Assembly (NCBI GenBank): GCA_003856375.1 | Contig: CP034120.1 | Location: forward strand, 4,025,501 to 4,089,500 | Direction of reading: 5' to 3' | Source: Glaciecola amylolytica | GTDB taxonomy: Bacteria; Bacteroidota; Bacteroidia; Flavobacteriales_D; Crocinitomicaceae | DNA: 64,000 nucleotides | Part shown: positions 1 to 64,000 of the stretch, piece after piece | Numbering within the stretch: position 1 is the first letter of the stretch | How the letters are laid out: the number at the start of each line of letters is the position of its first letter | Position numbers and translations under genes: made by a program | Notes under the pieces: generated by a model | Told to the model about the DNA's origin: nothing | Database searches by the model: none | What the model saw: only the letters and a program-made list of their open reading frames with translations

Positions 1-1
1 C

Positions 2-340
2 AGGTGGGTAATTGAGTGTAAATCACAAAAAAATGCAGTTGGAAATCGAGATATAAATACAAATAATCTTTTTTCAATTTTAGAGAGCAAAAAAGCCGAT
101 GGATACTTACTTGTTTGTGTAAGTGATGCTAGTAGCAGCCTTAGATCATTATTGAAAGCAAATGAAAAACTAAAATCAGTTATTTGGAACGGGACACAAT
201 TATGGAGAAAACTAATAGGGTCAGAATCTCTCATTAAGTCTTTTTTTCCAGAGTATTACCAGGCCAATTTCATTAATAATAATGCGAAAAGCGACTTTGA
301 TTCAGCGTTTGAAGCATTTACTAAAAAACAAGAAGGATGA
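2..340 (+). CDS. C-terminal part of a restriction endonuclease-like protein (5' truncated by the window)
   Basis: The frame is open from the first bases, so this is the 3' part of a longer gene that starts before the window. It begins with a W-x-x-E-C-K segment, the E-x-K half of a PD-(D/E)XK nuclease core, followed by a hydrophobic strand (YLLVCVSD) and a C-terminal helical region. That layout fits Mrr_cat-like endonuclease domains, which often serve as DNA-cleaving effectors in defence proteins. The upstream catalytic Asp and any sensor domain are off the window. A TTG at 152 is in frame, but the ECK motif upstream of it shows it is not the true start. The stop overlaps the next start (ATGA), so the two genes are probably translationally coupled. 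Confidence 0.6.
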   Translation, partial: RWVIECKSQKNAVGNRDINTNNLFSILESKKADGYLLVCVSDASSSLRSLLKANEKLKSVIWNGTQLWRKLIGSESLIKSFFPEYYQANFINNNAKSDFDSAFEAFTKKQEG

Positions 341-798
341 AAGTATTTGTATCATATTCAATTATTGATAGAGAGTTACATCTTATTACTCTTCTGGTTT
401 CCAAACTCCGAGAAAGTAATTATACGGTATTTTTGTCCGATCACAATTCTTATACGCAAAGTAGACTTGTTCCTGAATCTGAAATCTTTATTGGAATAAT
501 TACTAATCACAGTGATTCAATTAATGCGGTTTTTGCAGAATATAATTACGCCAAATCAATTGGTATTAAAACAATATTATTGATTGAAAGTGGGGTTCAA
601 GTGAATGATAATCAATTAGAATACATTTCTTTTGAACGAACAATTCCCGAAAATGCAATCAATCAATTGTTTGGAATACAAAACCCACCTGTAAAGCAAG
701 CAAAAAAAGATGACTGGTCTGATATGTTAGCTGCTGGTGTTATTATTGCTGGTCTTGCAGCATTAATTTCACTTTTATCAGGAGGTAATAAGAAATAA
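337..798 (+). CDS. Small TIR-like protein with C-terminal membrane helix
   Basis: This 153-residue protein opens with a TIR-like strand (KVFVSYS, residues 2-8). It has a flavodoxin-like alternation up to about residue 110, including SEIFIGIITNHS and FAEYNYAKSIGIKTILL. Glu68 sits where the catalytic Glu of NAD-cleaving TIR domains is often found, which is an inference from position only. After a charged linker, residues 130-149 form one hydrophobic helix followed by GGNKK, so the C-terminus is probably in the membrane. TIR domains in defence systems deplete NAD+ or make signalling nucleotides. Its ATG overlaps the stop of the nuclease-like gene by four bases. The TIR assignment is by pattern; a TIR-like nucleoside-processing relative (DUF1863 or TIR_2 type) is possible. 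Confidence 0.55.
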   Translation: MKVFVSYSIIDRELHLITLLVSKLRESNYTVFLSDHNSYTQSRLVPESEIFIGIITNHSDSINAVFAEYNYAKSIGIKTILLIESGVQVNDNQLEYISFERTIPENAINQLFGIQNPPVKQAKKDDWSDMLAAGVIIAGLAALISLLSGGNKK

Positions 799-831
799 GA
801 ATTTTGATCACCTTTTATTTATAAATACGGT

Positions 832-1845
832 ATGCCACGAATTCACTTTTTAAATGTCCTAGAAGGAGATTGTAATATCATTCACCATGACAATGGACAT
901 TTCACAGTAATGGATGTTTCCAACGCATCGAATGATAATTGGACTTTACAGGAACAGCAAGTTCGCAATTCACTTGAACGTAAATTAATGGAAGCAAGAA
1001 ACTACGTTCCTGAAGGAAAGCGTAACTTTCAACAAAAGCATTCACCAGATAACCCGATCCATTATCTCCGAAAAATTGGAGCAAATAATATTTTTCGCTT
1101 TATCATCTCGCATCCAGATATGGATCACTTAGACGGAGTTAGGGATTTATTTGACGAGTTCAGCATTCATAATGTGTGGGATACAGACAATAATAAAGAA
1201 CTAAATGGAGAAGGCAATGGTAGGTTCAATAGTGAGGATTGGGAATTCTATGTAAAATTGAGAGCGAGTCAAATTCAAAATACAAAGCGATTAACACTTT
1301 ACTCTGGAAACACTGGTGACTACTATAGTAACGACCATCTGCATATACTTGCACCTACCCCAGATTTAGTAAAAAGTGCAAACGAAAGCGGAGACTTTAA
1401 TGATCTATCATACGCAGTACTCTATAAACCGCCTAAAGCAAATGGTGGTTTTTGGAAAATCTTATTTGCTGGTGATGGATGTGATGAAACCTGGAAGCAC
1501 ATCATTGCGAACCACCATGAACTCGTATCAGATATTGATATATTAATGGCACCGCATCATGGTCGGGGAAGTGGAAGAGATTTTAGTTTCTTAGATGTCT
1601 TAAAACCAAGAGTGACTTTAATGGGTAATGCGAGTTCCACGCACTTAGCATATGAGAGTTATCGAGGAATTAGGATAACAAATAATCAGGCAGGGTATGT
1701 AGTTATAGATATTAATGCCAATGGTCTACATGTTTATGTAAAGAATAAGGAATTTTCAGATTGGTTTAGAACCAATAGGGCTTGGAATTTAAGCTCTTTA
1801 AATTCCAATATTGACGGATACCATCTGTTCTCTTACACAAAGTAG
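832..1845 (+). CDS. MBL-fold hydrolase, ComEC-like (first of four in the island)
   Basis: This 337-residue metallo-beta-lactamase fold protein starts with the strand IHFLNVLEGDC typical of ComEC/Rec2-like hydrolases. The first metal motif is HPDMDH (residues 94-99), a HxHxDH variant with Asp in the second His position. An Asp in FAGDGCDE and a His pair in MAPHHGRG complete the usual site. No signal peptide or membrane segment is visible, so it is probably cytoplasmic. It lies 33 bases after the TIR-like gene and forms the third member of that plus-strand cassette. Its 3' end faces the DUF3800 gene across 7 bp. Substrate unknown; MBL proteins in defence loci are commonly predicted nucleases or phosphodiesterases. 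Confidence 0.8.
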   Translation: MPRIHFLNVLEGDCNIIHHDNGHFTVMDVSNASNDNWTLQEQQVRNSLERKLMEARNYVPEGKRNFQQKHSPDNPIHYLRKIGANNIFRFIISHPDMDHLDGVRDLFDEFSIHNVWDTDNNKELNGEGNGRFNSEDWEFYVKLRASQIQNTKRLTLYSGNTGDYYSNDHLHILAPTPDLVKSANESGDFNDLSYAVLYKPPKANGGFWKILFAGDGCDETWKHIIANHHELVSDIDILMAPHHGRGSGRDFSFLDVLKPRVTLMGNASSTHLAYESYRGIRITNNQAGYVVIDINANGLHVYVKNKEFSDWFRTNRAWNLSSLNSNIDGYHLFSYTK

Positions 1846-1852
1846 GGAGCTC

Positions 1853-2665
1853 TTACTTTTTCTGATTGTGCTTTACCCAGAATGGAAAAGCCCCCGTTTC
1901 TTTAAACCTATCTAAAACGATCTGATCATATTCATCATAGCCTGCATCACTGTTAATCAGTACTGGTCTAAATCCAGAAGTAAAACTAAGGTGGAATGCT
2001 CTGTTGGCTATTTCCATAAACCAGATGTCAAAAATGGTTCTCATTGGTTTTATTGCCAATAATTGAAATCTATTTAAACAAAAAGCATAATAATCTGCTA
2101 CCTGTAGCAAAGGATTATCATGTGACGCCAGAAATGAAACCTGTGGTTTGTCTGTATATGCCGAAAGCTCATTATAAACTCTATGTGACCCTTTCTTGCC
2201 TATCCCTTCGTCAGACAGGATCTCAAAGTTCCTAATTGGATTAATATCTCTTACATAAAGTAGAATACGAAGAATGGTAAACTTCAAAGTATTTTCTTCG
2301 AGTGTTAGATAACCTTCACCCTTCAACCCATTTTCGGCAAGAGTATCTGGTGTCATCGTTTGTATTATCACCCCAAATTGAAAAGTTTCCAAAACGGTAG
2401 TAAACTTTTCGAAAATTCGCTTTACCTCATCTCTGGAAAGATCCTTATACTCCTTGCGCTGATTCAATAAATCTGTAAAATGAAACTCTTGGATTCCCAA
2501 GTAAGAATATGATTCAATTAAGTCCGTAATTTTTACAGATAAGGCTAACCGAATATCTTTTGATATGAATACTGCCACAGAACTGTACCTGGTGCTCTTG
2601 AGTAATTTTGATTGACTACTATTACCTGGTGAACCAGAATCATCTATGACAAATAAATCTCTCAT
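1853..2665 (-). CDS. DUF3800-like protein (predicted RNase H-fold nuclease)
   Basis: This 270-residue protein starts with a strand ending in VIDDSGSPG (residues 6-14), matching the V-D-E-S-G start of DUF3800 proteins. Later acidic positions SDEG (151-154) and LQVADYYA (Asp191) agree with the spaced acidic residues of that family, which is predicted to have an RNase H-like fold and often sits in defence or abortive-infection loci. It begins immediately after the stop of the MBL gene, so it is the last gene of the minus-strand operon protease, MBL, patatin, MBL, DUF3800. Family assignment is from motif layout; the exact nucleic acid substrate is unknown. Confidence 0.6.
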   Translation of the reverse strand: MRDLFVIDDSGSPGNSSQSKLLKSTRYSSVAVFISKDIRLALSVKITDLIESYSYLGIQEFHFTDLLNQRKEYKDLSRDEVKRIFEKFTTVLETFQFGVIIQTMTPDTLAENGLKGEGYLTLEENTLKFTILRILLYVRDINPIRNFEILSDEGIGKKGSHRVYNELSAYTDKPQVSFLASHDNPLLQVADYYAFCLNRFQLLAIKPMRTIFDIWFMEIANRAFHLSFTSGFRPVLINSDAGYDEYDQIVLDRFKETGAFPFWVKHNQKK

Positions 2666-3649
2666 TTACATTGGTTTGGCAGTAGACCAACCTAGTCGGT
2701 TTGGTAAGTTAACACTATGACGTAGTTGTCCATGAACCTTTGTGGAATAAACTTTAGTCTTCTTTCCTTGCAAATATTTCACAATAATTTCTGAAGGATA
2801 ATCTCCGGTACAAGAAATGTATGCTGTCTTTGGTTTGAAAACATCCATTATATCAGTATTAATATTGTATTGACTCCCATGATGGGGAACATCCAGAAAA
2901 TGCAAATCTTCAAGATTATACTTATCAATAACCTGTTGCAGTGCTTCAGGTCCAGCATCCGATGTAAATAGTACTTTCCTATTATCAGCTGTAAACAGTG
3001 CTATTACACTGCTATTATTCTCATTAGATTTATCTGCTTTCTTATCAAACCTACTCAGTTCATCAATCCAATTTTCTTCCAATATTTCTGCTTTTTCTAA
3101 AGCCACTAAGCTCTCAAATAGTTTATCAAAATCTCGAAATGCAGCCAATTTTTCTTCATAGTAATCTTTTGTGGGACCTAAGATTTTAATCGGAATTGTT
3201 AAATGCTCTCGACCTTCTAATGGTTCATATCTTCTAATATCTTTCTCATCAATTAAAGTGATCAAATCTTTCGACAAACTTAGACTTTCACATACATGCT
3301 TTAATCCTTTAGAAATGTCCCAAGCCTCAAGTTCATTAAAACTTTTGATGATCTTATCATCAATTTCTACATGAGATTTGGGATCATGTATCCAGAATTC
3401 TTTAATATCCACGTTATTGACCACAAATTCAAATCCACCAATATGGTCTTTATCCGGATGCGTACTGATAGCTAGATCAATATGCTTTTTATTTGTGTAT
3501 TTGTTGATATGATTTACAACCTGAATCCCGTGTGCTTTAGTCTTTCCTGCATCAATGAGTATCACATATTCTATTTCATTCTCATCAATATACCTTAAGA
3601 TAATGGCGTCGGCATTGCCAACGTTCAACATGTCAATTTCAAATGGCAT
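2666..3649 (-). CDS. MBL-fold hydrolase, ComEC-like (second)
   Basis: This 327-residue MBL protein has the N-terminal strand FEIDMLNVGNADA. Its metal motif is HPDKDH (residues 64-69), with Asp replacing the second His, and it also has a TSDAGPEA Asp and a VPHHGSQYN His pair. The overall layout matches the soluble MBL domain of ComEC-like proteins. It has a central insert of about 90 residues rich in charged helices that the 337-residue protein at 832 lacks. The start overlaps the patatin stop by 11 bases and its own stop abuts the DUF3800 start, so all three are probably co-translated. Confidence 0.8.
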   Translation of the reverse strand: MPFEIDMLNVGNADAIILRYIDENEIEYVILIDAGKTKAHGIQVVNHINKYTNKKHIDLAISTHPDKDHIGGFEFVVNNVDIKEFWIHDPKSHVEIDDKIIKSFNELEAWDISKGLKHVCESLSLSKDLITLIDEKDIRRYEPLEGREHLTIPIKILGPTKDYYEEKLAAFRDFDKLFESLVALEKAEILEENWIDELSRFDKKADKSNENNSSVIALFTADNRKVLFTSDAGPEALQQVIDKYNLEDLHFLDVPHHGSQYNINTDIMDVFKPKTAYISCTGDYPSEIIVKYLQGKKTKVYSTKVHGQLRHSVNLPNRLGWSTAKPM

Positions 3650-4943
3650 TGTTCTGGATTAATTGTGGACAATAGAGTTTTACTTGCAGTTCTGTGATTT
3701 GTGCTGCGTGAGTAATTAAATCCCTTGCGAGTTCTTTTTTAATTGGTGTAAGATTGGTCCCTACGTTTCTAATGGCCTTAAGCTTTTCTGGAGAGAGGCC
3801 CACCTCTTTAATTTGCTCATAGCTACAGCGATCTTGCAGATGTTCGATGATATCGTCTTTATACATAGTTGGGTTTTCGACCCAAGCAATAGCTAAACCA
3901 TGTTGTTCACATAGTTCTAATGCAATATTTCCACTCTTCAGGCTATCATAAAAACCAGATATACAACCTTCTAAATCCCACCCAATGGATTGGAAACTCA
4001 TTGCAATATCACTCGCACTATAGATGTTTTGAATCATCTGAAAATGCTTAATCCTCGCCATAAAAGTATCTACAGTTCGCAGGAGTAAAGTAAAGGTATT
4101 ATTATATGCTTTCTCAAATGGCAATTTATCTCCTGCATCGCTGACAATGACAATATCACACATGTAAGAGCTGTTTTTTTGTGTTAGTTTATGCGCTCCC
4201 TGATTATCATAAACTCCACCGTCTACCAATTGAGGATTCACAGTGCCGTATTGCTCTGGTAACTTATAAAAAACTTTATCTATTACAATTGGAGTAAACG
4301 CAAACGGTACGCAAGATGAGGCAATAACAGCTCTGGAAACTGGAAAGTTTTTGCCATCAAAAAGTATCGGAGGATTCATGTAAGCATACTTACTATCTTC
4401 CATCTTGCGTTTTGAAAAGGTAAATTGTCGTAAGGTCTGTAAGTTAGTCGAACCAATCGCCAGTTCCGGTTCCGTACATAAATTTGAAAGCACAGCTCCA
4501 GAGAAAAAGAATTTGTCATAAGCCTCTTCAATGATCTTGCTCACAGGAAAAAATTTGAACTGATATTTGATTAATAGGTAGAAAAATAAAATGATAATGG
4601 GAATTGAGTATGGAGCAAAATGTGTAAACTGAAGATAGATCGCAGCCCCTAAAGATATGAGAGCAAATAAGATCAAACGTATAAATTTCCAAGATGTTAG
4701 AATATACTTGATCACACTTTTTGAGATCAGTTTTTCAAACATCTGTGTTTCAAAATCTTCGAAGGGACCATCATGTAAACAATACACAGCACCAGTTATA
4801 GAACCCCCTGAAATGGTTGAAATCTTATCTACTTTTTGTAGGACACCTAATTCATGAAGTTTCTTTAAAGTCCCAAGATGGTAAACGGCAGCTCTGTATC
4901 CACCACCAGATAAGGCTAGGCCAATTTTTTTGTTAGAGAACAT
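3639..4943 (-). CDS. Patatin-like phospholipase with internal transmembrane hairpin
   Basis: This 434-residue patatin-fold protein has an oxyanion loop GGGYRA at residues 13-18. The nucleophile elbow is SGGSITGA with Ser48, and the catalytic Asp lies in LVDGGVYDNQG (Asp241). The elbow is GGSIT rather than textbook GxSxG, a variant common in bacterial patatin relatives with the SGGS signature. Between Ser and Asp lie two hydrophobic stretches (about 88-106 and 111-126), a probable membrane hairpin. Patatins such as CapV in CBASS degrade membrane phospholipids to kill the infected cell, so an effector role is plausible but inferred. Located 87 bases downstream of the third MBL gene and overlapping the second. 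Confidence 0.8.
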   Translation of the reverse strand: MFSNKKIGLALSGGGYRAAVYHLGTLKKLHELGVLQKVDKISTISGGSITGAVYCLHDGPFEDFETQMFEKLISKSVIKYILTSWKFIRLILFALISLGAAIYLQFTHFAPYSIPIIILFFYLLIKYQFKFFPVSKIIEEAYDKFFFSGAVLSNLCTEPELAIGSTNLQTLRQFTFSKRKMEDSKYAYMNPPILFDGKNFPVSRAVIASSCVPFAFTPIVIDKVFYKLPEQYGTVNPQLVDGGVYDNQGAHKLTQKNSSYMCDIVIVSDAGDKLPFEKAYNNTFTLLLRTVDTFMARIKHFQMIQNIYSASDIAMSFQSIGWDLEGCISGFYDSLKSGNIALELCEQHGLAIAWVENPTMYKDDIIEHLQDRCSYEQIKEVGLSPEKLKAIRNVGTNLTPIKKELARDLITHAAQITELQVKLYCPQLIQNNAI

Positions 4944-5030
4944 TGAATTCAGTTATAATGGTTTATAGAATATAAAGATAGAAGCATTTTTGTTTTGACA
5001 ATAGCCAATTTATTAAAGCCCACAAAACTG

Positions 5031-6467
5031 TTAATTAATTATACATTCAACATATAGTCCGTCATCACTTACGTTTACCTTCGCTCGTGCCTTTTCCCAG
5101 GATTCTTTTACTTTTAGATTTGTATTTGGATCACAATCTGAATCATAAATATCATCCATTCGGATTAATCGATATTGTGTTTTCTCCTTAAGTCGTTGGT
5201 AAAGATTTGTTGCTGGCATTTTCCATCCATTTACTTTGTTGATGTTAGGATCTGTTTTGTCAACTGGAATCATCGCTATTAATTCAGGATGTGACATTCT
5301 CTCTAAGCCTGATACCAGAGTTGCATTATGGCTGCAATGATGTCCAACCTTATAGAAAATAGTTTGCGAAAGAAGATTATTAACATGAAACCCGGTAGGT
5401 TTGTTTTGCCAAGTTATATTATCCCATGACAACCAGTTTCCAGTTTGGGCATCCCCTACAAAAAGTAAGACATTACCTGATTCTACTAATTCAAAAGCAA
5501 GTACGAGACTGGTGTTGTTTGTATAACTATCTAAATAAAGAGCCAATCGTTCACTTTGATATAACCAATCGTTATCTATTTTTTGCCATTCAAGATCTTT
5601 TAACTGATAGTTACTTTTTCCAAATTCACTATCAGTTATTGACTTTTGATATATTCTGTCAAAAGGAAAATATTCTTCGTCTACTTCAACTTCTTGCGAT
5701 CTATCGAAATTACCGAGTGCTTTCAGAAAACTATCTGCTGTTTCGTGAACAATTTTCAAATGTGGATCATAAGTTTCATTTTTCTTCGCATGAATATCAA
5801 ATAATAATGTGGAGTTTTCAGGAGGACCTAAAACATGAACCTTAACTTTATCTCGACCTATTCGAGGTAATTCTAGTTCTTGTCCCGGACTAAGGTATTT
5901 GATATTATTACTCATTTCTTTTAACACTTTTAATCCATCAGCCGGAACGACAGGTACTTTTTTTCCTTCTTGAACATTTTTTTCCGCTTCATCAATACCT
6001 ACGTAAAAGCCAAGAATATCATGTAATTTGTTTGTTGTTTCATTGGCCGAAAAATTAGTATTTTTCGATTTATGCAGTGCATCCCGAATTTTTTCAAGTG
6101 TATTAGTAAAACCGGTTACTTCTTGTTCTATTCGTTGAGCATTCTTATTCTTAGGGTCATCTAACCAAGAAAGCCAACCTTGTCTTGCTTTCATTCTCAA
6201 AAAAATGTCTTCCGCGTGTTTAAAACCTGACAAGTGATCATTGTGTTGATGCGTACCGACAACTATATCCAAAGGTTCTCCTTGAAGTGTGCTTTCAATA
6301 TCCTTGGCAATTTCTCTCATTCGATCAACTGAGTCTTTTTTGTTACGAAAAGAACCACAATCAATGAGTATCGAGTTAGTTGTTTCTCCATCAATAAAAC
6401 GCAGAAGAAAACAATCACCTAACTCACCTACACGATACATCCGTATATTAATCTGTAATTGATTCAT
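5031..6467 (-). CDS. MBL-fold hydrolase with canonical HxHxDH motif (third)
   Basis: At 478 residues this is the largest MBL protein of the island. It has an N-terminal strand IRMYRVGELGDCFLLRF, then GTHQHNDH with the full HxHxDH motif (residues 73-78), an LFVGDAQ Asp, and a VGHHCSHNA region near the C-terminus. A long insert (about 85-300) with helical and charged segments separates the two halves of the metal site. It follows the protease gene with an 11-bp gap, so a protease-MBL functional pair is likely. MBL plus protease is a known companion set in some NLR-like (Avs1-type) defence loci, but no NLR or STAND gene is visible here. Confidence 0.8.
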   Translation of the reverse strand: MNQLQINIRMYRVGELGDCFLLRFIDGETTNSILIDCGSFRNKKDSVDRMREIAKDIESTLQGEPLDIVVGTHQHNDHLSGFKHAEDIFLRMKARQGWLSWLDDPKNKNAQRIEQEVTGFTNTLEKIRDALHKSKNTNFSANETTNKLHDILGFYVGIDEAEKNVQEGKKVPVVPADGLKVLKEMSNNIKYLSPGQELELPRIGRDKVKVHVLGPPENSTLLFDIHAKKNETYDPHLKIVHETADSFLKALGNFDRSQEVEVDEEYFPFDRIYQKSITDSEFGKSNYQLKDLEWQKIDNDWLYQSERLALYLDSYTNNTSLVLAFELVESGNVLLFVGDAQTGNWLSWDNITWQNKPTGFHVNNLLSQTIFYKVGHHCSHNATLVSGLERMSHPELIAMIPVDKTDPNINKVNGWKMPATNLYQRLKEKTQYRLIRMDDIYDSDCDPNTNLKVKESWEKARAKVNVSDDGLYVECIIN

Positions 6468-6478
6468 GACAAGTAATA

Positions 6479-8398
6479 TTAAATAGTGTTATAAAAATGA
6501 AGTCGGGCAAAATCGATTCTTCTTGAGCAATTATCATCCTGATATATTGAGTCATGGAATGAAAAATTTGAAGCTTCTGATCTTCCTTGCTGATAATTCC
6601 ACTGAGCAAGAAATCGTCTTTGACTAGCTATATTTTTTGTAATGATATAATCAAGACTAAAATTATTGGCTAAGTTAAAGATCAACGTACAACCACCTCT
6701 GAAAATGAAATCGTTACTTTCACCTTCTCCAATAGAAACATTCGCTTTTTGAGTAAGTGTGACTATCACCTGTTCCAAAATATTCCCTTCTCTACCCATT
6801 CGATATACGGGACGAATCTTGTGAACTTCCAGCTTCATGTTGTTTTCTTGTTTCCGATCATTCCCCATCTCATCTTTATAGGTAATTGTATTACTTGAAA
6901 GCCCAAGCTTTTTAAGGAACTTATCCCATTTGTCAGGTCCAAGAATATCTTGTTTACTCATTAAGAACTTATGAAGTTCACTTTGTCCGTCATTATAGGC
7001 TTCAAAAATTTTCTTCCTATCGCTTAACGATAGAATGTATCGTACGTCTTGTTCAACACTTTTAGCGATTTTTTTAAGCGCCGCCTCTTCATTCTTATCA
7101 AAAGAACTAGGCTTAAACCATTGTAAACTTTCAACTGAAAATGTGTTCACCAGATCAGGAAAAATACCCCAACTCCTGAAAGAATCCATTAGTGCAACTC
7201 GATAATTATTATCATCTGCAGGAGCAGCATCTAAATCAGCTGTAATTAATGCCCTTAGATAATCCCCAAAATTAATATCGACAGGAGGGCAATAATCCAA
7301 AGCCCTGATTGCAATATTGAGCATATGCTGTGCTATTTGAGAAAGTTCCTGGGCTAACCTTTTTGTGAGATCATGTGATATCATCCCATTAGGCAAAATT
7401 CCAGTTCCATTTGAAGCTATTCTGATCAAATCTTGTGTTTTGAAAGTATAAACTTTAATAAGAGCATCAAAAAAAGCAGCCACAAGTAATGAACCTCTAT
7501 CATGAGGTTCAAAGACTGTCTGATACAGGGTTGGGTCGGGTGTTTTCCGTATCCACTTTCCATTTTCATTTCTTGTTCCTATAGCACTACGTAAAGCCCC
7601 ATGTCCATATGGCAGAGCATTTCCAAATTGTGTTGCCAATTCTCCAAGAACGTTGAATTCGTTTAGATTACCACGTGTACTACGTAATTGCGCTTCTATA
7701 AGTTCATTCATCGTGAAACGCTGAAGTAAAGCAATAATATCTGCAAAGGCTTCATGAAATGCAGGAACATCATGATTTGTATTCTCCATAAAACGAGGAT
7801 GAACGCTATCAAGCAGAGCATGTGTTACTTCATGGGCTATTATATCCGGGGAAAGACATGTAAACACAGCGCCTCCGGGGAAACTTACCCCATTAAGTTT
7901 AGGCGAAGATTTGAAATACCCAAATAAAAGTGCTTTTTTGGACGAATCATAATATGCATTTGCTTCCCTTAGGGCATGTGGGTATAATCGGATCTTATCA
8001 ACATATTCTCTTTTACCATCAATTCCTTTTCGGATGCTCCAAATGATTTTTCTTCCCAATGCTTTTTCAAAACTGTCAAGTGTTTTCATTGCAATTGTAT
8101 AAACAAACTGCTGGTGAAATTGTGGATTCCCCTCACTTGGAGGTAACCCATTTTGAGAAAGCACTTCAATACTGTTAAGATTCAATGGTTCATAATAGCA
8201 ATTACTTGAAGGATCAATATCAATCACTTCAAAGTACTCCCCGTTAATATGTTGTTTTGCATTTCGATTTGTAGGAGGGATCATATCTTCCCAACGAATC
8301 CGATAAATAGTTTGATTGAAGCTAATACTATCTAACTGACTGGAATAACCAGGATCAAGTGTATAGCCTTGAAGATAGCGGTAGGATTTTTTTATCAT
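6479..8398 (-). CDS. Thermolysin-like (gluzincin) zinc metalloprotease
   Basis: The ATG at 8398 (MIKKSYRYL) is preferred over an upstream TTG at 8428. The 639-residue product has a zinc motif HEVTH (189-193) and, 23 residues later, HEAFAD with Glu216 and Asp220, which is the EAxxD third-ligand signature of M4-type gluzincins. No signal peptide is visible, which is unlike secreted thermolysins and suggests cytoplasmic action on a cellular or phage protein. The C-terminal 250 residues have no recognisable domain; one stretch (MKLEVHKIRPVYRM) resembles a beta-rich module. It heads the operon with MBL, patatin, MBL and DUF3800. The protease assignment is firm; its role as a defence protease is inferred. 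Confidence 0.75.
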   Translation of the reverse strand: MIKKSYRYLQGYTLDPGYSSQLDSISFNQTIYRIRWEDMIPPTNRNAKQHINGEYFEVIDIDPSSNCYYEPLNLNSIEVLSQNGLPPSEGNPQFHQQFVYTIAMKTLDSFEKALGRKIIWSIRKGIDGKREYVDKIRLYPHALREANAYYDSSKKALLFGYFKSSPKLNGVSFPGGAVFTCLSPDIIAHEVTHALLDSVHPRFMENTNHDVPAFHEAFADIIALLQRFTMNELIEAQLRSTRGNLNEFNVLGELATQFGNALPYGHGALRSAIGTRNENGKWIRKTPDPTLYQTVFEPHDRGSLLVAAFFDALIKVYTFKTQDLIRIASNGTGILPNGMISHDLTKRLAQELSQIAQHMLNIAIRALDYCPPVDINFGDYLRALITADLDAAPADDNNYRVALMDSFRSWGIFPDLVNTFSVESLQWFKPSSFDKNEEAALKKIAKSVEQDVRYILSLSDRKKIFEAYNDGQSELHKFLMSKQDILGPDKWDKFLKKLGLSSNTITYKDEMGNDRKQENNMKLEVHKIRPVYRMGREGNILEQVIVTLTQKANVSIGEGESNDFIFRGGCTLIFNLANNFSLDYIITKNIASQRRFLAQWNYQQGRSEASNFSFHDSIYQDDNCSRRIDFARLHFYNTI

Positions 8399-8688
8399 AA
8401 GAGTTACTTCAGTGAATAATGCTCCCAAAATAACTAAAAACCACTAACTATCAAATAATTACATGTTGCAAGCCTCTTTTCGACACTATTTTTAGAGAAA
8501 TTTCCTGATGTTTATTGTTCGATATTTGAATAATGATTTAGTCATTTCTATAATTCATGGACTTAATTAAATGAATAATTCGTATCAGTACATATTGGTC
8601 AATATCTATTATAGATTTATGTTTAGTCGAATTATCATGCTAAATATCATCTGGTAAAAAATCTTGCACTCCAAGTGTAATAGAAGTA

Positions 8689-9951
8689 TTATTTGCCAAT
8701 CTGATCAATCCTAGAATCTACTAATTTGATATAAGTTGGTAAATCATTTTCGACAAAAATCCTTTTTGCTCTGTCAAAAAATAATTTAGCATCTTTAGTC
8801 ATATTTTGTTTAAGGCAGACATTACCTTGTCCAACTAATGCTAAACCGATCCCAATTGGATAACCATTATTCAAAAATATATTATATGCCTTGTTATAGA
8901 ATTCTTCTGAATCACTCAAATTCTTCTTTTCTAAATAAATATCACCACTAGACAAATATCCATATCCTAACGAGACATACTCTTGTGTTTTATATAATAA
9001 ATTTTCCTTTAATATCACAGATTCATTTAATAATGCTGTCGCTTTATCAATGTTGCCAAGAACCCTATATGCATTCCCAGCATTCCCCAGTAACATAGCT
9101 AAATATTTGCCACCAGCTATTTGTCCTTTAAGTTTAAGAGCCTTTTCGAAGTATTGAGAAGTTGCTATTTTAGCATAAGTCCTTTTTTTTAGGCTATCAT
9201 CAGTATTTTCTGCTTTATCCGAATATAAATTTCCGAGATTTCCGAGAACAGAGACATAAAAGTCATTATCGGATATCTTTGATTTTTCGAAAATATACAA
9301 TGCTTTTTCTAGATAATATTTTGCTGAGTCAAAATTATCTAAATCGGAATAATACAATCCTATTTTCATGTAAGGACTTGGATTATCCGGTTTAAGTTGC
9401 ATAGCTTTGATACTAGCATTTAATGCTGATTGAGAATTTCCGATTTCATCATACATATTTGCAAGATTAATATACGCCCCATACGTTGGATACAGCGTTA
9501 CGGAATTTTCGATTTGTGAAATAGCAGACCCCAATCTTTTATTATCTTCAAAAGTTACTGTTCCTTTAATAAAAGTTGTAAAAGCCATATCCATTGTCTG
9601 CTGTTGGACATTACTTTTTAGAACTTGAATTGTTTTATATGTTGACAAGCCAAGAAAAACTAAAATGGCTATAGTTGACATGATAAAAGCAATCAGAAAG
9701 TACTTCCTTTTTTCGTTAATTAAATATTCTGAACTACTTAGCCCCTTTTTCGGTCTGAAATTGTATACAAGTTCTAATGCCTTAAGCCTTTGATTTTCTG
9801 GTAGCAAATTTAGTTTGTCAGAGATTATTTTTAACTTCTTAGTATACAAATATTTTGCAGTCCAACTAATTATTATCAAAATATAAGCTATAAATGCAAG
9901 TGGACTTTTAGCGGCTTGTTCTAGTCCATGAAGTAATATTTGGTAGTCCAT
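8689..9951 (-). CDS. Membrane-anchored TPR protein
   Basis: This 420-residue protein has two predicted membrane helices near the N-terminus (about 15-35 and 85-105) separated by a basic loop. It then has at least five tetratricopeptide-like repeats (from about 155 to the end), such as YINLANMYDEIGNSQSAL and YMKIGLYYSDLDNFDSAKYYL. TPR arrays bind peptides or partner proteins, so the soluble part probably scaffolds or senses something. It is transcribed in the same direction as the protease operon, 290 bp upstream of the protease start, so it could be a first gene or a separate transcript. No catalytic motif is visible. Confidence 0.75.
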   Translation of the reverse strand: MDYQILLHGLEQAAKSPLAFIAYILIIISWTAKYLYTKKLKIISDKLNLLPENQRLKALELVYNFRPKKGLSSSEYLINEKRKYFLIAFIMSTIAILVFLGLSTYKTIQVLKSNVQQQTMDMAFTTFIKGTVTFEDNKRLGSAISQIENSVTLYPTYGAYINLANMYDEIGNSQSALNASIKAMQLKPDNPSPYMKIGLYYSDLDNFDSAKYYLEKALYIFEKSKISDNDFYVSVLGNLGNLYSDKAENTDDSLKKRTYAKIATSQYFEKALKLKGQIAGGKYLAMLLGNAGNAYRVLGNIDKATALLNESVILKENLLYKTQEYVSLGYGYLSSGDIYLEKKNLSDSEEFYNKAYNIFLNNGYPIGIGLALVGQGNVCLKQNMTKDAKLFFDRAKRIFVENDLPTYIKLVDSRIDQIGK

Positions 9952-10557
9952 TTTGTTATTTGTTTCTGTTGAAGAATTTCACTATGTAGGTAACTTTAAC
10001 CAATTAAAATCGGAAATAAAACCAAGTTCTAGGAATTCGAATTGTTGGCAATTTCAGTCATATTGACAGTATTTTTAAAGATGTGGAGTCAAATATTTAC
10101 TACTTATCCTTTGCAAATAAGAAAATTGTCCAAAATGAAACTTGTAGGATTGGTCTTAAAAAAGTAACCGAGAAATTAGAATTATAAGAGATTCTAATAA
10201 TTAGTTGTTTTTCCATGAATAGTGAATTTTCGGAGTTAATGTACTAAAAATTAAATAAATATAACAAACGAAATATTACAAATCCTATTTATTCTCTCTT
10301 TCGGGCTTCAGGACATAATTGAAATACTATAGATTGAAATAGGGGAAAGATTAAATCAAATCGAACACCATATTTATTTTGAGTTAGAATCAGCTTTTAG
10401 TTAATTAGAACTCAATATTCGCTGAAGAACTATTTCTTGATTTGTATTCTAGCTTAAGAAAAAGCACTATCCCAATGTTATGTTACAACGTTCACTGTAT
10501 AAAATGGCGGTTCAAAAAATATTACATTTCCTCTAATAAAAGATAAAAATTGTTCGA
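9952..10557. other. Intergenic, no gene recognised (606 bp)
   Basis: This AT-rich spacer separates the divergent TPR protein and zinc-ribbon gene. I see only very short open stretches with no supporting features, no strong hairpin with a U tract, and no RNA gene. It presumably holds the promoters of both neighbours. It may also be the scar of an older gene. Confidence 0.5.
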
Positions 10558-11559
10558 ATGGAAAGCTATACGAAATCAGATCAGTATTATGCAGACGAAT
10601 ACGACCGGGAAACGATTGAGAAAATGAAGGAACTCGAAAAGCAAATTCCTGAATCTGCCGAAAAAGCAATGGAAGTAATTAAGCATCGGCTTAGGTACGA
10701 TAATTACGGAGCAGAACGAGCCAACGCCAGGGAAGAATTCATACAAGAACAGAAAATGTCTGATCAGCGTAAAGATCTCTTACTCGCTAATACGCCTGCT
10801 CCCAAAAATATCAAATGCCATACGTGTAATAAAGAAATGCAAGTGGAAACGCACATTTTCGGAGTAGATAACAGATTGATCTTTTACTATTCATGCAATG
10901 TCGGACACTTACCCAAAAGAGCGATATACGCAGACAGTAGTGAACGGTTTATTAAAGTTAGAATATGCCCCGACTGTGGAGGCGGGTTTGAAAGCGAGAA
11001 AAAACAGACAAAAACAAAACTGATTCTTACTGATACGTGCAAAGTCTGTGGGAAGAAGGAAATCCAGGATTTTGAATTACCAGAAGACCCGTTGCCGATC
11101 AATGAAGCGGAACGGGAAAAGTACTGTGTAAGCTTTAAAGGTTCAAGGACTTTGCAACAGGATATGCAGGCTATTCTTGACGTTGCTGATCTGATTAAGG
11201 AGAAAGAAGAAAAATATGACTACAGTCATGTGAAACAAATCAATATTGCACAGTTGGAAAAGAGATTAAGCGAAGCAGTCGAAAAGGTGGACTTTGTAAA
11301 GTTTCAATTTGAGAAACCAAAATCCGAAAGATGGCTCACGGTTGAGTTCTCAGTTCACGATTTTTCGTCAAGAGATCAAAAAAACAGTGTTAGAGCTTTG
11401 AAAAAAGTACTTAAAGAATCATTGTTTCCAACAAACTGGCGTTTGATGTCATCTGATATTTTTTACAACCTCGGCTTTCTGACCGGGAAGATCAAAGGGT
11501 TTTCTTTGGAAGAGGATTTGATGAAGATCGGCAAAGAAATAGATTCAGGGATTAAATAA
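10558..11559 (+). CDS. Multi-zinc-ribbon protein of unknown function
   Basis: This 333-residue protein is not recognised as a named family. Residues 1-80 are charged and helical. Then come three paired-cysteine knuckles, C87-x2-C90, C137-x2-C140 and C161-x2-C164, plus Cys113 with His117, which is enough for two zinc-ribbon sites. The C-terminal 150 residues are mixed alpha/beta with a lysine-rich motif (RALKKVLKESLFPTNW). Such ribbons bind nucleic acid or protein partners. It stands alone between the TPR gene and the XRE regulator, so no operon partner hints at its job. The start ATG at 10558 is the only reasonable one. Confidence 0.7.
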   Translation: MESYTKSDQYYADEYDRETIEKMKELEKQIPESAEKAMEVIKHRLRYDNYGAERANAREEFIQEQKMSDQRKDLLLANTPAPKNIKCHTCNKEMQVETHIFGVDNRLIFYYSCNVGHLPKRAIYADSSERFIKVRICPDCGGGFESEKKQTKTKLILTDTCKVCGKKEIQDFELPEDPLPINEAEREKYCVSFKGSRTLQQDMQAILDVADLIKEKEEKYDYSHVKQINIAQLEKRLSEAVEKVDFVKFQFEKPKSERWLTVEFSVHDFSSRDQKNSVRALKKVLKESLFPTNWRLMSSDIFYNLGFLTGKIKGFSLEEDLMKIGKEIDSGIK

Positions 11560-11613
11560 ACAATTGGGGTTGTCGTGTTTCGAAACTAGTTCAATCTATT
11601 CCCGAATCAAAAA

Positions 11614-11853
11614 TTATTTATCGTCTTCGTCAGGGGTTGGAACAATCAGCCGTGTAGCATTTACTTTCAAAACTGTTGCGATCATTCTCAAAGTTTCCAA
11701 AGATGGCTGAGAATTATTTGTACAATAACTTGAAATACGGCTTTTGGACAATCCTGTTAACTCGCTTAATATACTTTGCGACATATTCTTCTCTGCAAGA
11801 ACAATTTTAATGCGGTTGTGAAGTGTTTTTTCGTCTTTGCCCAATGTCTTCAT
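11614..11853 (-). CDS. XRE-family HTH transcriptional regulator
   Basis: This 79-residue protein (ATG at 11853, MKTLGKDEK) is essentially one XRE/Cro helix-turn-helix domain. It includes MSQSILSELTGLSKSRISSYC followed by the QPSLETLRMIATVLKV helix, and ends in an acidic tail. A TTG at 11874 would add seven residues but is less likely. Its promoter region is the 468-bp gap before 12322, which also holds a palindrome over a -7 box and a long hairpin, so it may control that divergent region as well as itself. It could be an immunity or phage-like repressor, or the antitoxin of a missing partner. Confidence 0.75.
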   Translation of the reverse strand: MKTLGKDEKTLHNRIKIVLAEKNMSQSILSELTGLSKSRISSYCTNNSQPSLETLRMIATVLKVNATRLIVPTPDEDDK

Positions 11854-12061
11854 TTTACTGACTAATATATGCAATACCAGCGATTTTAAAGGCTTTCAAG
11901 CACAAAGGACATATTCAAAGAAATGATTTCAAAAACTTAAATTCAAAAATAAGATAAACTATATTAATTTATTTTTGAATAATTCGCTTTATTTTTGTAT
12001 ACTTGAATCAATAATATTTTTTAAAAATTATTTGAAACTGGTTTAAGATTGAATGAAATGG

Positions 12062-12083
12062 TAACTTTGTACACAAACAAAGT
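12062..12083 (+). promoter_or_regulatory. Bacteroidota -7 box (TAnnTTTG) inside a 7-bp inverted repeat
   Basis: TAACTTTG at 12062-12069 fits the Bacteroidota -7 consensus TAnnTTTG. It overlaps the inverted repeat ACTTTGT (12064-12070) / ACAAAGT (12077-12083) with a 6-base spacer, the sort of site an XRE dimer binds. No convincing -33 TTTG at the usual spacing is visible, so promoter strength is uncertain. The predicted start point, near 12076, lies some 40 bases before the folded element. Confidence 0.4.
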
Positions 12084-12112
12084 AAGGTTACCTAAAAATA
12101 TTTAGAGTAGCG

Positions 12113-12264
12113 TTAGCTATTAGGTCTTGTTATCGAAAATCGCCAAATTAAGATCCGCAAGAACTGATAGACTAACCACTCCTGGAAACGGGCGTGGTTG
12201 TCTTTGGTTTACTGCGGAAAGGTGTTTGGCGATACCTCGATAATAGTAAGCTAAGCACCACGCC
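12113..12264. ncRNA. Long interrupted hairpin, candidate structured RNA
   Basis: Four nested complementary segments can be aligned by eye: TTAGCT 12113-12118 with AGCTAA 12249-12254; TTATCGA-aa-ATCGCCAAA 12130-12147 with TTTGGCGAT-acc-TCGATAA 12225-12243 (16 pairs); TCCGCA 12154-12159 with TGCGGA 12213-12218; and AGAC-AACCAC 12169-12179 with GTGGTT-GTCT 12194-12203 (10 pairs, one bulge). Together they make one roughly 140-nt stem with internal loops. An alternative pairing, GGCGTGGT 12191-12198 with ACCACGCC 12257-12264, would compete with it. A -7-like box lies just upstream on the plus strand, but either strand could be expressed. It could instead be a recombination hairpin or the remnant of a small mobile element. 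No known RNA family is claimed. Confidence 0.4.
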
Positions 12265-12321
12265 TGCTTGTTTTTATGAACTTCCTGTTTTGGTGCTGAG
12301 CAGGAATTAAACCTCCTTTCA

Positions 12322-12648
12322 ATGGCAGCACTTTCAACTACCCCAAAAACTTTCATTTGTAATAAGAGCATCATAATCAATCTGATCAAACAAGATTTGA
12401 TTAATTGGAAAATGATCAACCTGCTTCAGAAAATGCAGGTTCGTGCAGATGATTATCAATTGGATATCGGTTCTATCATTTTTGAGATAATGAACCTGGA
12501 TGGTCGCGAAAACGTCGATGAAATCTTTGAGAAGTATATGGAAATGTCAAGGCCAATACTAAAACTAATTGTTGGGCAATCGAACAGGAAAATAGATGTA
12601 CTTGCTTCAAAAATATATGATTATCTGGACCAGTACTATCAAAAATAA
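12322..12648 (+). CDS. Hypothetical small protein
   Basis: This 108-residue reading frame has no recognisable family. It is hydrophilic and helical (MINLLQKMQVRADDYQLDIG, then DEIFEKYMEMSRPILKL) and ends in a helix with DYLDQYYQK. The composition looks coding from about residue 30, where a second ATG (12412) offers another start. It lies directly after the folded intergenic element and may share its promoter. The opposite-strand frame through this area overlaps the hairpin and is judged spurious. Confidence 0.45.
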   Translation: MAALSTTPKTFICNKSIIINLIKQDLINWKMINLLQKMQVRADDYQLDIGSIIFEIMNLDGRENVDEIFEKYMEMSRPILKLIVGQSNRKIDVLASKIYDYLDQYYQK

Positions 12649-12837
12649 AGATCCTTCGATACTTGCATCTTTGCCCAAATAGCAAATCAAGCATAACAAT
12701 TAGATGCGACCATTTCAATTGCTTTAGAAATTGAAGTGAAAAAAGTTATTGAAATTTTGATTCCAAGCATTAATTTTACGCCCCTATAACTTTGCTGGAA
12801 CATTTGCGTAAAAGGCTGAACTGAATAAATATACCAT

Positions 12838-13416
12838 ATGTTGGGAGACTTAGAAATTCGACAAGCCATTCACACACTTATCAGAGATAAACGTCCTTCA
12901 AGTATCATTTTGGATGAATTGAAAGTTTGTGGTAAGTCTATTGTAGATATTGCCGTACTAGGTTCTGGATTAATTGGAATTGAAATCAAAAGTGACAAGG
13001 ACACACTAAATAGACTTCCAAACCAAATCGAGGATTACAATAAAGTGTTTGACTTCATGGATATTGTATTAGGTAAAAACCACTACGAAAAAGCAATGAA
13101 GTTATTACCTGACTGGTGGGGTGTTTGGATTGCGGAAACTATAGATGGAGAAGTAGTTCTTACCCAATTAAGAAAAGGAAAGAGAAACCGTCAGAAAGAC
13201 AATTTCTCTTTAAGTCAATTTTTATGGAGAGAAGAAGCCCTAGAAATAATGATTAAAGAAGGCATTGCGAACGGGATGAAAACCAAACGCAAATGGATCC
13301 TTTGGGATAAAATGGCTAATTCTCTTAGTACCGATAGCATATTTTCTTACGTCAAACAAACTTTACTCAGTCGTTATCAAAATGAATCGTGGAAGAATCA
13401 ATTGATAATTGAATGA
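12838..13416 (+). CDS. sce7726-family protein (predicted PD-(D/E)XK nuclease)
   Basis: This 192-residue protein matches the sce7726 family as I know it: an N-terminal region with SSIILDELKVCGKSIVDIAV, then IGIEIKSDKDTLNRLPNQIEDYNKVFD. Asp37 and the E49-x-K51 pair, followed by Gln63, fit a PD-(D/E)XK core. Family members are of unknown function but often sit beside sce7725 or beta-family proteins, as here. The last 19 bases overlap the 3' end of the convergent beta-family gene. The ATG at 12838 gives a start consistent with family length. Confidence 0.75.
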   Translation: MLGDLEIRQAIHTLIRDKRPSSIILDELKVCGKSIVDIAVLGSGLIGIEIKSDKDTLNRLPNQIEDYNKVFDFMDIVLGKNHYEKAMKLLPDWWGVWIAETIDGEVVLTQLRKGKRNRQKDNFSLSQFLWREEALEIMIKEGIANGMKTKRKWILWDKMANSLSTDSIFSYVKQTLLSRYQNESWKNQLIIE

Positions 13417-14402
13417 AGTTTTGTGATATGTCTATTTAAAGTAATCGACACCCAATTTGATGAATTTCCTGGTTTATCTTCTCTGACCGAATCAGCCTTT
13501 TCCTGTATTTGTTGATCCCCCCAACTAAAATTTGCACCATCGTAACAGGCATGAGCTACCAAAAGTCTTGCCTTGTCAAAATATTGTTTAGTACCTCTGG
13601 CTTCATTTTGAGGTTGTCTCCCTCTGAAGATAAAATATGAATCAGTTCCTGTATACTTTATTGAACAACTTGGAGTATTCTGAAAAGGCTCCGCGTCGCC
13701 ACCACCGGATACAGGATACTGGTTCCCAAAATCTGAATATGTGATTTTGGTTTTTAAAGAGGTGACAACGTTATTGTATAATACTTGCTCGTATCGTGTG
13801 ATTTCTTTAACTGTGTCAGGCAGAATACCTCCTAAATTTGTTAGAAATGAACCAGACGCTATACCAAAACTTCTATAATCCGAAAAATTGATTGTGGGGA
13901 TGGTACGATTTAAATGCTGAGTCATGTCATCAATATTTTTTTCGTAAACATATTGACAGTCTATCAATAAATCGACTTGCTTCTTATTCAATCCAAACCT
14001 TGTTATTACACTATTGATTGTATTAAGAAGATTAATGTCCTGTGTATTTGTTCTAATTCTTAAACAGCAACCAACATTAGTTATGAATGGTGCGATAATT
14101 TGAAAAAGAGAAGCACTAGTATTCTGATTTATTACGGGGATGAAAGTTATTTCAGCGCTTAGATTGTTCAATATAAATTGAACATTTTCCAAGTAGTTAT
14201 CACTAAAACTACTGAAATCCATATAAATAGTCGCGCTTTTCCCAGCTAATGCTTGATTAATCCTTGGAATAAACTTAGCACAATCGGCTTCCTGGACATC
14301 TGTTGGCTGGATTAGAGGTTTTGTCTGCGAAAAGACATTAGTTGATAGTTGCTCAAGAGCAACAATGTCCCCCTGTCGGGACTTAATAATAGGTATATAC
14401 AT
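13398..14402 (-). CDS. Beta-family protein (PF14350-like, sce7725-type partner)
   Basis: This 334-residue protein begins MYIPIIKSRQGDIVALEQL, the characteristic start of beta-family and sce7725-family proteins, followed by an alpha/beta repeat layout with no signal peptide. Its C-terminal part has SYFIFRGRQPQ and a YFDKARLLVAH region seen in this group. The molecular function is unknown. Beta-family genes recur beside sce7726 nucleases, so the two probably work together even though they are transcribed towards each other here and overlap by 19 bases. Confidence 0.7.
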   Translation of the reverse strand: MYIPIIKSRQGDIVALEQLSTNVFSQTKPLIQPTDVQEADCAKFIPRINQALAGKSATIYMDFSSFSDNYLENVQFILNNLSAEITFIPVINQNTSASLFQIIAPFITNVGCCLRIRTNTQDINLLNTINSVITRFGLNKKQVDLLIDCQYVYEKNIDDMTQHLNRTIPTINFSDYRSFGIASGSFLTNLGGILPDTVKEITRYEQVLYNNVVTSLKTKITYSDFGNQYPVSGGGDAEPFQNTPSCSIKYTGTDSYFIFRGRQPQNEARGTKQYFDKARLLVAHACYDGANFSWGDQQIQEKADSVREDKPGNSSNWVSITLNRHITKLHSIIN

Positions 14403-14451
14403 GTTGTAACAATTAGTGGCTGTGAATAGAGCCGTGATAAAATTATTATCT

Positions 14452-14475
14452 AAAAGTTCATGTTGTGAACTTTTT
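14452..14475 (-). terminator. Hairpin with flanking A/T tracts
   Basis: AAAAGTTCA (14452-14460), a 5-base loop and TGAACTTTT (14466-14474) form a perfect 9-bp stem with a T run on either strand, as in an intrinsic terminator. It lies downstream of the small minus-strand gene at 14,517 and upstream of the beta-family start, so it probably ends the YobI/nuclease transcript. Confidence 0.55.
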
Positions 14476-14516
14476 AACTTATTTTAATTAACTGGTTATC
14501 AACACGTAATTAACTC

Positions 14517-14732
14517 TCAAGTGCAAGACAAGATATTAGAACCTTCGGCTAAACAAACACTCTTCATGTGGGTCAATATCTTCATTGTAAATGAAAATTG
14601 ACCTATATATCGAAAAGCAAAGTTCTTTGAGATGATTCTCAAACGGAACAGACAGGAATCCGGATGATTTATTCCAAATTCAAATAGAGTAAGATGGGCG
14701 TCATTACTCCATATACCAATCAACTTAGCCAC
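14517..14732 (-). CDS. Small hypothetical protein coupled to the upstream nuclease
   Basis: This 71-residue frame starts with GTG that overlaps the stop of the PD-(D/E)XK nuclease gene by 8 bases, a typical coupled junction. The sequence (MAKLIGIWSNDAHLTL, then FRYIGQFSFTMKI) looks like a compact beta-rich protein and has no recognised family. Being last in a nuclease-ATPase operon, it could be an immunity or regulatory subunit, but that is only positional. The GC content falls at this point from the nuclease block to the AT-rich flank, so it might also be a read-through remnant. Confidence 0.4.
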   Translation of the reverse strand: MAKLIGIWSNDAHLTLFEFGINHPDSCLFRLRIISKNFAFRYIGQFSFTMKILTHMKSVCLAEGSNILSCT

Positions 14733-15801
14733 CTAGATCAGGTTGAAAATTAGAAGTTCGCAGATGTTTCATAAAAAGATGGTAAAAGGATATGATGTCA
14801 GAAAGATTCGACAGAACCACGTCCTTGTCCAATAGTTCTTCGGTAGGTCCGCACCAGTCCTCAAAATCGATCACAGCGAATGTGCGGTAATTGCCCCTAT
14901 GGACGAACGGATATGGCCGCCTTACTTTTTCCATGCCTTGCCCCGGTGCATACTGCATCAGATGGCTGTAGGCTAAATCCTGGACCCTGTTCATTTCCTG
15001 ATCACTCATGTCAAATCCCGTTTCGACCTTCCCTGGGGCAATCTTGAAGCAGAGCTTACGTTCTTCGATCTGCATATAGATCGGTACGCCATTCCAGTAG
15101 TCCCATGTCAGACAAAGGTTCCAGAAACCACCGCTTGGGTTGTTGACCCGATGCCACATGTTTACTTCCATGCGAGATTCAACGAATTGGTAAAAGCCGA
15201 CCCAAGCATTTCCCTGCCAGAACTTAGGAGCTAGATTCTCAAAAACGTTGTGCTCGGCATCAATACCATCGATGTAGTCTATGAAATCGCGTAGGATGGA
15301 ATGCGGTGTATCCACAAAAGAAGCTAGACATGCCCGTATCTCATTGCGTCCTACCACATGAAAACCTTTGTCACTAACAGCTTTCAAAGTGCGCATGGGT
15401 TCGCTGCCTATCTTGAAATAGGTGCAGCAGAGATCAAAACCTTCCTTGTCGCAGTAATCCTGCGCCTGTTTTTTGTAGCGGTTCAACTGATCGGAATGTT
15501 CGCCGCTAAAGGTCTTGTCCTCCAAGATCAATAGGGTCTTGGTGCCATCTGAGAAAAAAATCTCCGCCCAAACATCAATATTATTCCATTGCCTTCCTGC
15601 ATCAATCTTGCTGATTTGCTTCTCTTTATACTTACTGTTAAGCAATAAGGAAAGTAAATCACTACCACATTTATGTAAGAGCGGATCAAGTTCTTTACAA
15701 ACTGGATTTGCCCACTGCATCATCCATACGATAAAGGCATCCTGTGAAAGTTCCTTCGTGGAGATCCTGAAAATGTTGGGGCGTTCAATGTTTGTTTTCA
15801 T
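14725..15801 (-). CDS. PD-(D/E)XK nuclease family protein (PDDEXK_4-like)
   Basis: This 358-residue protein opens with NIFRISTKELSQDAFIVWMM, the usual start of PF14281-type nucleases. The core has Asp76 in NNIDVWAE, E94-D95-K96 in LILEDKTFSG and Gln105 in SDQLNRYK, making a complete PD-(D/E)XK site. The C-terminal half has a WNLCLTWDYWNGVPIYMQIEE region typical of the longer members. It follows the YobI-type ATPase by 15 bases, so the two form a nuclease-ATPase unit of probable defence function. Codon use and GC are clearly higher than in the genes on both sides. Confidence 0.8.
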   Translation of the reverse strand: MKTNIERPNIFRISTKELSQDAFIVWMMQWANPVCKELDPLLHKCGSDLLSLLLNSKYKEKQISKIDAGRQWNNIDVWAEIFFSDGTKTLLILEDKTFSGEHSDQLNRYKKQAQDYCDKEGFDLCCTYFKIGSEPMRTLKAVSDKGFHVVGRNEIRACLASFVDTPHSILRDFIDYIDGIDAEHNVFENLAPKFWQGNAWVGFYQFVESRMEVNMWHRVNNPSGGFWNLCLTWDYWNGVPIYMQIEERKLCFKIAPGKVETGFDMSDQEMNRVQDLAYSHLMQYAPGQGMEKVRRPYPFVHRGNYRTFAVIDFEDWCGPTEELLDKDVVLSNLSDIISFYHLFMKHLRTSNFQPDLGG

Positions 15802-15816
15802 GTGAATTCGCTGTGC

Positions 15817-18800
15817 TTAGTTCTGTTTACGGTTATAGATTCTTATTCCCTTTTTGTCTGTTTTCGGTGTTGAAATGAAGCCCTTGCCCTGGACCAGACT
15901 AGCAAATACCCAGTTCTGTGCAGTGTCTTTAATGACCGCCTGTTTACCATTACGCTGGATATCGGAGAAACCTTCACCCCATGTGCCAACAATTTCGAAG
16001 AAATCTCTTGAGGGAAAATCAGAGGCCCATTTGATGTACAGATTGACTTTTATGTCAAGGGAAACTAGGGGACACTTAAGTACCGCTTTTTTGATATTAG
16101 TCGAAATCACAAGCTTTCCGCCTTCAAAAATGATATGGCCAATCCTTTTCAGCATCAGAGATTTTGAAATGATTACTGCCGGATCAAGAGTGCCAAGTAT
16201 CTTGTCTTTTTGTTCCAATGTAAATTTGTCACTTTCAAGCGTCGCTATAACTTCGCTGGGATCAAAGGAAAACTTATCAATATTGGACGAAACAAATACT
16301 GGTCTCTTTTCGGCAAGTTTAAACGCCAAGCCATCGAAGTTTTCCTGTAAATAACTGAAATTCTCCGGTGTTACGCTAAATTTTTCCTTATCGATCAACG
16401 CTTCGACCTTCTCGGTATCCAGTTCGGTCACAAAGTTAAGATTGTTGTAGCTGTAGGGAATCCCGTCCAATAACCTGGAGTAAGCGGCATTTTCGATGCT
16501 GTTTTCCATAATTATCGTTTTTCCCAGCTTTTGAATTGCAGGTTTTCCTTTTGGATGATCATTGATGTTAAGTGGGAATGTCGCCAACCGGTTGGCATTT
16601 TCGATATCAGAAACAAAGGATGTGAGGGTTTCGTCAAATTTGTCCTCATTTTCCTCCAGATAATATAGAATATTGTCCCACCGTGGTGTAACCTTGTTGG
16701 CCTTCATCAATTCCCTGTCCATATCGTGGTTACTGATATTAACCAGGTCCGTGATCTTCGTTACAGTCTGTTTAATAATCCCGATCTTGTAACTATTTGA
16801 AATATCCTTGTTGTTAATCAGCTCTGCAAAATGTTTTTCTTCTTCGTGCTTGTTGTCGGGCAATGCGAACCAAACCTCGTCGAGATAACTTTCCATATTT
16901 GCCTCAATATAACTCACCAGTTCTTTAGGGGCGTGGATTTTAATGGTACCATAGTTCATCATACCGAATAACTTTTCGTCCAGTGATCCCTTATATTTCA
17001 TGATCTGCTTAATCATGGTAATATTGATTTGGTAAAGGTTTGTCTTTATAATGAATTCGACCATTTCCCGATGACCAACTTGCAGGTCAAGAACCCCGAA
17101 CTTTACATCAAGGGTTTCCAGAAACCGTTTCGATTTCTCTGTATTGGGCAGTATCGTCAACAGATTACTCCGCTCTTCAAGATCTGTTTTTAGGGTCGAT
17201 ACACTGGCTATTTTTGCCAGGTCTTCTATCTCTGCACCACACTGCAGGAGCAAGGCCAGATAAAAATCCTTCCGCTGATCGGTGATCGTCGACCTGGAGA
17301 TATATCGCCACATTCCCGTCCAATGTTTGGTCAGGTATTTAAAGAACTTGTCAACGTGTGTTGTGCGATCAATGAAGCTTTCAATGAACGAAAATGATCG
17401 CTCGCTTTCATTGGACAGCGTTCTCAGAACCTTGCTGCGCACATTTCCGGAGTATGACGTTGTCATCAGGAATTCAACCAGATCATAGTTCAGCACATAA
17501 TCGTGCTCAAATTCTATCTGTGGGATCTTTGAGATAAGTTTGTCTACCTTTCCCAGTTTATAGTCGAAGTCTAAGTATATATGTGCCTTCACATTAAGGA
17601 GAAACTCGCGGTCAGGTCTGGTTATGCTTCCCTCGTAGAATATCGAAACGTAATCAAGATAGTTTTCATCAATGTAACCTGCCCGCAACAGAATACTGAC
17701 CAGTTGTTGTTGCTTCTGGTCCTTAAATTCAAGCTTAACGAGATCGTTCACCATGAGATCTTTTATCGATCTGTTTTTGAGTTCGTTTTTATGAAATTCC
17801 TTTTCTGTAATGGCCTGCCTCAAAGCTTCTAGGTTATCTTTTTCCGCATCGGACACGATTTTAAGTCTATCAGTGTAGGAGTGTTTGGAATCCACGGACT
17901 TTTGGATCTCGGCAAACTTGACCGACATTGTTTTTGGAATTATATCTCCGAACCTATCCAGGATATTGTACTGCATCTTGTTGTCAATGAAATATTGAAA
18001 GGTAGTTTCGTCCATTGCATTTACGAAAGGGTAGGTACTAGAACCAGCTGCAAAGCTGACGGCATTTGGAAACCGTGACAGATATTCCAGTACATAAAGC
18101 TTTCTTAGCTCGTTGGCGTCCTTCAGTGCAAGTGCCTGCGCTTCCTTGATCTCTTCTTTTAGTGCCTTGATATCATTTTCTACTTCAGTGGAAAGTGTTT
18201 TGACGTAGGTGTTCTTATCATGAAGAGCCTTGTGTAGCTCACCACTTCCATTGCTCAGTTCCACAAAGTCATTTGGATAGATGTTTTTGTAGACAATCAT
18301 GGCAAGTAGCTTGTTCTGGTCCTTTACCGTAAGCTGTATATGGTAAAGATAGTATTCGTTCATGATGTTGTACAGAAGCCGCATGTCGTCAACGAAGAGT
18401 GAAATATCGTCCAATAAGTCTGTTTTTATCGCATAACCATTTGTTCTAACGATATCCAGCAATTTTTCATTGGAATTGGAGGAATTAATCACTGGAATTA
18501 CAGGTATGATGAAATCAAAGAACTTGGTGCGGTCCTTGTCCGTGAACATTTCGTCGCGCACAGCATAGACAAATGTCACATGCCTTTCGATTTTTTTTGA
18601 ATAGTTGATCAGATGGTTCAGTTCGCGAAGTTTTGTAAATATTTCGGTCTGTTGAAAGCGGTCCAGATCCTCAATAATTACTACCGTGTAGTCCGTTACC
18701 TCAAAAAAGTAGAGGATCTCATCAAGGTGTTCATTCAGTATTGACTTGCTGATACTTTCGTCAACGGCGAATTCTGCATCCTGCACGTTGAACTTTTTGA

Positions 18801-19407
18801 GCTGCAGACTGCGCAAGGGTCTGATCGATTTGCTGATGAACAGGTAGGTGCTGTATAATATCGTCCCTAAGGCAAGCAATTGGAATGCTATCAATAGGCA
18901 CTTGACAGGCCGGGTTCCAAAAATCGACCAGAACTGTTCTGAATAAAGCAGGTACATCAGGGCAACTCCGAAAAAGAAAATACCCATTGTAAGTTTTTTG
19001 GCGCTTTCATCGGAAAACCTACGGGTCTTTTTAAAACGTGTGTCCGGGATGTCCTCGTCCTTTTCATGATAGAAGATCTGTTGAAGGATGCTAAGTTCAA
19101 TAAGCCTCAACATGGTCTGTTTAGCCTCGGGAGTTGGTTCTTTTTTATCATGCAGTTCTTCCTTGAAGGTTGCCAGTGAAATATTCAGAAAGACAAGGTC
19201 GCTGTCCGTATTATTGGCTTCAAAAGTTTTCAGTATACTGCTTTTTCCCGAGCCGTAAGGTCCAGTCAGGGCGATGTTCTTGATGTCTTTTTCTCGTCTG
19301 TTCTGCAAAGCCCACAAAAGCGTAGCACTGTAATGACCATTACTGTCTGCATTCGATACTGGAGATAGGGAGTTATAAGGTAGATCGTTTTGAATAGCGC
19401 TATCCAT
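15817..19407 (-). CDS. YobI-type P-loop NTPase (KAP/STAND-related) with two membrane helices
   Basis: This 1196-residue ATPase begins with LPYNSLSPVSNADSNGHYS, like YobI-family proteins. Walker A is GPYGSGKSS (49-57) and Walker B is TVVIIEDLDR (241-250). Between them are two membrane helices (about 141-155 and 169-191), a feature of KAP-family NTPases. Beyond residue 400 the protein is a long helical array of unknown role with no catalytic motif, which could sense a ligand. With the adjacent nuclease it resembles two-gene defence modules in which a large NTPase licenses a nuclease. The GC content is near 45-50% in sampled stretches, against about a third nearby. Confidence 0.75.
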   Translation of the reverse strand: MDSAIQNDLPYNSLSPVSNADSNGHYSATLLWALQNRREKDIKNIALTGPYGSGKSSILKTFEANNTDSDLVFLNISLATFKEELHDKKEPTPEAKQTMLRLIELSILQQIFYHEKDEDIPDTRFKKTRRFSDESAKKLTMGIFFFGVALMYLLYSEQFWSIFGTRPVKCLLIAFQLLALGTILYSTYLFISKSIRPLRSLQLKKFNVQDAEFAVDESISKSILNEHLDEILYFFEVTDYTVVIIEDLDRFQQTEIFTKLRELNHLINYSKKIERHVTFVYAVRDEMFTDKDRTKFFDFIIPVIPVINSSNSNEKLLDIVRTNGYAIKTDLLDDISLFVDDMRLLYNIMNEYYLYHIQLTVKDQNKLLAMIVYKNIYPNDFVELSNGSGELHKALHDKNTYVKTLSTEVENDIKALKEEIKEAQALALKDANELRKLYVLEYLSRFPNAVSFAAGSSTYPFVNAMDETTFQYFIDNKMQYNILDRFGDIIPKTMSVKFAEIQKSVDSKHSYTDRLKIVSDAEKDNLEALRQAITEKEFHKNELKNRSIKDLMVNDLVKLEFKDQKQQQLVSILLRAGYIDENYLDYVSIFYEGSITRPDREFLLNVKAHIYLDFDYKLGKVDKLISKIPQIEFEHDYVLNYDLVEFLMTTSYSGNVRSKVLRTLSNESERSFSFIESFIDRTTHVDKFFKYLTKHWTGMWRYISRSTITDQRKDFYLALLLQCGAEIEDLAKIASVSTLKTDLEERSNLLTILPNTEKSKRFLETLDVKFGVLDLQVGHREMVEFIIKTNLYQINITMIKQIMKYKGSLDEKLFGMMNYGTIKIHAPKELVSYIEANMESYLDEVWFALPDNKHEEEKHFAELINNKDISNSYKIGIIKQTVTKITDLVNISNHDMDRELMKANKVTPRWDNILYYLEENEDKFDETLTSFVSDIENANRLATFPLNINDHPKGKPAIQKLGKTIIMENSIENAAYSRLLDGIPYSYNNLNFVTELDTEKVEALIDKEKFSVTPENFSYLQENFDGLAFKLAEKRPVFVSSNIDKFSFDPSEVIATLESDKFTLEQKDKILGTLDPAVIISKSLMLKRIGHIIFEGGKLVISTNIKKAVLKCPLVSLDIKVNLYIKWASDFPSRDFFEIVGTWGEGFSDIQRNGKQAVIKDTAQNWVFASLVQGKGFISTPKTDKKGIRIYNRKQN

Positions 19408-19690
19408 GGATTAAGTTCAGTTTATGAAATCAAAGATAATTATAGGTTTGCTTGATTACCCAATGGTAAGATGCTAGTTAGTAACAATTTAAAAAAATCC
19501 ATTTTTTTTGTTTGCCATCGGATTCATGTATGTCAGTAATAATGTGGGTTGAGACGGGAATACTGAATATTTAGTGCTGACAGTCCGATTTTAATTGTGT
19601 TTTTTGTATTGGTTTTATCTTAATTTCAACCTCATTATTAGTTACTTAACTCTATTCTCATGAAGACCTTTTCGACCTCTTGCGTGTTGA

Positions 19691-20395
19691 TTACCTTGTT
19701 TTGCGCGCATCTTTTTGCTCATGCACAGATTTGTATGTTTTCCTAAAGTAAACATTCTCATCTTGAAGCTCATCAATGTATTTCTTCGTGTGAATATCTG
19801 TTAAACTTCCATTAAAAAGGTCTTTTTTCACATTTTCAAAAATGCTTTCAACGACTGAAATGTAGGCTGAGAAACTTTCAGAGGGAATCAAATCTTTTGG
19901 AGACCTCCAATAAGATTTAGCTTCATCAAAGTTGACATAGTATCCTCGCTGTCTTACCTTTTCAAGGTCAAAATTAAGAGGCTGTTCAGCTTTGGAAGCT
20001 ACAAAAGCGAGAATAAGAAACGTTCCTATGACAACTAATCCCGCGGAATTCTGCTTTTCTTCTGGAAGTGCATTAATGTTATTGATTATGGTTTTAGAGT
20101 AGAGTTTTATAATTGCTTGATGCTTTATTTTATGATCTTTAAAGAAACTCTCAAGTTCCTTAATTACGATGTGTGGGTTGTGTGCTTTAATCTTTAAATA
20201 TGCTGATTTTGAAAGCTCTTCCAGTGAAGTAATTAAAATGGAAGCCCCATTTCCATTGAATCCCTTTTGGTGACAAGTCTTGGCTATTTCTAATAATGAT
20301 TCAGCATTTTCAAGGGCTAACTCAGCTCCTTCTTGATATTGGGTTTTCTTTAAATTTAGGAGAGAGTTCTTTTTCTTAGTTGTATTACTTTCCAT
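19691..20395 (-). CDS. AbiV-family abortive infection protein
   Basis: This 234-residue protein uses the ATG at 20395 (MESNTTKKK); a TTG nine bases upstream is less likely. It matches AbiV: ALENAESLLEIAKTC, then SILITSLEELSKSAYLKIK, then FFKDHKIKHQ, a HEPN-like helical core. The RQRGYYVNFDE segment followed by a W..P motif is also typical. AbiV was first described as a lactococcal phage-resistance protein that acts through a phage-encoded partner. It sits 30 bases after an Mrr-like nuclease gene on the same strand, so the pair may be co-expressed. Confidence 0.75.
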   Translation of the reverse strand: MESNTTKKKNSLLNLKKTQYQEGAELALENAESLLEIAKTCHQKGFNGNGASILITSLEELSKSAYLKIKAHNPHIVIKELESFFKDHKIKHQAIIKLYSKTIINNINALPEEKQNSAGLVVIGTFLILAFVASKAEQPLNFDLEKVRQRGYYVNFDEAKSYWRSPKDLIPSESFSAYISVVESIFENVKKDLFNGSLTDIHTKKYIDELQDENVYFRKTYKSVHEQKDARKTR

Positions 20396-20425
20396 GAGGT
20401 TCAACTTTTATGAAGTAGTGAAGTG

Positions 20426-21241
20426 TTATCGGATAAATTTACGGTTCTCACCAGTCAGGATGTCGTACATTACAGCTTTGATGTCGGAGTGAATATCAAA
20501 GGTTCGGTTATCTTCAAAACATAGGACATCATACTTAAAATGAATTTCAGAAACTTTAAAGAGGTTGTACTTGGGGTGCAAAACATAGGCTTCCTCAAAA
20601 TGGAAAATATGCTTGTTGTCTTTACTTGGAATTAGTTTATTATTGATTGGTAATCTATCTTGCAGGGATAGCATGTCATCTATTCTTTGACCATTCTTAT
20701 CAACCAAAATGATGTCAGTATTTAATTTTGTGAGAGAACCTGAAAAATTCTCATCTATTTCCTTCACATTTTCGAGACTCCAATCCTTATCAAGACCTAT
20801 AAAACAACTACTTACTTTTACTGGTGTTATTGCCCCATTTATGATTAGATGCTTGGGAATGCCTTGTAAATCTTCCTCTTTTGGAGGTCTAATGACCTTT
20901 AAACCGATATTGTTACTTGATGCGAATTTGATTGCCCCTGTCTGAAACCCCTCTGTGGTTACTATGATTCCTTTTGAGCAACTTAAATCATCTAACACAG
21001 CTTTAAAGTTTCGGATTATTCCAATATTGATTTTCTTGGAGTAACGTTTGCATTCTATAGCAATTGATACTGTTTCGCCAAATTGTTTGTATTGCCAATA
21101 AACATCTACTTGGTGAGTAGCCCCGGATTTGCCTTGAATTTTTTGATTGTGTTTTACCTCAATGTTTTCAACTGTGCCCTGGTTCAATATTTGTTGGTAA
21201 ATATCGCGGATAAATATTTCGTAAGCTGTATTGTGATTCAT
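20426..21241 (-). CDS. Mrr-like restriction endonuclease
   Basis: This 271-residue protein has an Mrr_cat nuclease core: THQVDVYWQ with Asp46, IAIECKRYSKK with the E63-C-K65 pair, and the strand GIIVTTEGFQTGA typical of Mrr. The last 130 residues (after about 140) are beta-rich and unrecognised and could recognise a substrate. Mrr-type enzymes cut modified or foreign DNA, or cut the cell's own DNA when triggered. It is upstream of AbiV on the same strand and looks like the first gene of that two-gene unit. Confidence 0.8.
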   Translation of the reverse strand: MNHNTAYEIFIRDIYQQILNQGTVENIEVKHNQKIQGKSGATHQVDVYWQYKQFGETVSIAIECKRYSKKINIGIIRNFKAVLDDLSCSKGIIVTTEGFQTGAIKFASSNNIGLKVIRPPKEEDLQGIPKHLIINGAITPVKVSSCFIGLDKDWSLENVKEIDENFSGSLTKLNTDIILVDKNGQRIDDMLSLQDRLPINNKLIPSKDNKHIFHFEEAYVLHPKYNLFKVSEIHFKYDVLCFEDNRTFDIHSDIKAVMYDILTGENRKFIR

Positions 21242-21552
21242 GGTTATAAATTCAGAAAACGTTACAAAACAAAGATACAGCCGATTTATTTTTTTATACT
21301 TGTGGAGAAACTTATTACCTATTTTCTTTTTGATAGATTTGTATAAAAATCAGTTTTTTGTACCCTATTTGCACCTCAAAATCATAATTGTTTTAAAATC
21401 AATTGTAGTTACTTTTTTCTTGGAATACTTCCGAAATAGAGTGCATGCCGAAATAATTACCTGATAATAAACTACAACACTACATGAAGTTAGCTGATCC
21501 CAACATGACGAAACATGGAGTGACTTGGAGTTTTACTGGGTTTCAGGAATTT
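21242..21552. other. Intergenic, no gene recognised (about 310 bp)
   Basis: This AT-rich spacer lies between the divergent Mrr gene and the mobile-element protein. Short overlapping frames exist on the plus strand (for example from 21240) but have low-complexity hydrophobic residues and no start support, so they are not called. No tRNA or other RNA gene is apparent. Confidence 0.5.
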
Positions 21553-21592
21553 TAACGCATTCGATGTAAGATTTGGGAGCTTGAATGCGTTA
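21553..21592. repeat. 10-bp inverted repeat over a start codon
   Basis: TAACGCATTC (21553-21562) and GAATGCGTTA (21583-21592) are perfect inverted copies 20 bases apart. The second arm contains the ATG at 21585 of the next gene. It could be a regulator's operator or an RNA hairpin that hides this start; ATG 21600 would be the alternative start downstream. Confidence 0.5.
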
Positions 21593-22436
21593 TAGGATTA
21601 TGGAAGCAAATCACCCACCTAAAGAGTTGTTTTTGAAGGCTCACTCTCGTTTCTATCATTCATTGAAGAAACGATACCTGGATGGTATCGAAAGGGCAAA
21701 CAATAAGGCCTATGCACGAGCATTTTATTTTCAGACATTGTTTGCTGAAAACAAGTCGATCCCCAAGTACTCTGTCTTTTTTCATTTCCTTACCTCCATA
21801 TTTAACCATTACCGGAAAGTGGATCAAAGTCATTCGTTGGAATTGACTCTTGGCAGGCTTTCGGAAATGGAAGAAAGGACCTCAACTATTATCGAACAGA
21901 CGATGATCATCCGGACCACTTTATCGGAAAGATTCTATCAATTGAACGGGCTGTACATTCAAGCGTTAAAAGAGAGTCACACTTCGATTTTAGAACTCAT
22001 CGTCACAGAACAGCGGCTATTAAAATACAGCGAGAAAAAGATCGTGTTACTATTAGCATTGAATAAAGCAGTGCATGAACTTCACGAAGAATTTTCTCCT
22101 TTGGAAGAAGAGATAGAACAACCCATTGAATCAATACTAACACGTTCCCAACAGGTTTTAATATTCCATTACTTCTGCCAATCAAATGGAGGAAAACAGA
22201 AAAAGAACGTCAGTAAATGCGCAGCTGCTTTACATGATTTTTTAGGAATTCCATACACTAAAATCACCAATTCTGATCTATACAAAAAAATGCTTCGTCC
22301 GTTGACATTTTCAAGTCCAAAAACAACACTCCAAAACCTGGAGATTGTCCGGTCCTTTTTTGAAGATTGGGAACTTGTTCCCATAATTTCCTTAATTGAT
22401 TCGGATATTGAAAAAGTTAAAAAGACACTCAAATAA
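21585..22436 (+). CDS. Mobile-element associated helical protein, function unknown
   Basis: This 283-residue mainly helical protein (ATG 21585, or 21600 reading MEANHPPKEL) has no catalytic motif I recognise. Its C-terminal third (QVLIFHYFCQSNGG, then ALHDFLGIPYTKITNSDLYKK) resembles proteins that recur beside integrases and excisionases in Bacteroidota integrative elements, which is recollection by pattern only. It precedes two HTH proteins on the same strand by about 180 bp, so the three probably form the element's excision or transfer control module. Confidence 0.55.
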   Translation: MRYRIMEANHPPKELFLKAHSRFYHSLKKRYLDGIERANNKAYARAFYFQTLFAENKSIPKYSVFFHFLTSIFNHYRKVDQSHSLELTLGRLSEMEERTSTIIEQTMIIRTTLSERFYQLNGLYIQALKESHTSILELIVTEQRLLKYSEKKIVLLLALNKAVHELHEEFSPLEEEIEQPIESILTRSQQVLIFHYFCQSNGGKQKKNVSKCAAALHDFLGIPYTKITNSDLYKKMLRPLTFSSPKTTLQNLEIVRSFFEDWELVPIISLIDSDIEKVKKTLK

Positions 22437-22619
22437 CAGGATATTTTCGTCCCTTTCAGTCCTCTGGATACTTCAAATGTTAAAACTTGGAAAAAGTTGA
22501 ATTTTTGGGGTACCCCAATATTTTTTTGCAGCCTGTTTCTGCCCTATACTTGCTCTAAGCATGGCTCTAAAGCCTGGTACAGAACAAAAAAGTATCAACG
22601 AATTAAAAACACCTTCATC

Positions 22620-22949
22620 ATGGAAACAGTGGTTAAACTCGCAATTGAACGAATGAGCGAGGAAATTGAAAAATTAAAAGCCCAAACCAAGGAGCAGCAG
22701 CAGCGAATTTCCCAATTGGAAAAGATGGGGAACAGGGCAGCGCCTGTTGAAACAAATTCATCCAAGAAAAATGGAGATGAATTGCTGACCAATGAACAGG
22801 TAAAGCAGATTCTAAGCATTGGCAAAAATTCACTCATTAAGTTGGTCCAGAATGGCGAACTAGTCGCCATCCGGCTCAATAAGCGAGCCGTTCGTTTTTC
22901 CAGGGCAGCAATTATGGAATATATAGAAAAGAAACAGGGATCACATTAA
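22620..22949 (+). CDS. Excisionase-like helix-turn-helix protein (first of tandem pair)
   Basis: The ATG at 22620 is chosen; the longer frame starts with unlikely upstream residues. The 109-residue product has an N-terminal coiled coil (EEIEKLKAQTKEQQQRISQL), a linker, then a winged HTH_17/excisionase-type domain (LLTNEQVKQILSIGKNSLIK, ending in RFSRAAIMEYIEKK). Such small proteins bind near attachment sites to bend DNA and favour excision. It is paralogous in layout to the next gene. Confidence 0.75.
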   Translation: METVVKLAIERMSEEIEKLKAQTKEQQQRISQLEKMGNRAAPVETNSSKKNGDELLTNEQVKQILSIGKNSLIKLVQNGELVAIRLNKRAVRFSRAAIMEYIEKKQGSH

Positions 22950-22997
22950 TCCTGGTTTCCACAGAGAGTAGTATCCACCACCGATTAAATCACGAGT

Positions 22998-23330
22998 ATG
23001 GAACTCAAATTAGTGTTGATGGCCTTTGAAGGGCTATCCAAACGGGTTGACGATATCATGAAAGAGAATCAATCGCTCAAAAATGAAATCCGGGATCTGA
23101 GAAAGCAAATCGATTTAAGACCAACAGAATCTTCTGCTCCTGCTTCAGCAACAGAAAGCAAATCAGAGGATGAACTATTGACACTCAAATCAGCAATTTC
23201 ATTATTGAAAATTTCCCGCAGCGGATTTATCCGGATGGTCAACGATGGGATATTCAAACCCATAAAATTAAACCTCCGGACATTGAGGTATTCGAGACAC
23301 GATTTACTCAACTTTATCAACGGCCGATAA
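22998..23330 (+). CDS. Excisionase-like helix-turn-helix protein (second of tandem pair)
   Basis: This 110-residue protein has the same layout as its upstream neighbour: a coiled coil (GLSKRVDDIMKENQSLKNEI), a Ser/Ala-rich linker, then an HTH (LLTLKSAISLLKISRSGFIR, ending LRYSRHDLLNFINGR). The two are probably ancient duplicates that differ mainly in the linker. A strong terminator follows its stop, so the module ends here. Confidence 0.75.
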   Translation: MELKLVLMAFEGLSKRVDDIMKENQSLKNEIRDLRKQIDLRPTESSAPASATESKSEDELLTLKSAISLLKISRSGFIRMVNDGIFKPIKLNLRTLRYSRHDLLNFINGR

Positions 23331-23336
23331 TGAATC

Positions 23337-23372
23337 AAAAAAGCAGGTGTTTAGATTTAACACCTGCTTTTT
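23337..23372. terminator. Bidirectional intrinsic terminator
   Basis: GCAGGTGTT (23343-23351), a 7-base loop and AACACCTGC (23359-23367) form a perfect stem flanked by an A run and a T run. It can end both the plus-strand HTH gene and the minus-strand membrane protein gene that stops at 23,374. Confidence 0.85.
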
Positions 23373-23373
23373 A

Positions 23374-24090
23374 CTATAAACTATTTTTTTCAATCATTTC
23401 AACTGCATCAAGAAGTCGATGTGCGTATGCAAATGCCGGTATTTTAACCCATGACTTTCGTACTTTGATCAACCAAAATAATAGGAAAATCAAAAGAAGA
23501 CCTTCAGCAATGAAAAGTGTTTTTGGAATTGGTGCATTTGGAAATTGAAAGTAGTGATTTATCAAAATTCCAACCATTAATAGAATAATCAATGATATTG
23601 CTGCGCCCTTCATTCCCCATAAATTTCTACGGAACCCATAGTTAATATTTTCACGAAAAATCAAGTGAAATTTACTAGTATCTCGTGTGTTGTTTATTAG
23701 AAATCTTGTCCAGGCCAAATAAACATCATTGGCAGATTCCGGATCCTTTTGCTCTACCTCCTTACTTGGTCTCTGCTCCACGGAGCAAATTAAAAATAGT
23801 GCGTCATGATACCTTTTTTTTGTAAGTTGATCTATTTCATCATTTGACCATCTCAAAAGTTGTGTTGTCGGAGGACCTCCCCATTCTTTCCAAAGTTGTT
23901 TCTCTTTGCGTTTTCCTCCATCTCTTCCAATCTGTGCGAAAAGAAATGCTAAGGCACCTGTGATCCCTACTGAGATTCCAATTTGCATATAGTTTTCAAA
24001 ATGAAGAGAGAATACTATTGCGATTACAATTATCGGTAGGATAAAAAGTAAAACAGGATACGTTCTTGCATTAATTGAATACTTGTCCAT
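23374..24090 (-). CDS. Four-helix membrane protein (candidate effector of the conjugation operon)
   Basis: This 238-residue protein has two N-terminal hydrophobic helices (about 12-28, 36-53), a soluble middle of some 95 residues (EWGGPPTTQLLRWSNDEIDQL, then DTSKFHLIF) and two C-terminal helices (about 158-176, 187-206). No enzyme motif is seen. It is the last gene of the operon, 11 bases after the E2-E1-JAB gene. Small membrane proteins at that place in CBASS-type operons often act as pore or killing effectors, so this is the candidate effector, but it may instead be the modified target. The family is unknown to me; it is not an obvious S-4TM or Cap15 match. Confidence 0.6.
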   Translation of the reverse strand: MDKYSINARTYPVLLFILPIIVIAIVFSLHFENYMQIGISVGITGALAFLFAQIGRDGGKRKEKQLWKEWGGPPTTQLLRWSNDEIDQLTKKRYHDALFLICSVEQRPSKEVEQKDPESANDVYLAWTRFLINNTRDTSKFHLIFRENINYGFRRNLWGMKGAAISLIILLMVGILINHYFQFPNAPIPKTLFIAEGLLLIFLLFWLIKVRKSWVKIPAFAYAHRLLDAVEMIEKNSL

Positions 24091-24101
24091 TAGTTTATTA
24101 A

Positions 24102-26357
24102 TTAAAGTACATAAGGATGAATGTTTGTCTTTGTAACCACCGTCATAAGGACTGGAAGTGGTGGAGTTAACTTATCATGCTCAGGTTTAAATTGCTCCAT
24201 TTGCTTTTTATCAATCGAACTCCATCCTTCTGGACCTACTGGGTGCGTATGCCACTCACCAATATATCCAATTTGACCACCTGAACGAGATGTTATTTTT
24301 GAAATATGCTCTAACAATCCTTCGGATCTTCTTGAGAAATGAATAGGAGTAGCTGCACTGTCCGGAGTGTGAATGATATCCACTATGTGGATAGTCATTG
24401 TTTTATAGTTCGCCACACCAATGAAAATACCTCCTGTTTCGTTACCTTCAGCAGCATTCATCATGGCACGCATGTGAGCAATCACGGTAGATGCATAACG
24501 AATATTCCATCTATCGTCGTTTTTAGCTTTATATACATCAAAAGCCCCTACCTCCCAAGTATTGCTTTTTAAAGAAAAACTATGTTGATTAAAGGTCTGG
24601 AAAGACACTTTCCCCAAAGTAGATTCATTCGCAATTTCCTTTTTTAAAATTCGAGAAAATATTGCCCCATGAAGACCAATTGTATCATCAGCCATTATGG
24701 TTGTTTCTGAATTACATCCAACTCCTATTCGTAACAAAGAGCTACCAGTAGATGCTAATTGCTGTTCTGCGCGTAGCCAGGATGAAATACGATAATCTAC
24801 AACTGAGCGGTAAAAAAGCTCCACTTCTAAATCATCTATGCGAGGATTTCCATTAGAACCTTCTTTTAACAGGTAACTCACATTTCCAGAATCAGATAAA
24901 ACACCTCTAATAAATCGTTGTTTATAGACAGATTTAATTACACGTTCATTCATGAAATTTGTTGAAGCAGTAAAATCAAAAACCCACCAATCTGGAGCTG
25001 TTTCAACCAAATCGTCAGATAAGCTGCTAGTTCCAATAATTCCTACCTTTTCCGGCAAAAATAATTCCCTCATTTTCTTTGCGAGTTCCGATGCTTTATT
25101 TAACCCAACTGATTTAGAATCAAGTGTGTGCCTGACAAGATTGTGCGGAGACAAATTATCTGGATCTACAAGCAAAACAGGTGGTAAACCAGATCTTGAA
25201 AGATTTTCAACAACTTTAGATCCAAGAGCTCCGCATCCATAAACAATAATTGGCTTTGTTACTACCCAATCATCTCCAGCGATTCTCTTAGCGCTCGCTA
25301 CTGTCAATGGTTGATTATGAGCCATTAATTTGACAGCTGTGCCATCATTTATCGTATTATCTTCTCCTTCGTGTTTTGGATCGAATACAACTTTAAAGCA
25401 CAGAAACTCGTAATTTCCTGAAAATCCAATAACCTGTTTTGGTCTCTTTACTCCCAGAACAACAGGTACACTATTATTTGTACGTGGAACAAGACTAAAA
25501 TAATTATCTAAGGATTCTGAAGAAATTCCAAAATTCTGAGCATATTGCTTAAGTTCACCAACATTTGTTGGAAAATCGATTTCAAAGTTTTCACAGATTA
25601 CTTGCTCGCTGCTGGCGAAAACACCTCCGAAAACCAGAATGCGCTTACTTCCATCATTAGATTTTTTTATAAACTCGGCTTTAACATTAGCACTCGCAGT
25701 ATAAACCCCTTCCGCAGTTGATAATATTCGATCTAGTGAAAAAATTTCTGCAGCACTCTTCTGTTTCTTTTCCACACGATATTCAAAGACTGTTAATATC
25801 CAATCAAGTCGAACTGGAGACGCAATTTCCTTAACAACGGTATCGTAATCAAATGCGACAATCCCGTAATATCCCTCCATTCGAAGTGGATCGAATTGAT
25901 CTCCATCCTCATTGATACGACCCGTTGCTACATCATGAAACCAATTGCCTATTCTTATTACTAAATCCTGAATGCGTTTCTGCGCATACCACGTGGCCAT
26001 CTCACCTCGGGTATAACAAATAGCAGGGGGACGTCCATTTGTTGCCACATACAAATGTGCAATAGAATCTTTCGGAAAATCTAATCGATCAGTATATACC
26101 CTGGGAGCTTTATGCGGATATTCCTTTAAGCTAAATACGAAAAGCACCGGTTCCTCTGCACGAATATCCAATTCATTCTTATTACCTAGTGTCGGAAGAT
26201 CCACGTTAATGTTTACAGGAACTGCTATAAAGTTTTCAGAAAACGACAGTACCTTATAGTTTTCTCCACATAGTTCCTGGAGGTGAGTTAGAGAACTCCT
26301 CAAAAGGGAGTTCTCTATATTCTCACTGTATGTTTCAAGGGAATCACTGAACACCAT
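24102..26357 (-). CDS. Fused E2-E1-JAB protein (ubiquitin-like conjugation and deconjugation)
   Basis: The start ATG at 26357 is preferred; 26408 would overlap the MBL gene by 65 bases. Counting from 26357, an E2-like domain (about 30-170) carries the YPHKAPRV loop and Cys114 in PAICYTRGE. An E1/ThiF domain has GCGALG (374-379), the LLVDPDNLSPHNLVRH adenylation region and a candidate catalytic Cys548 (GVGCNSETT). A C-terminal JAB/MPN domain has Glu640, the EWHTHP motif (His703, His705) and SxxD (Ser713, Asp716). The one chain thus holds transfer, activation and removal activities, as the separate Cap2 (E1-E2) and Cap3 (JAB) do in type II CBASS. No ubiquitin-like or CD-NTase gene is visible nearby, so the conjugated protein is unknown. 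Confidence 0.85.
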   Translation of the reverse strand: MVFSDSLETYSENIENSLLRSSLTHLQELCGENYKVLSFSENFIAVPVNINVDLPTLGNKNELDIRAEEPVLFVFSLKEYPHKAPRVYTDRLDFPKDSIAHLYVATNGRPPAICYTRGEMATWYAQKRIQDLVIRIGNWFHDVATGRINEDGDQFDPLRMEGYYGIVAFDYDTVVKEIASPVRLDWILTVFEYRVEKKQKSAAEIFSLDRILSTAEGVYTASANVKAEFIKKSNDGSKRILVFGGVFASSEQVICENFEIDFPTNVGELKQYAQNFGISSESLDNYFSLVPRTNNSVPVVLGVKRPKQVIGFSGNYEFLCFKVVFDPKHEGEDNTINDGTAVKLMAHNQPLTVASAKRIAGDDWVVTKPIIVYGCGALGSKVVENLSRSGLPPVLLVDPDNLSPHNLVRHTLDSKSVGLNKASELAKKMRELFLPEKVGIIGTSSLSDDLVETAPDWWVFDFTASTNFMNERVIKSVYKQRFIRGVLSDSGNVSYLLKEGSNGNPRIDDLEVELFYRSVVDYRISSWLRAEQQLASTGSSLLRIGVGCNSETTIMADDTIGLHGAIFSRILKKEIANESTLGKVSFQTFNQHSFSLKSNTWEVGAFDVYKAKNDDRWNIRYASTVIAHMRAMMNAAEGNETGGIFIGVANYKTMTIHIVDIIHTPDSAATPIHFSRRSEGLLEHISKITSRSGGQIGYIGEWHTHPVGPEGWSSIDKKQMEQFKPEHDKLTPPLPVLMTVVTKTNIHPYVL

Positions 26358-27549
26358 TACCGTACTCTGAAGGTTTATTGACTGTTGAAAGGCCTGCTGC
26401 ACCTGCAATTCGCGACGAACCTTCGTCCTTCTTCGCCTTTATTGGTCCCTGAGTTGTGATCTCAAACACGATAGGTTGAGGTGTGTCTCCTTTCAAGGAG
26501 TGAGTAGCTGTATTCAGGAAGTTTTCGGACTTCACTTTCTTTACATATTGTTCCTTAGCCTTGTAGTGAGGAGGGTTGTCATCATTATTTTTGATTTCCT
26601 TACAGGAGGCAATGATCTTAGCAGTTCCTCTTTTATAGTCTAAAACATCCAATGAGTTCTGAACCGGATCAGGATTATCCGTTTGAGGAGTATCATTGAA
26701 GAAGGTCCATGAACAATGGTGGGGAGCCAGGAATAAATCCCATGTAAGAGCTTCTTCATCGACGTGATTATTATGCTCTTCGGTTTTCTCCACAATTTTC
26801 TCCCAGGCATAATGATCTGCATCTCCTCCAAACATTGCTAATGCACAGAAATCCGAACTGGATGCTGTTGATTTAAATCTGGCTTGAAAAACCACGCTTG
26901 TATGGTTTTTATCTGGATCTGATTCAGTAAGTTGCTCCTTGTAAGGAGCATGAATAAAAATCGAGAACGTAGTCAAATCTTTCTCATTAAATCGATTAAC
27001 TACATCTCCTGGAAGTCTGCGAACAAGATCAAGTCCATCTAAATCCTCATTTGCATCATATCCAATAATAACGATTCTATTTCCAGGAACATCTTTATCA
27101 TCACTATCATCGCGATGTAATTTAATTCGTCGTTTCGCTTCAGCGTTGAAACAATCTTCATCATCATTAGTACTTTCTCCCATTACCATCGGAGAAAACC
27201 AAAGTACGTCAATCACAATTTCACCATTATCCTTGTTACTTTTCTTAAAGTCTTTAGGATCGCCTTGGTAGAAGTTCTTTTCAAAACCATGCAAATGATC
27301 ATCATCTCCATGAGTCAGAATGAAAACATCTGTATAAGGCACAGCAGAGATACCATTTACGGTTCTTGTTTTCAATTGAGTAATTAGATCCGCTTTAACG
27401 TCGAATTGGGAAGTGTCTTCATCTCCCTTACTTGATTCACGGATGTTACAATCTACTAAAATATTGGTGGTTTCAGTTCCTTCTTCAATACTGATTAATG
27501 ACTGATCACCATTGTCTACAGGGTAATATATTATTTTTGAACTCATCAT
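26344..27549 (-). CDS. MBL-fold hydrolase of the E2-E1-JAB operon (fourth)
   Basis: This 401-residue MBL protein carries HGDDDH (residues 80-85), a GGDADHYAWE Asp and an APHHCSW His pair, the same metal site layout as the other three but a distinct sequence. It is unusually rich in Asp and Glu. Its final residues (SSRIAGAAGLSTVNKPSEYG) are small and Gly/Ala-rich, like a flexible tail. It is the first gene of the operon and overlaps the E2-E1-JAB gene by 14 bases. MBL proteins beside E1-E2-JAB genes have been noted in comparative genomics; the substrate is unknown. Confidence 0.8.
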   Translation of the reverse strand: MMSSKIIYYPVDNGDQSLISIEEGTETTNILVDCNIRESSKGDEDTSQFDVKADLITQLKTRTVNGISAVPYTDVFILTHGDDDHLHGFEKNFYQGDPKDFKKSNKDNGEIVIDVLWFSPMVMGESTNDDEDCFNAEAKRRIKLHRDDSDDKDVPGNRIVIIGYDANEDLDGLDLVRRLPGDVVNRFNEKDLTTFSIFIHAPYKEQLTESDPDKNHTSVVFQARFKSTASSSDFCALAMFGGDADHYAWEKIVEKTEEHNNHVDEEALTWDLFLAPHHCSWTFFNDTPQTDNPDPVQNSLDVLDYKRGTAKIIASCKEIKNNDDNPPHYKAKEQYVKKVKSENFLNTATHSLKGDTPQPIVFEITTQGPIKAKKDEGSSRIAGAAGLSTVNKPSEYGNGVQ

Positions 27550-27671
27550 TCAATTGCTTAAAATTTAAATTTTGGCAAAATGCCGGTGTGAATAGTGATA
27601 AAGTTCTTGATAGGTTCCCTAAAGTAAAATGTTCTGATTTGCTGTTGTAGTAGTAAAAAATTAAAAAAATG

Positions 27672-27700
27672 TTCGTTGTTCAATAATCGTATTACATTTG
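27672..27700 (+). promoter_or_regulatory. Bacteroidota-type promoter, orphan
   Basis: TTCG at 27672-27675 and TACATTTG at 27693-27700, 17 bases apart, match the -33 and -7 elements of Bacteroidota promoters well. It points rightward, with an expected start near 27,707, yet the nearest plus-strand gene is 28,161, so it would make a long leader or an unknown short RNA. Confidence 0.4.
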
Positions 27701-27887
27701 CGACGCGAATCTTAATGAAATACTCTCAAATTTTGTTGAAGTAGTGTCATTTTCAAGTCGAAAGGCTAGCAGGGCCCTTCAACTTTACTTGTTGTACCGA
27801 ATCAACTATTTCCGTGCCATTGCCATGACCCTGACACACTGTTATTAACCGATTGATTTTCTTTGTCTTGCAATGCTTTTGATGTCA

Positions 27888-28025
27888 TTAATTTGATGCT
27901 CGGATGATCGCTGCAATTCCAAAAAGGAGTAGCATAATAGCAAAAGCTGTTGCAATCATTTTAGCATTTTCGCCAGTTGCATGGACACAATTGTCATTCT
28001 GGCATAAAGTAATTTCGTTTTGCAT
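27888..28025 (-). CDS. Small 45-residue single-pass membrane protein candidate
   Basis: An ATG at 28025 opens a 45-codon frame ending TAA at 27888. It starts MQNEITLCQNDNC, then has one hydrophobic helix (IATAFAIMLLLFGIAAII) and a short basic tail (RASN). A CxxxxC pair precedes the helix. The layout fits a small membrane peptide such as a toxin-like or regulatory protein. There is no homology evidence, but the hydrophobic block is well formed for a random frame. It lies between the divergent MBL and sigma-like genes. Confidence 0.4.
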   Translation of the reverse strand: MQNEITLCQNDNCVHATGENAKMIATAFAIMLLLFGIAAIIRASN

Positions 28026-28119
28026 AATTGTAGTATGTAATTAATTGTTATTTTTCGACTCGATCCGATCTCTGTACGAGTACCACTATTCTATAATTGA
28101 CCGGACAAATTCAAAAGTT

Positions 28120-28146
28120 CACCATGTGGTGTAATTTTTTTTTTTT
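28120..28146. promoter_or_regulatory. Palindrome and 12-base T tract before the sigma-like gene
   Basis: CACCA and TGGTG separated by two bases (28120-28131) form a hyphenated palindrome, followed by TAA-type bases and a run of 12 T (28135-28146), 14 bases before the ATG at 28161. The palindrome may be an operator, and a mononucleotide run at this position can change in length and alter promoter or leader spacing. Confidence 0.35.
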
Positions 28147-28160
28147 CGGTTAATAGAATT

Positions 28161-28751
28161 ATGAAGTTAGGAGAGCATTATAACGGAAACCATATTCGCA
28201 TTGCAGCCCTTTCCGAGAATGATTGGAAGGTCGCATTGAAAAAGTGTAAAACACATATTCGTTTACGAATTCGTCAACGAACTTTGTATGGGGCTCACTC
28301 ACCATCCAATTTAGGAGCAGATCCAGTAGAACATTATCTCGGAATTGCTTATGAGAAAATTCTGAGTGGTGAATGGGAATGGAAGGAGCAGTATTCTCTT
28401 GCGGAACAAATGATTAGAATTGCCGATAAATTCATTGGTGATACTGTCGATAAATATAAAAGGGAGAAGTCAGAAGCTCTGAGAATTGTTTACAAGGACA
28501 TTGAGGTTGATTTTTATGGCCTGGCGAATGCCCCTCCGGATACGGATGAAATTGAATACGAAGAAAGACTAAAGACTATTGAAAATGCTGTTTCAGATGA
28601 TCAACAACTTTCAATGCTATTAGAAGGTGTTAAAGCTGGATACAAGAGAAGTGAAATCGCTGATTTATTGGAAATTCAACCTCGACAACTGGATAAGCTA
28701 AAAGAAAAATTGGAAAGAAAAGTAAAAAATTATAAATCTTCATCACAATAA
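28161..28751 (+). CDS. Sigma-70-like factor with C-terminal HTH
   Basis: This 196-residue protein has an N-terminal helical part (ALKKCKTHIRLRIRQRTLYGAHS, then DPVEHYLGIAYEKI) resembling region 2 of sigma-like proteins. Its C-terminal helix-turn-helix (about 160-186, GYKRSEIADLLEIQPRQLDKL) is like region 4. An acidic linker lies between. It could be an alternative sigma factor or a DNA-binding protein of phage origin. It is the first of three plus-strand genes and is divergent from the conjugation operon, so it is a natural regulator for it. Assignment is by pattern and moderately sure. Confidence 0.6.
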   Translation: MKLGEHYNGNHIRIAALSENDWKVALKKCKTHIRLRIRQRTLYGAHSPSNLGADPVEHYLGIAYEKILSGEWEWKEQYSLAEQMIRIADKFIGDTVDKYKREKSEALRIVYKDIEVDFYGLANAPPDTDEIEYEERLKTIENAVSDDQQLSMLLEGVKAGYKRSEIADLLEIQPRQLDKLKEKLERKVKNYKSSSQ

Positions 28752-28753
28752 CC

Positions 28754-29152
28754 ATGGCAACAAAACAAGCTTTAAGCAATCTTTACGGGTTGATGATGGA
28801 AATTAATCTTCACCAATCGGATGAGGATGTATTGCACGAACTACACGAACATCCGGATCCGCAAATAGACAAGCACTTATTAAAAATTAGACAATTATCA
28901 ACGAAATTAAAAGCTGAGGCAAATAAGACCCATTTCCAGACAGTTAAGGAGCAACTAGAAATCTTTAAACAAAAGGGGATAGAAGAGCTAAAAAAATTAC
29001 TTCAGCCTACTGAACAAGTGGAATTGAGTCCATTATTCAGAAAATTTGAAGAGCTTACCGAAAAGGATGAAAAAGCTATTTCGGAAGATCAAGAATTATT
29101 AAAATTGATGCGGATTTTAAAAAATAAACTGGATGACAACCAAAATAAGTAA
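28754..29152 (+). CDS. Small helical protein, candidate anti-sigma or cleaved partner
   Basis: This 132-residue, all-helical, charged protein (LHELHEHPDPQIDKHLLKI, then LKAEANKTHFQTVKEQLEIF) has no family I recognise. Its start is 3 bases after the sigma-like stop and its end overlaps the ImmA/IrrE gene by 20 bases, so the trio is one translational unit. Between a sigma-like factor and a peptidase, the obvious inferred role is the factor's inhibitor or the peptidase's substrate. Confidence 0.6.
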   Translation: MATKQALSNLYGLMMEINLHQSDEDVLHELHEHPDPQIDKHLLKIRQLSTKLKAEANKTHFQTVKEQLEIFKQKGIEELKKLLQPTEQVELSPLFRKFEELTEKDEKAISEDQELLKLMRILKNKLDDNQNK

Positions 29153-29912
29153 TCCAGTATTAGCCGCAAATGAAGTACACAAAATGCTAGGCTGGACCAA
29201 CCCTGAGGATTTTACGCTTGATGAAATTGCTAATGCCTTGGGAATTATGATCAGAGATGTCTCAATTGAAGGTTCAGATGGTCGAATTTTAATTGATGAG
29301 GATTCTGCAATTATGTCGATTAACTCTTCAATCACCTATGAACCAAAAAGAAATTTTGTTATCGCTCATGAAATAGGCCATTTCACGCTCCATAAAAATA
29401 TTTCTCAACTTTTTTCTGATACTGATCAAACGTTGTCAGAATGGTATCAAACAGGACCACAAGAACAGCAGGCTAATCAATTTGCGGCTGAACTATTAAT
29501 GCCTAGTGTCTTGTTCAAAGAAAAATTAGCCAAAAGAAAGTTGAATTTGAATCTTATTCATGAGGTAAGCAACTACTTTAAAACTTCCATTACTGCAACT
29601 TTTTTGAGGTACGTAACTCATGGAGATTTTCCTTTAATGGTAGTTTTTATAGAAAATGGTATAGTGAAATGGAAAAGTGTTTCCACAGACTTTCCATTTC
29701 ACTATTTTAAGCTTGGATCAGAGGTCCCTGCATTAACTGTAGCTGGAGATTTTTTCAACAAAAATCAACGAGAAGATGATCCTGAAAAGGTTGATGCAAT
29801 CGAATGGTTTCCTGAAGAATTTTGGTTACACAAAAATCCAGATTATCAGCTTTGGGAGCAATGTTATCCAATATCGTCAACTGGATTTATCTCTTGCCTT
29901 TGGACTTCTTAA
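29133..29912 (+). CDS. ImmA/IrrE-family metallo-endopeptidase
   Basis: This 259-residue protein has an ImmA/IrrE core: IAHEIGHFTLHK with the HEIGH zinc motif (79-83) and EQQANQFAAELLMP (111-124), which supplies a third ligand. The final 90 residues are mixed alpha/beta and may be a sensor part. Peptidases of this kind cleave repressors in mobile elements (ImmA) or control stress responses (IrrE, CapP), releasing transcription. It is the last gene of the sigma-like trio; the stop is 22 bases before the convergent integrase stop. Confidence 0.85.
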   Translation: MTTKISNPVLAANEVHKMLGWTNPEDFTLDEIANALGIMIRDVSIEGSDGRILIDEDSAIMSINSSITYEPKRNFVIAHEIGHFTLHKNISQLFSDTDQTLSEWYQTGPQEQQANQFAAELLMPSVLFKEKLAKRKLNLNLIHEVSNYFKTSITATFLRYVTHGDFPLMVVFIENGIVKWKSVSTDFPFHYFKLGSEVPALTVAGDFFNKNQREDDPEKVDAIEWFPEEFWLHKNPDYQLWEQCYPISSTGFISCLWTS

Positions 29913-29933
29913 AATCGCAGTCACTAGATCTTT

Positions 29934-31244
29934 TCAAATCAACCGGATCTTAAAATGATCTGGATTACTCTCTTGTAACCGGGCCAACTCTTTCACAAAC
30001 AATACTGCATTTTCAAGCAGGGAAGTTTTGTTGTAACCAAAAATGATACTGGTTTCTTTGAGTTGGTGAGAAGTGATTTTAGTCAAGATGGTAACAGGAA
30101 CGTAATTAATCAAATTGGTAATAAAGGAGCGTCTGCCTGTATGCGACGAAACAAACCTGTCAAAACGTTTGGTTTCCAGTACTCTCTTACCCCGGCAGTC
30201 TGTATAACTCAATGTGATTTCCTCTCTCAATTTACAATCAAAAATGAGATCTTTTACGTTCAGATTGAATGCAACTTCGGTATACCGATGAGCGATTGGT
30301 CCCCCGTTTTGCTTCCAGGCATCTTTTAATGGCTTCAGGATCGGAATGACCACCTCTACATCGCGCTTTTGGGTGATGAATCGTGCGTAGTCAAATGAAA
30401 CTCCATTCTTGGAATAGGAAAACTCTGGTTTGACTTTGAATACATCGGAATACCTGCACCCGGTAAAAAGCAACGTTAGAAAGATCAATTTCGTATCCCT
30501 CATTCGCTCTGTATCTGGTTTATGCTTAATCACTTTCTGAATTTGCTCAAAGTTCAAATAGATTTTCTCTTCGAACTTTAAAAACCGAACCTTATCATTG
30601 GGGGATATTTCAACGGTTGGGATAAAAACATCCACATTATAAGTCTTTGCAATTCTTCGCATGACCGTCTTGAAATCTGCAAACGATAGCCAAAGGCTGT
30701 TTTGCTTTTTGACTTTCTCTCTTCTCATTTCCATATACTGAGCATACAACTGCTCATTCATGTCATTGCTATAAAGTGGTTTCCGGATCTCTTTTTCAAA
30801 ATCTTCAAGACGCCTAACGAAGGATTCAAAACGTTGCTTGGTTTTAAGCGAATAGGAGTCGCGATGGACGAATTCCTGGTTGATGAAATCGATTAAACGA
30901 ACTTTGGTGACCACTTCATCCGATTTCCCTTTAAGCTTCACATCCAACTCATTCTTGATTGCTTCGTTGGAAACTTTATCTTTCATTTGAAGATATTGGA
31001 AAACATCTTCTATGGTTTTCTGAATAGTCAGCAATTCGTTCTGCTTACTCTTTTGGAAAGGTTGCTTGAGTGTTTCATTCCAATCCTGGCGGGCAATCTT
31101 GATTCCGGTGTAATACTTCAGTGGTTTGTAAACGTACTTTAATTTTAGTGCATCAAATTCTTTGTACCCGAAGTTGATAATGGCAATGACGGGAATTTCA
31201 CCCTCCATTCCTGTCTTCAAGACAAAATTAATTTTTAATTTCAT
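29934..31244 (-). CDS. Tyrosine recombinase / integrase of the island
   Basis: This 436-residue site-specific recombinase has an N-terminal arm-binding region, a SAM-like core-binding domain (about 110-215) and a catalytic domain with TGCRYSD (Arg264), SSHTGRRS (His368-x2-Arg371), His393 in TSHQLKETS and Tyr404 in FGYNK. The His-to-Tyr distance is 11, slightly longer than common spacings, but the set is complete. The layout is typical of Bacteroidota integrative elements. It sits at the right edge, pointing inward, with the chromosome beginning within about 290 bp upstream. Confidence 0.85.
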   Translation of the reverse strand: MKLKINFVLKTGMEGEIPVIAIINFGYKEFDALKLKYVYKPLKYYTGIKIARQDWNETLKQPFQKSKQNELLTIQKTIEDVFQYLQMKDKVSNEAIKNELDVKLKGKSDEVVTKVRLIDFINQEFVHRDSYSLKTKQRFESFVRRLEDFEKEIRKPLYSNDMNEQLYAQYMEMRREKVKKQNSLWLSFADFKTVMRRIAKTYNVDVFIPTVEISPNDKVRFLKFEEKIYLNFEQIQKVIKHKPDTERMRDTKLIFLTLLFTGCRYSDVFKVKPEFSYSKNGVSFDYARFITQKRDVEVVIPILKPLKDAWKQNGGPIAHRYTEVAFNLNVKDLIFDCKLREEITLSYTDCRGKRVLETKRFDRFVSSHTGRRSFITNLINYVPVTILTKITSHQLKETSIIFGYNKTSLLENAVLFVKELARLQESNPDHFKIRLI

Positions 31245-31497
31245 GGTGATTTTGTGTTTATCGTTGATTCAAATCTAGGTGGTTCAGAGCTTACACGGGG
31301 TACGAAAAAGGTGCAGAAAATTGTTCACCTATCACGAAATTCCGGTAAATTCCAAATCATTTGAATAAGTTACAAAATCTCCTGAAACGAAGCAATAGCA
31401 AGGGAATTGAAATCCTATAAAATTTCTTAAAACAAATCGGTTATTTTTTAATTTAAGAAAAAAGTTCATTTCAATCAATAGCAAAAAAGAAAAAGTT

Positions 31498-31523
31498 GGA
31501 CGTAATATTGCGGAATTACATCC
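31498..31523. repeat. Copy 1 of an interspersed palindromic repeat
   Basis: The core ACGTAATATTGCGGAATTAC lies within 31,498-31,523; it has the arms GTAAT and ATTAC. Identical cores occur at 57,254 and 57,426, and a 17/19 match at 61,121. This copy is just past the 3' end of hemJ and about 250 bp from the integrase start, at the island boundary. Confidence 0.7.
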
Positions 31524-31535
31524 GAAAGAAAATTG

Positions 31536-32084
31536 TCACTTCTTCCGAAGCTTTTTATACAACTTGATCCCCATCATCAGCGCAATCCCTACTCCAAAAA
31601 ACCCGGTCACTCCGCCCAGCCAGCCTAAACTTGTTTTCATGATCACCAGAAAAACAATTGAAACCAGCAATAAAGTGGCAACCTCGTTCCAGATGCGTAA
31701 ATGTCCGGAAGTCCATTTCGAAGATTTTGATTTCAATCTGTTCATGATGCCCTGACAGATAAAATGATAAACGAGCAGAATTGCGACAAAAGTCAATTTG
31801 ATATGCATCCACGGCATTTTCAGCAGAGCAGGATTTGCAATGAGCATCAATGTTCCGAAAATCACTGTTAGAATCATTGCCGGAGTTGTGATGATATACC
31901 ACAAACGATTTTGCATGACATCAAATTGCTCCTGAAGAATTCGTTTTTCTTCATCCGACCGCGTATTTGCTTCGGTATGATAGATAAACAAACGAACCAT
32001 GTAGAACAATCCGGCAAACCAGCTAACCACAAAAATGATATGCAGCGCTTTCCAGACAGTATAATTTTCAAGCAAAAAATTCAT
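31536..32084 (-). CDS. hemJ: Protoporphyrinogen oxidase HemJ (CopD-like membrane protein)
   Basis: The ATG at 32084 (MNFLLENYTVWKALHII) is chosen; a longer frame starts with residues outside the family pattern. The 182-residue protein has four hydrophobic segments and the HemJ signature KALHIIFVVSWFAGLFYMVRLFIYH, with a conserved His near the start. HemJ is the heme-dependent membrane enzyme that oxidises protoporphyrinogen IX in heme synthesis. It lies just outside the island's right edge. Confidence 0.8.
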   Translation of the reverse strand: MNFLLENYTVWKALHIIFVVSWFAGLFYMVRLFIYHTEANTRSDEEKRILQEQFDVMQNRLWYIITTPAMILTVIFGTLMLIANPALLKMPWMHIKLTFVAILLVYHFICQGIMNRLKSKSSKWTSGHLRIWNEVATLLLVSIVFLVIMKTSLGWLGGVTGFFGVGIALMMGIKLYKKLRKK

Positions 32085-32152
32085 CCCTGCAAAGTTAAAA
32101 AGAAACGGGAACACAAATTGCGTTCCCGTTTCCAAAATCAGTTATGTTGTAA

Positions 32153-32683
32153 TTATACTTTCATTCCTTTAACAACACGGTCTTTTCGTTTTGTTTTTTG
32201 AAGTTTTTTCAAACGAACCTGTAGAAAAGAGCTGCTTCCTCCTGAAGCAACCGTAAATGTTTCATTTCCGTATTCGATGGTTCCTCCGTTGCTTTTCCAA
32301 TCTGCTACCAAATAATACTTTCCACTTGTTTGAGTAGCACGGGTTGCAAATTTGATCACTTTTCCGGAACCAACTTCAAAACGAACAATTACTTCATTGT
32401 TTGGTCCGATCTTTTCAAAAACGCCTCTGGTATTTGAAGGGATGATAATTCTATTCTGTGTTTTGGAAGAGCTAACTACCAATTCACCCGAAGTTCCTGT
32501 TCCCTGATTTCCGGAAGATTGACTTTTTTCCAGGATAATGTTGGAAGAGGTATAAAATTGAACCTTCGTCATATTTTCAGGAGATAAATCAAAATCCTGT
32601 TTTACCTGATCTGTGTAAGGAATTTTCTGAGCACAACTTGCTACAAGAAAAGCTAAAACTGCAAAAGCCAAAATTCGTTTCAT
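32153..32683 (-). CDS. Lipoprotein of unknown function
   Basis: The ATG at 32683 (MKRILAFAVLAFLVASCAQ) begins a lipoprotein signal with lipobox VASC; the upstream TTG is not needed. The mature part has an SSNIILEKSQSSGNQGT stretch and a beta-rich C-terminal with EVIVRFEVGSGKVIKF. No family recognised; probably a membrane-anchored periplasmic or surface protein of Bacteroidota. Confidence 0.7.
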   Translation of the reverse strand: MKRILAFAVLAFLVASCAQKIPYTDQVKQDFDLSPENMTKVQFYTSSNIILEKSQSSGNQGTGTSGELVVSSSKTQNRIIIPSNTRGVFEKIGPNNEVIVRFEVGSGKVIKFATRATQTSGKYYLVADWKSNGGTIEYGNETFTVASGGSSSFLQVRLKKLQKTKRKDRVVKGMKV

Positions 32684-32757
32684 GTTTCTATAATTTGTCA
32701 AATTCTCAACCCCAAAAATAAGGCCACTTTCTATTTTATTAGCAAATATAATCTTTT

Positions 32758-33525
32758 TTAATCCTCTGCATTTCGATGTAAAGGAAACAAAATGGGTCTG
32801 CTTGGTGTTGCATCATTTACAAACGGTGCTGTTTGCAAATTCAACATGTATTCCCCGTCTTCAATTTCATCTGAAATATAGACCATTTCTGTAATCGTTC
32901 TGTCGAAACGCGGTTTATCCGGAACACCCCAAAATCCGTGATGAAAAGCTAAAACACCATCGTCTTTTTCGCGATCAACAGATGGTGTGTCAACCAACAA
33001 ATGGTTTACTTCCAAACTGTCCAAAACAGCCAATACGTCTACGTCGCAGTATGCCGGATTTGTATCCGAATAATTCAAATGCATTTTCCCCGAATCATTG
33101 GGAAGGGTACGAATCATCAATGCCTCCGCTTTTTGCTCTTCCAAGCGGTTTGAAAAACTCGCAGCAGTAATCACTCTGTCTACCGATCCGTCAGCCTGAA
33201 TCCGAACTTCCGGTTGAACAGTAATTAAAATCGTTTTGTAAAGCAATTTATCCAGAACCCCATTCACAGAATGCACTTCCGGAGTAATGTGTCCGAGACA
33301 TTCCGTATGTGTGCCATGACCATGCGGGTTAAACTGAATAGAACGGAAATTTACACTCCCGCCTTCAGCAACAGCTCCAACCCATCCGTTCTCACGAACC
33401 GGTTCGATACTTGGCGGTGCTACATACCAGGCACGAACATTTTGTTCATTTCCCTCCAATGGGATCGAACAATCAATTCCTTCATTGGTTAAAACATAAC
33501 TCCCGTCTTCTAAAAATAATTGCAT
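32758..33525 (-). CDS. Cyclase-family hydrolase (kynurenine formamidase-like)
   Basis: This 255-residue protein carries the metal motif HGHGTHTECLGH (the cyclase-family HxGTHxxxxxH pattern) at about residues 72-83. Family members hydrolyse N-formylkynurenine or related amides; the substrate is unproven here. No signal peptide. The gene stops 32 bp before the M48 gene, which is upstream on the same strand, so the two may be co-transcribed. Confidence 0.75.
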   Translation of the reverse strand: MQLFLEDGSYVLTNEGIDCSIPLEGNEQNVRAWYVAPPSIEPVRENGWVGAVAEGGSVNFRSIQFNPHGHGTHTECLGHITPEVHSVNGVLDKLLYKTILITVQPEVRIQADGSVDRVITAASFSNRLEEQKAEALMIRTLPNDSGKMHLNYSDTNPAYCDVDVLAVLDSLEVNHLLVDTPSVDREKDDGVLAFHHGFWGVPDKPRFDRTITEMVYISDEIEDGEYMLNLQTAPFVNDATPSRPILFPLHRNAED

Positions 33526-33528
33526 ATT

Positions 33529-34335
33529 TTATTTAGGTAATTTGGCTATCATCCTTTTGTATTCAGTTGTGAAATCGTTCACTCCCTGACAAGCCAATTC
33601 TATTTTATAATTTCTAAATGCTTCAATTCTGTTCTCCGGATTCGGATGCGTACTCAAAAATTCCGGTGTGCGGGAACCTCCCGAAGCATTGATCTTTTCA
33701 AAGAATCCGGCTCCTCCGTCTGCCTGATAAACCGTAGGACATAAATAAGTTACCGAACCTTTATCCGCTTCCGTTTCATGATTACGGGAAAATTTCAATC
33801 CGATCAATCCGGCAGTGATCTCCGACAATTGCTGGCGGTTTCCGGCAATAATTGAAAGCAGTGTCTGAACACCGTACATTTGAGTCATTTGGCGCGTCGA
33901 ATGTCTGAAATCCGCATGCGCAATTTCGTGACCCAACACTCCTGCCAATTGTGCTTCATTGTCCAGGTATTTCAGGATTCCGGTATAAACGTAAATATAT
34001 CCGCCCGGCGTACAAAATGCGTTTAAGGTACTATCGTCGTGAATAATCCGCAATCTCCAGGCAAAATTGTCCTTGTGTTTTACCTGACCGGAATTCAAGA
34101 TCGTATTTCTGATCTTATAGAGATACTGATAAATTTCTTTGTTCGATGCCGAATCCAGCAAAGGATATTCCTTCGGATTTCCATCAATTTCCGCAGCCAC
34201 CTGAGCTCCTAACGCACGGTCCTGCTCAACCGGAAAAAGATTAATTCCGGATCCTAATTTCTTGGATCCGTTACAATTCACTAAAACACTTGCCGCAGCA
34301 ATTAACAATGTGGAAAAAACAATAACTCTTCTCAT
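33529..34335 (-). CDS. M48-family metalloprotease lipoprotein
   Basis: This 268-residue protein starts with a lipoprotein signal (MRRVIVFSTLLIAAASVLVNC) and has HEIAHADFRHS, the HExxH zinc motif of M48 peptidases, and RNHETEADKGS with the downstream Glu ligand. Probably an envelope peptidase or quality-control protease (Oma1/BepA-like). It has a small C-terminal helical end and no TPR extension. Confidence 0.8.
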   Translation of the reverse strand: MRRVIVFSTLLIAAASVLVNCNGSKKLGSGINLFPVEQDRALGAQVAAEIDGNPKEYPLLDSASNKEIYQYLYKIRNTILNSGQVKHKDNFAWRLRIIHDDSTLNAFCTPGGYIYVYTGILKYLDNEAQLAGVLGHEIAHADFRHSTRQMTQMYGVQTLLSIIAGNRQQLSEITAGLIGLKFSRNHETEADKGSVTYLCPTVYQADGGAGFFEKINASGGSRTPEFLSTHPNPENRIEAFRNYKIELACQGVNDFTTEYKRMIAKLPK

Positions 34336-34449
34336 CTTATTGACGTTTATACAAAAATAGATTAATTCCCAAAACTTTAGTCTTTAAGCGATTATTTCTC
34401 TTCACTCAGAAATGATGAATTTCGTACTTCTTGTTTAACTTTACATAGT

Positions 34450-34454
34450 GGAGG
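34450..34454 (+). promoter_or_regulatory. Shine-Dalgarno-like GGAGG that fixes the uvrC start
   Basis: GGAGG sits 8 bases before the ATG at 34463 and favours that ATG over the in-frame GTG at 34448. Such motifs are uncommon in this group, so the call is moderate. Confidence 0.5.
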
Positions 34455-34462
34455 ACAAAAAA

Positions 34463-36250
34463 ATGGATATCGGATTAAAGTTGAAAACGCTGCCTGAAAA
34501 ACCGGGAGTGTATCAATATTTCGATAAAAACGGGACTATTCTTTACGTCGGAAAGGCAAAAAACCTGAAAAAGAGGGTTTCTTCCTACTTCAACAAGAAT
34601 CACGAGCATGCAAAAACGTATATTCTTGTAAAGAAAATTGCCGATATCCAGTACATTGTCGTTGATTCCGAAATGGATGCGCTCTTGCTGGAAAACAACC
34701 TCATCAAGAAGTATCTTCCGAAATACAATATTCAGCTTAAAGACGACAAAACTTATCCCTGGATTTGTGTCAAAAAAGAACCGTTTCCAAGAGTTTTTTC
34801 CACCCGGATATTGGTAAAAGACGGCTCGCGTTATTACGGTCCGTATCCCAGCGGAAGAATCATGCATACTTTATTGGATCTGATCCGCGACTTGTTTCCG
34901 CTCAGAACCTGCGCTTTGGATTTGTCGGCCAATAAAATTGAAAAAAGTTCCTACAAAGTTTGCCTGGAATACCACATCGGAAAGTGTAAAGGTCCGTGTG
35001 AAGGAAAGCAGAAAGCTCAGGAATACAACGGAATGATTGAGCAAATTGAAGGGATTTTGAAGGGAAATATCAGCTCGGTAATTCAAAATCTCAAGCAATT
35101 GATGCTGCAGGCCTCCGGCGATTTCCGCTTTGAAGAGGCACACGACATCAAAACCCGGATCGAGATTCTGGAAAAGTACAAGGCCAAATCGACCGTTGTT
35201 TCTCCGACAATTCATCAGGTAGATGTGGTCACGATGGTGGAAGATAACGACACCGTTTTTGTCAATTACCTGGTGATCAACTACGGAGCTATTATCCATG
35301 GAATTACGGTTGAAGTAAAGCGCAAACTGGATGAAACACAGGCGGACATCATCACGTTTGTTTTACCCGAACTGCGGGAGCGTTTTCAAAGCGAAGCAAA
35401 GGAAATTCTGGTGGAAACCAACGTTGATTGGGAAATGGAAGGCGTGCGTTTTTTTGCACCGCAGCGGGGAGATAAAAAAGCATTGATCGATTTATCTCTT
35501 CGAAACGCCAAATTCTACCGTCTGGAGAAAATCAAACAGGAAAAAATAAAAGATCCCGAAAAGCATACCAACCGCATTCTCGAAACGATGAAAACCGATC
35601 TGCGCCTGAAAGAATTGCCGGTTCACATCGAGTGTTTCGATAACTCCAATATTCAGGGAACGAACCCCGTTTCGGCGTGTGTGGTTTTCAAAGATGCCAA
35701 ACCAAGCAAGAAAGATTACCGTCATTTCAATGTACAAACGGTTGAAGGTCCGGACGATTTTGCGACCATGCGTGAAGCCGTTTACCGCCGCTACAAACGT
35801 TTGCTGGAAGAAGAACAGCCGCTCCCGCAATTAATTATCATCGATGGAGGAAAAGGGCAATTGGGCGCTGCGTTAGAATCTCTGGAGAAGCTGGATCTTC
35901 GCGGAAAAATTGCCATTATCGGTATTGCAAAACGTTTGGAAGAATTGTTTTATCCGGGCGACAGCTTGCCGCTTTATCTCGACAAACGCTCGGAAACGCT
36001 GAAGGTCATTCAGCATTTGAGAAACGAAGCTCACCGTTTCGGAATTACACATCACCGGAACCGTCGAAGCAAAAGTGCTTTGAACAACGAATTGGAGCAA
36101 ATTCCGGGAATCGGTGAAAAAACCGTTCAGGATCTCGTCAAAGCTTTCAAATCTGTGAAACGGGTAAAAGAGCAGAATGAGGAAAGCTTAGCGGCCGTTG
36201 TCGGAAAGGCAAAAGCGAAAGTGATCATTCAGTTTTTTGCATCGAAATAA
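34463..36250 (+). CDS. uvrC: Excinuclease ABC subunit UvrC
   Basis: This 595-residue protein has the GIY-YIG nuclease at the N-terminus (KPGVYQYFDKNGTILYVGK), a Cys cluster linker, a UVR motif, an endonuclease V-like domain (IECFDNSNIQGTNPV) and C-terminal HhH motifs (LEQIPGIGEKTVQDL). It makes the two incisions of nucleotide excision repair with UvrA and UvrB. It is a monocistronic-looking housekeeping gene. Confidence 0.95.
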   Translation: MDIGLKLKTLPEKPGVYQYFDKNGTILYVGKAKNLKKRVSSYFNKNHEHAKTYILVKKIADIQYIVVDSEMDALLLENNLIKKYLPKYNIQLKDDKTYPWICVKKEPFPRVFSTRILVKDGSRYYGPYPSGRIMHTLLDLIRDLFPLRTCALDLSANKIEKSSYKVCLEYHIGKCKGPCEGKQKAQEYNGMIEQIEGILKGNISSVIQNLKQLMLQASGDFRFEEAHDIKTRIEILEKYKAKSTVVSPTIHQVDVVTMVEDNDTVFVNYLVINYGAIIHGITVEVKRKLDETQADIITFVLPELRERFQSEAKEILVETNVDWEMEGVRFFAPQRGDKKALIDLSLRNAKFYRLEKIKQEKIKDPEKHTNRILETMKTDLRLKELPVHIECFDNSNIQGTNPVSACVVFKDAKPSKKDYRHFNVQTVEGPDDFATMREAVYRRYKRLLEEEQPLPQLIIIDGGKGQLGAALESLEKLDLRGKIAIIGIAKRLEELFYPGDSLPLYLDKRSETLKVIQHLRNEAHRFGITHHRNRRSKSALNNELEQIPGIGEKTVQDLVKAFKSVKRVKEQNEESLAAVVGKAKAKVIIQFFASK

Positions 36251-36295
36251 CTGTTTTCGTTCCTCGTACGAAACTCGAACTGATATAAGCGGAAT

Positions 36296-38641
36296 TTACA
36301 TCTTATAACTCAACTGCAACATAAAACTTCTCGGAGCCTGAATATCTCCCGGACGCGTCATGTATTCGGTATTTGCGATGTTGTTTACAATAACCGCGAT
36401 CTTATATTTCTCTTTATAAGTATAGCCGACCCGGGCATCAAAAACGATGGTTACTCCGTTGTGTTCTTCCCGGTATTTTTTCAGACCCGGTAGAATCTGC
36501 TGATTAAAAAATCCGTTTTCGAAGATCGCATCGATGTTTTGCATGTAGCTGTTGAGGCGCATCGATCCTCCAATGCTGATTCCCTTATATTCCAATTGAA
36601 GATCTGCTTTTGCCAAATGCTTGAAACGGTATTTCAGCATATTCGTTGAAGTGTCGGAAAATGTTGCACGATAAGCCGAATCCTGATTCTTCGAAATCGG
36701 GTTCATGTAAGTATAACCCAACAAAGCCAACACTGAAATCGGGCCTATTTTACCTTCTCCGGAAATCGATACTTCTGCACCGATAATTTCAGCGGATTCC
36801 GCATTTTGCGCCCGGAATCCAAACCATTTCTTCACGTATCCCGGAGCATTCGGATTGAAGAAGTCCAAAGGAATAGAATCCGGTTTGTAGAACCCAAAGG
36901 TAAACTCCATCATGTTGTCGTAGTGATTGATAAATCCGGCCAGATCAACGAATCCTCTCCATTTTCCAATTTTAACTCCTTGCTTCACTCCGATTTCTGC
37001 TGCCCATCCGGTTTCCGGTTTTAAATTCGGATTGGCAAAAATGAGCAAACTCCCAACTTGCGTGGTGGTGTATCTTTCCGCAACACTTGGATAGCGAACT
37101 CCTTGTCCGAAAGATGCGCGTAAATGTGTGTGTTTTGCCACAGCGTAATGAATTCCGGATCGGATAATGGGACGGATCGGAATTTTTTTGGTGGAATCCT
37201 TTCCAAAATAAAAATCCGAATCTCCCTGTCTTCCATCCTGCTGGAAATATTCTCCACGAATTCCCAAAACAATGTTCAGTTTCTTCCAGTTCTTTTCTCC
37301 CTGTAAATACAACGCACCATTGAGCGAGTTATGGTCACCGAACAAGTATGAGTTAACTTCATTTGCGATCGCTGTCACTCCGGTTGTCAACACCCAGGAA
37401 TTATTGTTCCAGGAACGTTGAAACTGATAATCTCCGTACCACACTTCTGATTTGGAGCTTTGAGATAAATTCGTGTAATTCTTATTATCGATAAAATATA
37501 GTCGTCCTCTGAGCTGATGTCTGTTTCCGAATTTGTCGATGTATTTCACCGTCGGGTCAATGGACACTCTGATTCCGCGATTGTATGTCAGACTTGAAGC
37601 AGGCAAACTCGTGTCCGCCCCTCCGTAAGGCTGATAAGCCAGACTGTCGCTTTGCCAGATGATGAAGTTTCCCGTTTTCTGCAATTGTGCATTCCAACCC
37701 AAAGAAACTTTGAAGTTTTTGATATTCTTCGGTCGGTAACTGATTGTTCCGTTAAACCTTCCGCGATCTTCCGTCTCACCCTGACGGTAGCCGTCGTTGG
37801 TATAGCCATAAGCTCCCAAAGTCAATCCAAAACGCCCGAATTGCTTGGAAAAAGTCAGATCTCCCTGATAAAACTGCGGATTTTTAGACCACCACTTTAA
37901 AGAAGATCTTTTCGGATTATCATACACTCCACCCTGAACCTGTACGTTCAGCGCGGCTTTTTCGGTTGGTTCTTTTTCAATCAAAGAAATCATTCCGTTT
38001 AAGGCTCCTGATCCGTACAAAACAGAAGACGCTCCTTTTATGACTTCGATCTGCTGTGCATTTTCAATCGGAATGGAATTCCATTTTGCATCTCCGACAT
38101 CCGCTGAAAGGAGCGGGATTTCATTCCAAAGAACCAAGACCCGGCTTCCTGCTCCATAAGTAAAACCACTTCCTCCGCGAATACTCACCTGTCCGTCCAT
38201 CGCATAAGCACCTGGAACCTGATCAATTGCCTGTTCCAGATCCGTGATTCCTTTGTTGGCGATTAATTCCGGTTTGATGATGTCCAAAGAAATAGTCAAT
38301 TCCTCCACCGATTGCTTTCTTCTGGATGCCGCAACGACCACAGGACCTAATTCTTCAACCGGCATTAACGGTTTCAATTGAATAACTTCAATTCGGGTAG
38401 AAACTATTTGGATTGTGTCAGTATAATAATCGGTTGCTGAAATAATACACGTAGCAGGAAATCCATTGATTTTTAAAGAAAATTTCCCGCTCTCATTCGT
38501 CAAAACCTGAGTTCCGCCAACAATTTTCACCTGAGCAAAAGGAATCACTTCCCTTGTTTCAGCATTCAAAACCGTTCCAACAATCTCTTGAGAAAAAAGC
38601 ATTTTCGGGAGCAAAAAAAGTAGGAGTAGTGCTTGTTTCAT
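36296..38641 (-). CDS. TonB-dependent outer-membrane receptor
   Basis: The ATG at 38641 (MKQALLLLFLLPKMLFSQ) is preferred to an upstream TTG. The 781-residue protein has a signal peptide, a CarboxypepD_reg-like N-terminal domain (VLNAETREVIPFAQVKI), a plug (VEELTISLDIIKPELIANKG, DVGDAKWNSIPIENAQQIEV) and a beta barrel ending in an aromatic-like YKM terminus. It imports a siderophore, vitamin or glycan fragment; the ligand is not clear. Confidence 0.85.
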   Translation of the reverse strand: MKQALLLLFLLPKMLFSQEIVGTVLNAETREVIPFAQVKIVGGTQVLTNESGKFSLKINGFPATCIISATDYYTDTIQIVSTRIEVIQLKPLMPVEELGPVVVAASRRKQSVEELTISLDIIKPELIANKGITDLEQAIDQVPGAYAMDGQVSIRGGSGFTYGAGSRVLVLWNEIPLLSADVGDAKWNSIPIENAQQIEVIKGASSVLYGSGALNGMISLIEKEPTEKAALNVQVQGGVYDNPKRSSLKWWSKNPQFYQGDLTFSKQFGRFGLTLGAYGYTNDGYRQGETEDRGRFNGTISYRPKNIKNFKVSLGWNAQLQKTGNFIIWQSDSLAYQPYGGADTSLPASSLTYNRGIRVSIDPTVKYIDKFGNRHQLRGRLYFIDNKNYTNLSQSSKSEVWYGDYQFQRSWNNNSWVLTTGVTAIANEVNSYLFGDHNSLNGALYLQGEKNWKKLNIVLGIRGEYFQQDGRQGDSDFYFGKDSTKKIPIRPIIRSGIHYAVAKHTHLRASFGQGVRYPSVAERYTTTQVGSLLIFANPNLKPETGWAAEIGVKQGVKIGKWRGFVDLAGFINHYDNMMEFTFGFYKPDSIPLDFFNPNAPGYVKKWFGFRAQNAESAEIIGAEVSISGEGKIGPISVLALLGYTYMNPISKNQDSAYRATFSDTSTNMLKYRFKHLAKADLQLEYKGISIGGSMRLNSYMQNIDAIFENGFFNQQILPGLKKYREEHNGVTIVFDARVGYTYKEKYKIAVIVNNIANTEYMTRPGDIQAPRSFMLQLSYKM

Positions 38642-38685
38642 AACGCTGTTTTTTCTTATCTTCAAGAGACCAAAGTACCAAAAAA

Positions 38686-39789
38686 TTGAATTTCACAACT
38701 ATTCATCATCAAATTGCACTTACCTTTTTAAGTGGTATCGGAAGTCGAAGAGCCCGTATTATAGTTTCACATTTTAACGATCTGGAAACCTTTTTTGCCG
38801 AGAAACGTCTGAATCTTGCCAAGATTCCGGGAGTTCCTGCTGATTTCGTATCACAGAAACTGCGCTTAAACGCTTTGGTTGAGGCAGATAAAGTGCTTGA
38901 AGAATTAGAACGGATCGGTGCGAAAACCATTTTCTTTACAGAAAAGCACTATCCGCGAAGATTAAAGCAATGTGCTGATGCTCCGTTGTTACTTTACAGC
39001 AAAGGAAACATTGACTGGAATCCTCCGAAACTAATCTCGGTGGTTGGTACGCGTCATGCAACGGATTACGGGAAAGGACTCACACAAGAACTGATCGAAG
39101 GATTATCGGAACACGAAGTTACAGTTGTAAGCGGAATGGCATATGGAATTGATATTTGTGCGCATCAGGAAGCATTAAAGTTCAATTTGCCCACATGGGG
39201 AGTTTTGGGTCATGGTTTGTCCAAAATGTATCCGAGCGAACACCGGAAAATCGCAGAACGTATGTTGGAAACGGGCGGCATTATCAGTGAATTCATTCCC
39301 GGACAGAAACCAGAACCAGCACATTTCCCCATGCGAAACCGGATTGTAGCCGGACTAACCGATGCAACCATTGTGATTGAAAGCGGCGAAAAAGGCGGAT
39401 CATTAATCACAGCAAATCTGGCAGCAGATTACAACCGGGACGTTTTTGCTTATCCGGGCGACATTACAAGGCCTTTTTCCAGGGGATGTTTGAAACTGAT
39501 TCAAAAGAATCAAGCCACCCTGATCCGAAATTCATCAGATCTTGTAGAGCTCATGAATTGGCAAATAAATGAGCAAAAAGCCGACCGGCAACGCTCTTTG
39601 TTTGTAGATCTGAATCAGCGGGAAGAAAAAATAATGACTGTTCTACGCAGCAAACCGGAACTGACTCTCGACACAATCGGATATTTGTCTTCGCTCACAA
39701 TCAGTGAAGTTACCTGCGATTTGTTAAATCTGGAATTCAAGGGTTTGGTGCGTGCGCTTCCCGGAAGGCGCTTTCAACTAATACACTAA
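38686..39789 (+). CDS. dprA: DNA processing protein DprA
   Basis: This 367-residue protein starts with TTG. It has an N-terminal helical SAM-like domain, a Rossmann DprA core (VVGTRHATDYGKGL, VVSGMAYGIDICAHQ, PMRNRIVAGLTD, GEKGGSLITANLA) and a C-terminal winged helix. It loads RecA onto incoming single-stranded DNA in natural transformation; in Bacteroidota it may have a wider role. Confidence 0.9.
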   Translation: MNFTTIHHQIALTFLSGIGSRRARIIVSHFNDLETFFAEKRLNLAKIPGVPADFVSQKLRLNALVEADKVLEELERIGAKTIFFTEKHYPRRLKQCADAPLLLYSKGNIDWNPPKLISVVGTRHATDYGKGLTQELIEGLSEHEVTVVSGMAYGIDICAHQEALKFNLPTWGVLGHGLSKMYPSEHRKIAERMLETGGIISEFIPGQKPEPAHFPMRNRIVAGLTDATIVIESGEKGGSLITANLAADYNRDVFAYPGDITRPFSRGCLKLIQKNQATLIRNSSDLVELMNWQINEQKADRQRSLFVDLNQREEKIMTVLRSKPELTLDTIGYLSSLTISEVTCDLLNLEFKGLVRALPGRRFQLIH

Positions 39790-39843
39790 ATAACAAGTCT
39801 GTTTGCACTTAAATTTCTATTTTTAGGGCCATAAACTAGAAAA

Positions 39844-41040
39844 ATGAAAAAACATCTTTTATTCGGAGTTCTGGCTCTGAGTACTCAATTTGCAATTAGT
39901 CAAACCGTAACTAATGCCACGGACAGCAAATATCAATTCACAAAAGTTGTTCAATTAGACGCAACTCCGGTTGAAAGCCAGGGAATGACTGGTACTTGCT
40001 GGAGTTTTTCTTCCCTATCTTTCTTTGAAAGCGAATTGATTCGTTTGGGACACAAAAACCCGGCTGAATTAGCTGAAATGTATATTGTCCGCAAGGCTTA
40101 TGAAGCAAAGGCTGACCGTTTCATCCGTATGGACGGAAAAATCAATTTCAGTGAGGGTGGTGCTTTCCACGATATTCCTTATGTAATCAAGCGCTACGGA
40201 ATTGTTCCTAAAAGTGTTTATACCGGGTTATTAAACGGAAAAACAACTTACAATCACGAGGAATTGTTTTCGGTATTGAATAGTTTCATGCAAACTGTTT
40301 TGGCAGAAGTTCAGAAAGGACACGGAATCGGAAAAGAATGGAAAAAAGCCTTCTCTTCTCTTCTGGATGCTTATTTAGGTCCGGATATCACTGAATTTAC
40401 ATTGGATGGGAAAAAATACACTCCGATGACTTACGCAAATTCATTGGGATTGAAAATGAATGATTACGTATCCATCACATCTTTCAGCAATGATCCGTTC
40501 TATGAATCTTGCGAAATCGCTATTCCAGACAACTGGGCTTGGGGAGACAGCTACAATGTTCCATTGGAAGATTTGGTTTCGGTTGCAGAAAATGCATTGA
40601 AAAACGGATATACTTTAGCTTGGGGAGCTGACGTTTCGGAAAAAGGATTCAACTTCCGTCAGGGAATTGCAATTATCCCGGAAGACGAATCAACTATTCA
40701 GATCCGCGGAAAAGACAATAAATCATTCAACGATGCGGGTGCTGCAAAAACATCCAATGCATTCCTTGAGCCGGTAAAAGAACAAACAATTACGCAGGAA
40801 AAACGTCAGGATGGTTATGATGGAAAAGTGACAACAGATGACCACGGAATGCACATTGTAGGTTTGTTTAAGGATCAAAACGGTACACGTTTCTTCCTGG
40901 TTAAAAACTCCTGGGGGACAGACAACTTACCTCAAGGATACCTATATGTTTCCGAGCATTATTTCCGTATGAAAACCATCAATATTTACCTGAATAAGGA
41001 CGGTTTATCTAAGGACTTGAAATTGAAACTAAAATTATAA
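39844..41040 (+). CDS. C1 papain-like peptidase (bleomycin hydrolase/PepC type)
   Basis: This 398-residue protein has a signal peptide (MKKHLLFGVLALSTQFAIS) and the triad of C1B peptidases: Cys in GMTGTCWSFSS, His in DHGMHIVG and Asn in LVKNSWGTDN. Unlike cytoplasmic PepC it is exported, so it probably degrades peptides in the periplasm or outside the cell. The next gene is 65 bases downstream. Confidence 0.8.
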   Translation: MKKHLLFGVLALSTQFAISQTVTNATDSKYQFTKVVQLDATPVESQGMTGTCWSFSSLSFFESELIRLGHKNPAELAEMYIVRKAYEAKADRFIRMDGKINFSEGGAFHDIPYVIKRYGIVPKSVYTGLLNGKTTYNHEELFSVLNSFMQTVLAEVQKGHGIGKEWKKAFSSLLDAYLGPDITEFTLDGKKYTPMTYANSLGLKMNDYVSITSFSNDPFYESCEIAIPDNWAWGDSYNVPLEDLVSVAENALKNGYTLAWGADVSEKGFNFRQGIAIIPEDESTIQIRGKDNKSFNDAGAAKTSNAFLEPVKEQTITQEKRQDGYDGKVTTDDHGMHIVGLFKDQNGTRFFLVKNSWGTDNLPQGYLYVSEHYFRMKTINIYLNKDGLSKDLKLKLKL

Positions 41041-41105
41041 GTAGAATAATTGGAGAATTTGTCTTTTTTTGTTAGATTCGCAACATTACCACAAATTAAA
41101 ATAAC

Positions 41106-41429
41106 ATGGAAAGACTAACACCCGCGGAAGAAAAGGTTATGTTAAGGCTTTGGAAGTTGGAAAAAGCAACAGTTAAGGAAATTGTTGATTTGTATCCAAA
41201 CCCTAAACCAGCATACAACACCGTCTCTACAATTGTTCGAATCTTGGAACGTAAAAAATTCATCAAACACAAGCCAATGGGAAGAGGCTACATTTATCTT
41301 CCAAAGATTGGTCGTGAGCAGTACCGTGATTATTTGGCGGACTACATTTTGAAGTTTTATTTTGACGGAAGCAGAAACGAAATCGTCTCATTCTACAACA
41401 GCAATGTTTCCTTGAGCGAGATTTTATAA
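41106..41429 (+). CDS. BlaI/MecI/CopY-family transcriptional repressor
   Basis: This 107-residue winged-helix protein (LTPAEEKVMLRLWKLEKATVKEI, NTVSTIVRILERKKFI, YIYLPKIG) matches BlaI/MecI. No BlaR1-like sensor gene is adjacent. An intrinsic terminator follows. A decayed duplicate of its 3' third lies at 44,006-44,113. Confidence 0.85.
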   Translation: MERLTPAEEKVMLRLWKLEKATVKEIVDLYPNPKPAYNTVSTIVRILERKKFIKHKPMGRGYIYLPKIGREQYRDYLADYILKFYFDGSRNEIVSFYNSNVSLSEIL

Positions 41430-41435
41430 TACAAA

Positions 41436-41464
41436 AACCCCCGACAGATTGTCGGGGGTTTTTT
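41436..41464 (+). terminator. Intrinsic terminator of the BlaI gene
   Basis: AACCCCCGAC and GTCGGGGGTT around the loop AGATT, followed by a T run. A near copy follows the pseudogene at 44,120. Confidence 0.9.
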
Positions 41465-42070
41465 ATTGACAATTGGTTTTATTCAGAAATAAGCATCTTC
41501 GAATTACGTTCCAATTTCACAATCCAATCGAATGTAATTCCGATCCGTTTTTAGTTCATTTTAAAAGTTAAAGCACCCACAAAGCAGATGCTTTAACTAT
41601 ACCTATATACCTAATGAATAGTAGTCATTTAAACCTAACTTTAACACTTAACTAATAAATAAACAGTTTTAAACTCTTTCTATATCGACTTAATCGATTT
41701 ACGGAGTTTGTAAATTACCTGATTTAAAGCACCTACATAGCAGGCACTTTAAATCAAAACCTAACTTTATACACCTTACTGGTGTTGACCACTGTAAAAA
41801 AACCATTTACCCGGATTGAATTGTAATTTTTGATCTTAACTTGTTATAAACAGAATGGATCATTTCATAGAAAAAATATTAACTCATTCAATTATCACAG
41901 AATAAATGTTGTTCCTCTCTTTTAAAGAAACAGCCGGAATAACTTATTGATTTAAAGTGCTTTAATTGCTATTTTTCCGGGTTTGGAAGAATCCTGTTAT
42001 GCCAGTCAGAGAACCAAAAGTACCTTAACAAATCATCAAACATTTATTGGACGATTTAAGTCTGGGGAAA
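41465..42070. other. Intergenic region with repeated hairpins (606 bp)
   Basis: No gene is seen. It holds a degenerate element (GAATTACGTTC at 41,501 with GAATGTAATTC at 41,530) and a cluster of similar hairpins and short direct repeats listed separately. The rest is AT-rich, and some of it is likely regulatory for the convergent or flanking genes. Confidence 0.6.
41567..41769. repeat. Two related hairpins with a repeated AACCTAACTTTA tail
   Basis: GTTAAAGCA/TGCTTTAAC (41567-41597) and GATTTAAAG/CTTTAAATC (41721-41755) are similar hairpins that share the loop pattern AAGCACCyACAwAGCAG. AACCTAACTTTA occurs at 41,632 and 41,758. A third GATTTAAAG followed by CTTTAA lies at 41,949-41,965. It looks like a partial duplication. 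Confidence 0.6.
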
Positions 42071-43867
42071 TCAAATATTCTCGAGCACAGCATATAAATC
42101 ATCGCGCAGATCCAGACTCATTTTCTTTCTCAGACGAGATCTTAATACATTAACAGACTCGGATGTGATATTTTTTATGGTGGCGATTTCTTTTGACGAA
42201 AGTTGAAGCTTAATCAGCAGACATAATTCTTTTTCATTTTGAGTTAATTCAGGATATCTCTCGTGAAGACGTTGTAAAAATTGACTGTTAATTTCGTTGA
42301 CATTGTTTTGGAACATCATCAATTTATTATCTACCGCCTGAAAACTCTTTACATAGTTAATCAACTCTGTCAAATCGGTTTTCTCAATCACATTCTTTCT
42401 TCTGAGTTGCTGTAAACGAAGAGCTATTTCACCTGTAAACTCAAATTTCTTGGTAATGTTGATGGCGAACGTGAGGAGGTTCTTATTTTTCAGTTCCAAT
42501 TCCAATGTGAGTCGCTCAGCTTCCGATTCTCTGTATTTTAATTTTTCTTCGTTGAGTTTACGTTCAATATAAGACGCGCGATTTTTACTTTGTTGAACTT
42601 TCCTGTTTACTATAAAGAAAACGATCAGAATTATCAGAAGAATTGCCGAAAAACCAATACTCAGAAACAGCTCTTTTCTATTAATCGATTGATCACGTTG
42701 TTTGGCTTTCTTTTGGGCTTCAAGTTCCAATGTGATCTGATCATTTTGGAAACGAACAAAATCATTCAGCATAGAATCGAACGATTGATCTTTCAGTGCT
42801 AAATAAGCAATTTCCGTCTTTTTGCGCAGTGCCTTAATCAGCTGGTCAGTCTGATGGGTTTTCTCATAATAAAGGGATAAAACATCATAATATTCCAGTT
42901 GAAGTTCGGTTTTTACATCTTTCAGCTGAATAGCATCCAAATGTGTTTTTGCATCCTGAAAAAAACCAAAATGCAACTCTACCTGCGCAAGATGAAGTAA
43001 AAGTCCTGCTCTCAGTCTCAAATCAGGCAAAGCCAGATTGGTGATCAGAATCATACGAACGGCCTCTTTTTGTTTCTCAAGGGCTTGTTTGTATTCTCCT
43101 TTCAGTTCGTGAATTTTTGCAAGGTTATCATAAACAACAGCATAGAGTGTACTGTCGCCTGAGAATTTTTTATTCAAATGAAAATTGCTGATCGCCCGAT
43201 TATAAAAATATCTCGCTGTAGACAAATTTCCCTGCTCCAAATAATTGCTTCCGATATTATTCAGACAGTGAGTTATCAAACCCGATATGTTGTGTTTTTT
43301 AATTAAATGGAGCGCTTTTTTGTAATAGAAATTCGCAGAATCAAATTGATGCGTTTTGGAATACAATTTTGCAATACGCTCAATCATATAGTAGCGTGAT
43401 ATTCGATTTAAGTTAAATTCATGTTTTAGTGATTTTTTCGAATATTCAATGGACATTTCAAGCGCACCAAGCGATTCCAGTGAGCTTCCTATAAGACCAA
43501 ATACGACACAGCTGTCTTTATTTGAAAATCCGCCTGAACGGCACAATTTCATTAAACGATCAAGTGACCGGAGTTTGTTTCCACAAAAATCATCTAAACC
43601 TGCCAGACTCCATTCACCTTCAATTTCCAAAGATTGGAATTTACTGTCCTTGGCTAATTTCAACCCATTTAAGAAATGCTTTTTTGCTTCTTCAGAATCA
43701 ATATAACAATACTTATTTCCAAGCGCATAGTAGGTTTTGATTTTTTCTTCCCCCTTAACCTGGCTGAGACGTTTTATTAAACTATCTTCCACATTCTTCT
43801 GACTAAAACCCGTCTTCGGAAAGAATATGAGTAATACTACAACGAATCGAATCAATTTCCAATGCAT
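42071..43867 (-). CDS. TPR sensor protein with LuxR-type HTH
   Basis: The ATG at 43867 (MHWKLIRFVVVLLIFFPKTGF) is chosen; a longer frame is possible from 43951. The protein has a signal sequence, a TPR array (about 40-390), one membrane helix (ELFLSIGFSAILLIILIVFFIV), a coiled coil, then a LuxR-like HTH at the end (LTQNEKELCLLIKLQLSSKEIATIKNITSES, described in parts). A common Bacteroidota design for envelope-sensing regulators. It is flanked by the two blaI-derived copies. Confidence 0.8.
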   Translation of the reverse strand: MHWKLIRFVVVLLIFFPKTGFSQKNVEDSLIKRLSQVKGEEKIKTYYALGNKYCYIDSEEAKKHFLNGLKLAKDSKFQSLEIEGEWSLAGLDDFCGNKLRSLDRLMKLCRSGGFSNKDSCVVFGLIGSSLESLGALEMSIEYSKKSLKHEFNLNRISRYYMIERIAKLYSKTHQFDSANFYYKKALHLIKKHNISGLITHCLNNIGSNYLEQGNLSTARYFYNRAISNFHLNKKFSGDSTLYAVVYDNLAKIHELKGEYKQALEKQKEAVRMILITNLALPDLRLRAGLLLHLAQVELHFGFFQDAKTHLDAIQLKDVKTELQLEYYDVLSLYYEKTHQTDQLIKALRKKTEIAYLALKDQSFDSMLNDFVRFQNDQITLELEAQKKAKQRDQSINRKELFLSIGFSAILLIILIVFFIVNRKVQQSKNRASYIERKLNEEKLKYRESEAERLTLELELKNKNLLTFAINITKKFEFTGEIALRLQQLRRKNVIEKTDLTELINYVKSFQAVDNKLMMFQNNVNEINSQFLQRLHERYPELTQNEKELCLLIKLQLSSKEIATIKNITSESVNVLRSRLRKKMSLDLRDDLYAVLENI

Positions 43868-44005
43868 AGCTTCCCGGATTGTACAACAATAAGTTTCCTT
43901 CAAAAATCTGCAGAAAGATAGAAAAATATTAGAGCCCCTGTTTAAATACAAACCTTTTGTTGTTTTTTCTATTCCTTTTTAGATCTACGACTTATTTTCA
44001 TGCAG

Positions 44006-44113
44006 CACAAGCCAATGGGAAGATGCTACATTTTGAAGTTTTATTTTGACGGAAGCAGAAACAAAATCGTCTCATTCTACAACAGCAATGTTTCCTTGAG
44101 TGAACTTTTATAA
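44006..44113 (+). pseudogene. Decayed duplicate of the BlaI gene 3' end
   Basis: From CACAAGCCAATGGGAAGA onward the sequence follows the BlaI gene 3' part (41,268-41,429) closely, including the stop and the terminator. It lacks 54 bases between two CTACATTT direct repeats (41,288 and 41,342 in the parent), so 18 codons are gone. It has no start, so it is a fragment. Confidence 0.85.
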
Positions 44114-44119
44114 TGCAAA

Positions 44120-44150
44120 AACCCCCGGCAGATTGTCGGGGTTTTTCTTT
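44120..44150. terminator. Duplicated, slightly decayed terminator
   Basis: AACCCCCGGC and GTCGGGGTT around AGATT with a T run. It is a near copy of the one at 41,436 with one mismatch and shorter pairing, and can serve the plus strand or the convergent lipoprotein gene. Confidence 0.7.
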
Positions 44151-44157
44151 TTTAATA

Positions 44158-44508
44158 CTATTTCAAATTACTTTTCTTGCAACCCAATCCTCTCCAAAAG
44201 TCTTTTGGATATTTCAGATTTTGGGGTTTTCCCATCCAACCATTGATTAGATCCAATTGATATCCATCTTCCAGTATTTTGTATTTCACGGAGCCATAAA
44301 TTATCTGATCCCAATCTCCCAGATATTTCAAACTATCCAGATTTTCCGGATAAACTCCAGTTCGTACTTTATGTAACTCGATGAGTGAGATAGCCGTTTT
44401 GAAATGCTGATCACCAAACTTCTTGTTGGATTCCTCTTTAAATTGTTTGGTGTTACATGCAGTAAGCGTTGCGAACAGCATAATGACCGCAATAATAGTT
44501 GATTTCAT
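44158..44508 (-). CDS. Small lipoprotein of unknown function
   Basis: The ATG at 44508 (MKSTIIAVIMLFATLTACNTK) gives a clear lipoprotein signal with lipobox LTAC. The 116-residue product contains a motif FKTAISLIELHKVRTGVYPENLDSL, which resembles short proteins related to secretion-linked lipoproteins. Function is unknown. It is 25 bp downstream of the stop of the 44,534 gene on the same strand. Confidence 0.65.
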   Translation of the reverse strand: MKSTIIAVIMLFATLTACNTKQFKEESNKKFGDQHFKTAISLIELHKVRTGVYPENLDSLKYLGDWDQIIYGSVKYKILEDGYQLDLINGWMGKPQNLKYPKDFWRGLGCKKSNLK

Positions 44509-44533
44509 ACAAAGGTGTTTTAATTTAATTGCT

Positions 44534-44947
44534 TCACCCCCAACGAGTTTCCAGTAATCCGAAATTCCCTGATAACAAAGCATTGAAGGCTTCTTCTACA
44601 TCATGAATAGATTGTCCTGTTCGGTCACTCAGGTATTCCGGATCAAATTCCTCAACTGTTTTGAACCACTTTTTTCTTGTAACGGTTTTGGGTCGTTTAT
44701 AGAAAATGTAAAATTCTGAATCAGAATCTCCTCCAACGATAGATATTGCTAATGAATGGTTCGATTTCACATCGACTAATTCCAATGATGGTGAATAATA
44801 TACTGTTGATTCTTCAGCAGCATTCATTTTTTTTAGCATGTCATGCCATGGAAAGTTTTGAAGAACGGCTTGAAATTCTGATTCAGTAACATTTCCCTTA
44901 TCGACGATTTTTGGATTGAGGGGTTCGCAAATTGTATATTTAAACAT
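44534..44947 (-). CDS. Hypothetical protein
   Basis: This 137-residue protein has no recognised domain. It starts MFKYTICEPLNPKIVDKGNVTE and has a YYSPSLELVDVKSNHSLAIS beta-like middle and a helical end (FDPEYLSDRTGQSIHDVEEAF). It is acidic and probably cytoplasmic; its partner gene is a lipoprotein, so a sensor-like pair is possible. Confidence 0.6.
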   Translation of the reverse strand: MFKYTICEPLNPKIVDKGNVTESEFQAVLQNFPWHDMLKKMNAAEESTVYYSPSLELVDVKSNHSLAISIVGGDSDSEFYIFYKRPKTVTRKKWFKTVEEFDPEYLSDRTGQSIHDVEEAFNALLSGNFGLLETRWG

Positions 44948-44990
44948 AGGCTATGATTATCATTCAAATCTAACATTTTTCAGGCTCACA

Positions 44991-47900
44991 TTACTCCACA
45001 ATCTCCCCCAACCTCTCAAAAGCCTGATCCATATTCATCACATGACTGTAAAGCATCCGCAAACGATCGTTTTTCTCACTCATTTTGCAGTCTTTCGGAT
45101 TGCTTTGGACGTACTTCAAAACCTGCGTGAACATCGGGGAATCGTAATACCTGGATTGAGAATTTGCAACGAAATAGCCAATCATCGAACCTTGTTTGAT
45201 CACTAGTTTTTCGAAACCGATTTCCTGTGCCAGCCAACGCAATTCGAAGGAACGCAACAGTTCTTTTACTACACGCGGAAGCGGACCGAAACGATCAATC
45301 AGCTGTTGTTTGTATGCTTCGATTTCTTCTTTCGTGCTCAGGTTATCCAGATCCTGATAAATGCTCAAACGCTCCGAAACATTGTTGATGTAGTCTTCCG
45401 TGATGCGCAGCTCGAAATCGGTTTCCAGAACACAATCTTTCACGAAGTGCGCACCCATGGTTTCAGTATTCCGGTCGTCGTACAAATCCTTGAACTCTTC
45501 TTCTTTCAATTCGTCCATGGCTTCGTTGAGGATCTTCTGATACATTTCAAAACCAATTTCGGAAATGAATCCGCTTTGCTCACCGCCTAAAAGGTTTCCG
45601 GCTCCACGAATGTCCAGATCTTTCATTGCAATATTGAAACCTGAACCCAAATCGGAGAACTGAACCAAAGCTTCCAAACGTTTACGCGCTTCGGAAGTCA
45701 ATAAACTGATCGGCTGCGAAATGAGGTAACAGAATCCTTTTTTGTTGGAACGACCAACACGACCGCGCAACTGATGCAAATCACTTAATCCGAAGTTGTG
45801 CGCATCGTTGATGATAATCGTATTTGCATTTGAAATGTCAATTCCGGACTCAATAATCGTCGTTGCCAGCAAAACGTCATAATCACCCTGAATGAAATCC
45901 ATCATGATTTTCTCCAACTGTTTTCCTTCCATTTGTCCGTGACCAATTGCTACGCGAACTCCCGGACATAAACGGGAAATCATTCCGGCCATCTCCTTGA
46001 TATTCGCCAAACGATTGTGTACAAAATACACTTGTCCGCCTCTGCTCACTTCATACGAAATGGCGTCACGGATTGCTTCTTCCTGGAAGGTAATGACTTC
46101 CGTCAAAACCGGTTGGCGGTTTGGCGGCGGTGTGTTGATAATACTCAAATCGCGGGCACCCATCAATGAGAACTGAAGTGTTCTCGGAATCGGTGTTGCA
46201 GTTAAAGTCAGTGTATCAACCGTTGTTTTCATGGTTTTCAATTTGTCTTTCACCGCCACTCCGAACTTTTGCTCTTCGTCGATGATGATTAACCCAAGAT
46301 CTTTGAACTTGACCTTGTCACCCACAATCTTATGAGTTCCCACCAAAATATCAATTTCTCCGCTTTCCACTTTTTTCAAGGTCGCTGTGATTTCTTTTGC
46401 GGATTTGAAACGATTGATATAATCTACGTTTGCAGGGAAACTTTTCAACCGTTCCGCAAATGAACGCGCATGCTGGTGACTCAAAATAGTGGTCGGAACC
46501 AAAACTGCAACTTGTTTGCTGTCTGCAACAGCTTTGAACGCCGCCCGGATAGCTACTTCCGTTTTTCCGAAACCAACATCTCCACACACCAGGCGATCCA
46601 TCGGCATGGGTTTTTCCATGTCTTCTTTCACGGCTTGAGTCGCTTTCAGCTGATCGGGAGTATCTTCATACATAAAAGATGCCTCCAACTCGTTTTGCAA
46701 GTAAGAATCAGGAGAAAACGCAAATCCGGGTTGACTTTTGCGTTTTGCATATAATTGAATCAAATCGAACGCCAATTCCTTGATGCGTTTCTTGGTTTTT
46801 TGCTTCAAGGTTGCCCAGGCCTGCGTTCCGAGTTTGTTCATTTTCGGAGCTGCTCCGTCTTTTCCTGTGAACTTCGAAATGCGGTGCAAAGAGTGAATGC
46901 TGACATACAACACGTCTCCATCTTTGTATACCAAACGAATTGCTTCCTGTGGTTTTCCGTTTACATCAATGGTTTGCAAACCGGAAAACTGACCCACTCC
47001 GTGATCGATATGTGTCACATAATCGCCTTTCTGCAGGTTGTAGATTTCTTTTAAAGTCAATGCTTGTTTTGCCTGACGGAATCCTTCTTTCAACTTAAAG
47101 CGGTGATAACGCTCAAAGATCTGATGATCGGTATAACAAACCAATTTCAGACTCGGCAAAATGAATCCTTCATGCAGGGCAATATTCATCGGCTGAAAAT
47201 CCACCTCCGCGCCGATGTCTTCGAAAATCTGGTACAATCGTTCGATTTGCTTCGGTTGATTGGAGAAAATCAGGTTGGTGGCTCCGGCCGTTTTCCGGGC
47301 AATCAAATCGTCTTTCAACAAATCAAAATCCTTATTGAAAGTGGGTTGATGCAAGGTTTCAAAAGTAACGGTGTCGTTTGCTTTAAAAGCGTATTCGGGT
47401 CCGAATTCCACGATGGAATGCACTTGAAGCTGCTCTTTCCAGTCGGACGGATGCATGTACAATTCACTCGGCAAACTATGTTTAATCGTGTTCTTCGGTA
47501 ATTGATCGTAAACCTTCACCGCTTTTTCATAATCTCTTTCCAAAGCAGCTTTTACCAAGTCATTTGAAGCCAGCCAAAACGTCGTTTGCTTTCCGATAAA
47601 TTCCAGGAAAGTTCCGTTTCCATCCAACACCAATTGGCGCTGAACATTCGGAACAACCGAGAAATGAGTGTGTGTATTGATCGACAATTGTGAAACCGGA
47701 TCAAAAGTCCGGATAGAATCTACCTCATCGCCAAAAAACTCTACGCGGAAAGGCTGGTCATTGGAAAATGAGAAGATATCTACAATTCCTCCACGAATGG
47801 AAAACTGTCCGGGTTCGTACACAAAATCAACCCGTTCGAAACCATATTCCAACAGTAATTCATTGAAGAAATCGATGGAATAGGTTTTTCCGCGTTCTAC

Positions 47901-48332
47901 ACGCATGGTATTTTCGGACAATTTTTTCTGTGTCGGCACACGCTCAAACAAAGCTTGCGGATAAGTTACCACCCAGGTGTTTTTCCCGGAGTTGATCTTT
48001 TCCAGTACTTCTGCTCTGGCAACAACATTTGCATTGTCGGTTTCCTCCAATTGATAAGGAGTGCGGTAAGATGCCGGATAAAACAGGATGTGTTTGTTTT
48101 CCGGATACAACTGTTCCAGATCATTCAGGAAATATGCAGCCGATTCTTTGTCTTCCAGAATGAATAAATGATTTCCCGGAACCTGTTCACAAACAGAAGC
48201 AACGGCAATGGATTTGGAAGAACCGATGAGTCCTTTCCAGTGAATACGAATTTCAGCCTGTTGCAGCAAGTTTGCCGTTTCGTCGAGCCCTTTGAGTTTT
48301 TTGAAAAGTTGTAAAAATTGTGTCTGTTCCAT
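44991..48332 (-). CDS. mfd: Transcription-repair coupling factor Mfd
   Basis: This 1113-residue protein has a UvrB-homology N-terminal region, the RNA polymerase-interacting domain (YVTHIDHGVGQFSGL), a helicase core (DVGFGKTEVAIRAAFKA Walker A, IIIDEEQKFGV box, GSGFNIAMKDLDIRGAGN) and a C-terminal TRCF domain. It removes stalled RNA polymerase at DNA lesions and recruits excision repair. The length fits the family. Confidence 0.95.
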   Translation of the reverse strand: MEQTQFLQLFKKLKGLDETANLLQQAEIRIHWKGLIGSSKSIAVASVCEQVPGNHLFILEDKESAAYFLNDLEQLYPENKHILFYPASYRTPYQLEETDNANVVARAEVLEKINSGKNTWVVTYPQALFERVPTQKKLSENTMRVERGKTYSIDFFNELLLEYGFERVDFVYEPGQFSIRGGIVDIFSFSNDQPFRVEFFGDEVDSIRTFDPVSQLSINTHTHFSVVPNVQRQLVLDGNGTFLEFIGKQTTFWLASNDLVKAALERDYEKAVKVYDQLPKNTIKHSLPSELYMHPSDWKEQLQVHSIVEFGPEYAFKANDTVTFETLHQPTFNKDFDLLKDDLIARKTAGATNLIFSNQPKQIERLYQIFEDIGAEVDFQPMNIALHEGFILPSLKLVCYTDHQIFERYHRFKLKEGFRQAKQALTLKEIYNLQKGDYVTHIDHGVGQFSGLQTIDVNGKPQEAIRLVYKDGDVLYVSIHSLHRISKFTGKDGAAPKMNKLGTQAWATLKQKTKKRIKELAFDLIQLYAKRKSQPGFAFSPDSYLQNELEASFMYEDTPDQLKATQAVKEDMEKPMPMDRLVCGDVGFGKTEVAIRAAFKAVADSKQVAVLVPTTILSHQHARSFAERLKSFPANVDYINRFKSAKEITATLKKVESGEIDILVGTHKIVGDKVKFKDLGLIIIDEEQKFGVAVKDKLKTMKTTVDTLTLTATPIPRTLQFSLMGARDLSIINTPPPNRQPVLTEVITFQEEAIRDAISYEVSRGGQVYFVHNRLANIKEMAGMISRLCPGVRVAIGHGQMEGKQLEKIMMDFIQGDYDVLLATTIIESGIDISNANTIIINDAHNFGLSDLHQLRGRVGRSNKKGFCYLISQPISLLTSEARKRLEALVQFSDLGSGFNIAMKDLDIRGAGNLLGGEQSGFISEIGFEMYQKILNEAMDELKEEEFKDLYDDRNTETMGAHFVKDCVLETDFELRITEDYINNVSERLSIYQDLDNLSTKEEIEAYKQQLIDRFGPLPRVVKELLRSFELRWLAQEIGFEKLVIKQGSMIGYFVANSQSRYYDSPMFTQVLKYVQSNPKDCKMSEKNDRLRMLYSHVMNMDQAFERLGEIVE

Positions 48333-48601
48333 CTTGTACCAAAACCGTTAAGGGGCACCAAACAATTGGAGCCCCTGAAAAAGTTACTGCAAAGATAAGT
48401 TACTTAAACATGACTCGGATACAATTTCCTGTTTGAATTTTTATTTGATTTATCCGCTTCAGGAATCCTTTATCCGGGTAGAAAAGAAATCACCGGGAAA
48501 TAAAATCGATTCAAATCAGCGACTTAGGATTCTGAGAACGACTTAGTAGTTTGTTCAACGATTGAACAAAGCGATGGTTATTTTTACTGAAAAATTACTT
48601 T

Positions 48602-51298
48602 ATGCGTTGGCTTCCTCTTCTTTTCTTAGCGTCCTTTTCTTTCGGGCAAAAAACGGATACCCTTTCGGGATACCAGTCTAAAATTTCAGGGGAAGAAATT
48701 ACGTACTATTCTCCCTATGATCGGTTTGCGAAAACAGCACTTCTGACTCGTTGCAACGGAAATTCACCTGTCGCATGGAATGCTGAGCCATTCAAAGGAA
48801 AACAAAAAATGGTCACTTATGAAGTCTTGATCGGGCATTCAACAGGAACCAGTTCGGGAAGCAGGGATTTTATTCTTTCACTGAATGATCTTGAAATCGG
48901 TACGCTTACCACACAAGCCAGGCAGAAAGGAAAATACAGCTATTCAACAGGCAAAAACAGCAAAGGCTTTGTGCAATTTGTGTGGATGGAATACGACGCA
49001 AATAACGACGGTTTCGGAAAATTGTATATCACCGTTCCCGCTTCTTCCGTCAAACAAAAAGCAGCATTTTCCATTTTGGGAACAAACGCCAATTCCCGCG
49101 ACTGGTTGATGGTTTTTATGTATCAGCGAACCTTGAAGATTGATGTTGAATCAACACAATTGGTAACCATTAAAGAAAAGAAACGCCAGCTGAATCTATA
49201 CATCGATCAACCCTTATCGCAATCCACGACGTTACACATAAAATCAACTCTGTTTGATACCTCTTTCACCGTTTCACACGGTTACAACAAGCTTAGTTTG
49301 CCGGTTTATCCTGTTGATTTCACCGGAACTGATGAGATTTATTGTTTGCTGGATGGTGTGGAAGGCGGAAGAAAAGTGAAGTTGGAGATCGAACCCTTGA
49401 AATCCTATGAATTTCACATTATTCACCATTCTCACAATGATATTGGTTACTCGCATTTACAAACCGAAGTGGCAGAAATCCAAACCAAAAATATCCGGAT
49501 GGCCCTGGAGTGGATCAGAAATGCCAAACCAACCCAAAAACCCTATTGGCACATTGAATCGTTATGGGCAGTGGAGAATTTTCTGGGAGAAGCGTCGGAG
49601 TCAGAGAAGCAGGAGTTTTTTGCGTCTGTGAAACGCGGAAACATCATTCTCTCTGCTAATTATGCCAACATTCTGACCGGATTATCGCGGCCGGAAGAAC
49701 TGAATTGGATGTTGGAGTACTCCAAACAATTGGAGGAGAAGAATAAGATTGACATCCAATCTGCAATGATTACGGATATTCCGGGAATTACTGCTGCAGG
49801 ATTAAATGCTTACGTTCAAAATGACATTCCGTATTTATCATTGGGACCAAACTATGTAGAGGCTTTTGCAGATCATGGCGATCGTGTTGGCGGAGTAATC
49901 CGCGAGCAGGGCGACAACGCATTTTATTGGAAACCAGATTCGAATTCAGATAAAAAGGTATTGGTCTGGACAGCCGGAAAAGGTTATTCTTTCTTCCACA
50001 ATGTCGGTGACAAACAAAAACAGGAGCGCTGGGAACAAAAAATTTCCGATTACTGTATTGAATTAGATCGCGAAAAATATCCGTATGATATCGTTCAGCT
50101 CCGCTATACCAAGAAAGCAGACAATGGTCCTGTTGACACCACTCTTTGCAATTTCATTGATAACTGGAATGCAACTTACAGCACTCCCAAATTGGTTCTA
50201 AATTCGGTGAATACACTCTTCCGCGAATTTGAAAAACGCTATGGCTCAACTCTTCAGATCGAAACCGGGGAAATTTCTCCGTATTGGGAAGATGGAGCCT
50301 TTTCTACTGTAGCCGAAGAAATTCTGAACAGAACTCTTTCTTTAAAAACGACGGTTCTGGAGGAAAAAGCCCGAAAGGAGGGAAAATATGACGCGAACAA
50401 ACAGGCATTCTATGCCCTACACCGGAACATTCTTTTGTTTAACGAACATACCTGGGGAGCCTGGTGCAGTATTTCCGATCCGGAAGCCTACTTTACTACG
50501 GAGCAATGGAAAATCAAGAAGAGTTTTGTGGATTCGGCAGAAGCGCAGTACCAACGTTTGGAGAAAATCATCGGAACAGCAAACGAAACAACATTAATTC
50601 CGGGAGCTCTGTTGATAGATGATTTTAAAGTGGATTCAAAAACAGGCGGAATTTCCGAATTAATTTCCTCCGGAAAAAACCTTTTTGCTGAAGAGAATGA
50701 TGTTCATTGCTTTGAACCCATTTATAGTTTAGGAATCAACCCGCAAACCACTCACACCCCAAATGCTATCCACATAAGCACACTAGCTGATAACTCCGCA
50801 AAGAAAGAAGTGCTGGTAAAAGTCATTCTCGGTGAATCGTTAAAATTAGAGATTCTCTATTTGCTTGATAAGAAAAAACGATTGTTGCATGCGCAATACA
50901 AAGTCAACAAAGAATTGGTGAAGGACAAAGAATCCATGCATATTGCATTGCCGTTATCGGGAGGAACAAAGGACATTTTATATGGTGCTTCAACAAATCT
51001 GATTTCTTTTTCAAAAGATCCGCTACCCGGTTCGAACAGAGAATTTATTTGCACCGACAAAGAACTCCTTGTAAAAACCGCCGGGCGAGCATTTCGCATT
51101 TATTCACCCCAACTCAATTTGTTTGAGGTAGGAGGAATTATCAACGAAACACAGGTAAACGGAGCCAAAGAGTGGAAAAGAGAACCGGGCGACATTTCCC
51201 AACTTTTTTTGTATGTCTTTAATAATTACTGGCATACCAACTACAAAGCATATCAGGAGGGTTTCTTCGAATTTGAACTCATTCTTGGAGTTGAGTAA
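48602..51298 (+). CDS. Secreted GH38-like alpha-mannosidase family protein
   Basis: This 898-residue protein has a signal peptide (MRWLPLLFLASFSFG) and an N-terminal beta-rich part. A GH38-like catalytic start lies around residue 275 (HIIHHSHNDIGYSH), with a downstream LIKE-type IQSAMITDIPGITAAG stretch. The HxD of the first motif is the usual zinc ligand set of GH38. Probably trims mannose-containing glycans outside the cell. The exact family (GH38 or a sister family) needs a profile search. Confidence 0.65.
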   Translation: MRWLPLLFLASFSFGQKTDTLSGYQSKISGEEITYYSPYDRFAKTALLTRCNGNSPVAWNAEPFKGKQKMVTYEVLIGHSTGTSSGSRDFILSLNDLEIGTLTTQARQKGKYSYSTGKNSKGFVQFVWMEYDANNDGFGKLYITVPASSVKQKAAFSILGTNANSRDWLMVFMYQRTLKIDVESTQLVTIKEKKRQLNLYIDQPLSQSTTLHIKSTLFDTSFTVSHGYNKLSLPVYPVDFTGTDEIYCLLDGVEGGRKVKLEIEPLKSYEFHIIHHSHNDIGYSHLQTEVAEIQTKNIRMALEWIRNAKPTQKPYWHIESLWAVENFLGEASESEKQEFFASVKRGNIILSANYANILTGLSRPEELNWMLEYSKQLEEKNKIDIQSAMITDIPGITAAGLNAYVQNDIPYLSLGPNYVEAFADHGDRVGGVIREQGDNAFYWKPDSNSDKKVLVWTAGKGYSFFHNVGDKQKQERWEQKISDYCIELDREKYPYDIVQLRYTKKADNGPVDTTLCNFIDNWNATYSTPKLVLNSVNTLFREFEKRYGSTLQIETGEISPYWEDGAFSTVAEEILNRTLSLKTTVLEEKARKEGKYDANKQAFYALHRNILLFNEHTWGAWCSISDPEAYFTTEQWKIKKSFVDSAEAQYQRLEKIIGTANETTLIPGALLIDDFKVDSKTGGISELISSGKNLFAEENDVHCFEPIYSLGINPQTTHTPNAIHISTLADNSAKKEVLVKVILGESLKLEILYLLDKKKRLLHAQYKVNKELVKDKESMHIALPLSGGTKDILYGASTNLISFSKDPLPGSNREFICTDKELLVKTAGRAFRIYSPQLNLFEVGGIINETQVNGAKEWKREPGDISQLFLYVFNNYWHTNYKAYQEGFFEFELILGVE

Positions 51299-51435
51299 GC
51301 CTGATTTTTTTTCAATTTGAAACAATTGTTTTCAAAACGAAAAGAAATGAAGCATCTTTATTCTTAAAACCCTTTAAAATCAAGGTTTTCTATTTATGGC
51401 ATACCTTTTATAAGGTATTTATAAAAATTAAAATT

Positions 51436-51960
51436 ATGAAAACGATATATTTTGTGGCGTTGGTTTCAGTGGGTATGTTGGGAGTTTTTGCTGGGTGCAA
51501 AAAGGAAGAAGGAAAAAGTCGCATGACTGTGAAGATGGTTGATGCACCCGGCGATTTCCAACAGGTGAATGTGGAAGTGTTACAGGTTCAGGTAAATGTG
51601 AGCGGTGGCGGTTGGGTAGCTTTACCTACGAATGCCGGAATTTACGACCTGCTGACTCTTCAAAACGATGTTTCGGCAACGTTGGTTAACACCGGAGAGT
51701 TCCCTGCTGGCCAATTGAATCAACTCCGATTAATTCTTGGAGATGAAAACACGGTAATGGTAGACAGCACGTATTATCCTTTGGCAACTCCATCGGCACA
51801 ACAATCCGGATTAAAGATCAATCTCAAATCAGATTTTGCTCCGAATCAGGTTTATGAAGTTTTGCTCGATTTTGATGCTGAAAATAGCATTGTTACTCAA
51901 GGAAACGGAAGTTATTCATTAAAACCAGTAATCAAAGTGCTTTCCATAAATCCGATTTAA
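51436..51960 (+). CDS. DUF4382-domain lipoprotein
   Basis: This 174-residue protein has a signal with lipobox FAGC and a DUF4382 layout (MTVKMVDAPGDFQQVNVEV, YDLLTLQNDVSATLV, YSLKPVIKVL). A beta-sandwich protein of the Bacteroidota envelope with unknown function. A terminator follows. Confidence 0.75.
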   Translation: MKTIYFVALVSVGMLGVFAGCKKEEGKSRMTVKMVDAPGDFQQVNVEVLQVQVNVSGGGWVALPTNAGIYDLLTLQNDVSATLVNTGEFPAGQLNQLRLILGDENTVMVDSTYYPLATPSAQQSGLKINLKSDFAPNQVYEVLLDFDAENSIVTQGNGSYSLKPVIKVLSINPI

Positions 51961-51994
51961 GGGTTTTAGTGAATGTATAGCTCAGTTCTAACTG

Positions 51995-52032
51995 AAAAGG
52001 GTCGTGGAAATATTCACGACCCTTTTCTTTTT
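51995..52032 (+). terminator. Intrinsic terminator
   Basis: AAAAGGGTCGTG (51995-52006) pairs with CACGACCCTTTT (52015-52026), followed by a T run. It ends the DUF4382 transcript. Confidence 0.9.
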
Positions 52033-52168
52033 TCCACCCGTTCGTTCAATCAGCCGATTATTCCGCTCAGTTAATCAATCGACGCGTTCCATCAATAAAA
52101 TAATCTTTTCACTAACCATATTGATTCTCTTGTCGTTCAGTCTTATTATTCACTTTAAAACTCAATTT

Positions 52169-53728
52169 ATGAAAACAATCATTACTTCGATTTTTAGCCT
52201 GGGAATCATGAGTGCTGCGCTTGCACAGGGTTCGGTGACCCTTTCAATCGCCAATTCAAATGTCAAGTATTTTGTTGCCAACAACGGTACTTTTTTCAAT
52301 AATCCCATTCCGGGCAATGGAGCCGGAGGCTATGTCGTGCCAAAAGACAGTGCCGTAAGTTCTATTTTCGGAGCATTCGTTATGGCCACCGGAAAAGACC
52401 TGAATGGCAATATAAAAGGTGCGATTGCCAGAGGGTATAATTCCGATTTTTCTCCCGGACCTTATTTACCGAACGCCGCAAACTATAGCGACTCCTCTTA
52501 TACCGACAAGTATTCATCTGCTCTTTGGCTGGTGGCAAAATCACAAGTTGACCATCACATTGCTCACTGGATGGATTCTGGTTATGTTGTACCGGGAATG
52601 ATTTCTTCCTGGCCCGCAAACGGGGACTCGGGGAATGGAGAAAGCTTTTTACTTGCCCCTTTCCATGATCAGGACGGAGATCAGATCTACGAACCACAGG
52701 AAGGCGATTATCCTTTGATTCGGGGGGATAGAACGATTTACACCATTATTAACGACAATAAAAGCCCACATCCGTCCGGAATTGATCCGGTTGGAATGGA
52801 AATCCATATGATGTTTTATCAATACGATGTTCCAACGGATGATTTATTGACCAATACTGTTTTTGTGCAAACCACGGTTTTCAACAGAGGAACTGTTACG
52901 CTGCAAGAATTCCATTTGGGTCATTTGATTGATTTCGATTTGGGAGATCCGTATGACGATTACATCGGGACTGAGCCTGCCCGAAATCTGGCTTACATCT
53001 ATAACGGAGATTTGAATGACGAAGATTTTTCGGGAAATCCGGGTTACGGCGTAAATCCTCCGGCATCGGGAATCATTAATCTGGACGGAAAACTGGCTTC
53101 CAACGTTTCCTTTCCAAATTTTACAGACCTGAATAGTGCAGCTACAAATCATAATACCTTATTAGGTCTTTTACCCAATGGAGCTCCGGTTCTTGACGGA
53201 AACAACCAGCCAACGAAATACATCTACAACGACATCGACCCGAATACCGGCTGGAATGAGTTTATCGGTTTAGCCAATCCTCCGGGAGATCGTTTTTGTG
53301 TTGCAAGTATGGATGAAGAAACGTTCGGTCCGGGGAAAATTCTGTGCTACAACCACGCAGCTATTTTCGCCAGAAGTGGCGAAGGAACTTTAACAGCAAG
53401 TGTAGACAGTTTGTTTCAGGTTGCGGATCACATTCAGAGTTTTTACGACGCTCAGGATTTTTATTGCGAAGCACAGTATCTGGAACTTCCCGAACATGGA
53501 GATCTTTCCTTTTCTCTTTACCCGAATCCTTCAGATCAATACTTGCGTGTGGATGGTTTGACTTCGGGAACCTACCGGATTTTGAACCTGGAAGGAAAAG
53601 AAGTTTCTACAGGAACTCTTGAAAACCCGTTTATCCGGGTAGAATTTCTAAAAAACGGTTATTACATGCTTGAAATTACTTCCGGAGGAAAAGGCGGAAG
53701 AAAATCTTTTATAAAGGATGGGAATTAA
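52169..53728 (+). CDS. Secreted protein with type IX sorting domain
   Basis: The ATG at 52169 (MKTIITSIFSLGIMSAALAQG) opens a signal peptide; the open frame upstream overlaps a terminator and is not used. The 519-residue protein has a large unrecognised N-terminal region and a C-terminal T9SS type A sorting domain (SFSLYPNPSDQYLRVDGL, GTYRILNLEGKEVSTG, YYMLEITSG). The cargo is exported across the outer membrane and anchored or released. The N-terminal function is unknown. Confidence 0.8.
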   Translation: MKTIITSIFSLGIMSAALAQGSVTLSIANSNVKYFVANNGTFFNNPIPGNGAGGYVVPKDSAVSSIFGAFVMATGKDLNGNIKGAIARGYNSDFSPGPYLPNAANYSDSSYTDKYSSALWLVAKSQVDHHIAHWMDSGYVVPGMISSWPANGDSGNGESFLLAPFHDQDGDQIYEPQEGDYPLIRGDRTIYTIINDNKSPHPSGIDPVGMEIHMMFYQYDVPTDDLLTNTVFVQTTVFNRGTVTLQEFHLGHLIDFDLGDPYDDYIGTEPARNLAYIYNGDLNDEDFSGNPGYGVNPPASGIINLDGKLASNVSFPNFTDLNSAATNHNTLLGLLPNGAPVLDGNNQPTKYIYNDIDPNTGWNEFIGLANPPGDRFCVASMDEETFGPGKILCYNHAAIFARSGEGTLTASVDSLFQVADHIQSFYDAQDFYCEAQYLELPEHGDLSFSLYPNPSDQYLRVDGLTSGTYRILNLEGKEVSTGTLENPFIRVEFLKNGYYMLEITSGGKGGRKSFIKDGN

Positions 53729-53772
53729 ATCTTGTTTTCTTTCTAAACTTTAATTTACGATAGATACAAACG

Positions 53773-53802
53773 AAGCGGCTTCAGAAGGAGTCGCTTTTTT
53801 TT
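53773..53802 (+). terminator. Intrinsic terminator
   Basis: AAGCGGCT and AGTCGCTT around an 8-base loop (one G-U pair), followed by a T run to 53,802. It ends the T9SS protein transcript. Confidence 0.8.
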
Positions 53803-53897
53803 AAAAAAATTTTACCCTTCATTGAACCTTTTCATTCCGGTTGAGTAATCCTTTTAGAAACCAAAATCACGTGCACGGATTTATTTAACTTGTAAAC

Positions 53898-55046
53898 ATG
53901 AAAACATTTCTTTTTAGCATTCTTCTTATGAGCTCCTTCCTGGTTTACGGACAAAAGCCCGAAACCGTTTACAGCATCGCAAAGGAAATGCGCGATCAAA
54001 GTTGGTATGAAGGGCAGATCAAAGCGTGGAAAGCGGAAATCAATAAAAACAAAAAAAACGGAATTGCCTGGACCAATTACTACATGGCGGCAAGAGCCTT
54101 GAGACATAACAGCTATCAAAATCCGGAAATGCGCGAAAAATACGATGCGCTTTGCCATGCCATTGTTGCCGATGTAAAAAAATCGTATCCGGGAAGTTTC
54201 GAATCCTATTACCTCCCTTACATCGAACAGGGATTGGCTGGTCCGGCAGATGATTTGCTAAAAGCGGCTGAAATCAGCCCGAACGACAAGCGTCTTTTCG
54301 ATGAAATGATCATCCATCACCATCTTAATTTTAATCAACCGGAATTTGAACGCTACTGCAAAGAGATCTTTAATTCCAATGAATATTCTATCGGGATTCT
54401 CAATTGGGGCTACAATATTCTTTCCGAACTGGATGAAAATGCCATTCTTTTCACTTGCGGTGACAACGATACTTACGGCGGATGGATCATTCAGGCCGTG
54501 AAAAATTTCCGGAAGGATGTGACCGTTGTAAACACTTCCCTGATTATGTTAGACGATTACCGAAACCGATTGTTTAAAGAATTGGGGTATGCGAATCTGG
54601 AAATAAAAGATCCTCAAAGCAACGAAGAGTATGACGCCAATTCGAATCGGATTTTCAATCACTTTTTCACAGGAAAACGACCGGTTTATGTTTCTGCAAC
54701 CGCTATCAGTTCTTTCGAAAAAGAATTCGGCGGTAAATTATACCTTACCGGTTTGGCTTACAAATACAGTGAGTCTGAATTCGACAACGTGAGTATCATC
54801 CGCAGAAATTACGAAAAACGGTATTTGCTTGATTATCTGAAACAGGTTTTTGCTTATAATATCTATGATCTGAAAGGTGAAGAATTGAACGGAATGTATC
54901 TTCCTTCGATGATCAAGTTGTATCAGCAATACAAAGAAAGTGAGGAAGTTTCCAAAAAACAGGATCTCGAGGTGCTGCTTTTAAAAATTGCCGAACAAAA
55001 CGGGCGGCAAAACGAAGTGTATGAATTAATCGGCAAGAAAAAGTAA
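53898..55046 (+). CDS. Secreted protein of unknown function (similar to DUF2723 C-terminal region)
   Basis: This 382-residue protein has a signal peptide (MKTFLFSILLMSSFLVYGQ) and helical TPR-like N-terminal repeats. It then has AILFTCGDNDTYGGWIIQAV and VTVVNTSLIMLDDYRNRLF, which resemble the GDNDT...VVNLSLL segment of DUF2723 membrane proteins, here without membrane helices. It may be a soluble relative with peptide or glycan handling; the function is unknown. The next gene follows within 37 bp. Confidence 0.6.
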   Translation: MKTFLFSILLMSSFLVYGQKPETVYSIAKEMRDQSWYEGQIKAWKAEINKNKKNGIAWTNYYMAARALRHNSYQNPEMREKYDALCHAIVADVKKSYPGSFESYYLPYIEQGLAGPADDLLKAAEISPNDKRLFDEMIIHHHLNFNQPEFERYCKEIFNSNEYSIGILNWGYNILSELDENAILFTCGDNDTYGGWIIQAVKNFRKDVTVVNTSLIMLDDYRNRLFKELGYANLEIKDPQSNEEYDANSNRIFNHFFTGKRPVYVSATAISSFEKEFGGKLYLTGLAYKYSESEFDNVSIIRRNYEKRYLLDYLKQVFAYNIYDLKGEELNGMYLPSMIKLYQQYKESEEVSKKQDLEVLLLKIAEQNGRQNEVYELIGKKK

Positions 55047-55082
55047 CCCCGGCAAATGCATCTCACTAAAAATGAATCACAC

Positions 55083-56000
55083 ATGTTGAAAATCCTGATA
55101 AGCATTGTAAGCGTTCTGCTTTTGAACCCTTCTTTTTCTCAAAAAATAGAAACGGTTTCTCTCGACAAAAATGATCCGACGAAGAGTTGTTATACCATCA
55201 TTTATCCGGATGCCTTGCCCTGGAAAGGATGTTTGTTTCTGCTTCCCGGTTTCGGAGAAAATGCCGAACGCGTCTTGTTGCAAACAAATCTCCCGCTTGA
55301 AGCTGCAAAGAGCGGTATTCTGACCATTATTCCCTCGCTGCAGGACGGAGTTCTGTCTTTCGGAGTAGATTCGGTGAGTCAGCAGACTTTACAGAAAATT
55401 GTAGACGATGTTGTTTCGAAGCAAAAAATAAGTTCTTTGAATTTTTGGATCGGCGGATTCTCTATCGGAGGCAGCACAGCGATTAAGTTTGCGGAAAACG
55501 CGAAGATCAAACCAAAGGCTGTTTTTGCAATTGATCCGCCGCTCGATTTCGAACGGTTCTATCAGGCTGCAAAACGCGACTTGAGACTTACCACAAACGG
55601 CAAGGAGAATCAGGAAAATGTGTACATGGGTTTGAGAATTCAGGAAATTATGGGCGGAACTCCGGAAACAGCTTTGGCGAATTACTACGCCGTTTCTCCC
55701 TATTCTTTCACGGATGAGTCGCAAACGGCTGTCAAAAAACTGATCGAAATGCCGCTCCGGATTTATTCGGAACCGGACATCGATTGGTGGATGAAGGAAA
55801 GAAATGCCGACCTTACAAATATGAATGTAACAGATTGTTCGGCCATGATCAACGAACTGAACAGATTGGGAAATCAGCAGGCCGTTTTGATTACCACTCA
55901 AAACAAGGGTTTCAGAAAGCCGGATCACAAAAGGCATCCGCATTCCTGGAGCATTGTGGAAAATCAGGAGCTGATTCAATGGTTGCTTCAACAGAAATAA
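55083..56000 (+). CDS. Exported serine hydrolase of alpha/beta fold
   Basis: The ATG at 55083 (MLKILISIVSVLLLNPSFSQ) gives a signal peptide. The 305-residue protein has GFSIGG, a GxSxG nucleophile elbow, with an HPHSW His near the end, so it is a plausible alpha/beta hydrolase (esterase or peptidase). Neighbours suggest co-transcription with the upstream gene. Family not certain. Confidence 0.65.
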   Translation: MLKILISIVSVLLLNPSFSQKIETVSLDKNDPTKSCYTIIYPDALPWKGCLFLLPGFGENAERVLLQTNLPLEAAKSGILTIIPSLQDGVLSFGVDSVSQQTLQKIVDDVVSKQKISSLNFWIGGFSIGGSTAIKFAENAKIKPKAVFAIDPPLDFERFYQAAKRDLRLTTNGKENQENVYMGLRIQEIMGGTPETALANYYAVSPYSFTDESQTAVKKLIEMPLRIYSEPDIDWWMKERNADLTNMNVTDCSAMINELNRLGNQQAVLITTQNKGFRKPDHKRHPHSWSIVENQELIQWLLQQK

Positions 56001-56021
56001 AGAAGCTATAATCGAGTATAC

Positions 56022-56609
56022 GTGAGCAGTTTACATCATAAACAACAAAGCGACGAAGAGTTGATGGTTCAGGTTATGAGCCATCACTCTCATGTGGCAT
56101 TGGTGGAACTGCATCGGAGATACAGCAAAAAATTGCTGGGATATTTTATTAAAATGCTGAACAAGGACGCTGATCTGGCGCAGGATTTCGTTCAGGAAAT
56201 TTTTCTGAAGCTCCTGGAAAAAAAGCACTTGTTTGATCCGGAAAAGAAGTTCTATTCCTGGATTTTTACCATTGCATCCAATATGTGTAAAACGGCTTAC
56301 CGTCATCACGGAAAAACGGTTTCGTTACACACACAGGTCATTGAACGCGGTGTTTTAGGGGAAAATGAACTGGAAAAGGGTCTTTTTCTAAAAGCATTGG
56401 AAAACAGTATTGGCAACCTGGAACATCACCATAAATCTGTTTTTGTGCTTCGGTATCTGGAACATTTTTCACTCAACGAAATTGCGGAAATCACGGAATC
56501 TTCTTTGGGAACCGTGAAGTCGCGCTTGTTTTATGCAACCCGGAAAATTACCGAAGAGCTAAAACCTTACGACCCAAGTTTTGAAACAACCTTATTTAAA
56601 TTGATTTGA
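56022..56609 (+). CDS. ECF sigma-70 factor
   Basis: This 195-residue sigma-70 family protein uses a GTG start. Region 2 (DLAQDFVQEIFLKLLEKKHLF, FYSWIFTIASNMCKTAYRHHG) and region 4 (LRYLEHFSLNEIAEITESSL) are complete. It directs RNA polymerase to stress promoters and is translationally close to the next gene, its likely anti-sigma. Confidence 0.85.
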   Translation: MSSLHHKQQSDEELMVQVMSHHSHVALVELHRRYSKKLLGYFIKMLNKDADLAQDFVQEIFLKLLEKKHLFDPEKKFYSWIFTIASNMCKTAYRHHGKTVSLHTQVIERGVLGENELEKGLFLKALENSIGNLEHHHKSVFVLRYLEHFSLNEIAEITESSLGTVKSRLFYATRKITEELKPYDPSFETTLFKLI

Positions 56610-56610
56610 T

Positions 56611-57219
56611 ATGGAAGAGCAGCACGCACGATTATTTGATCTCATTGAATCAAAATCATTTGAAGAACTTTCTCCGGAAGAAAAGAGTTTTGTTCTGAAG
56701 CATCTCAGTGCGGAAGAATATGCTTTTCAACGCAAAATTATTGCTTCAAGCGCAGAACTGGAATATGAAACAGAAGAGCCGCTTCCATTGGTTCTTAAAC
56801 CGGAAAGAACAGCGTTTTTCTCCCGCAGCATTCCTTTGTATCAGGCACTGACCGGCGCAGCTTGCCTGATCCTGGTATTTATGGCTGTCTGGCCCGGAAA
56901 ATCTCAAGAGTTGAAGATGAATTTTGCCGGAAATCCCCTGAATATTTCTTTGCAGGGCGCTTCTTCAGTTCAGATTATTCACGATACGATTACCAAAGAA
57001 ATTCCTGTTTTTCAGGCTGCTTCCGGAATTATCCGTGATACGGTTACGGTTGTTCAATATGTTTTAAGACAGCAGGAAAACAGAATGCTTGAGGCCGGGA
57101 ATACAATTGCTTTGCCCGCATTGAATGAGCAATTGATCGAAAACAGAAGCTTGTCTTATAAGGACGATCAGACTACGCAGTTTTTGCCGAATATTAATCT
57201 GGTGAATACCATGAAGTGA
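56611..57219 (+). CDS. Probable membrane-anchored anti-sigma factor
   Basis: This 202-residue protein starts one base after the sigma stop. It has an acidic N-terminal region (ARLFDLIESKSFEELSPEEKSF), one membrane helix (about 90-105, YQALTGAACLILVFMAVW) and a periplasmic C-terminal part. This fits an anti-sigma factor holding the ECF factor at the membrane. There is no ZAS motif, so the identity rests on its position and layout. Confidence 0.65.
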   Translation: MEEQHARLFDLIESKSFEELSPEEKSFVLKHLSAEEYAFQRKIIASSAELEYETEEPLPLVLKPERTAFFSRSIPLYQALTGAACLILVFMAVWPGKSQELKMNFAGNPLNISLQGASSVQIIHDTITKEIPVFQAASGIIRDTVTVVQYVLRQQENRMLEAGNTIALPALNEQLIENRSLSYKDDQTTQFLPNINLVNTMK

Positions 57220-57253
57220 GTTCTGCAATCAACTATGAATATGCAAAAAACCC

Positions 57254-57278
57254 GACGTAATATTGCGGAATTACGTTC
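57254..57278. repeat. Interspersed palindromic repeat, copy 2
   Basis: GACGTAATATTGCGGAATTA then CGTTC. The arms ACGTAAT and ATTACGT make a 7-bp stem around an 8-base loop. Confidence 0.8.
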
Positions 57279-57425
57279 AATATAAATTATTCATATTCTT
57301 CTCTAAAAAAGAGTCTTTGATTGTAACGTAAAATCAGACTCAAAGCCAGAAAAGACAGGTAATCAGGATGATTTTCAGTAAAGAAAATTCTTGTTTTTTT
57401 AATACGTAGATTGCAGTCCGATGCC

Positions 57426-57451
57426 GGACGTAATATTGCGGAATTACATCC
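57426..57451. repeat. Interspersed palindromic repeat, copy 3
   Basis: GGACGTAATATTGCGGAATT then ACATCC, the same 26-base form as the copy at 31,498. Confidence 0.8.
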
Positions 57452-57456
57452 AATTC

Positions 57457-57831
57457 TTAATTTGCAGATTCTCCACTTTCAGGATTCGTCTCCTTCGAGC
57501 CCCATTTCAAAATCAATTCCCGTCCGTAAAACACAAACAGCAGCACCAATCCCAAACCAAAGAAGATCAGCGCAATTGGCCGGGTTCCGTCATCAAAGAA
57601 AAATTCTCCGATCATCCAGACAGAATTTGCCAGAATCCAGGCAATTACAGCCAGATTGTGCATCAACTCGGAATAAGATTTACGCATTTTCCACGTGAGC
57701 CAGATAGCCACGGAAATGGTCGGAAGGATCATAAACGTTCCCATCCATTTCAGATCGGCAACCCAACAAATGTCTTTGAGCAGCCACAGTAAAATATGAA
57801 GGTTTTCTATTTTGCGAAAATCCAGAAACAT
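57457..57831 (-). CDS. Small integral membrane protein
   Basis: This 124-residue protein has about four hydrophobic segments (for example FMILPTISVAIWLTW, ALIFFGLGLVLLFVFYG). No family recognised. It abuts the fbp stop directly, so it is probably co-transcribed with fbp. Confidence 0.7.
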   Translation of the reverse strand: MFLDFRKIENLHILLWLLKDICWVADLKWMGTFMILPTISVAIWLTWKMRKSYSELMHNLAVIAWILANSVWMIGEFFFDDGTRPIALIFFGLGLVLLFVFYGRELILKWGSKETNPESGESAN

Positions 57832-58845
57832 TTAAGCTTTTCGTGCTTTTTCCAGACAATCGATTGCTTTTTCCATCATTTGTTTTGATCCTGTGAAGAA
57901 CCCACAACGCTGATGCAATTGATTCGGCTGAATATCCAAAACGCGTTCCGTTCCGTTCGTTGCCATTCCTCCGGCCTGCTCAGCCACAAATGCCAACGGA
58001 TTGCATTCATACAGCAAACGCAGCTTTCCTTTCGGGCTTTGGTTCGTTACAGGATAAATGTAGATTCCCCCTTTGATCAGATTCCGGTGGAAATCTGCTA
58101 CCAATGAACCGATGTATCTTCCGGAATACGGTTTTCCGTCGGCATGTACTTCCTGACAAAAAGAAACGTAATCCTTCACTCCTTGTTCGCATTCGTGAAT
58201 GTTTCCTTCGTTCATTGCGTAAATGCGTCCCGTTTCCGGCATCCGCATATTCGGGTGCGACAAGCAAAATTCTCCGATGGAAGGATCCAGCGTGAAACCG
58301 TTTACTCCGTGTCCTGTTGTATAAACCAACATCGTGGATGAACCATACAAAACATAACCGGCTGCCACTTGCTGCGTTCCTTTTTGAAGCATGTCTTCCA
58401 AAGTAGCAGGTGTTCCTTTTTCCGAAACCCTTCTGTAAACAGAGAAAATCGTTCCGATCGAAACGTTGCAATCAATGTTGGATGAACCGTCCAAAGGATC
58501 GAAAAGAACAATGTATTTTCCGTTTTGAGCACGCGGAGCGGTAAATGCCAAAAAGTCATCGTTTTCTTCCGATGCAATTCCACAAATTTCGCCACTGGAT
58601 TCAAAAACTCTGATGAATTGAGTATCTGCAATAACATCCAGTTTCTGCTGTTCTTCACCCTGAATGTTTACATCTCCCTGAGACCCAAGAATGTGATCTA
58701 CAAGGCCGGCTCTGCGGACATCTCTGGCTACGATTTTAGAAGCAATTGAAATATCATTTAAGATTCGCGATAACTCCCCGGAAGAACCTGGAAATTCCGC
58801 TTGACGTTCCATAATAAAATCGCTCAGTGTGATGATGTGTGACAT
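57832..58845 (-). CDS. fbp: Fructose-1,6-bisphosphatase, class 1
   Basis: The ATG at 58845 ([19 protein letters not shown]) is chosen. The 337-residue enzyme has the class 1 signature [21 protein letters not shown] and a [15 protein letters not shown] region. It removes phosphate 1 of fructose-1,6-bisphosphate in gluconeogenesis. Confidence 0.95.
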
Positions 58846-58931
58846 AAACAAAGATTTAGAACAAAGGTAGGGAATAATTGAAAAAGATAAATCCAATTAT
58901 TCAGAATCAGCAGACAGTTATTGACAACGAA

Positions 58932-59261
58932 TTATTTTTCTTTCGTATCTTTCTTCAGCAACTCGTTGTATTCTTCCAAAAGTCCGTAATATTTGCTCTT
59001 CCAATATTCGAGGCTGTTTTCGCCGTAAGGAGCAGCTTCTTCATTGACAATGGATCTTCGGCTTGCAATCTGTGGAATTTCATCCGAGAAATCGTGATGC
59101 AGTATTTTCCCGAATTCGAGAATAAGTTCAAGCGATAAATCAGGGATTTCAAATACATTATAAATCCACCGGCGGCTTTTTCCCATTTTCTTTGCCACCT
59201 TAGTAAGCGGGATTCCGCTCTCACGAACAACTCTTTCGACTATCTCACCTCGATGTACCAT
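58932..59261 (-). CDS. Small HTH DNA-binding protein
   Basis: This 109-residue protein has an N-terminal HTH (RVVRESGIPLTKVAKKMGKSRRWIYNVF, shown in parts) and a C-terminal coiled coil. Regulator of unknown target, 86 bp upstream of the fbp start and on the same strand. Confidence 0.6.
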   Translation of the reverse strand: MVHRGEIVERVVRESGIPLTKVAKKMGKSRRWIYNVFEIPDLSLELILEFGKILHHDFSDEIPQIASRRSIVNEEAAPYGENSLEYWKSKYYGLLEEYNELLKKDTKEK

Positions 59262-59434
59262 GGGGTAAAATTCTGCACTTTGTTGTGTATGATTGTTTAC
59301 AGATGATTCTCACTTATGTAAATTTTGTATCTTTATTTCAACATTATTTAACCCGTTCCCTGTATCTCAAGCCCAAATTGGTGGGTGGAACATCAAAAAT
59401 GAAGCGAATGAAAGAGAATCTGCTCCCAATCAAA

Positions 59435-60082
59435 ATGAGTTCCCGAAAATCCATTTTCACACTCCTGTTTTTCCTCTTTTCCTGTACCAATCCGCTTACA
59501 AATAAAGGCGAAAATAACTTCCGGCAAATTGCTTCTTTTCAAAAAGAAAAAACTTCCCGAACAACCAATTCTTTTCCAATTAATTACATTATCCGAAATA
59601 GTAAGGCCAGAAAATCGCGCTACAATCTGAGCCGCGTTTTTTCTCAAAAATTGAAGCGGATCAACAGCTCTTTCTTCAAAAAGTGGTTCGATAAACGTGT
59701 TGTAAACATCTCCGGAAATGATCGGATTATTTTCTGCTTTTCACCCGATGACCGGTACTACTTTTTTGATTACAAGGATTCGGACGCTGTTTTTTACTGT
59801 TCAATTATAGAGTGTCTGAGCGATCAGCAGACTTTTCGGCTGTATCATTTCACCATTGATAAGCAGCAGCAACTAGTGGTTGACGCCGATTGGATTGCAG
59901 CTCAAAGTAGTAAAAGCAATTATTGTGTGAATAATCTGCTGATTTACAATTCGAAAGGAAACAAACTTACCGTCAATTCCACCATTACCTCTTCCTTTCG
60001 CAGTTTCCGCGGGTGCAGAAAATCCGTTCAGGAAACATTCCGTTTTTCACTGGATGGAACTTCCCGCAAAACATTTAAATGA
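59435..60082 (+). CDS. Putative lipoprotein of unknown function
   Basis: The ATG at 59435 (MSSRKSIFTLLFFLFSC) gives a lipobox LFSC; in-frame ATGs at 59,399 and 59,408 are alternatives. The 215-residue product is basic and has a DDRYYFFDYKDSDAVFYCSI beta-rich middle. No family recognised. Confidence 0.55.
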   Translation: MSSRKSIFTLLFFLFSCTNPLTNKGENNFRQIASFQKEKTSRTTNSFPINYIIRNSKARKSRYNLSRVFSQKLKRINSSFFKKWFDKRVVNISGNDRIIFCFSPDDRYYFFDYKDSDAVFYCSIIECLSDQQTFRLYHFTIDKQQQLVVDADWIAAQSSKSNYCVNNLLIYNSKGNKLTVNSTITSSFRSFRGCRKSVQETFRFSLDGTSRKTFK

Positions 60083-60178
60083 TCTCCGAAATCGCGTTCA
60101 ATCTGCCGAATTCAAAATTCTCTGAGAAATTATTTGCCGAAACAAAGCAAAGCTCTAAATTACCCCTAACTTTGCAGT

Positions 60179-61087
60179 ATGCTTCAAAAATTCCGGTACC
60201 ATATTTTGCTTCATCTCGTGATCTTCATGTGGGGTTTTACCGGTATTTTGGGAAAATTAATTCACATTGATGCGCAGTACATCGTTTGGCACCGCATCCT
60301 GATTGCTTTCGTTTCCCTGTTGATCGGATTGTACTTTCTGAAAATGCCCATGCGGATCCACAACCGGAAAACAATGCTTAAAGTTTTCGGAGTAGGAATT
60401 CTGGTGGCTTTGCACTGGATCGGGTTTTATACGTCTATCAAATTATCTACTGCTTCATTGGGAATTTTGTGCTTATCCACAACGACTTTGCACGTCACGT
60501 GGCTCGAGCCGCTGATTTTCAAAAAGCGCTTTTCTCCGGTGGAATTTCTCTTCGGTTTACTGGTTATTTTCGGAATTTATTTTGTGTCCGATAATTTCAA
60601 TGAAGAACAATACCTTGCTTTGGGAATCGGTTTGCTGGCGGCACTTTTAGCTGCTCTTTTCTCCGTTTTCAATGCAAAACTGGCTGAAGAAGTTCCGTCC
60701 TCTGCCATTACTTTGCACGAAATGGGAATCGGTTTGGTGTTTATTTCCGGAATGCTTTGGTACAACGGAAAGCTAGACTCCGGCCTTTTTCAAATGACAG
60801 CGAGCGATTTCGGGTGGTTGTTGTTTTTGGGAATTTGCTGTACTTCTTTCGCTTTCATTGCAACCATTGAAGTGATGAAGCGTTTGGGAGCTTTTACGGT
60901 TTCATTGAGTATCAATCTGGAACCGGTTTACACCATTCTTCTGGCGATTCCGATCTTGCACGAAGACGAGTTATTGAATGGAAATTTCTACGCTGGTTCA
61001 GCCATGATTATTCTGGTTGTGATTGCCAATGCGATCTACAAGGCCAAACAACGCGAGCGGGAATTGAAAAAGGGAATGATCGAATAA
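60179..61087 (+). CDS. EamA/DMT-family membrane transporter
   Basis: This 302-residue protein has about ten hydrophobic segments in two homologous halves with the EamA pattern (HLVIFMWGFTGILGKLI, SINLEPVYTILLAIPIL). It exports or imports small metabolites; the substrate is unknown. Confidence 0.8.
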   Translation: MLQKFRYHILLHLVIFMWGFTGILGKLIHIDAQYIVWHRILIAFVSLLIGLYFLKMPMRIHNRKTMLKVFGVGILVALHWIGFYTSIKLSTASLGILCLSTTTLHVTWLEPLIFKKRFSPVEFLFGLLVIFGIYFVSDNFNEEQYLALGIGLLAALLAALFSVFNAKLAEEVPSSAITLHEMGIGLVFISGMLWYNGKLDSGLFQMTASDFGWLLFLGICCTSFAFIATIEVMKRLGAFTVSLSINLEPVYTILLAIPILHEDELLNGNFYAGSAMIILVVIANAIYKAKQRERELKKGMIE

Positions 61088-61120
61088 TTCCCGAATCAGG
61101 GTTCTTCGTCAGGTCCGAAA

Positions 61121-61141
61121 GTAATTTCCCAATATTACGAC
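61121..61141. repeat. Interspersed palindromic repeat, diverged copy on the minus strand
   Basis: The reverse complement, CGTAATATTGGGAAATTAC, matches the repeat core at 17 of 19 bases. It lies in a convergent intergenic region after the EamA gene. Confidence 0.6.
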
Positions 61142-61243
61142 ATCTCCCTGTTTTCAGGGCTTTCAGAATGTTCTAAGCCAAATAAATCCTTCCGATCAAA
61201 CCTTCTGGTCCGCACTGGTTTTACCCTCCGAAACTCCTGGTTT

Positions 61244-62761
61244 TTACAAATTCAGGAACAATCTCCACTCCTGCGCCTGATGTTCGTTCATTACCCGCGG
61301 GAATTTATTCTGAGAACCCAGCTTTCCTTTTTCTTCCATGAACTTGTAGAAATTGTTCACACTCGTTTGATAGGAAACAGGTGATTTCAAGGTGTTGTAT
61401 TTTCTAACGGATGCGTAATCATCGTTCAATTCACATAAGAAGTCATCCACCGTTTTCATCACCAAATCGCTGTCCAGCTGCTTCTCAGATCCAAAACACC
61501 AATAATGTCTTTGTTCTTCCGTGTTTGCATACAGGCAGAATTCCGGGATGGCAATGTTCAGTTTCTCTCCGGCTTTCATGATCGCCATGTTGATATTGTC
61601 AAGAGATAAATGTTCTCCAACCAAACTCAGATATTGTTTAATCCGGCCGCTGATGCGGATTTCGCGTCGTTCCAGATCAACAAACTGCACCAGATCTCCA
61701 ACCAGATAACGCCACAAACCGGCATTGGTAGAAATAACCAGCGCGTAATCCTCTTTCAACGTTACCTCATCAACCGTTAAGGCTTTTGCCTCCGGTTTCA
61801 GATTTCCGTATTCATCAAAATTATCTCTGTTGAATGGTACAAATTCGAAGAAAATTCCGGATTTAAGCAGCAACTGCATTCCATTGCTTTCTGCTCTTTT
61901 CTGGTAGGCAAAATATCCTTCCGAAGCCAGGTAGGTATTCAGGATGTGTACCTTTTTTCCGCATACTTTTTCAAAGCGCTTTAAATAAGGTTCTACATAA
62001 ACTCCTCCGGATAAGTACAACTCCAAATTCGGCCAGATGTCGTGAATAGAATCCACCTTGTACTTCTCGATGATGCGTTCCATTAACATGATGCACCAAC
62101 TCGGAATTCCTGCCACTGTACTGATATCCCACTCCGGTGCTTTTTCCACCATGCGGTCCAGTTTTTGATTCCAATCCTTGATCGCAGCAGTTTCTGCATC
62201 CGGTTTGGTGAGCGGAAGCAATACAACAGAAGTGTGTTTCTTTAAAATTCCGGACAAATCACCTTCATAGTGTTTTCCTTTCTTTTCCGGTTTGGATGAA
62301 CCTCCAACGGCTATCAATGATTTTTGGTAAAACCCGTCCGACAAATTCAAGTCTGCCGTTGCGGTGAATTGTTTAAGGGTATTTCGTTGAAAAGAACGGA
62401 TCATTTGCTTGGTTACCGGAATGCGTTTACTCGGCGAACCCGTTGTTCCTGAAGAAAGTGCAAAATACTTGATCTTTCCCGGCCAGATTACATCCGCTTC
62501 TTCGTCCAGACAACGATGCAGCCAAGTTTGATAAAATTGATCGTAATCGCGAATGGGGATTGCTTTTTGAAAATCCTCCACCATATTTTCCGATTCAAGA
62601 ATTGATTGAAAATTATAGTGATAACCAAACTTTGTTTCCTCAGCAAACTTTAAGAGCTTACTTAATACTTTCACCTGATCTTTGAAATCCAGTCCTTTCA
62701 GTGCATTTCTCCGTGCAGAAAACTCGGTAGTCTTTTTAAGTAATTTCCCGATTATTGGCAT
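61244..62761 (-). CDS. GH3-family acyl-adenylate-forming protein
   Basis: The ATG at 62761 (MPIIGKLLKKTTEF) is chosen. The 505-residue protein has the GH3 ATP/AMP motif FALSSGTTGSPSKRIPVT and a YLSGGVYVEPYLKRFEK region of the family. Plant GH3 enzymes conjugate amino acids to acyl acids; bacterial members have unknown substrates. Confidence 0.85.
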   Translation of the reverse strand: MPIIGKLLKKTTEFSARRNALKGLDFKDQVKVLSKLLKFAEETKFGYHYNFQSILESENMVEDFQKAIPIRDYDQFYQTWLHRCLDEEADVIWPGKIKYFALSSGTTGSPSKRIPVTKQMIRSFQRNTLKQFTATADLNLSDGFYQKSLIAVGGSSKPEKKGKHYEGDLSGILKKHTSVVLLPLTKPDAETAAIKDWNQKLDRMVEKAPEWDISTVAGIPSWCIMLMERIIEKYKVDSIHDIWPNLELYLSGGVYVEPYLKRFEKVCGKKVHILNTYLASEGYFAYQKRAESNGMQLLLKSGIFFEFVPFNRDNFDEYGNLKPEAKALTVDEVTLKEDYALVISTNAGLWRYLVGDLVQFVDLERREIRISGRIKQYLSLVGEHLSLDNINMAIMKAGEKLNIAIPEFCLYANTEEQRHYWCFGSEKQLDSDLVMKTVDDFLCELNDDYASVRKYNTLKSPVSYQTSVNNFYKFMEEKGKLGSQNKFPRVMNEHQAQEWRLFLNL

Positions 62762-62898
62762 CTTTTCTCCATTTTTTAGTAGCCACAAAAGTAGCTTAAT
62801 CCTAGCAAAAGTGAGAAAAAACAACGACTTATTGTTTTATTAACGTCTTATTTTTAATATTGAACGAAGAAATGGATTCATGCATCTAAAGCTTTGAT

Positions 62899-62906
62899 TA
62901 CATTTG
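62899..62906 (+). promoter_or_regulatory. Bacteroidota -7 box before the UspA gene
   Basis: TACATTTG matches TAnnTTTG, about 32 bp upstream of the UspA start at 62938. A matching -33 element is not clear. Confidence 0.45.
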
Positions 62907-62937
62907 CACTACTATATAAAACCCAGAAAAACTCCTT

Positions 62938-63756
62938 ATGGAAAAAAAGACCATTATTGTTCCACATGATTTCACCTCAGTTGCGGAAAATGCTCTGAAT
63001 CATGCTATTAATACTGCAAAAATAACCGGTGCAGAGATTCTCCTCCTTCATGTTGTGGCTAAAGAAAAGGCTGTAGGTGAAGCAGAAGAAAAATTAAAGG
63101 CTGTTGTTGAAAAGCATAAGGAACAGATAAAAATCACTCCATATATCCGTGTTGGGAATATTTTTGATGATATCGGCGATTTCGCTTCTGAAAACCACGC
63201 GGAATTGATTTTCATGGGAACTCACGGGCAAACAGGCTGGCAGCACATCACCGGTAGTTATGCTCTTAAAGTAATTACGCATTCAACTGTTCCTTTTATT
63301 GTCGTTCAGGACAAACCGATTAAGGAAACAGGTTATGATGATATTGTGGTTCCTTTGGATCTGAACAAGGAAACAAAACAAAAACTGGCTTATGTTGCCA
63401 ATATTGCAACGTATTTCAAATCCCGCGTACACGTGATTACTCCAGACGAAACGGACGAATTTTTGCGTCATCAGGTAAAAGCCAATATTCAATTTGCCGT
63501 TCGTTTTTTCCATGAAAGAGGCATTGATGTAACAACGAAAGTAGTTCCTACCAGCGGTTTCGATAAAGAAGTGGTGAAGCACGCCGTTTCATTGGATGCG
63601 GATCTGATTGCTATCATGAACCTGAATCGCAATAATATGCTTGGAGTTATCACGGCAAACCACGAGCAATACATTTTAACCAATGATGCTCAAATCCCGA
63701 CATTGATTGTCAATCCGGTAGCAGGGAAATACGGAAGCAGCGTATTATTCAGCTAA
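62938..63756 (+). CDS. Tandem-domain universal stress protein (UspA family)
   Basis: This 272-residue protein has an N-terminal UspA domain (TIIVPHDFTSVAENALNHAI, LIFMGTHGQTGW, a G-2x-G-9x-G-like ATP motif TGSYALKVI) and a second, more degenerate one (DDIVVPLDLNKETKQKLAYV). It is a stress-response protein, often regulatory. A terminator follows. Confidence 0.85.
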   Translation: MEKKTIIVPHDFTSVAENALNHAINTAKITGAEILLLHVVAKEKAVGEAEEKLKAVVEKHKEQIKITPYIRVGNIFDDIGDFASENHAELIFMGTHGQTGWQHITGSYALKVITHSTVPFIVVQDKPIKETGYDDIVVPLDLNKETKQKLAYVANIATYFKSRVHVITPDETDEFLRHQVKANIQFAVRFFHERGIDVTTKVVPTSGFDKEVVKHAVSLDADLIAIMNLNRNNMLGVITANHEQYILTNDAQIPTLIVNPVAGKYGSSVLFS

Positions 63757-63780
63757 AAGGATAAACACATATTTAAAAGA

Positions 63781-63807
63781 AAAGTCTGCAGGTTTGCAGA
63801 CTTTTTT
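63781..63807 (+). terminator. Intrinsic terminator of the UspA gene
   Basis: AAAGTCTGCA (63781-63790) pairs with TGCAGACTTT (63795-63804) and a T run follows. Confidence 0.85.
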
Positions 63808-63946
63808 GTTTTATGACTTGTGCGAGCATTTAATTGATACATTATTGTTTCCCACAGATCTCGCGAATTACGCAGATATTAAATAAGTTCATAATCTGGG
63901 TCATCCTTTGCTCATTTCTTAAAATAATCCGGAGTTCTTTGAAGAA

Positions 63947-64000
63947 TTAGTCTTTATACTCATCCCGCAACAAACGCTCTTCCACTTCTTTCAGGTTTTG
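63947..64000 (-). CDS. 3' end of a gene that continues past the window
   Basis: The last 54 bases read on the minus strand as 17 codons plus TAA (ending EERLLRDEYKD), a clean charged helix. Too short to identify; the rest lies beyond 64,000. Confidence 0.5.
   Translation of the reverse strand, partial: QNLKEVEERLLRDEYKD

Follow-up and report, generated by a model that had tools for sequence, protein, structure and literature searches.

A 6A-MBL operon with a single-chain E2-E1-JAB enzyme and an adjacent metallo-beta-lactamase as its putative modifier

Closest described systems

The closest described relative of the locus presented here is operon type 6a, in which a 'triple module' E2-E1-JAB protein almost always adjoins a metallo-beta-lactamase (MBL), usually as a two-gene arrangement and with no Ubl (ubiquitin-like) gene listed in row 6a of the survey (Iyer et al. 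2006, PMC1779556). The same authors speculated that such operons would use either a Ub-like protein of their own or an endogenous ThiS/MoaD (PMC1779556). The locus shares with type 6a the single-chain E2-E1-JAB and the adjacent MBL, and differs from what that source describes by adding a third gene for a 4-TM protein and a CapP-like divergent module. In the literature searched, which left most subscription papers and preprints outside, no paper was found under the name 6A-MBL, nor any report on the conjugation of an MBL.

A second point of comparison is type II CBASS. There, Cap2 activates the terminal Gly/Ala of the CD-NTase and joins the CD-NTase to lysines, and conservation of this terminal residue is confined to operons that possess Cap2 and Cap3 in full (PMC10097602, PMC11153139); a tandem cGAS fusion is moreover cut by Cap3 where the first copy ends (PMC10097602). 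The likeness extends to the E1-E2 relay, the JAB isopeptidase, regulators of the CapW/CapP type, third genes for patatins or membrane proteins, and a neighbouring enzyme in which a Gly at or near the C-terminus is conserved, whereas the MBL replaces the CD-NTase, the JAB is fused in the same chain and trimming would be required for many of the tails. A Ubl is used and encoded by Bil and Bub operons, whereas no recurring Ubl candidate is found at 6A-MBL loci, the E1, E2 and JAB chemistry being common to them all. These two operon types are named in PMC13373217.

The E2-E1-JAB chain and its distribution

The window, i.e. the whole stretch of 64,000 nucleotides analysed, is part of a 4.6 Mb genome on a single contig. 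It holds three tightly packed minus-strand genes encoding, in order, the MBL, the E2-E1-JAB fusion and the 4-TM protein, the MBL gene adjoining the fusion ORF with a 14-nt overlap. The features considered are as follows:

23374-24090, minus strand: 4-TM membrane protein (P0003), 238 aa, third gene of the operon, candidate effector
24102-26357, minus strand: E2-E1-JAB single-chain enzyme (P0001), 751 aa, matched by NF058523 and three Pfam domains
26344-27549, minus strand: MBL protein (P0002), 401 aa, predicted ComEC-type metallo-beta-lactamase fold, proposed modifier; core at residues 1-375, predicted disordered tail at 376-401, with G397 followed by NGVQ
28161-28751, plus strand: 196-aa protein, weakly sigma-70-like, putative first gene of the divergent module
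28754-29152, plus strand: 132-aa protein, weakly CapH-like, putative repressor or CapP substrate
29133-29912, plus strand: CapP-like M78 (ImmA/IrrE) peptidase, putative regulator of the operon

Counted from an ATG start, the fusion has 751 residues, a longer TTG start at 26408 being possible. Its Pfam domains succeed one another in one chain as E2 (Prok-E2_A, 59-170), E1 (ThiF/E1, 370-432) and JAB (Prok-JAB, 625-722), all above cut-offs. The first-pass annotation had placed the three activities in a single polypeptide at 24102-26357, rightly as regards both coordinates and motifs. The contrast it drew with type II CBASS, which divides them between Cap2 and Cap3, also holds, the activities being fused here in one ORF. 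Against NCBIfam, the fusion scores 520.7 bits with NF058523 ('6A-MBL_cap2_3', cut-off 320) and the MBL 365.9 bits with NF058524 ('6A-MBL_enzyme', cut-off 220), both families bearing the name 'anti-phage 6A-MBL system' and both cut-offs being passed. These family matches identify the operon as a 6A-MBL system, which NCBIfam calls anti-phage, and the E2-E1-JAB plus MBL architecture is not new in view of these families and of row 6a of Iyer et al. 2006 (PMC1779556). Among PDB sequences, the top matches of the fusion are the Cap2 chains 7tsx, 7tsq and 7to3, for the E1 part only, and the E1 domain matches ThiF/MoeB as well.

Conservation was assessed in an alignment of 93 full-length fusions, the window's included and short or broken ones excluded. 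H101 and C114 of the E2 domain as well as G374, G376, G379, D398, R409, K421 and C548 of the E1 domain are invariant throughout (93/93), two more E1 positions varying slightly (R388 in 88/93, D461 in 89/93). The loss of the E2 active Cys, which the first-pass annotation had named as evidence against its reading, occurs in none of the 93 aligned sequences. In the JAB domain, E640, H703, H705, S713 and D716 are invariant in 93/93, this conservation of the His residues being partly built in for the 80 genome loci because the search peptide pattern contained the JAB HxH; 15 plasmid rows and an 8-row alignment of further genomes were selected without that pattern. The strict HxHP..SxxD spacing is found in 82 of the 93. 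The roles of these E2, E1 and JAB residues (catalytic Cys and so forth) are those which we assume from knowledge of the families and, judging by the residues, the E2-E1-JAB chain is catalytically complete.

As to distribution, nine of 395 genomes of the phylum, the window's included, carry the fusion at E <= 1e-40, seven of them above the family cut-off, and of 59 genomes searched as relatives (again including the window's) it is present in the window's own only. Plasmid records yielded 145 with a relative at E <= 1e-20, 106 of which are typed conjugative and 71 come from Klebsiella, with at least 80% of the query found in one place in 25 of the 145; phage records gave no fusion relative at E <= 1e-8. 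From the scan of genome contigs the best 80 of 531 relatives were kept (L012-L091), and from the 18 of the viral contig scan one was analysed (L092), which aligns to query residues 44-751, so that together with the window 82 loci were analysed. The 6A-MBL operon is a patchy and mobile system. In 79 of the 82 loci, the gene immediately upstream of the fusion encodes the MBL; the other three, L041, L045 and L064, have a broken or split gene, with the MBL still near. As for the broken copies of the fusion, it is in several pieces in L041 and split in L045, and in L125 an IS3 transposase gene sits inside it.

The adjacent MBL and its C-terminal glycine

The proposal that the MBL is the partner of the fusion arises from its predicted disordered tail, which has an invariant Gly close to the C-terminus. 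An alignment of 50 MBLs was drawn from the 79 adjacent ones, the others being 20 to 73% identical to the window's. In it, the metal-site motif residues H80, D84, H85, D243 and H277 are invariant, the HxDxDH-type motif reading HGDDDH at 80-85, and G397 is the sole invariant column of the tail (50/50), the runner-up being Y396 (25/50). With the same alignment, AlphaFold2 gives a mean pLDDT of 89 and only residues 376-401 fall below 50; the tail is thus predicted to be disordered, the core being modelled with confidence. The closest structure to this model is the ComEC MBL domain 9ic4 (Z 24.1, rmsd 3.0, 250 aligned), followed by a phosphorylcholine esterase (Z 21.4) and by RNase J/Z rows at about 15. 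A ComEC-type MBL is also matched in sequence (E 5.1e-9), and LmuA and Avs1a are matched weakly. In the light of its modelled fold and its metal-site motif, the protein is a ComEC-type MBL. Because the NF058524 match stops at residue 368, which is the model's end, the Gly tail lies outside the NCBIfam MBL family match.

The adjacent MBLs typically finish in a Gly/Ala/Ser-rich tail ending in YG, QG, HG or RAG, often with a few residues more. Within the last 10 residues, the terminal-Gly motif occurs in 78 of the 79, a count that is not unbiased as the motif was written after seeing those very sequences; the sole exception, L029, ends in NGDDVI. The same motif occurs in 27 of 632 other ORFs of at least 200 aa from these loci and in three of the 79 fusions, these 79 MBL-fusion pairs leaving aside L041, L045 and L064 with their broken or split genes. 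An exact C-terminal Gly is borne by 34 of the 79 MBLs vs. 43 of the 632 other ORFs, for which the Fisher p of 8e-16 is overstated since family members are not independent.

Beyond this first set, the motif was recovered in 15 of 16 plasmid operons, hand-picked among 40 of the 145 records so as to avoid near copies and some of them closely related to the first set; the remaining one ends in RVG, likewise a terminal Gly. Four additional adjacent MBLs from further genomes bear it in three cases, the fourth being that of a divergent relative (L134) whose tail ends in RTGFGSYNE, which slightly lowers confidence in the MBL as modifier. Where the MBL-like protein is not beside the fusion, the motif is absent in 22 of 22 controls (first loci, at least 200 aa, some matches weak), obtained from 25 MBL-profile matches by removing L041, L045 and L064 as core MBLs of broken fusions. 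With the ComEC nuclease domain and the MBL group of Avs1a and LmuA, the adjacent MBL shares the HxDxDH-type motif and the fold, the difference being that MBL-like proteins elsewhere in these loci have no Gly tail (0/22). Four weak MBL matches come from genomes without a detected fusion, and three of them lack the motif. The fourth, L136, is an ambiguous case: it ends in EYGR and its MBL sits at a contig edge, in a genome without fusion at E <= 1e-40. On a FastTree phylogeny of the 93 fusions, in which 19 of 90 inner branches are weak, the tails, classed by the letters that precede the Gly, group according to enzyme clade and change class at least 11 times, and the Gly itself is retained in all 93 rows despite these changes. 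As a separate observation, the window's 4-TM family is found in L021, L030, L071 and L084 beside or near a different MBL devoid of Gly tail, possibly a separate two-gene system made of these two components.

A conventional partner was sought in the same loci. None of the three operon proteins has a CD-NTase or Ubl family match in Pfam, PADLOC or NCBIfam, which bears out the earlier observation that neither a beta-grasp Ubl nor a CD-NTase is encoded in the three-gene operon; the absence of CD-NTase applies to these three proteins and seven neighbours, with PADLOC for the fusion read among the matches listed (25 of 54 families). Small ORFs of 45-160 aa around the operons, 482 in all and contributed by 92 of the 98 loci, gave four blastp clusters present in at least three loci, namely an HTH-type regulator (8 loci), a set HNH-like by eye (3 loci) and a further pair, both confined to the same three loci of Clostridia. 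A Ubl gene in the loci of most relatives, the finding which would have told against the first-pass reading, thus has no recurring candidate among these 482 small ORFs, a fast-evolving Ubl being able to escape blastp clustering. Of the small ORFs, 28 end in G and four in GG. A nearby Ubl gene was rejected as partner on the grounds that no small-ORF cluster of that kind recurs. The enzyme could instead borrow a host beta-grasp carrier of the ThiS/MoaD type, the MBL acting as a separate effector. The genome of the window does hold one ThiS/MoaD-family protein above cut-off, and an endogenous ThiS/MoaD or operon Ubl is what Iyer et al. proposed (PMC1779556); yet a carrier of this sort leaves the Gly of the MBL tail unexplained (78/79, 15/16 and 3/4 beside the fusion, 0/22 elsewhere), on account of which host ThiS alone was rejected and host borrowing as a whole is considered improbable. 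Of the first-pass statement that the enzyme has no visible ubiquitin-like partner, what stands is the lack of a recognisable beta-grasp partner; the modifier itself is probably present as the adjacent MBL, with its invariant near-terminal Gly and its disordered tail.

Acting as a modifier would have a cost in maturation. Given that 45 of the 79 adjacent MBLs, the window's included, end in a residue other than Gly, a trimming step must be assumed, and in the window the NGVQ that follows G397 means that the protein would match the conserved terminal Gly/Ala of CBASS after trimming only. The cut of the tandem cGAS fusion by Cap3 is the kind of reaction that removal of this extension requires (PMC10097602). 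The same facts can be turned towards a reading in which the tail is a JAB substrate or an inhibitory peptide, trimming at the Gly activating the MBL and nothing being conjugated: 44 of the 78 motif-bearing MBLs have one to five residues past the motif Gly, and other defence systems pair MBL-fold pro-nucleases with proteases (PMC12799240). Trimming would not be general, however, as 34 of the 79 already end in Gly, and the E2 and E1 cysteines, invariant in 93/93, would be idle, so that activation by trimming only seems rather unlikely.

Third genes, control and the proposed pathway

The third gene was surveyed in 98 loci (the 82 plus 16 plasmid regions), of which 96 were evaluable, two ending too early. 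It was classed from crude gene calls by means of hydropathy and home-made profiles, in a set of loci that includes some near copies. The classes comprise 45 membrane proteins (16 of the window's family A, 18 of family B and 11 others), 17 patatins, one caspase, three second MBLs and six other soluble proteins; in the 24 other loci, the crude gene caller showed no third gene within reach. Pfam on 10 chosen third genes identified Patatin in six and a caspase domain in one, the latter at L069:11215-12579 in a 6A-MBL operon (C14, 7e-22). Between families A and B of small membrane proteins, hhalign detects a weak similarity of profiles (E 4e-5, probability 70). The window's protein has four hydrophobic segments and an all-helical AF2 model (pLDDT 93.7), and N148, G152, F153, R155 and N156 are among the invariant columns of its family in 22 homologues. 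It has no Pfam or NCBIfam match above cut-off, no PADLOC match, no PDB sequence match at E <= 1 and no Foldseek match at E <= 0.001. In terms of sequence families, the third genes resemble CBASS effectors, i.e. membrane proteins, patatins and one caspase.

The recurrence of such killer-type genes also bears on whether the operon might have nothing to do with defence and be an E1 system for sulfur transfer or biosynthesis. The match of the E1 domain to ThiF/MoeB is compatible with this, but the fused E2 and JAB, the third genes just described, the patchy distribution (9/395 genomes of the phylum, the window's alone of 59) and an NCBIfam name that is anti-phage all make it highly improbable.

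Regarding control, the module at 28161-29912 on the plus strand diverges from the operon. Its first protein reaches 16.5 bits with NCBIfam sigma70-ECF, under the cut-off of 42.9, and no useful PDB match was obtained with a 4-row profile; the 132-aa protein matches PADLOC capH (E 5.7e-5) without an HTH family match in Pfam, and the peptidase matches PADLOC capP (E 2e-63) and Peptidase_M78 (1.5e-17). A similar divergent three-gene layout is seen in L020, L027 and L039, with 18-20% identity for the first gene, and the module may represent a variation on CapH-CapP control made up of sigma, anti-sigma and protease. CapP-like M78 peptidases figure among the upstream genes, with profile matches in 18 of the 82 loci, part of them not divergent. 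Short HTH genes stand beside CapP-like peptidases in L022, L031 and L056, WYL proteins lie upstream in L084 and L053, and WYL annotations are present in six of the 16 plasmid regions.

In the surroundings of the operon, defence-type neighbours are encoded at 15817-21241 on the minus strand, i.e. a YobI/Tmn ATPase (PADLOC Tmn, 4e-86), an AbiV-type HEPN protein and an Mrr-type nuclease. A tyrosine recombinase with a weak XerC match lies close to the operon at 29934-31244 (minus strand) and is likely tied to the mobility of the island. The search for att-type direct repeats as island ends gave only short imperfect pairs, one of which (23 nt, 83%) touches the end of the recombinase gene.

Taken from the analogy with Cap2 and the motifs at hand, the reading preferred here is that the operon probably works like type II CBASS, with the MBL enzyme substituting for the CD-NTase and being itself the modifier. 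The JAB domain would first remove the few residues past G397, which are NGVQ in the window. The Gly thereby exposed would be adenylated by the E1 domain and the MBL taken onto C548, from where the E2 domain, via C114, would transfer it to a lysine on a protein of the host or of a phage; the JAB domain would also undo this conjugation. Once conjugated, the MBL could be localised or primed, and its hydrolase output, be it nucleic-acid damage or a small signal, would cause the third-gene effector to fire, here the 4-TM protein. Upstream of all this, DNA damage may act on the divergent CapP-like module, which would switch the operon on.

Seen more broadly, the chances are about even that 6A-MBL operons represent a second conjugation pathway with a non-beta-grasp modifier, in which cellular or phage proteins would be covalently joined to the C-terminal Gly of a ComEC-type MBL. 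This enzyme, in lieu of a cyclase, would then act ahead of exchangeable killer effectors such as a 4-TM protein, a patatin or a caspase, in a CBASS-like manner without CD-NTase and with maturation, conjugation and deconjugation gathered in one chain. Should the MBL tail be the substrate, the puzzle of the conjugation target of type 6a, dating back to 2006, would be testable by single point mutants, and a conserved near-terminal Gly in a neighbouring protein may guide the study of other E1 operons seemingly without a ubiquitin-like protein. It would also mean that bacteria attach whole enzymes by ubiquitin chemistry more widely.
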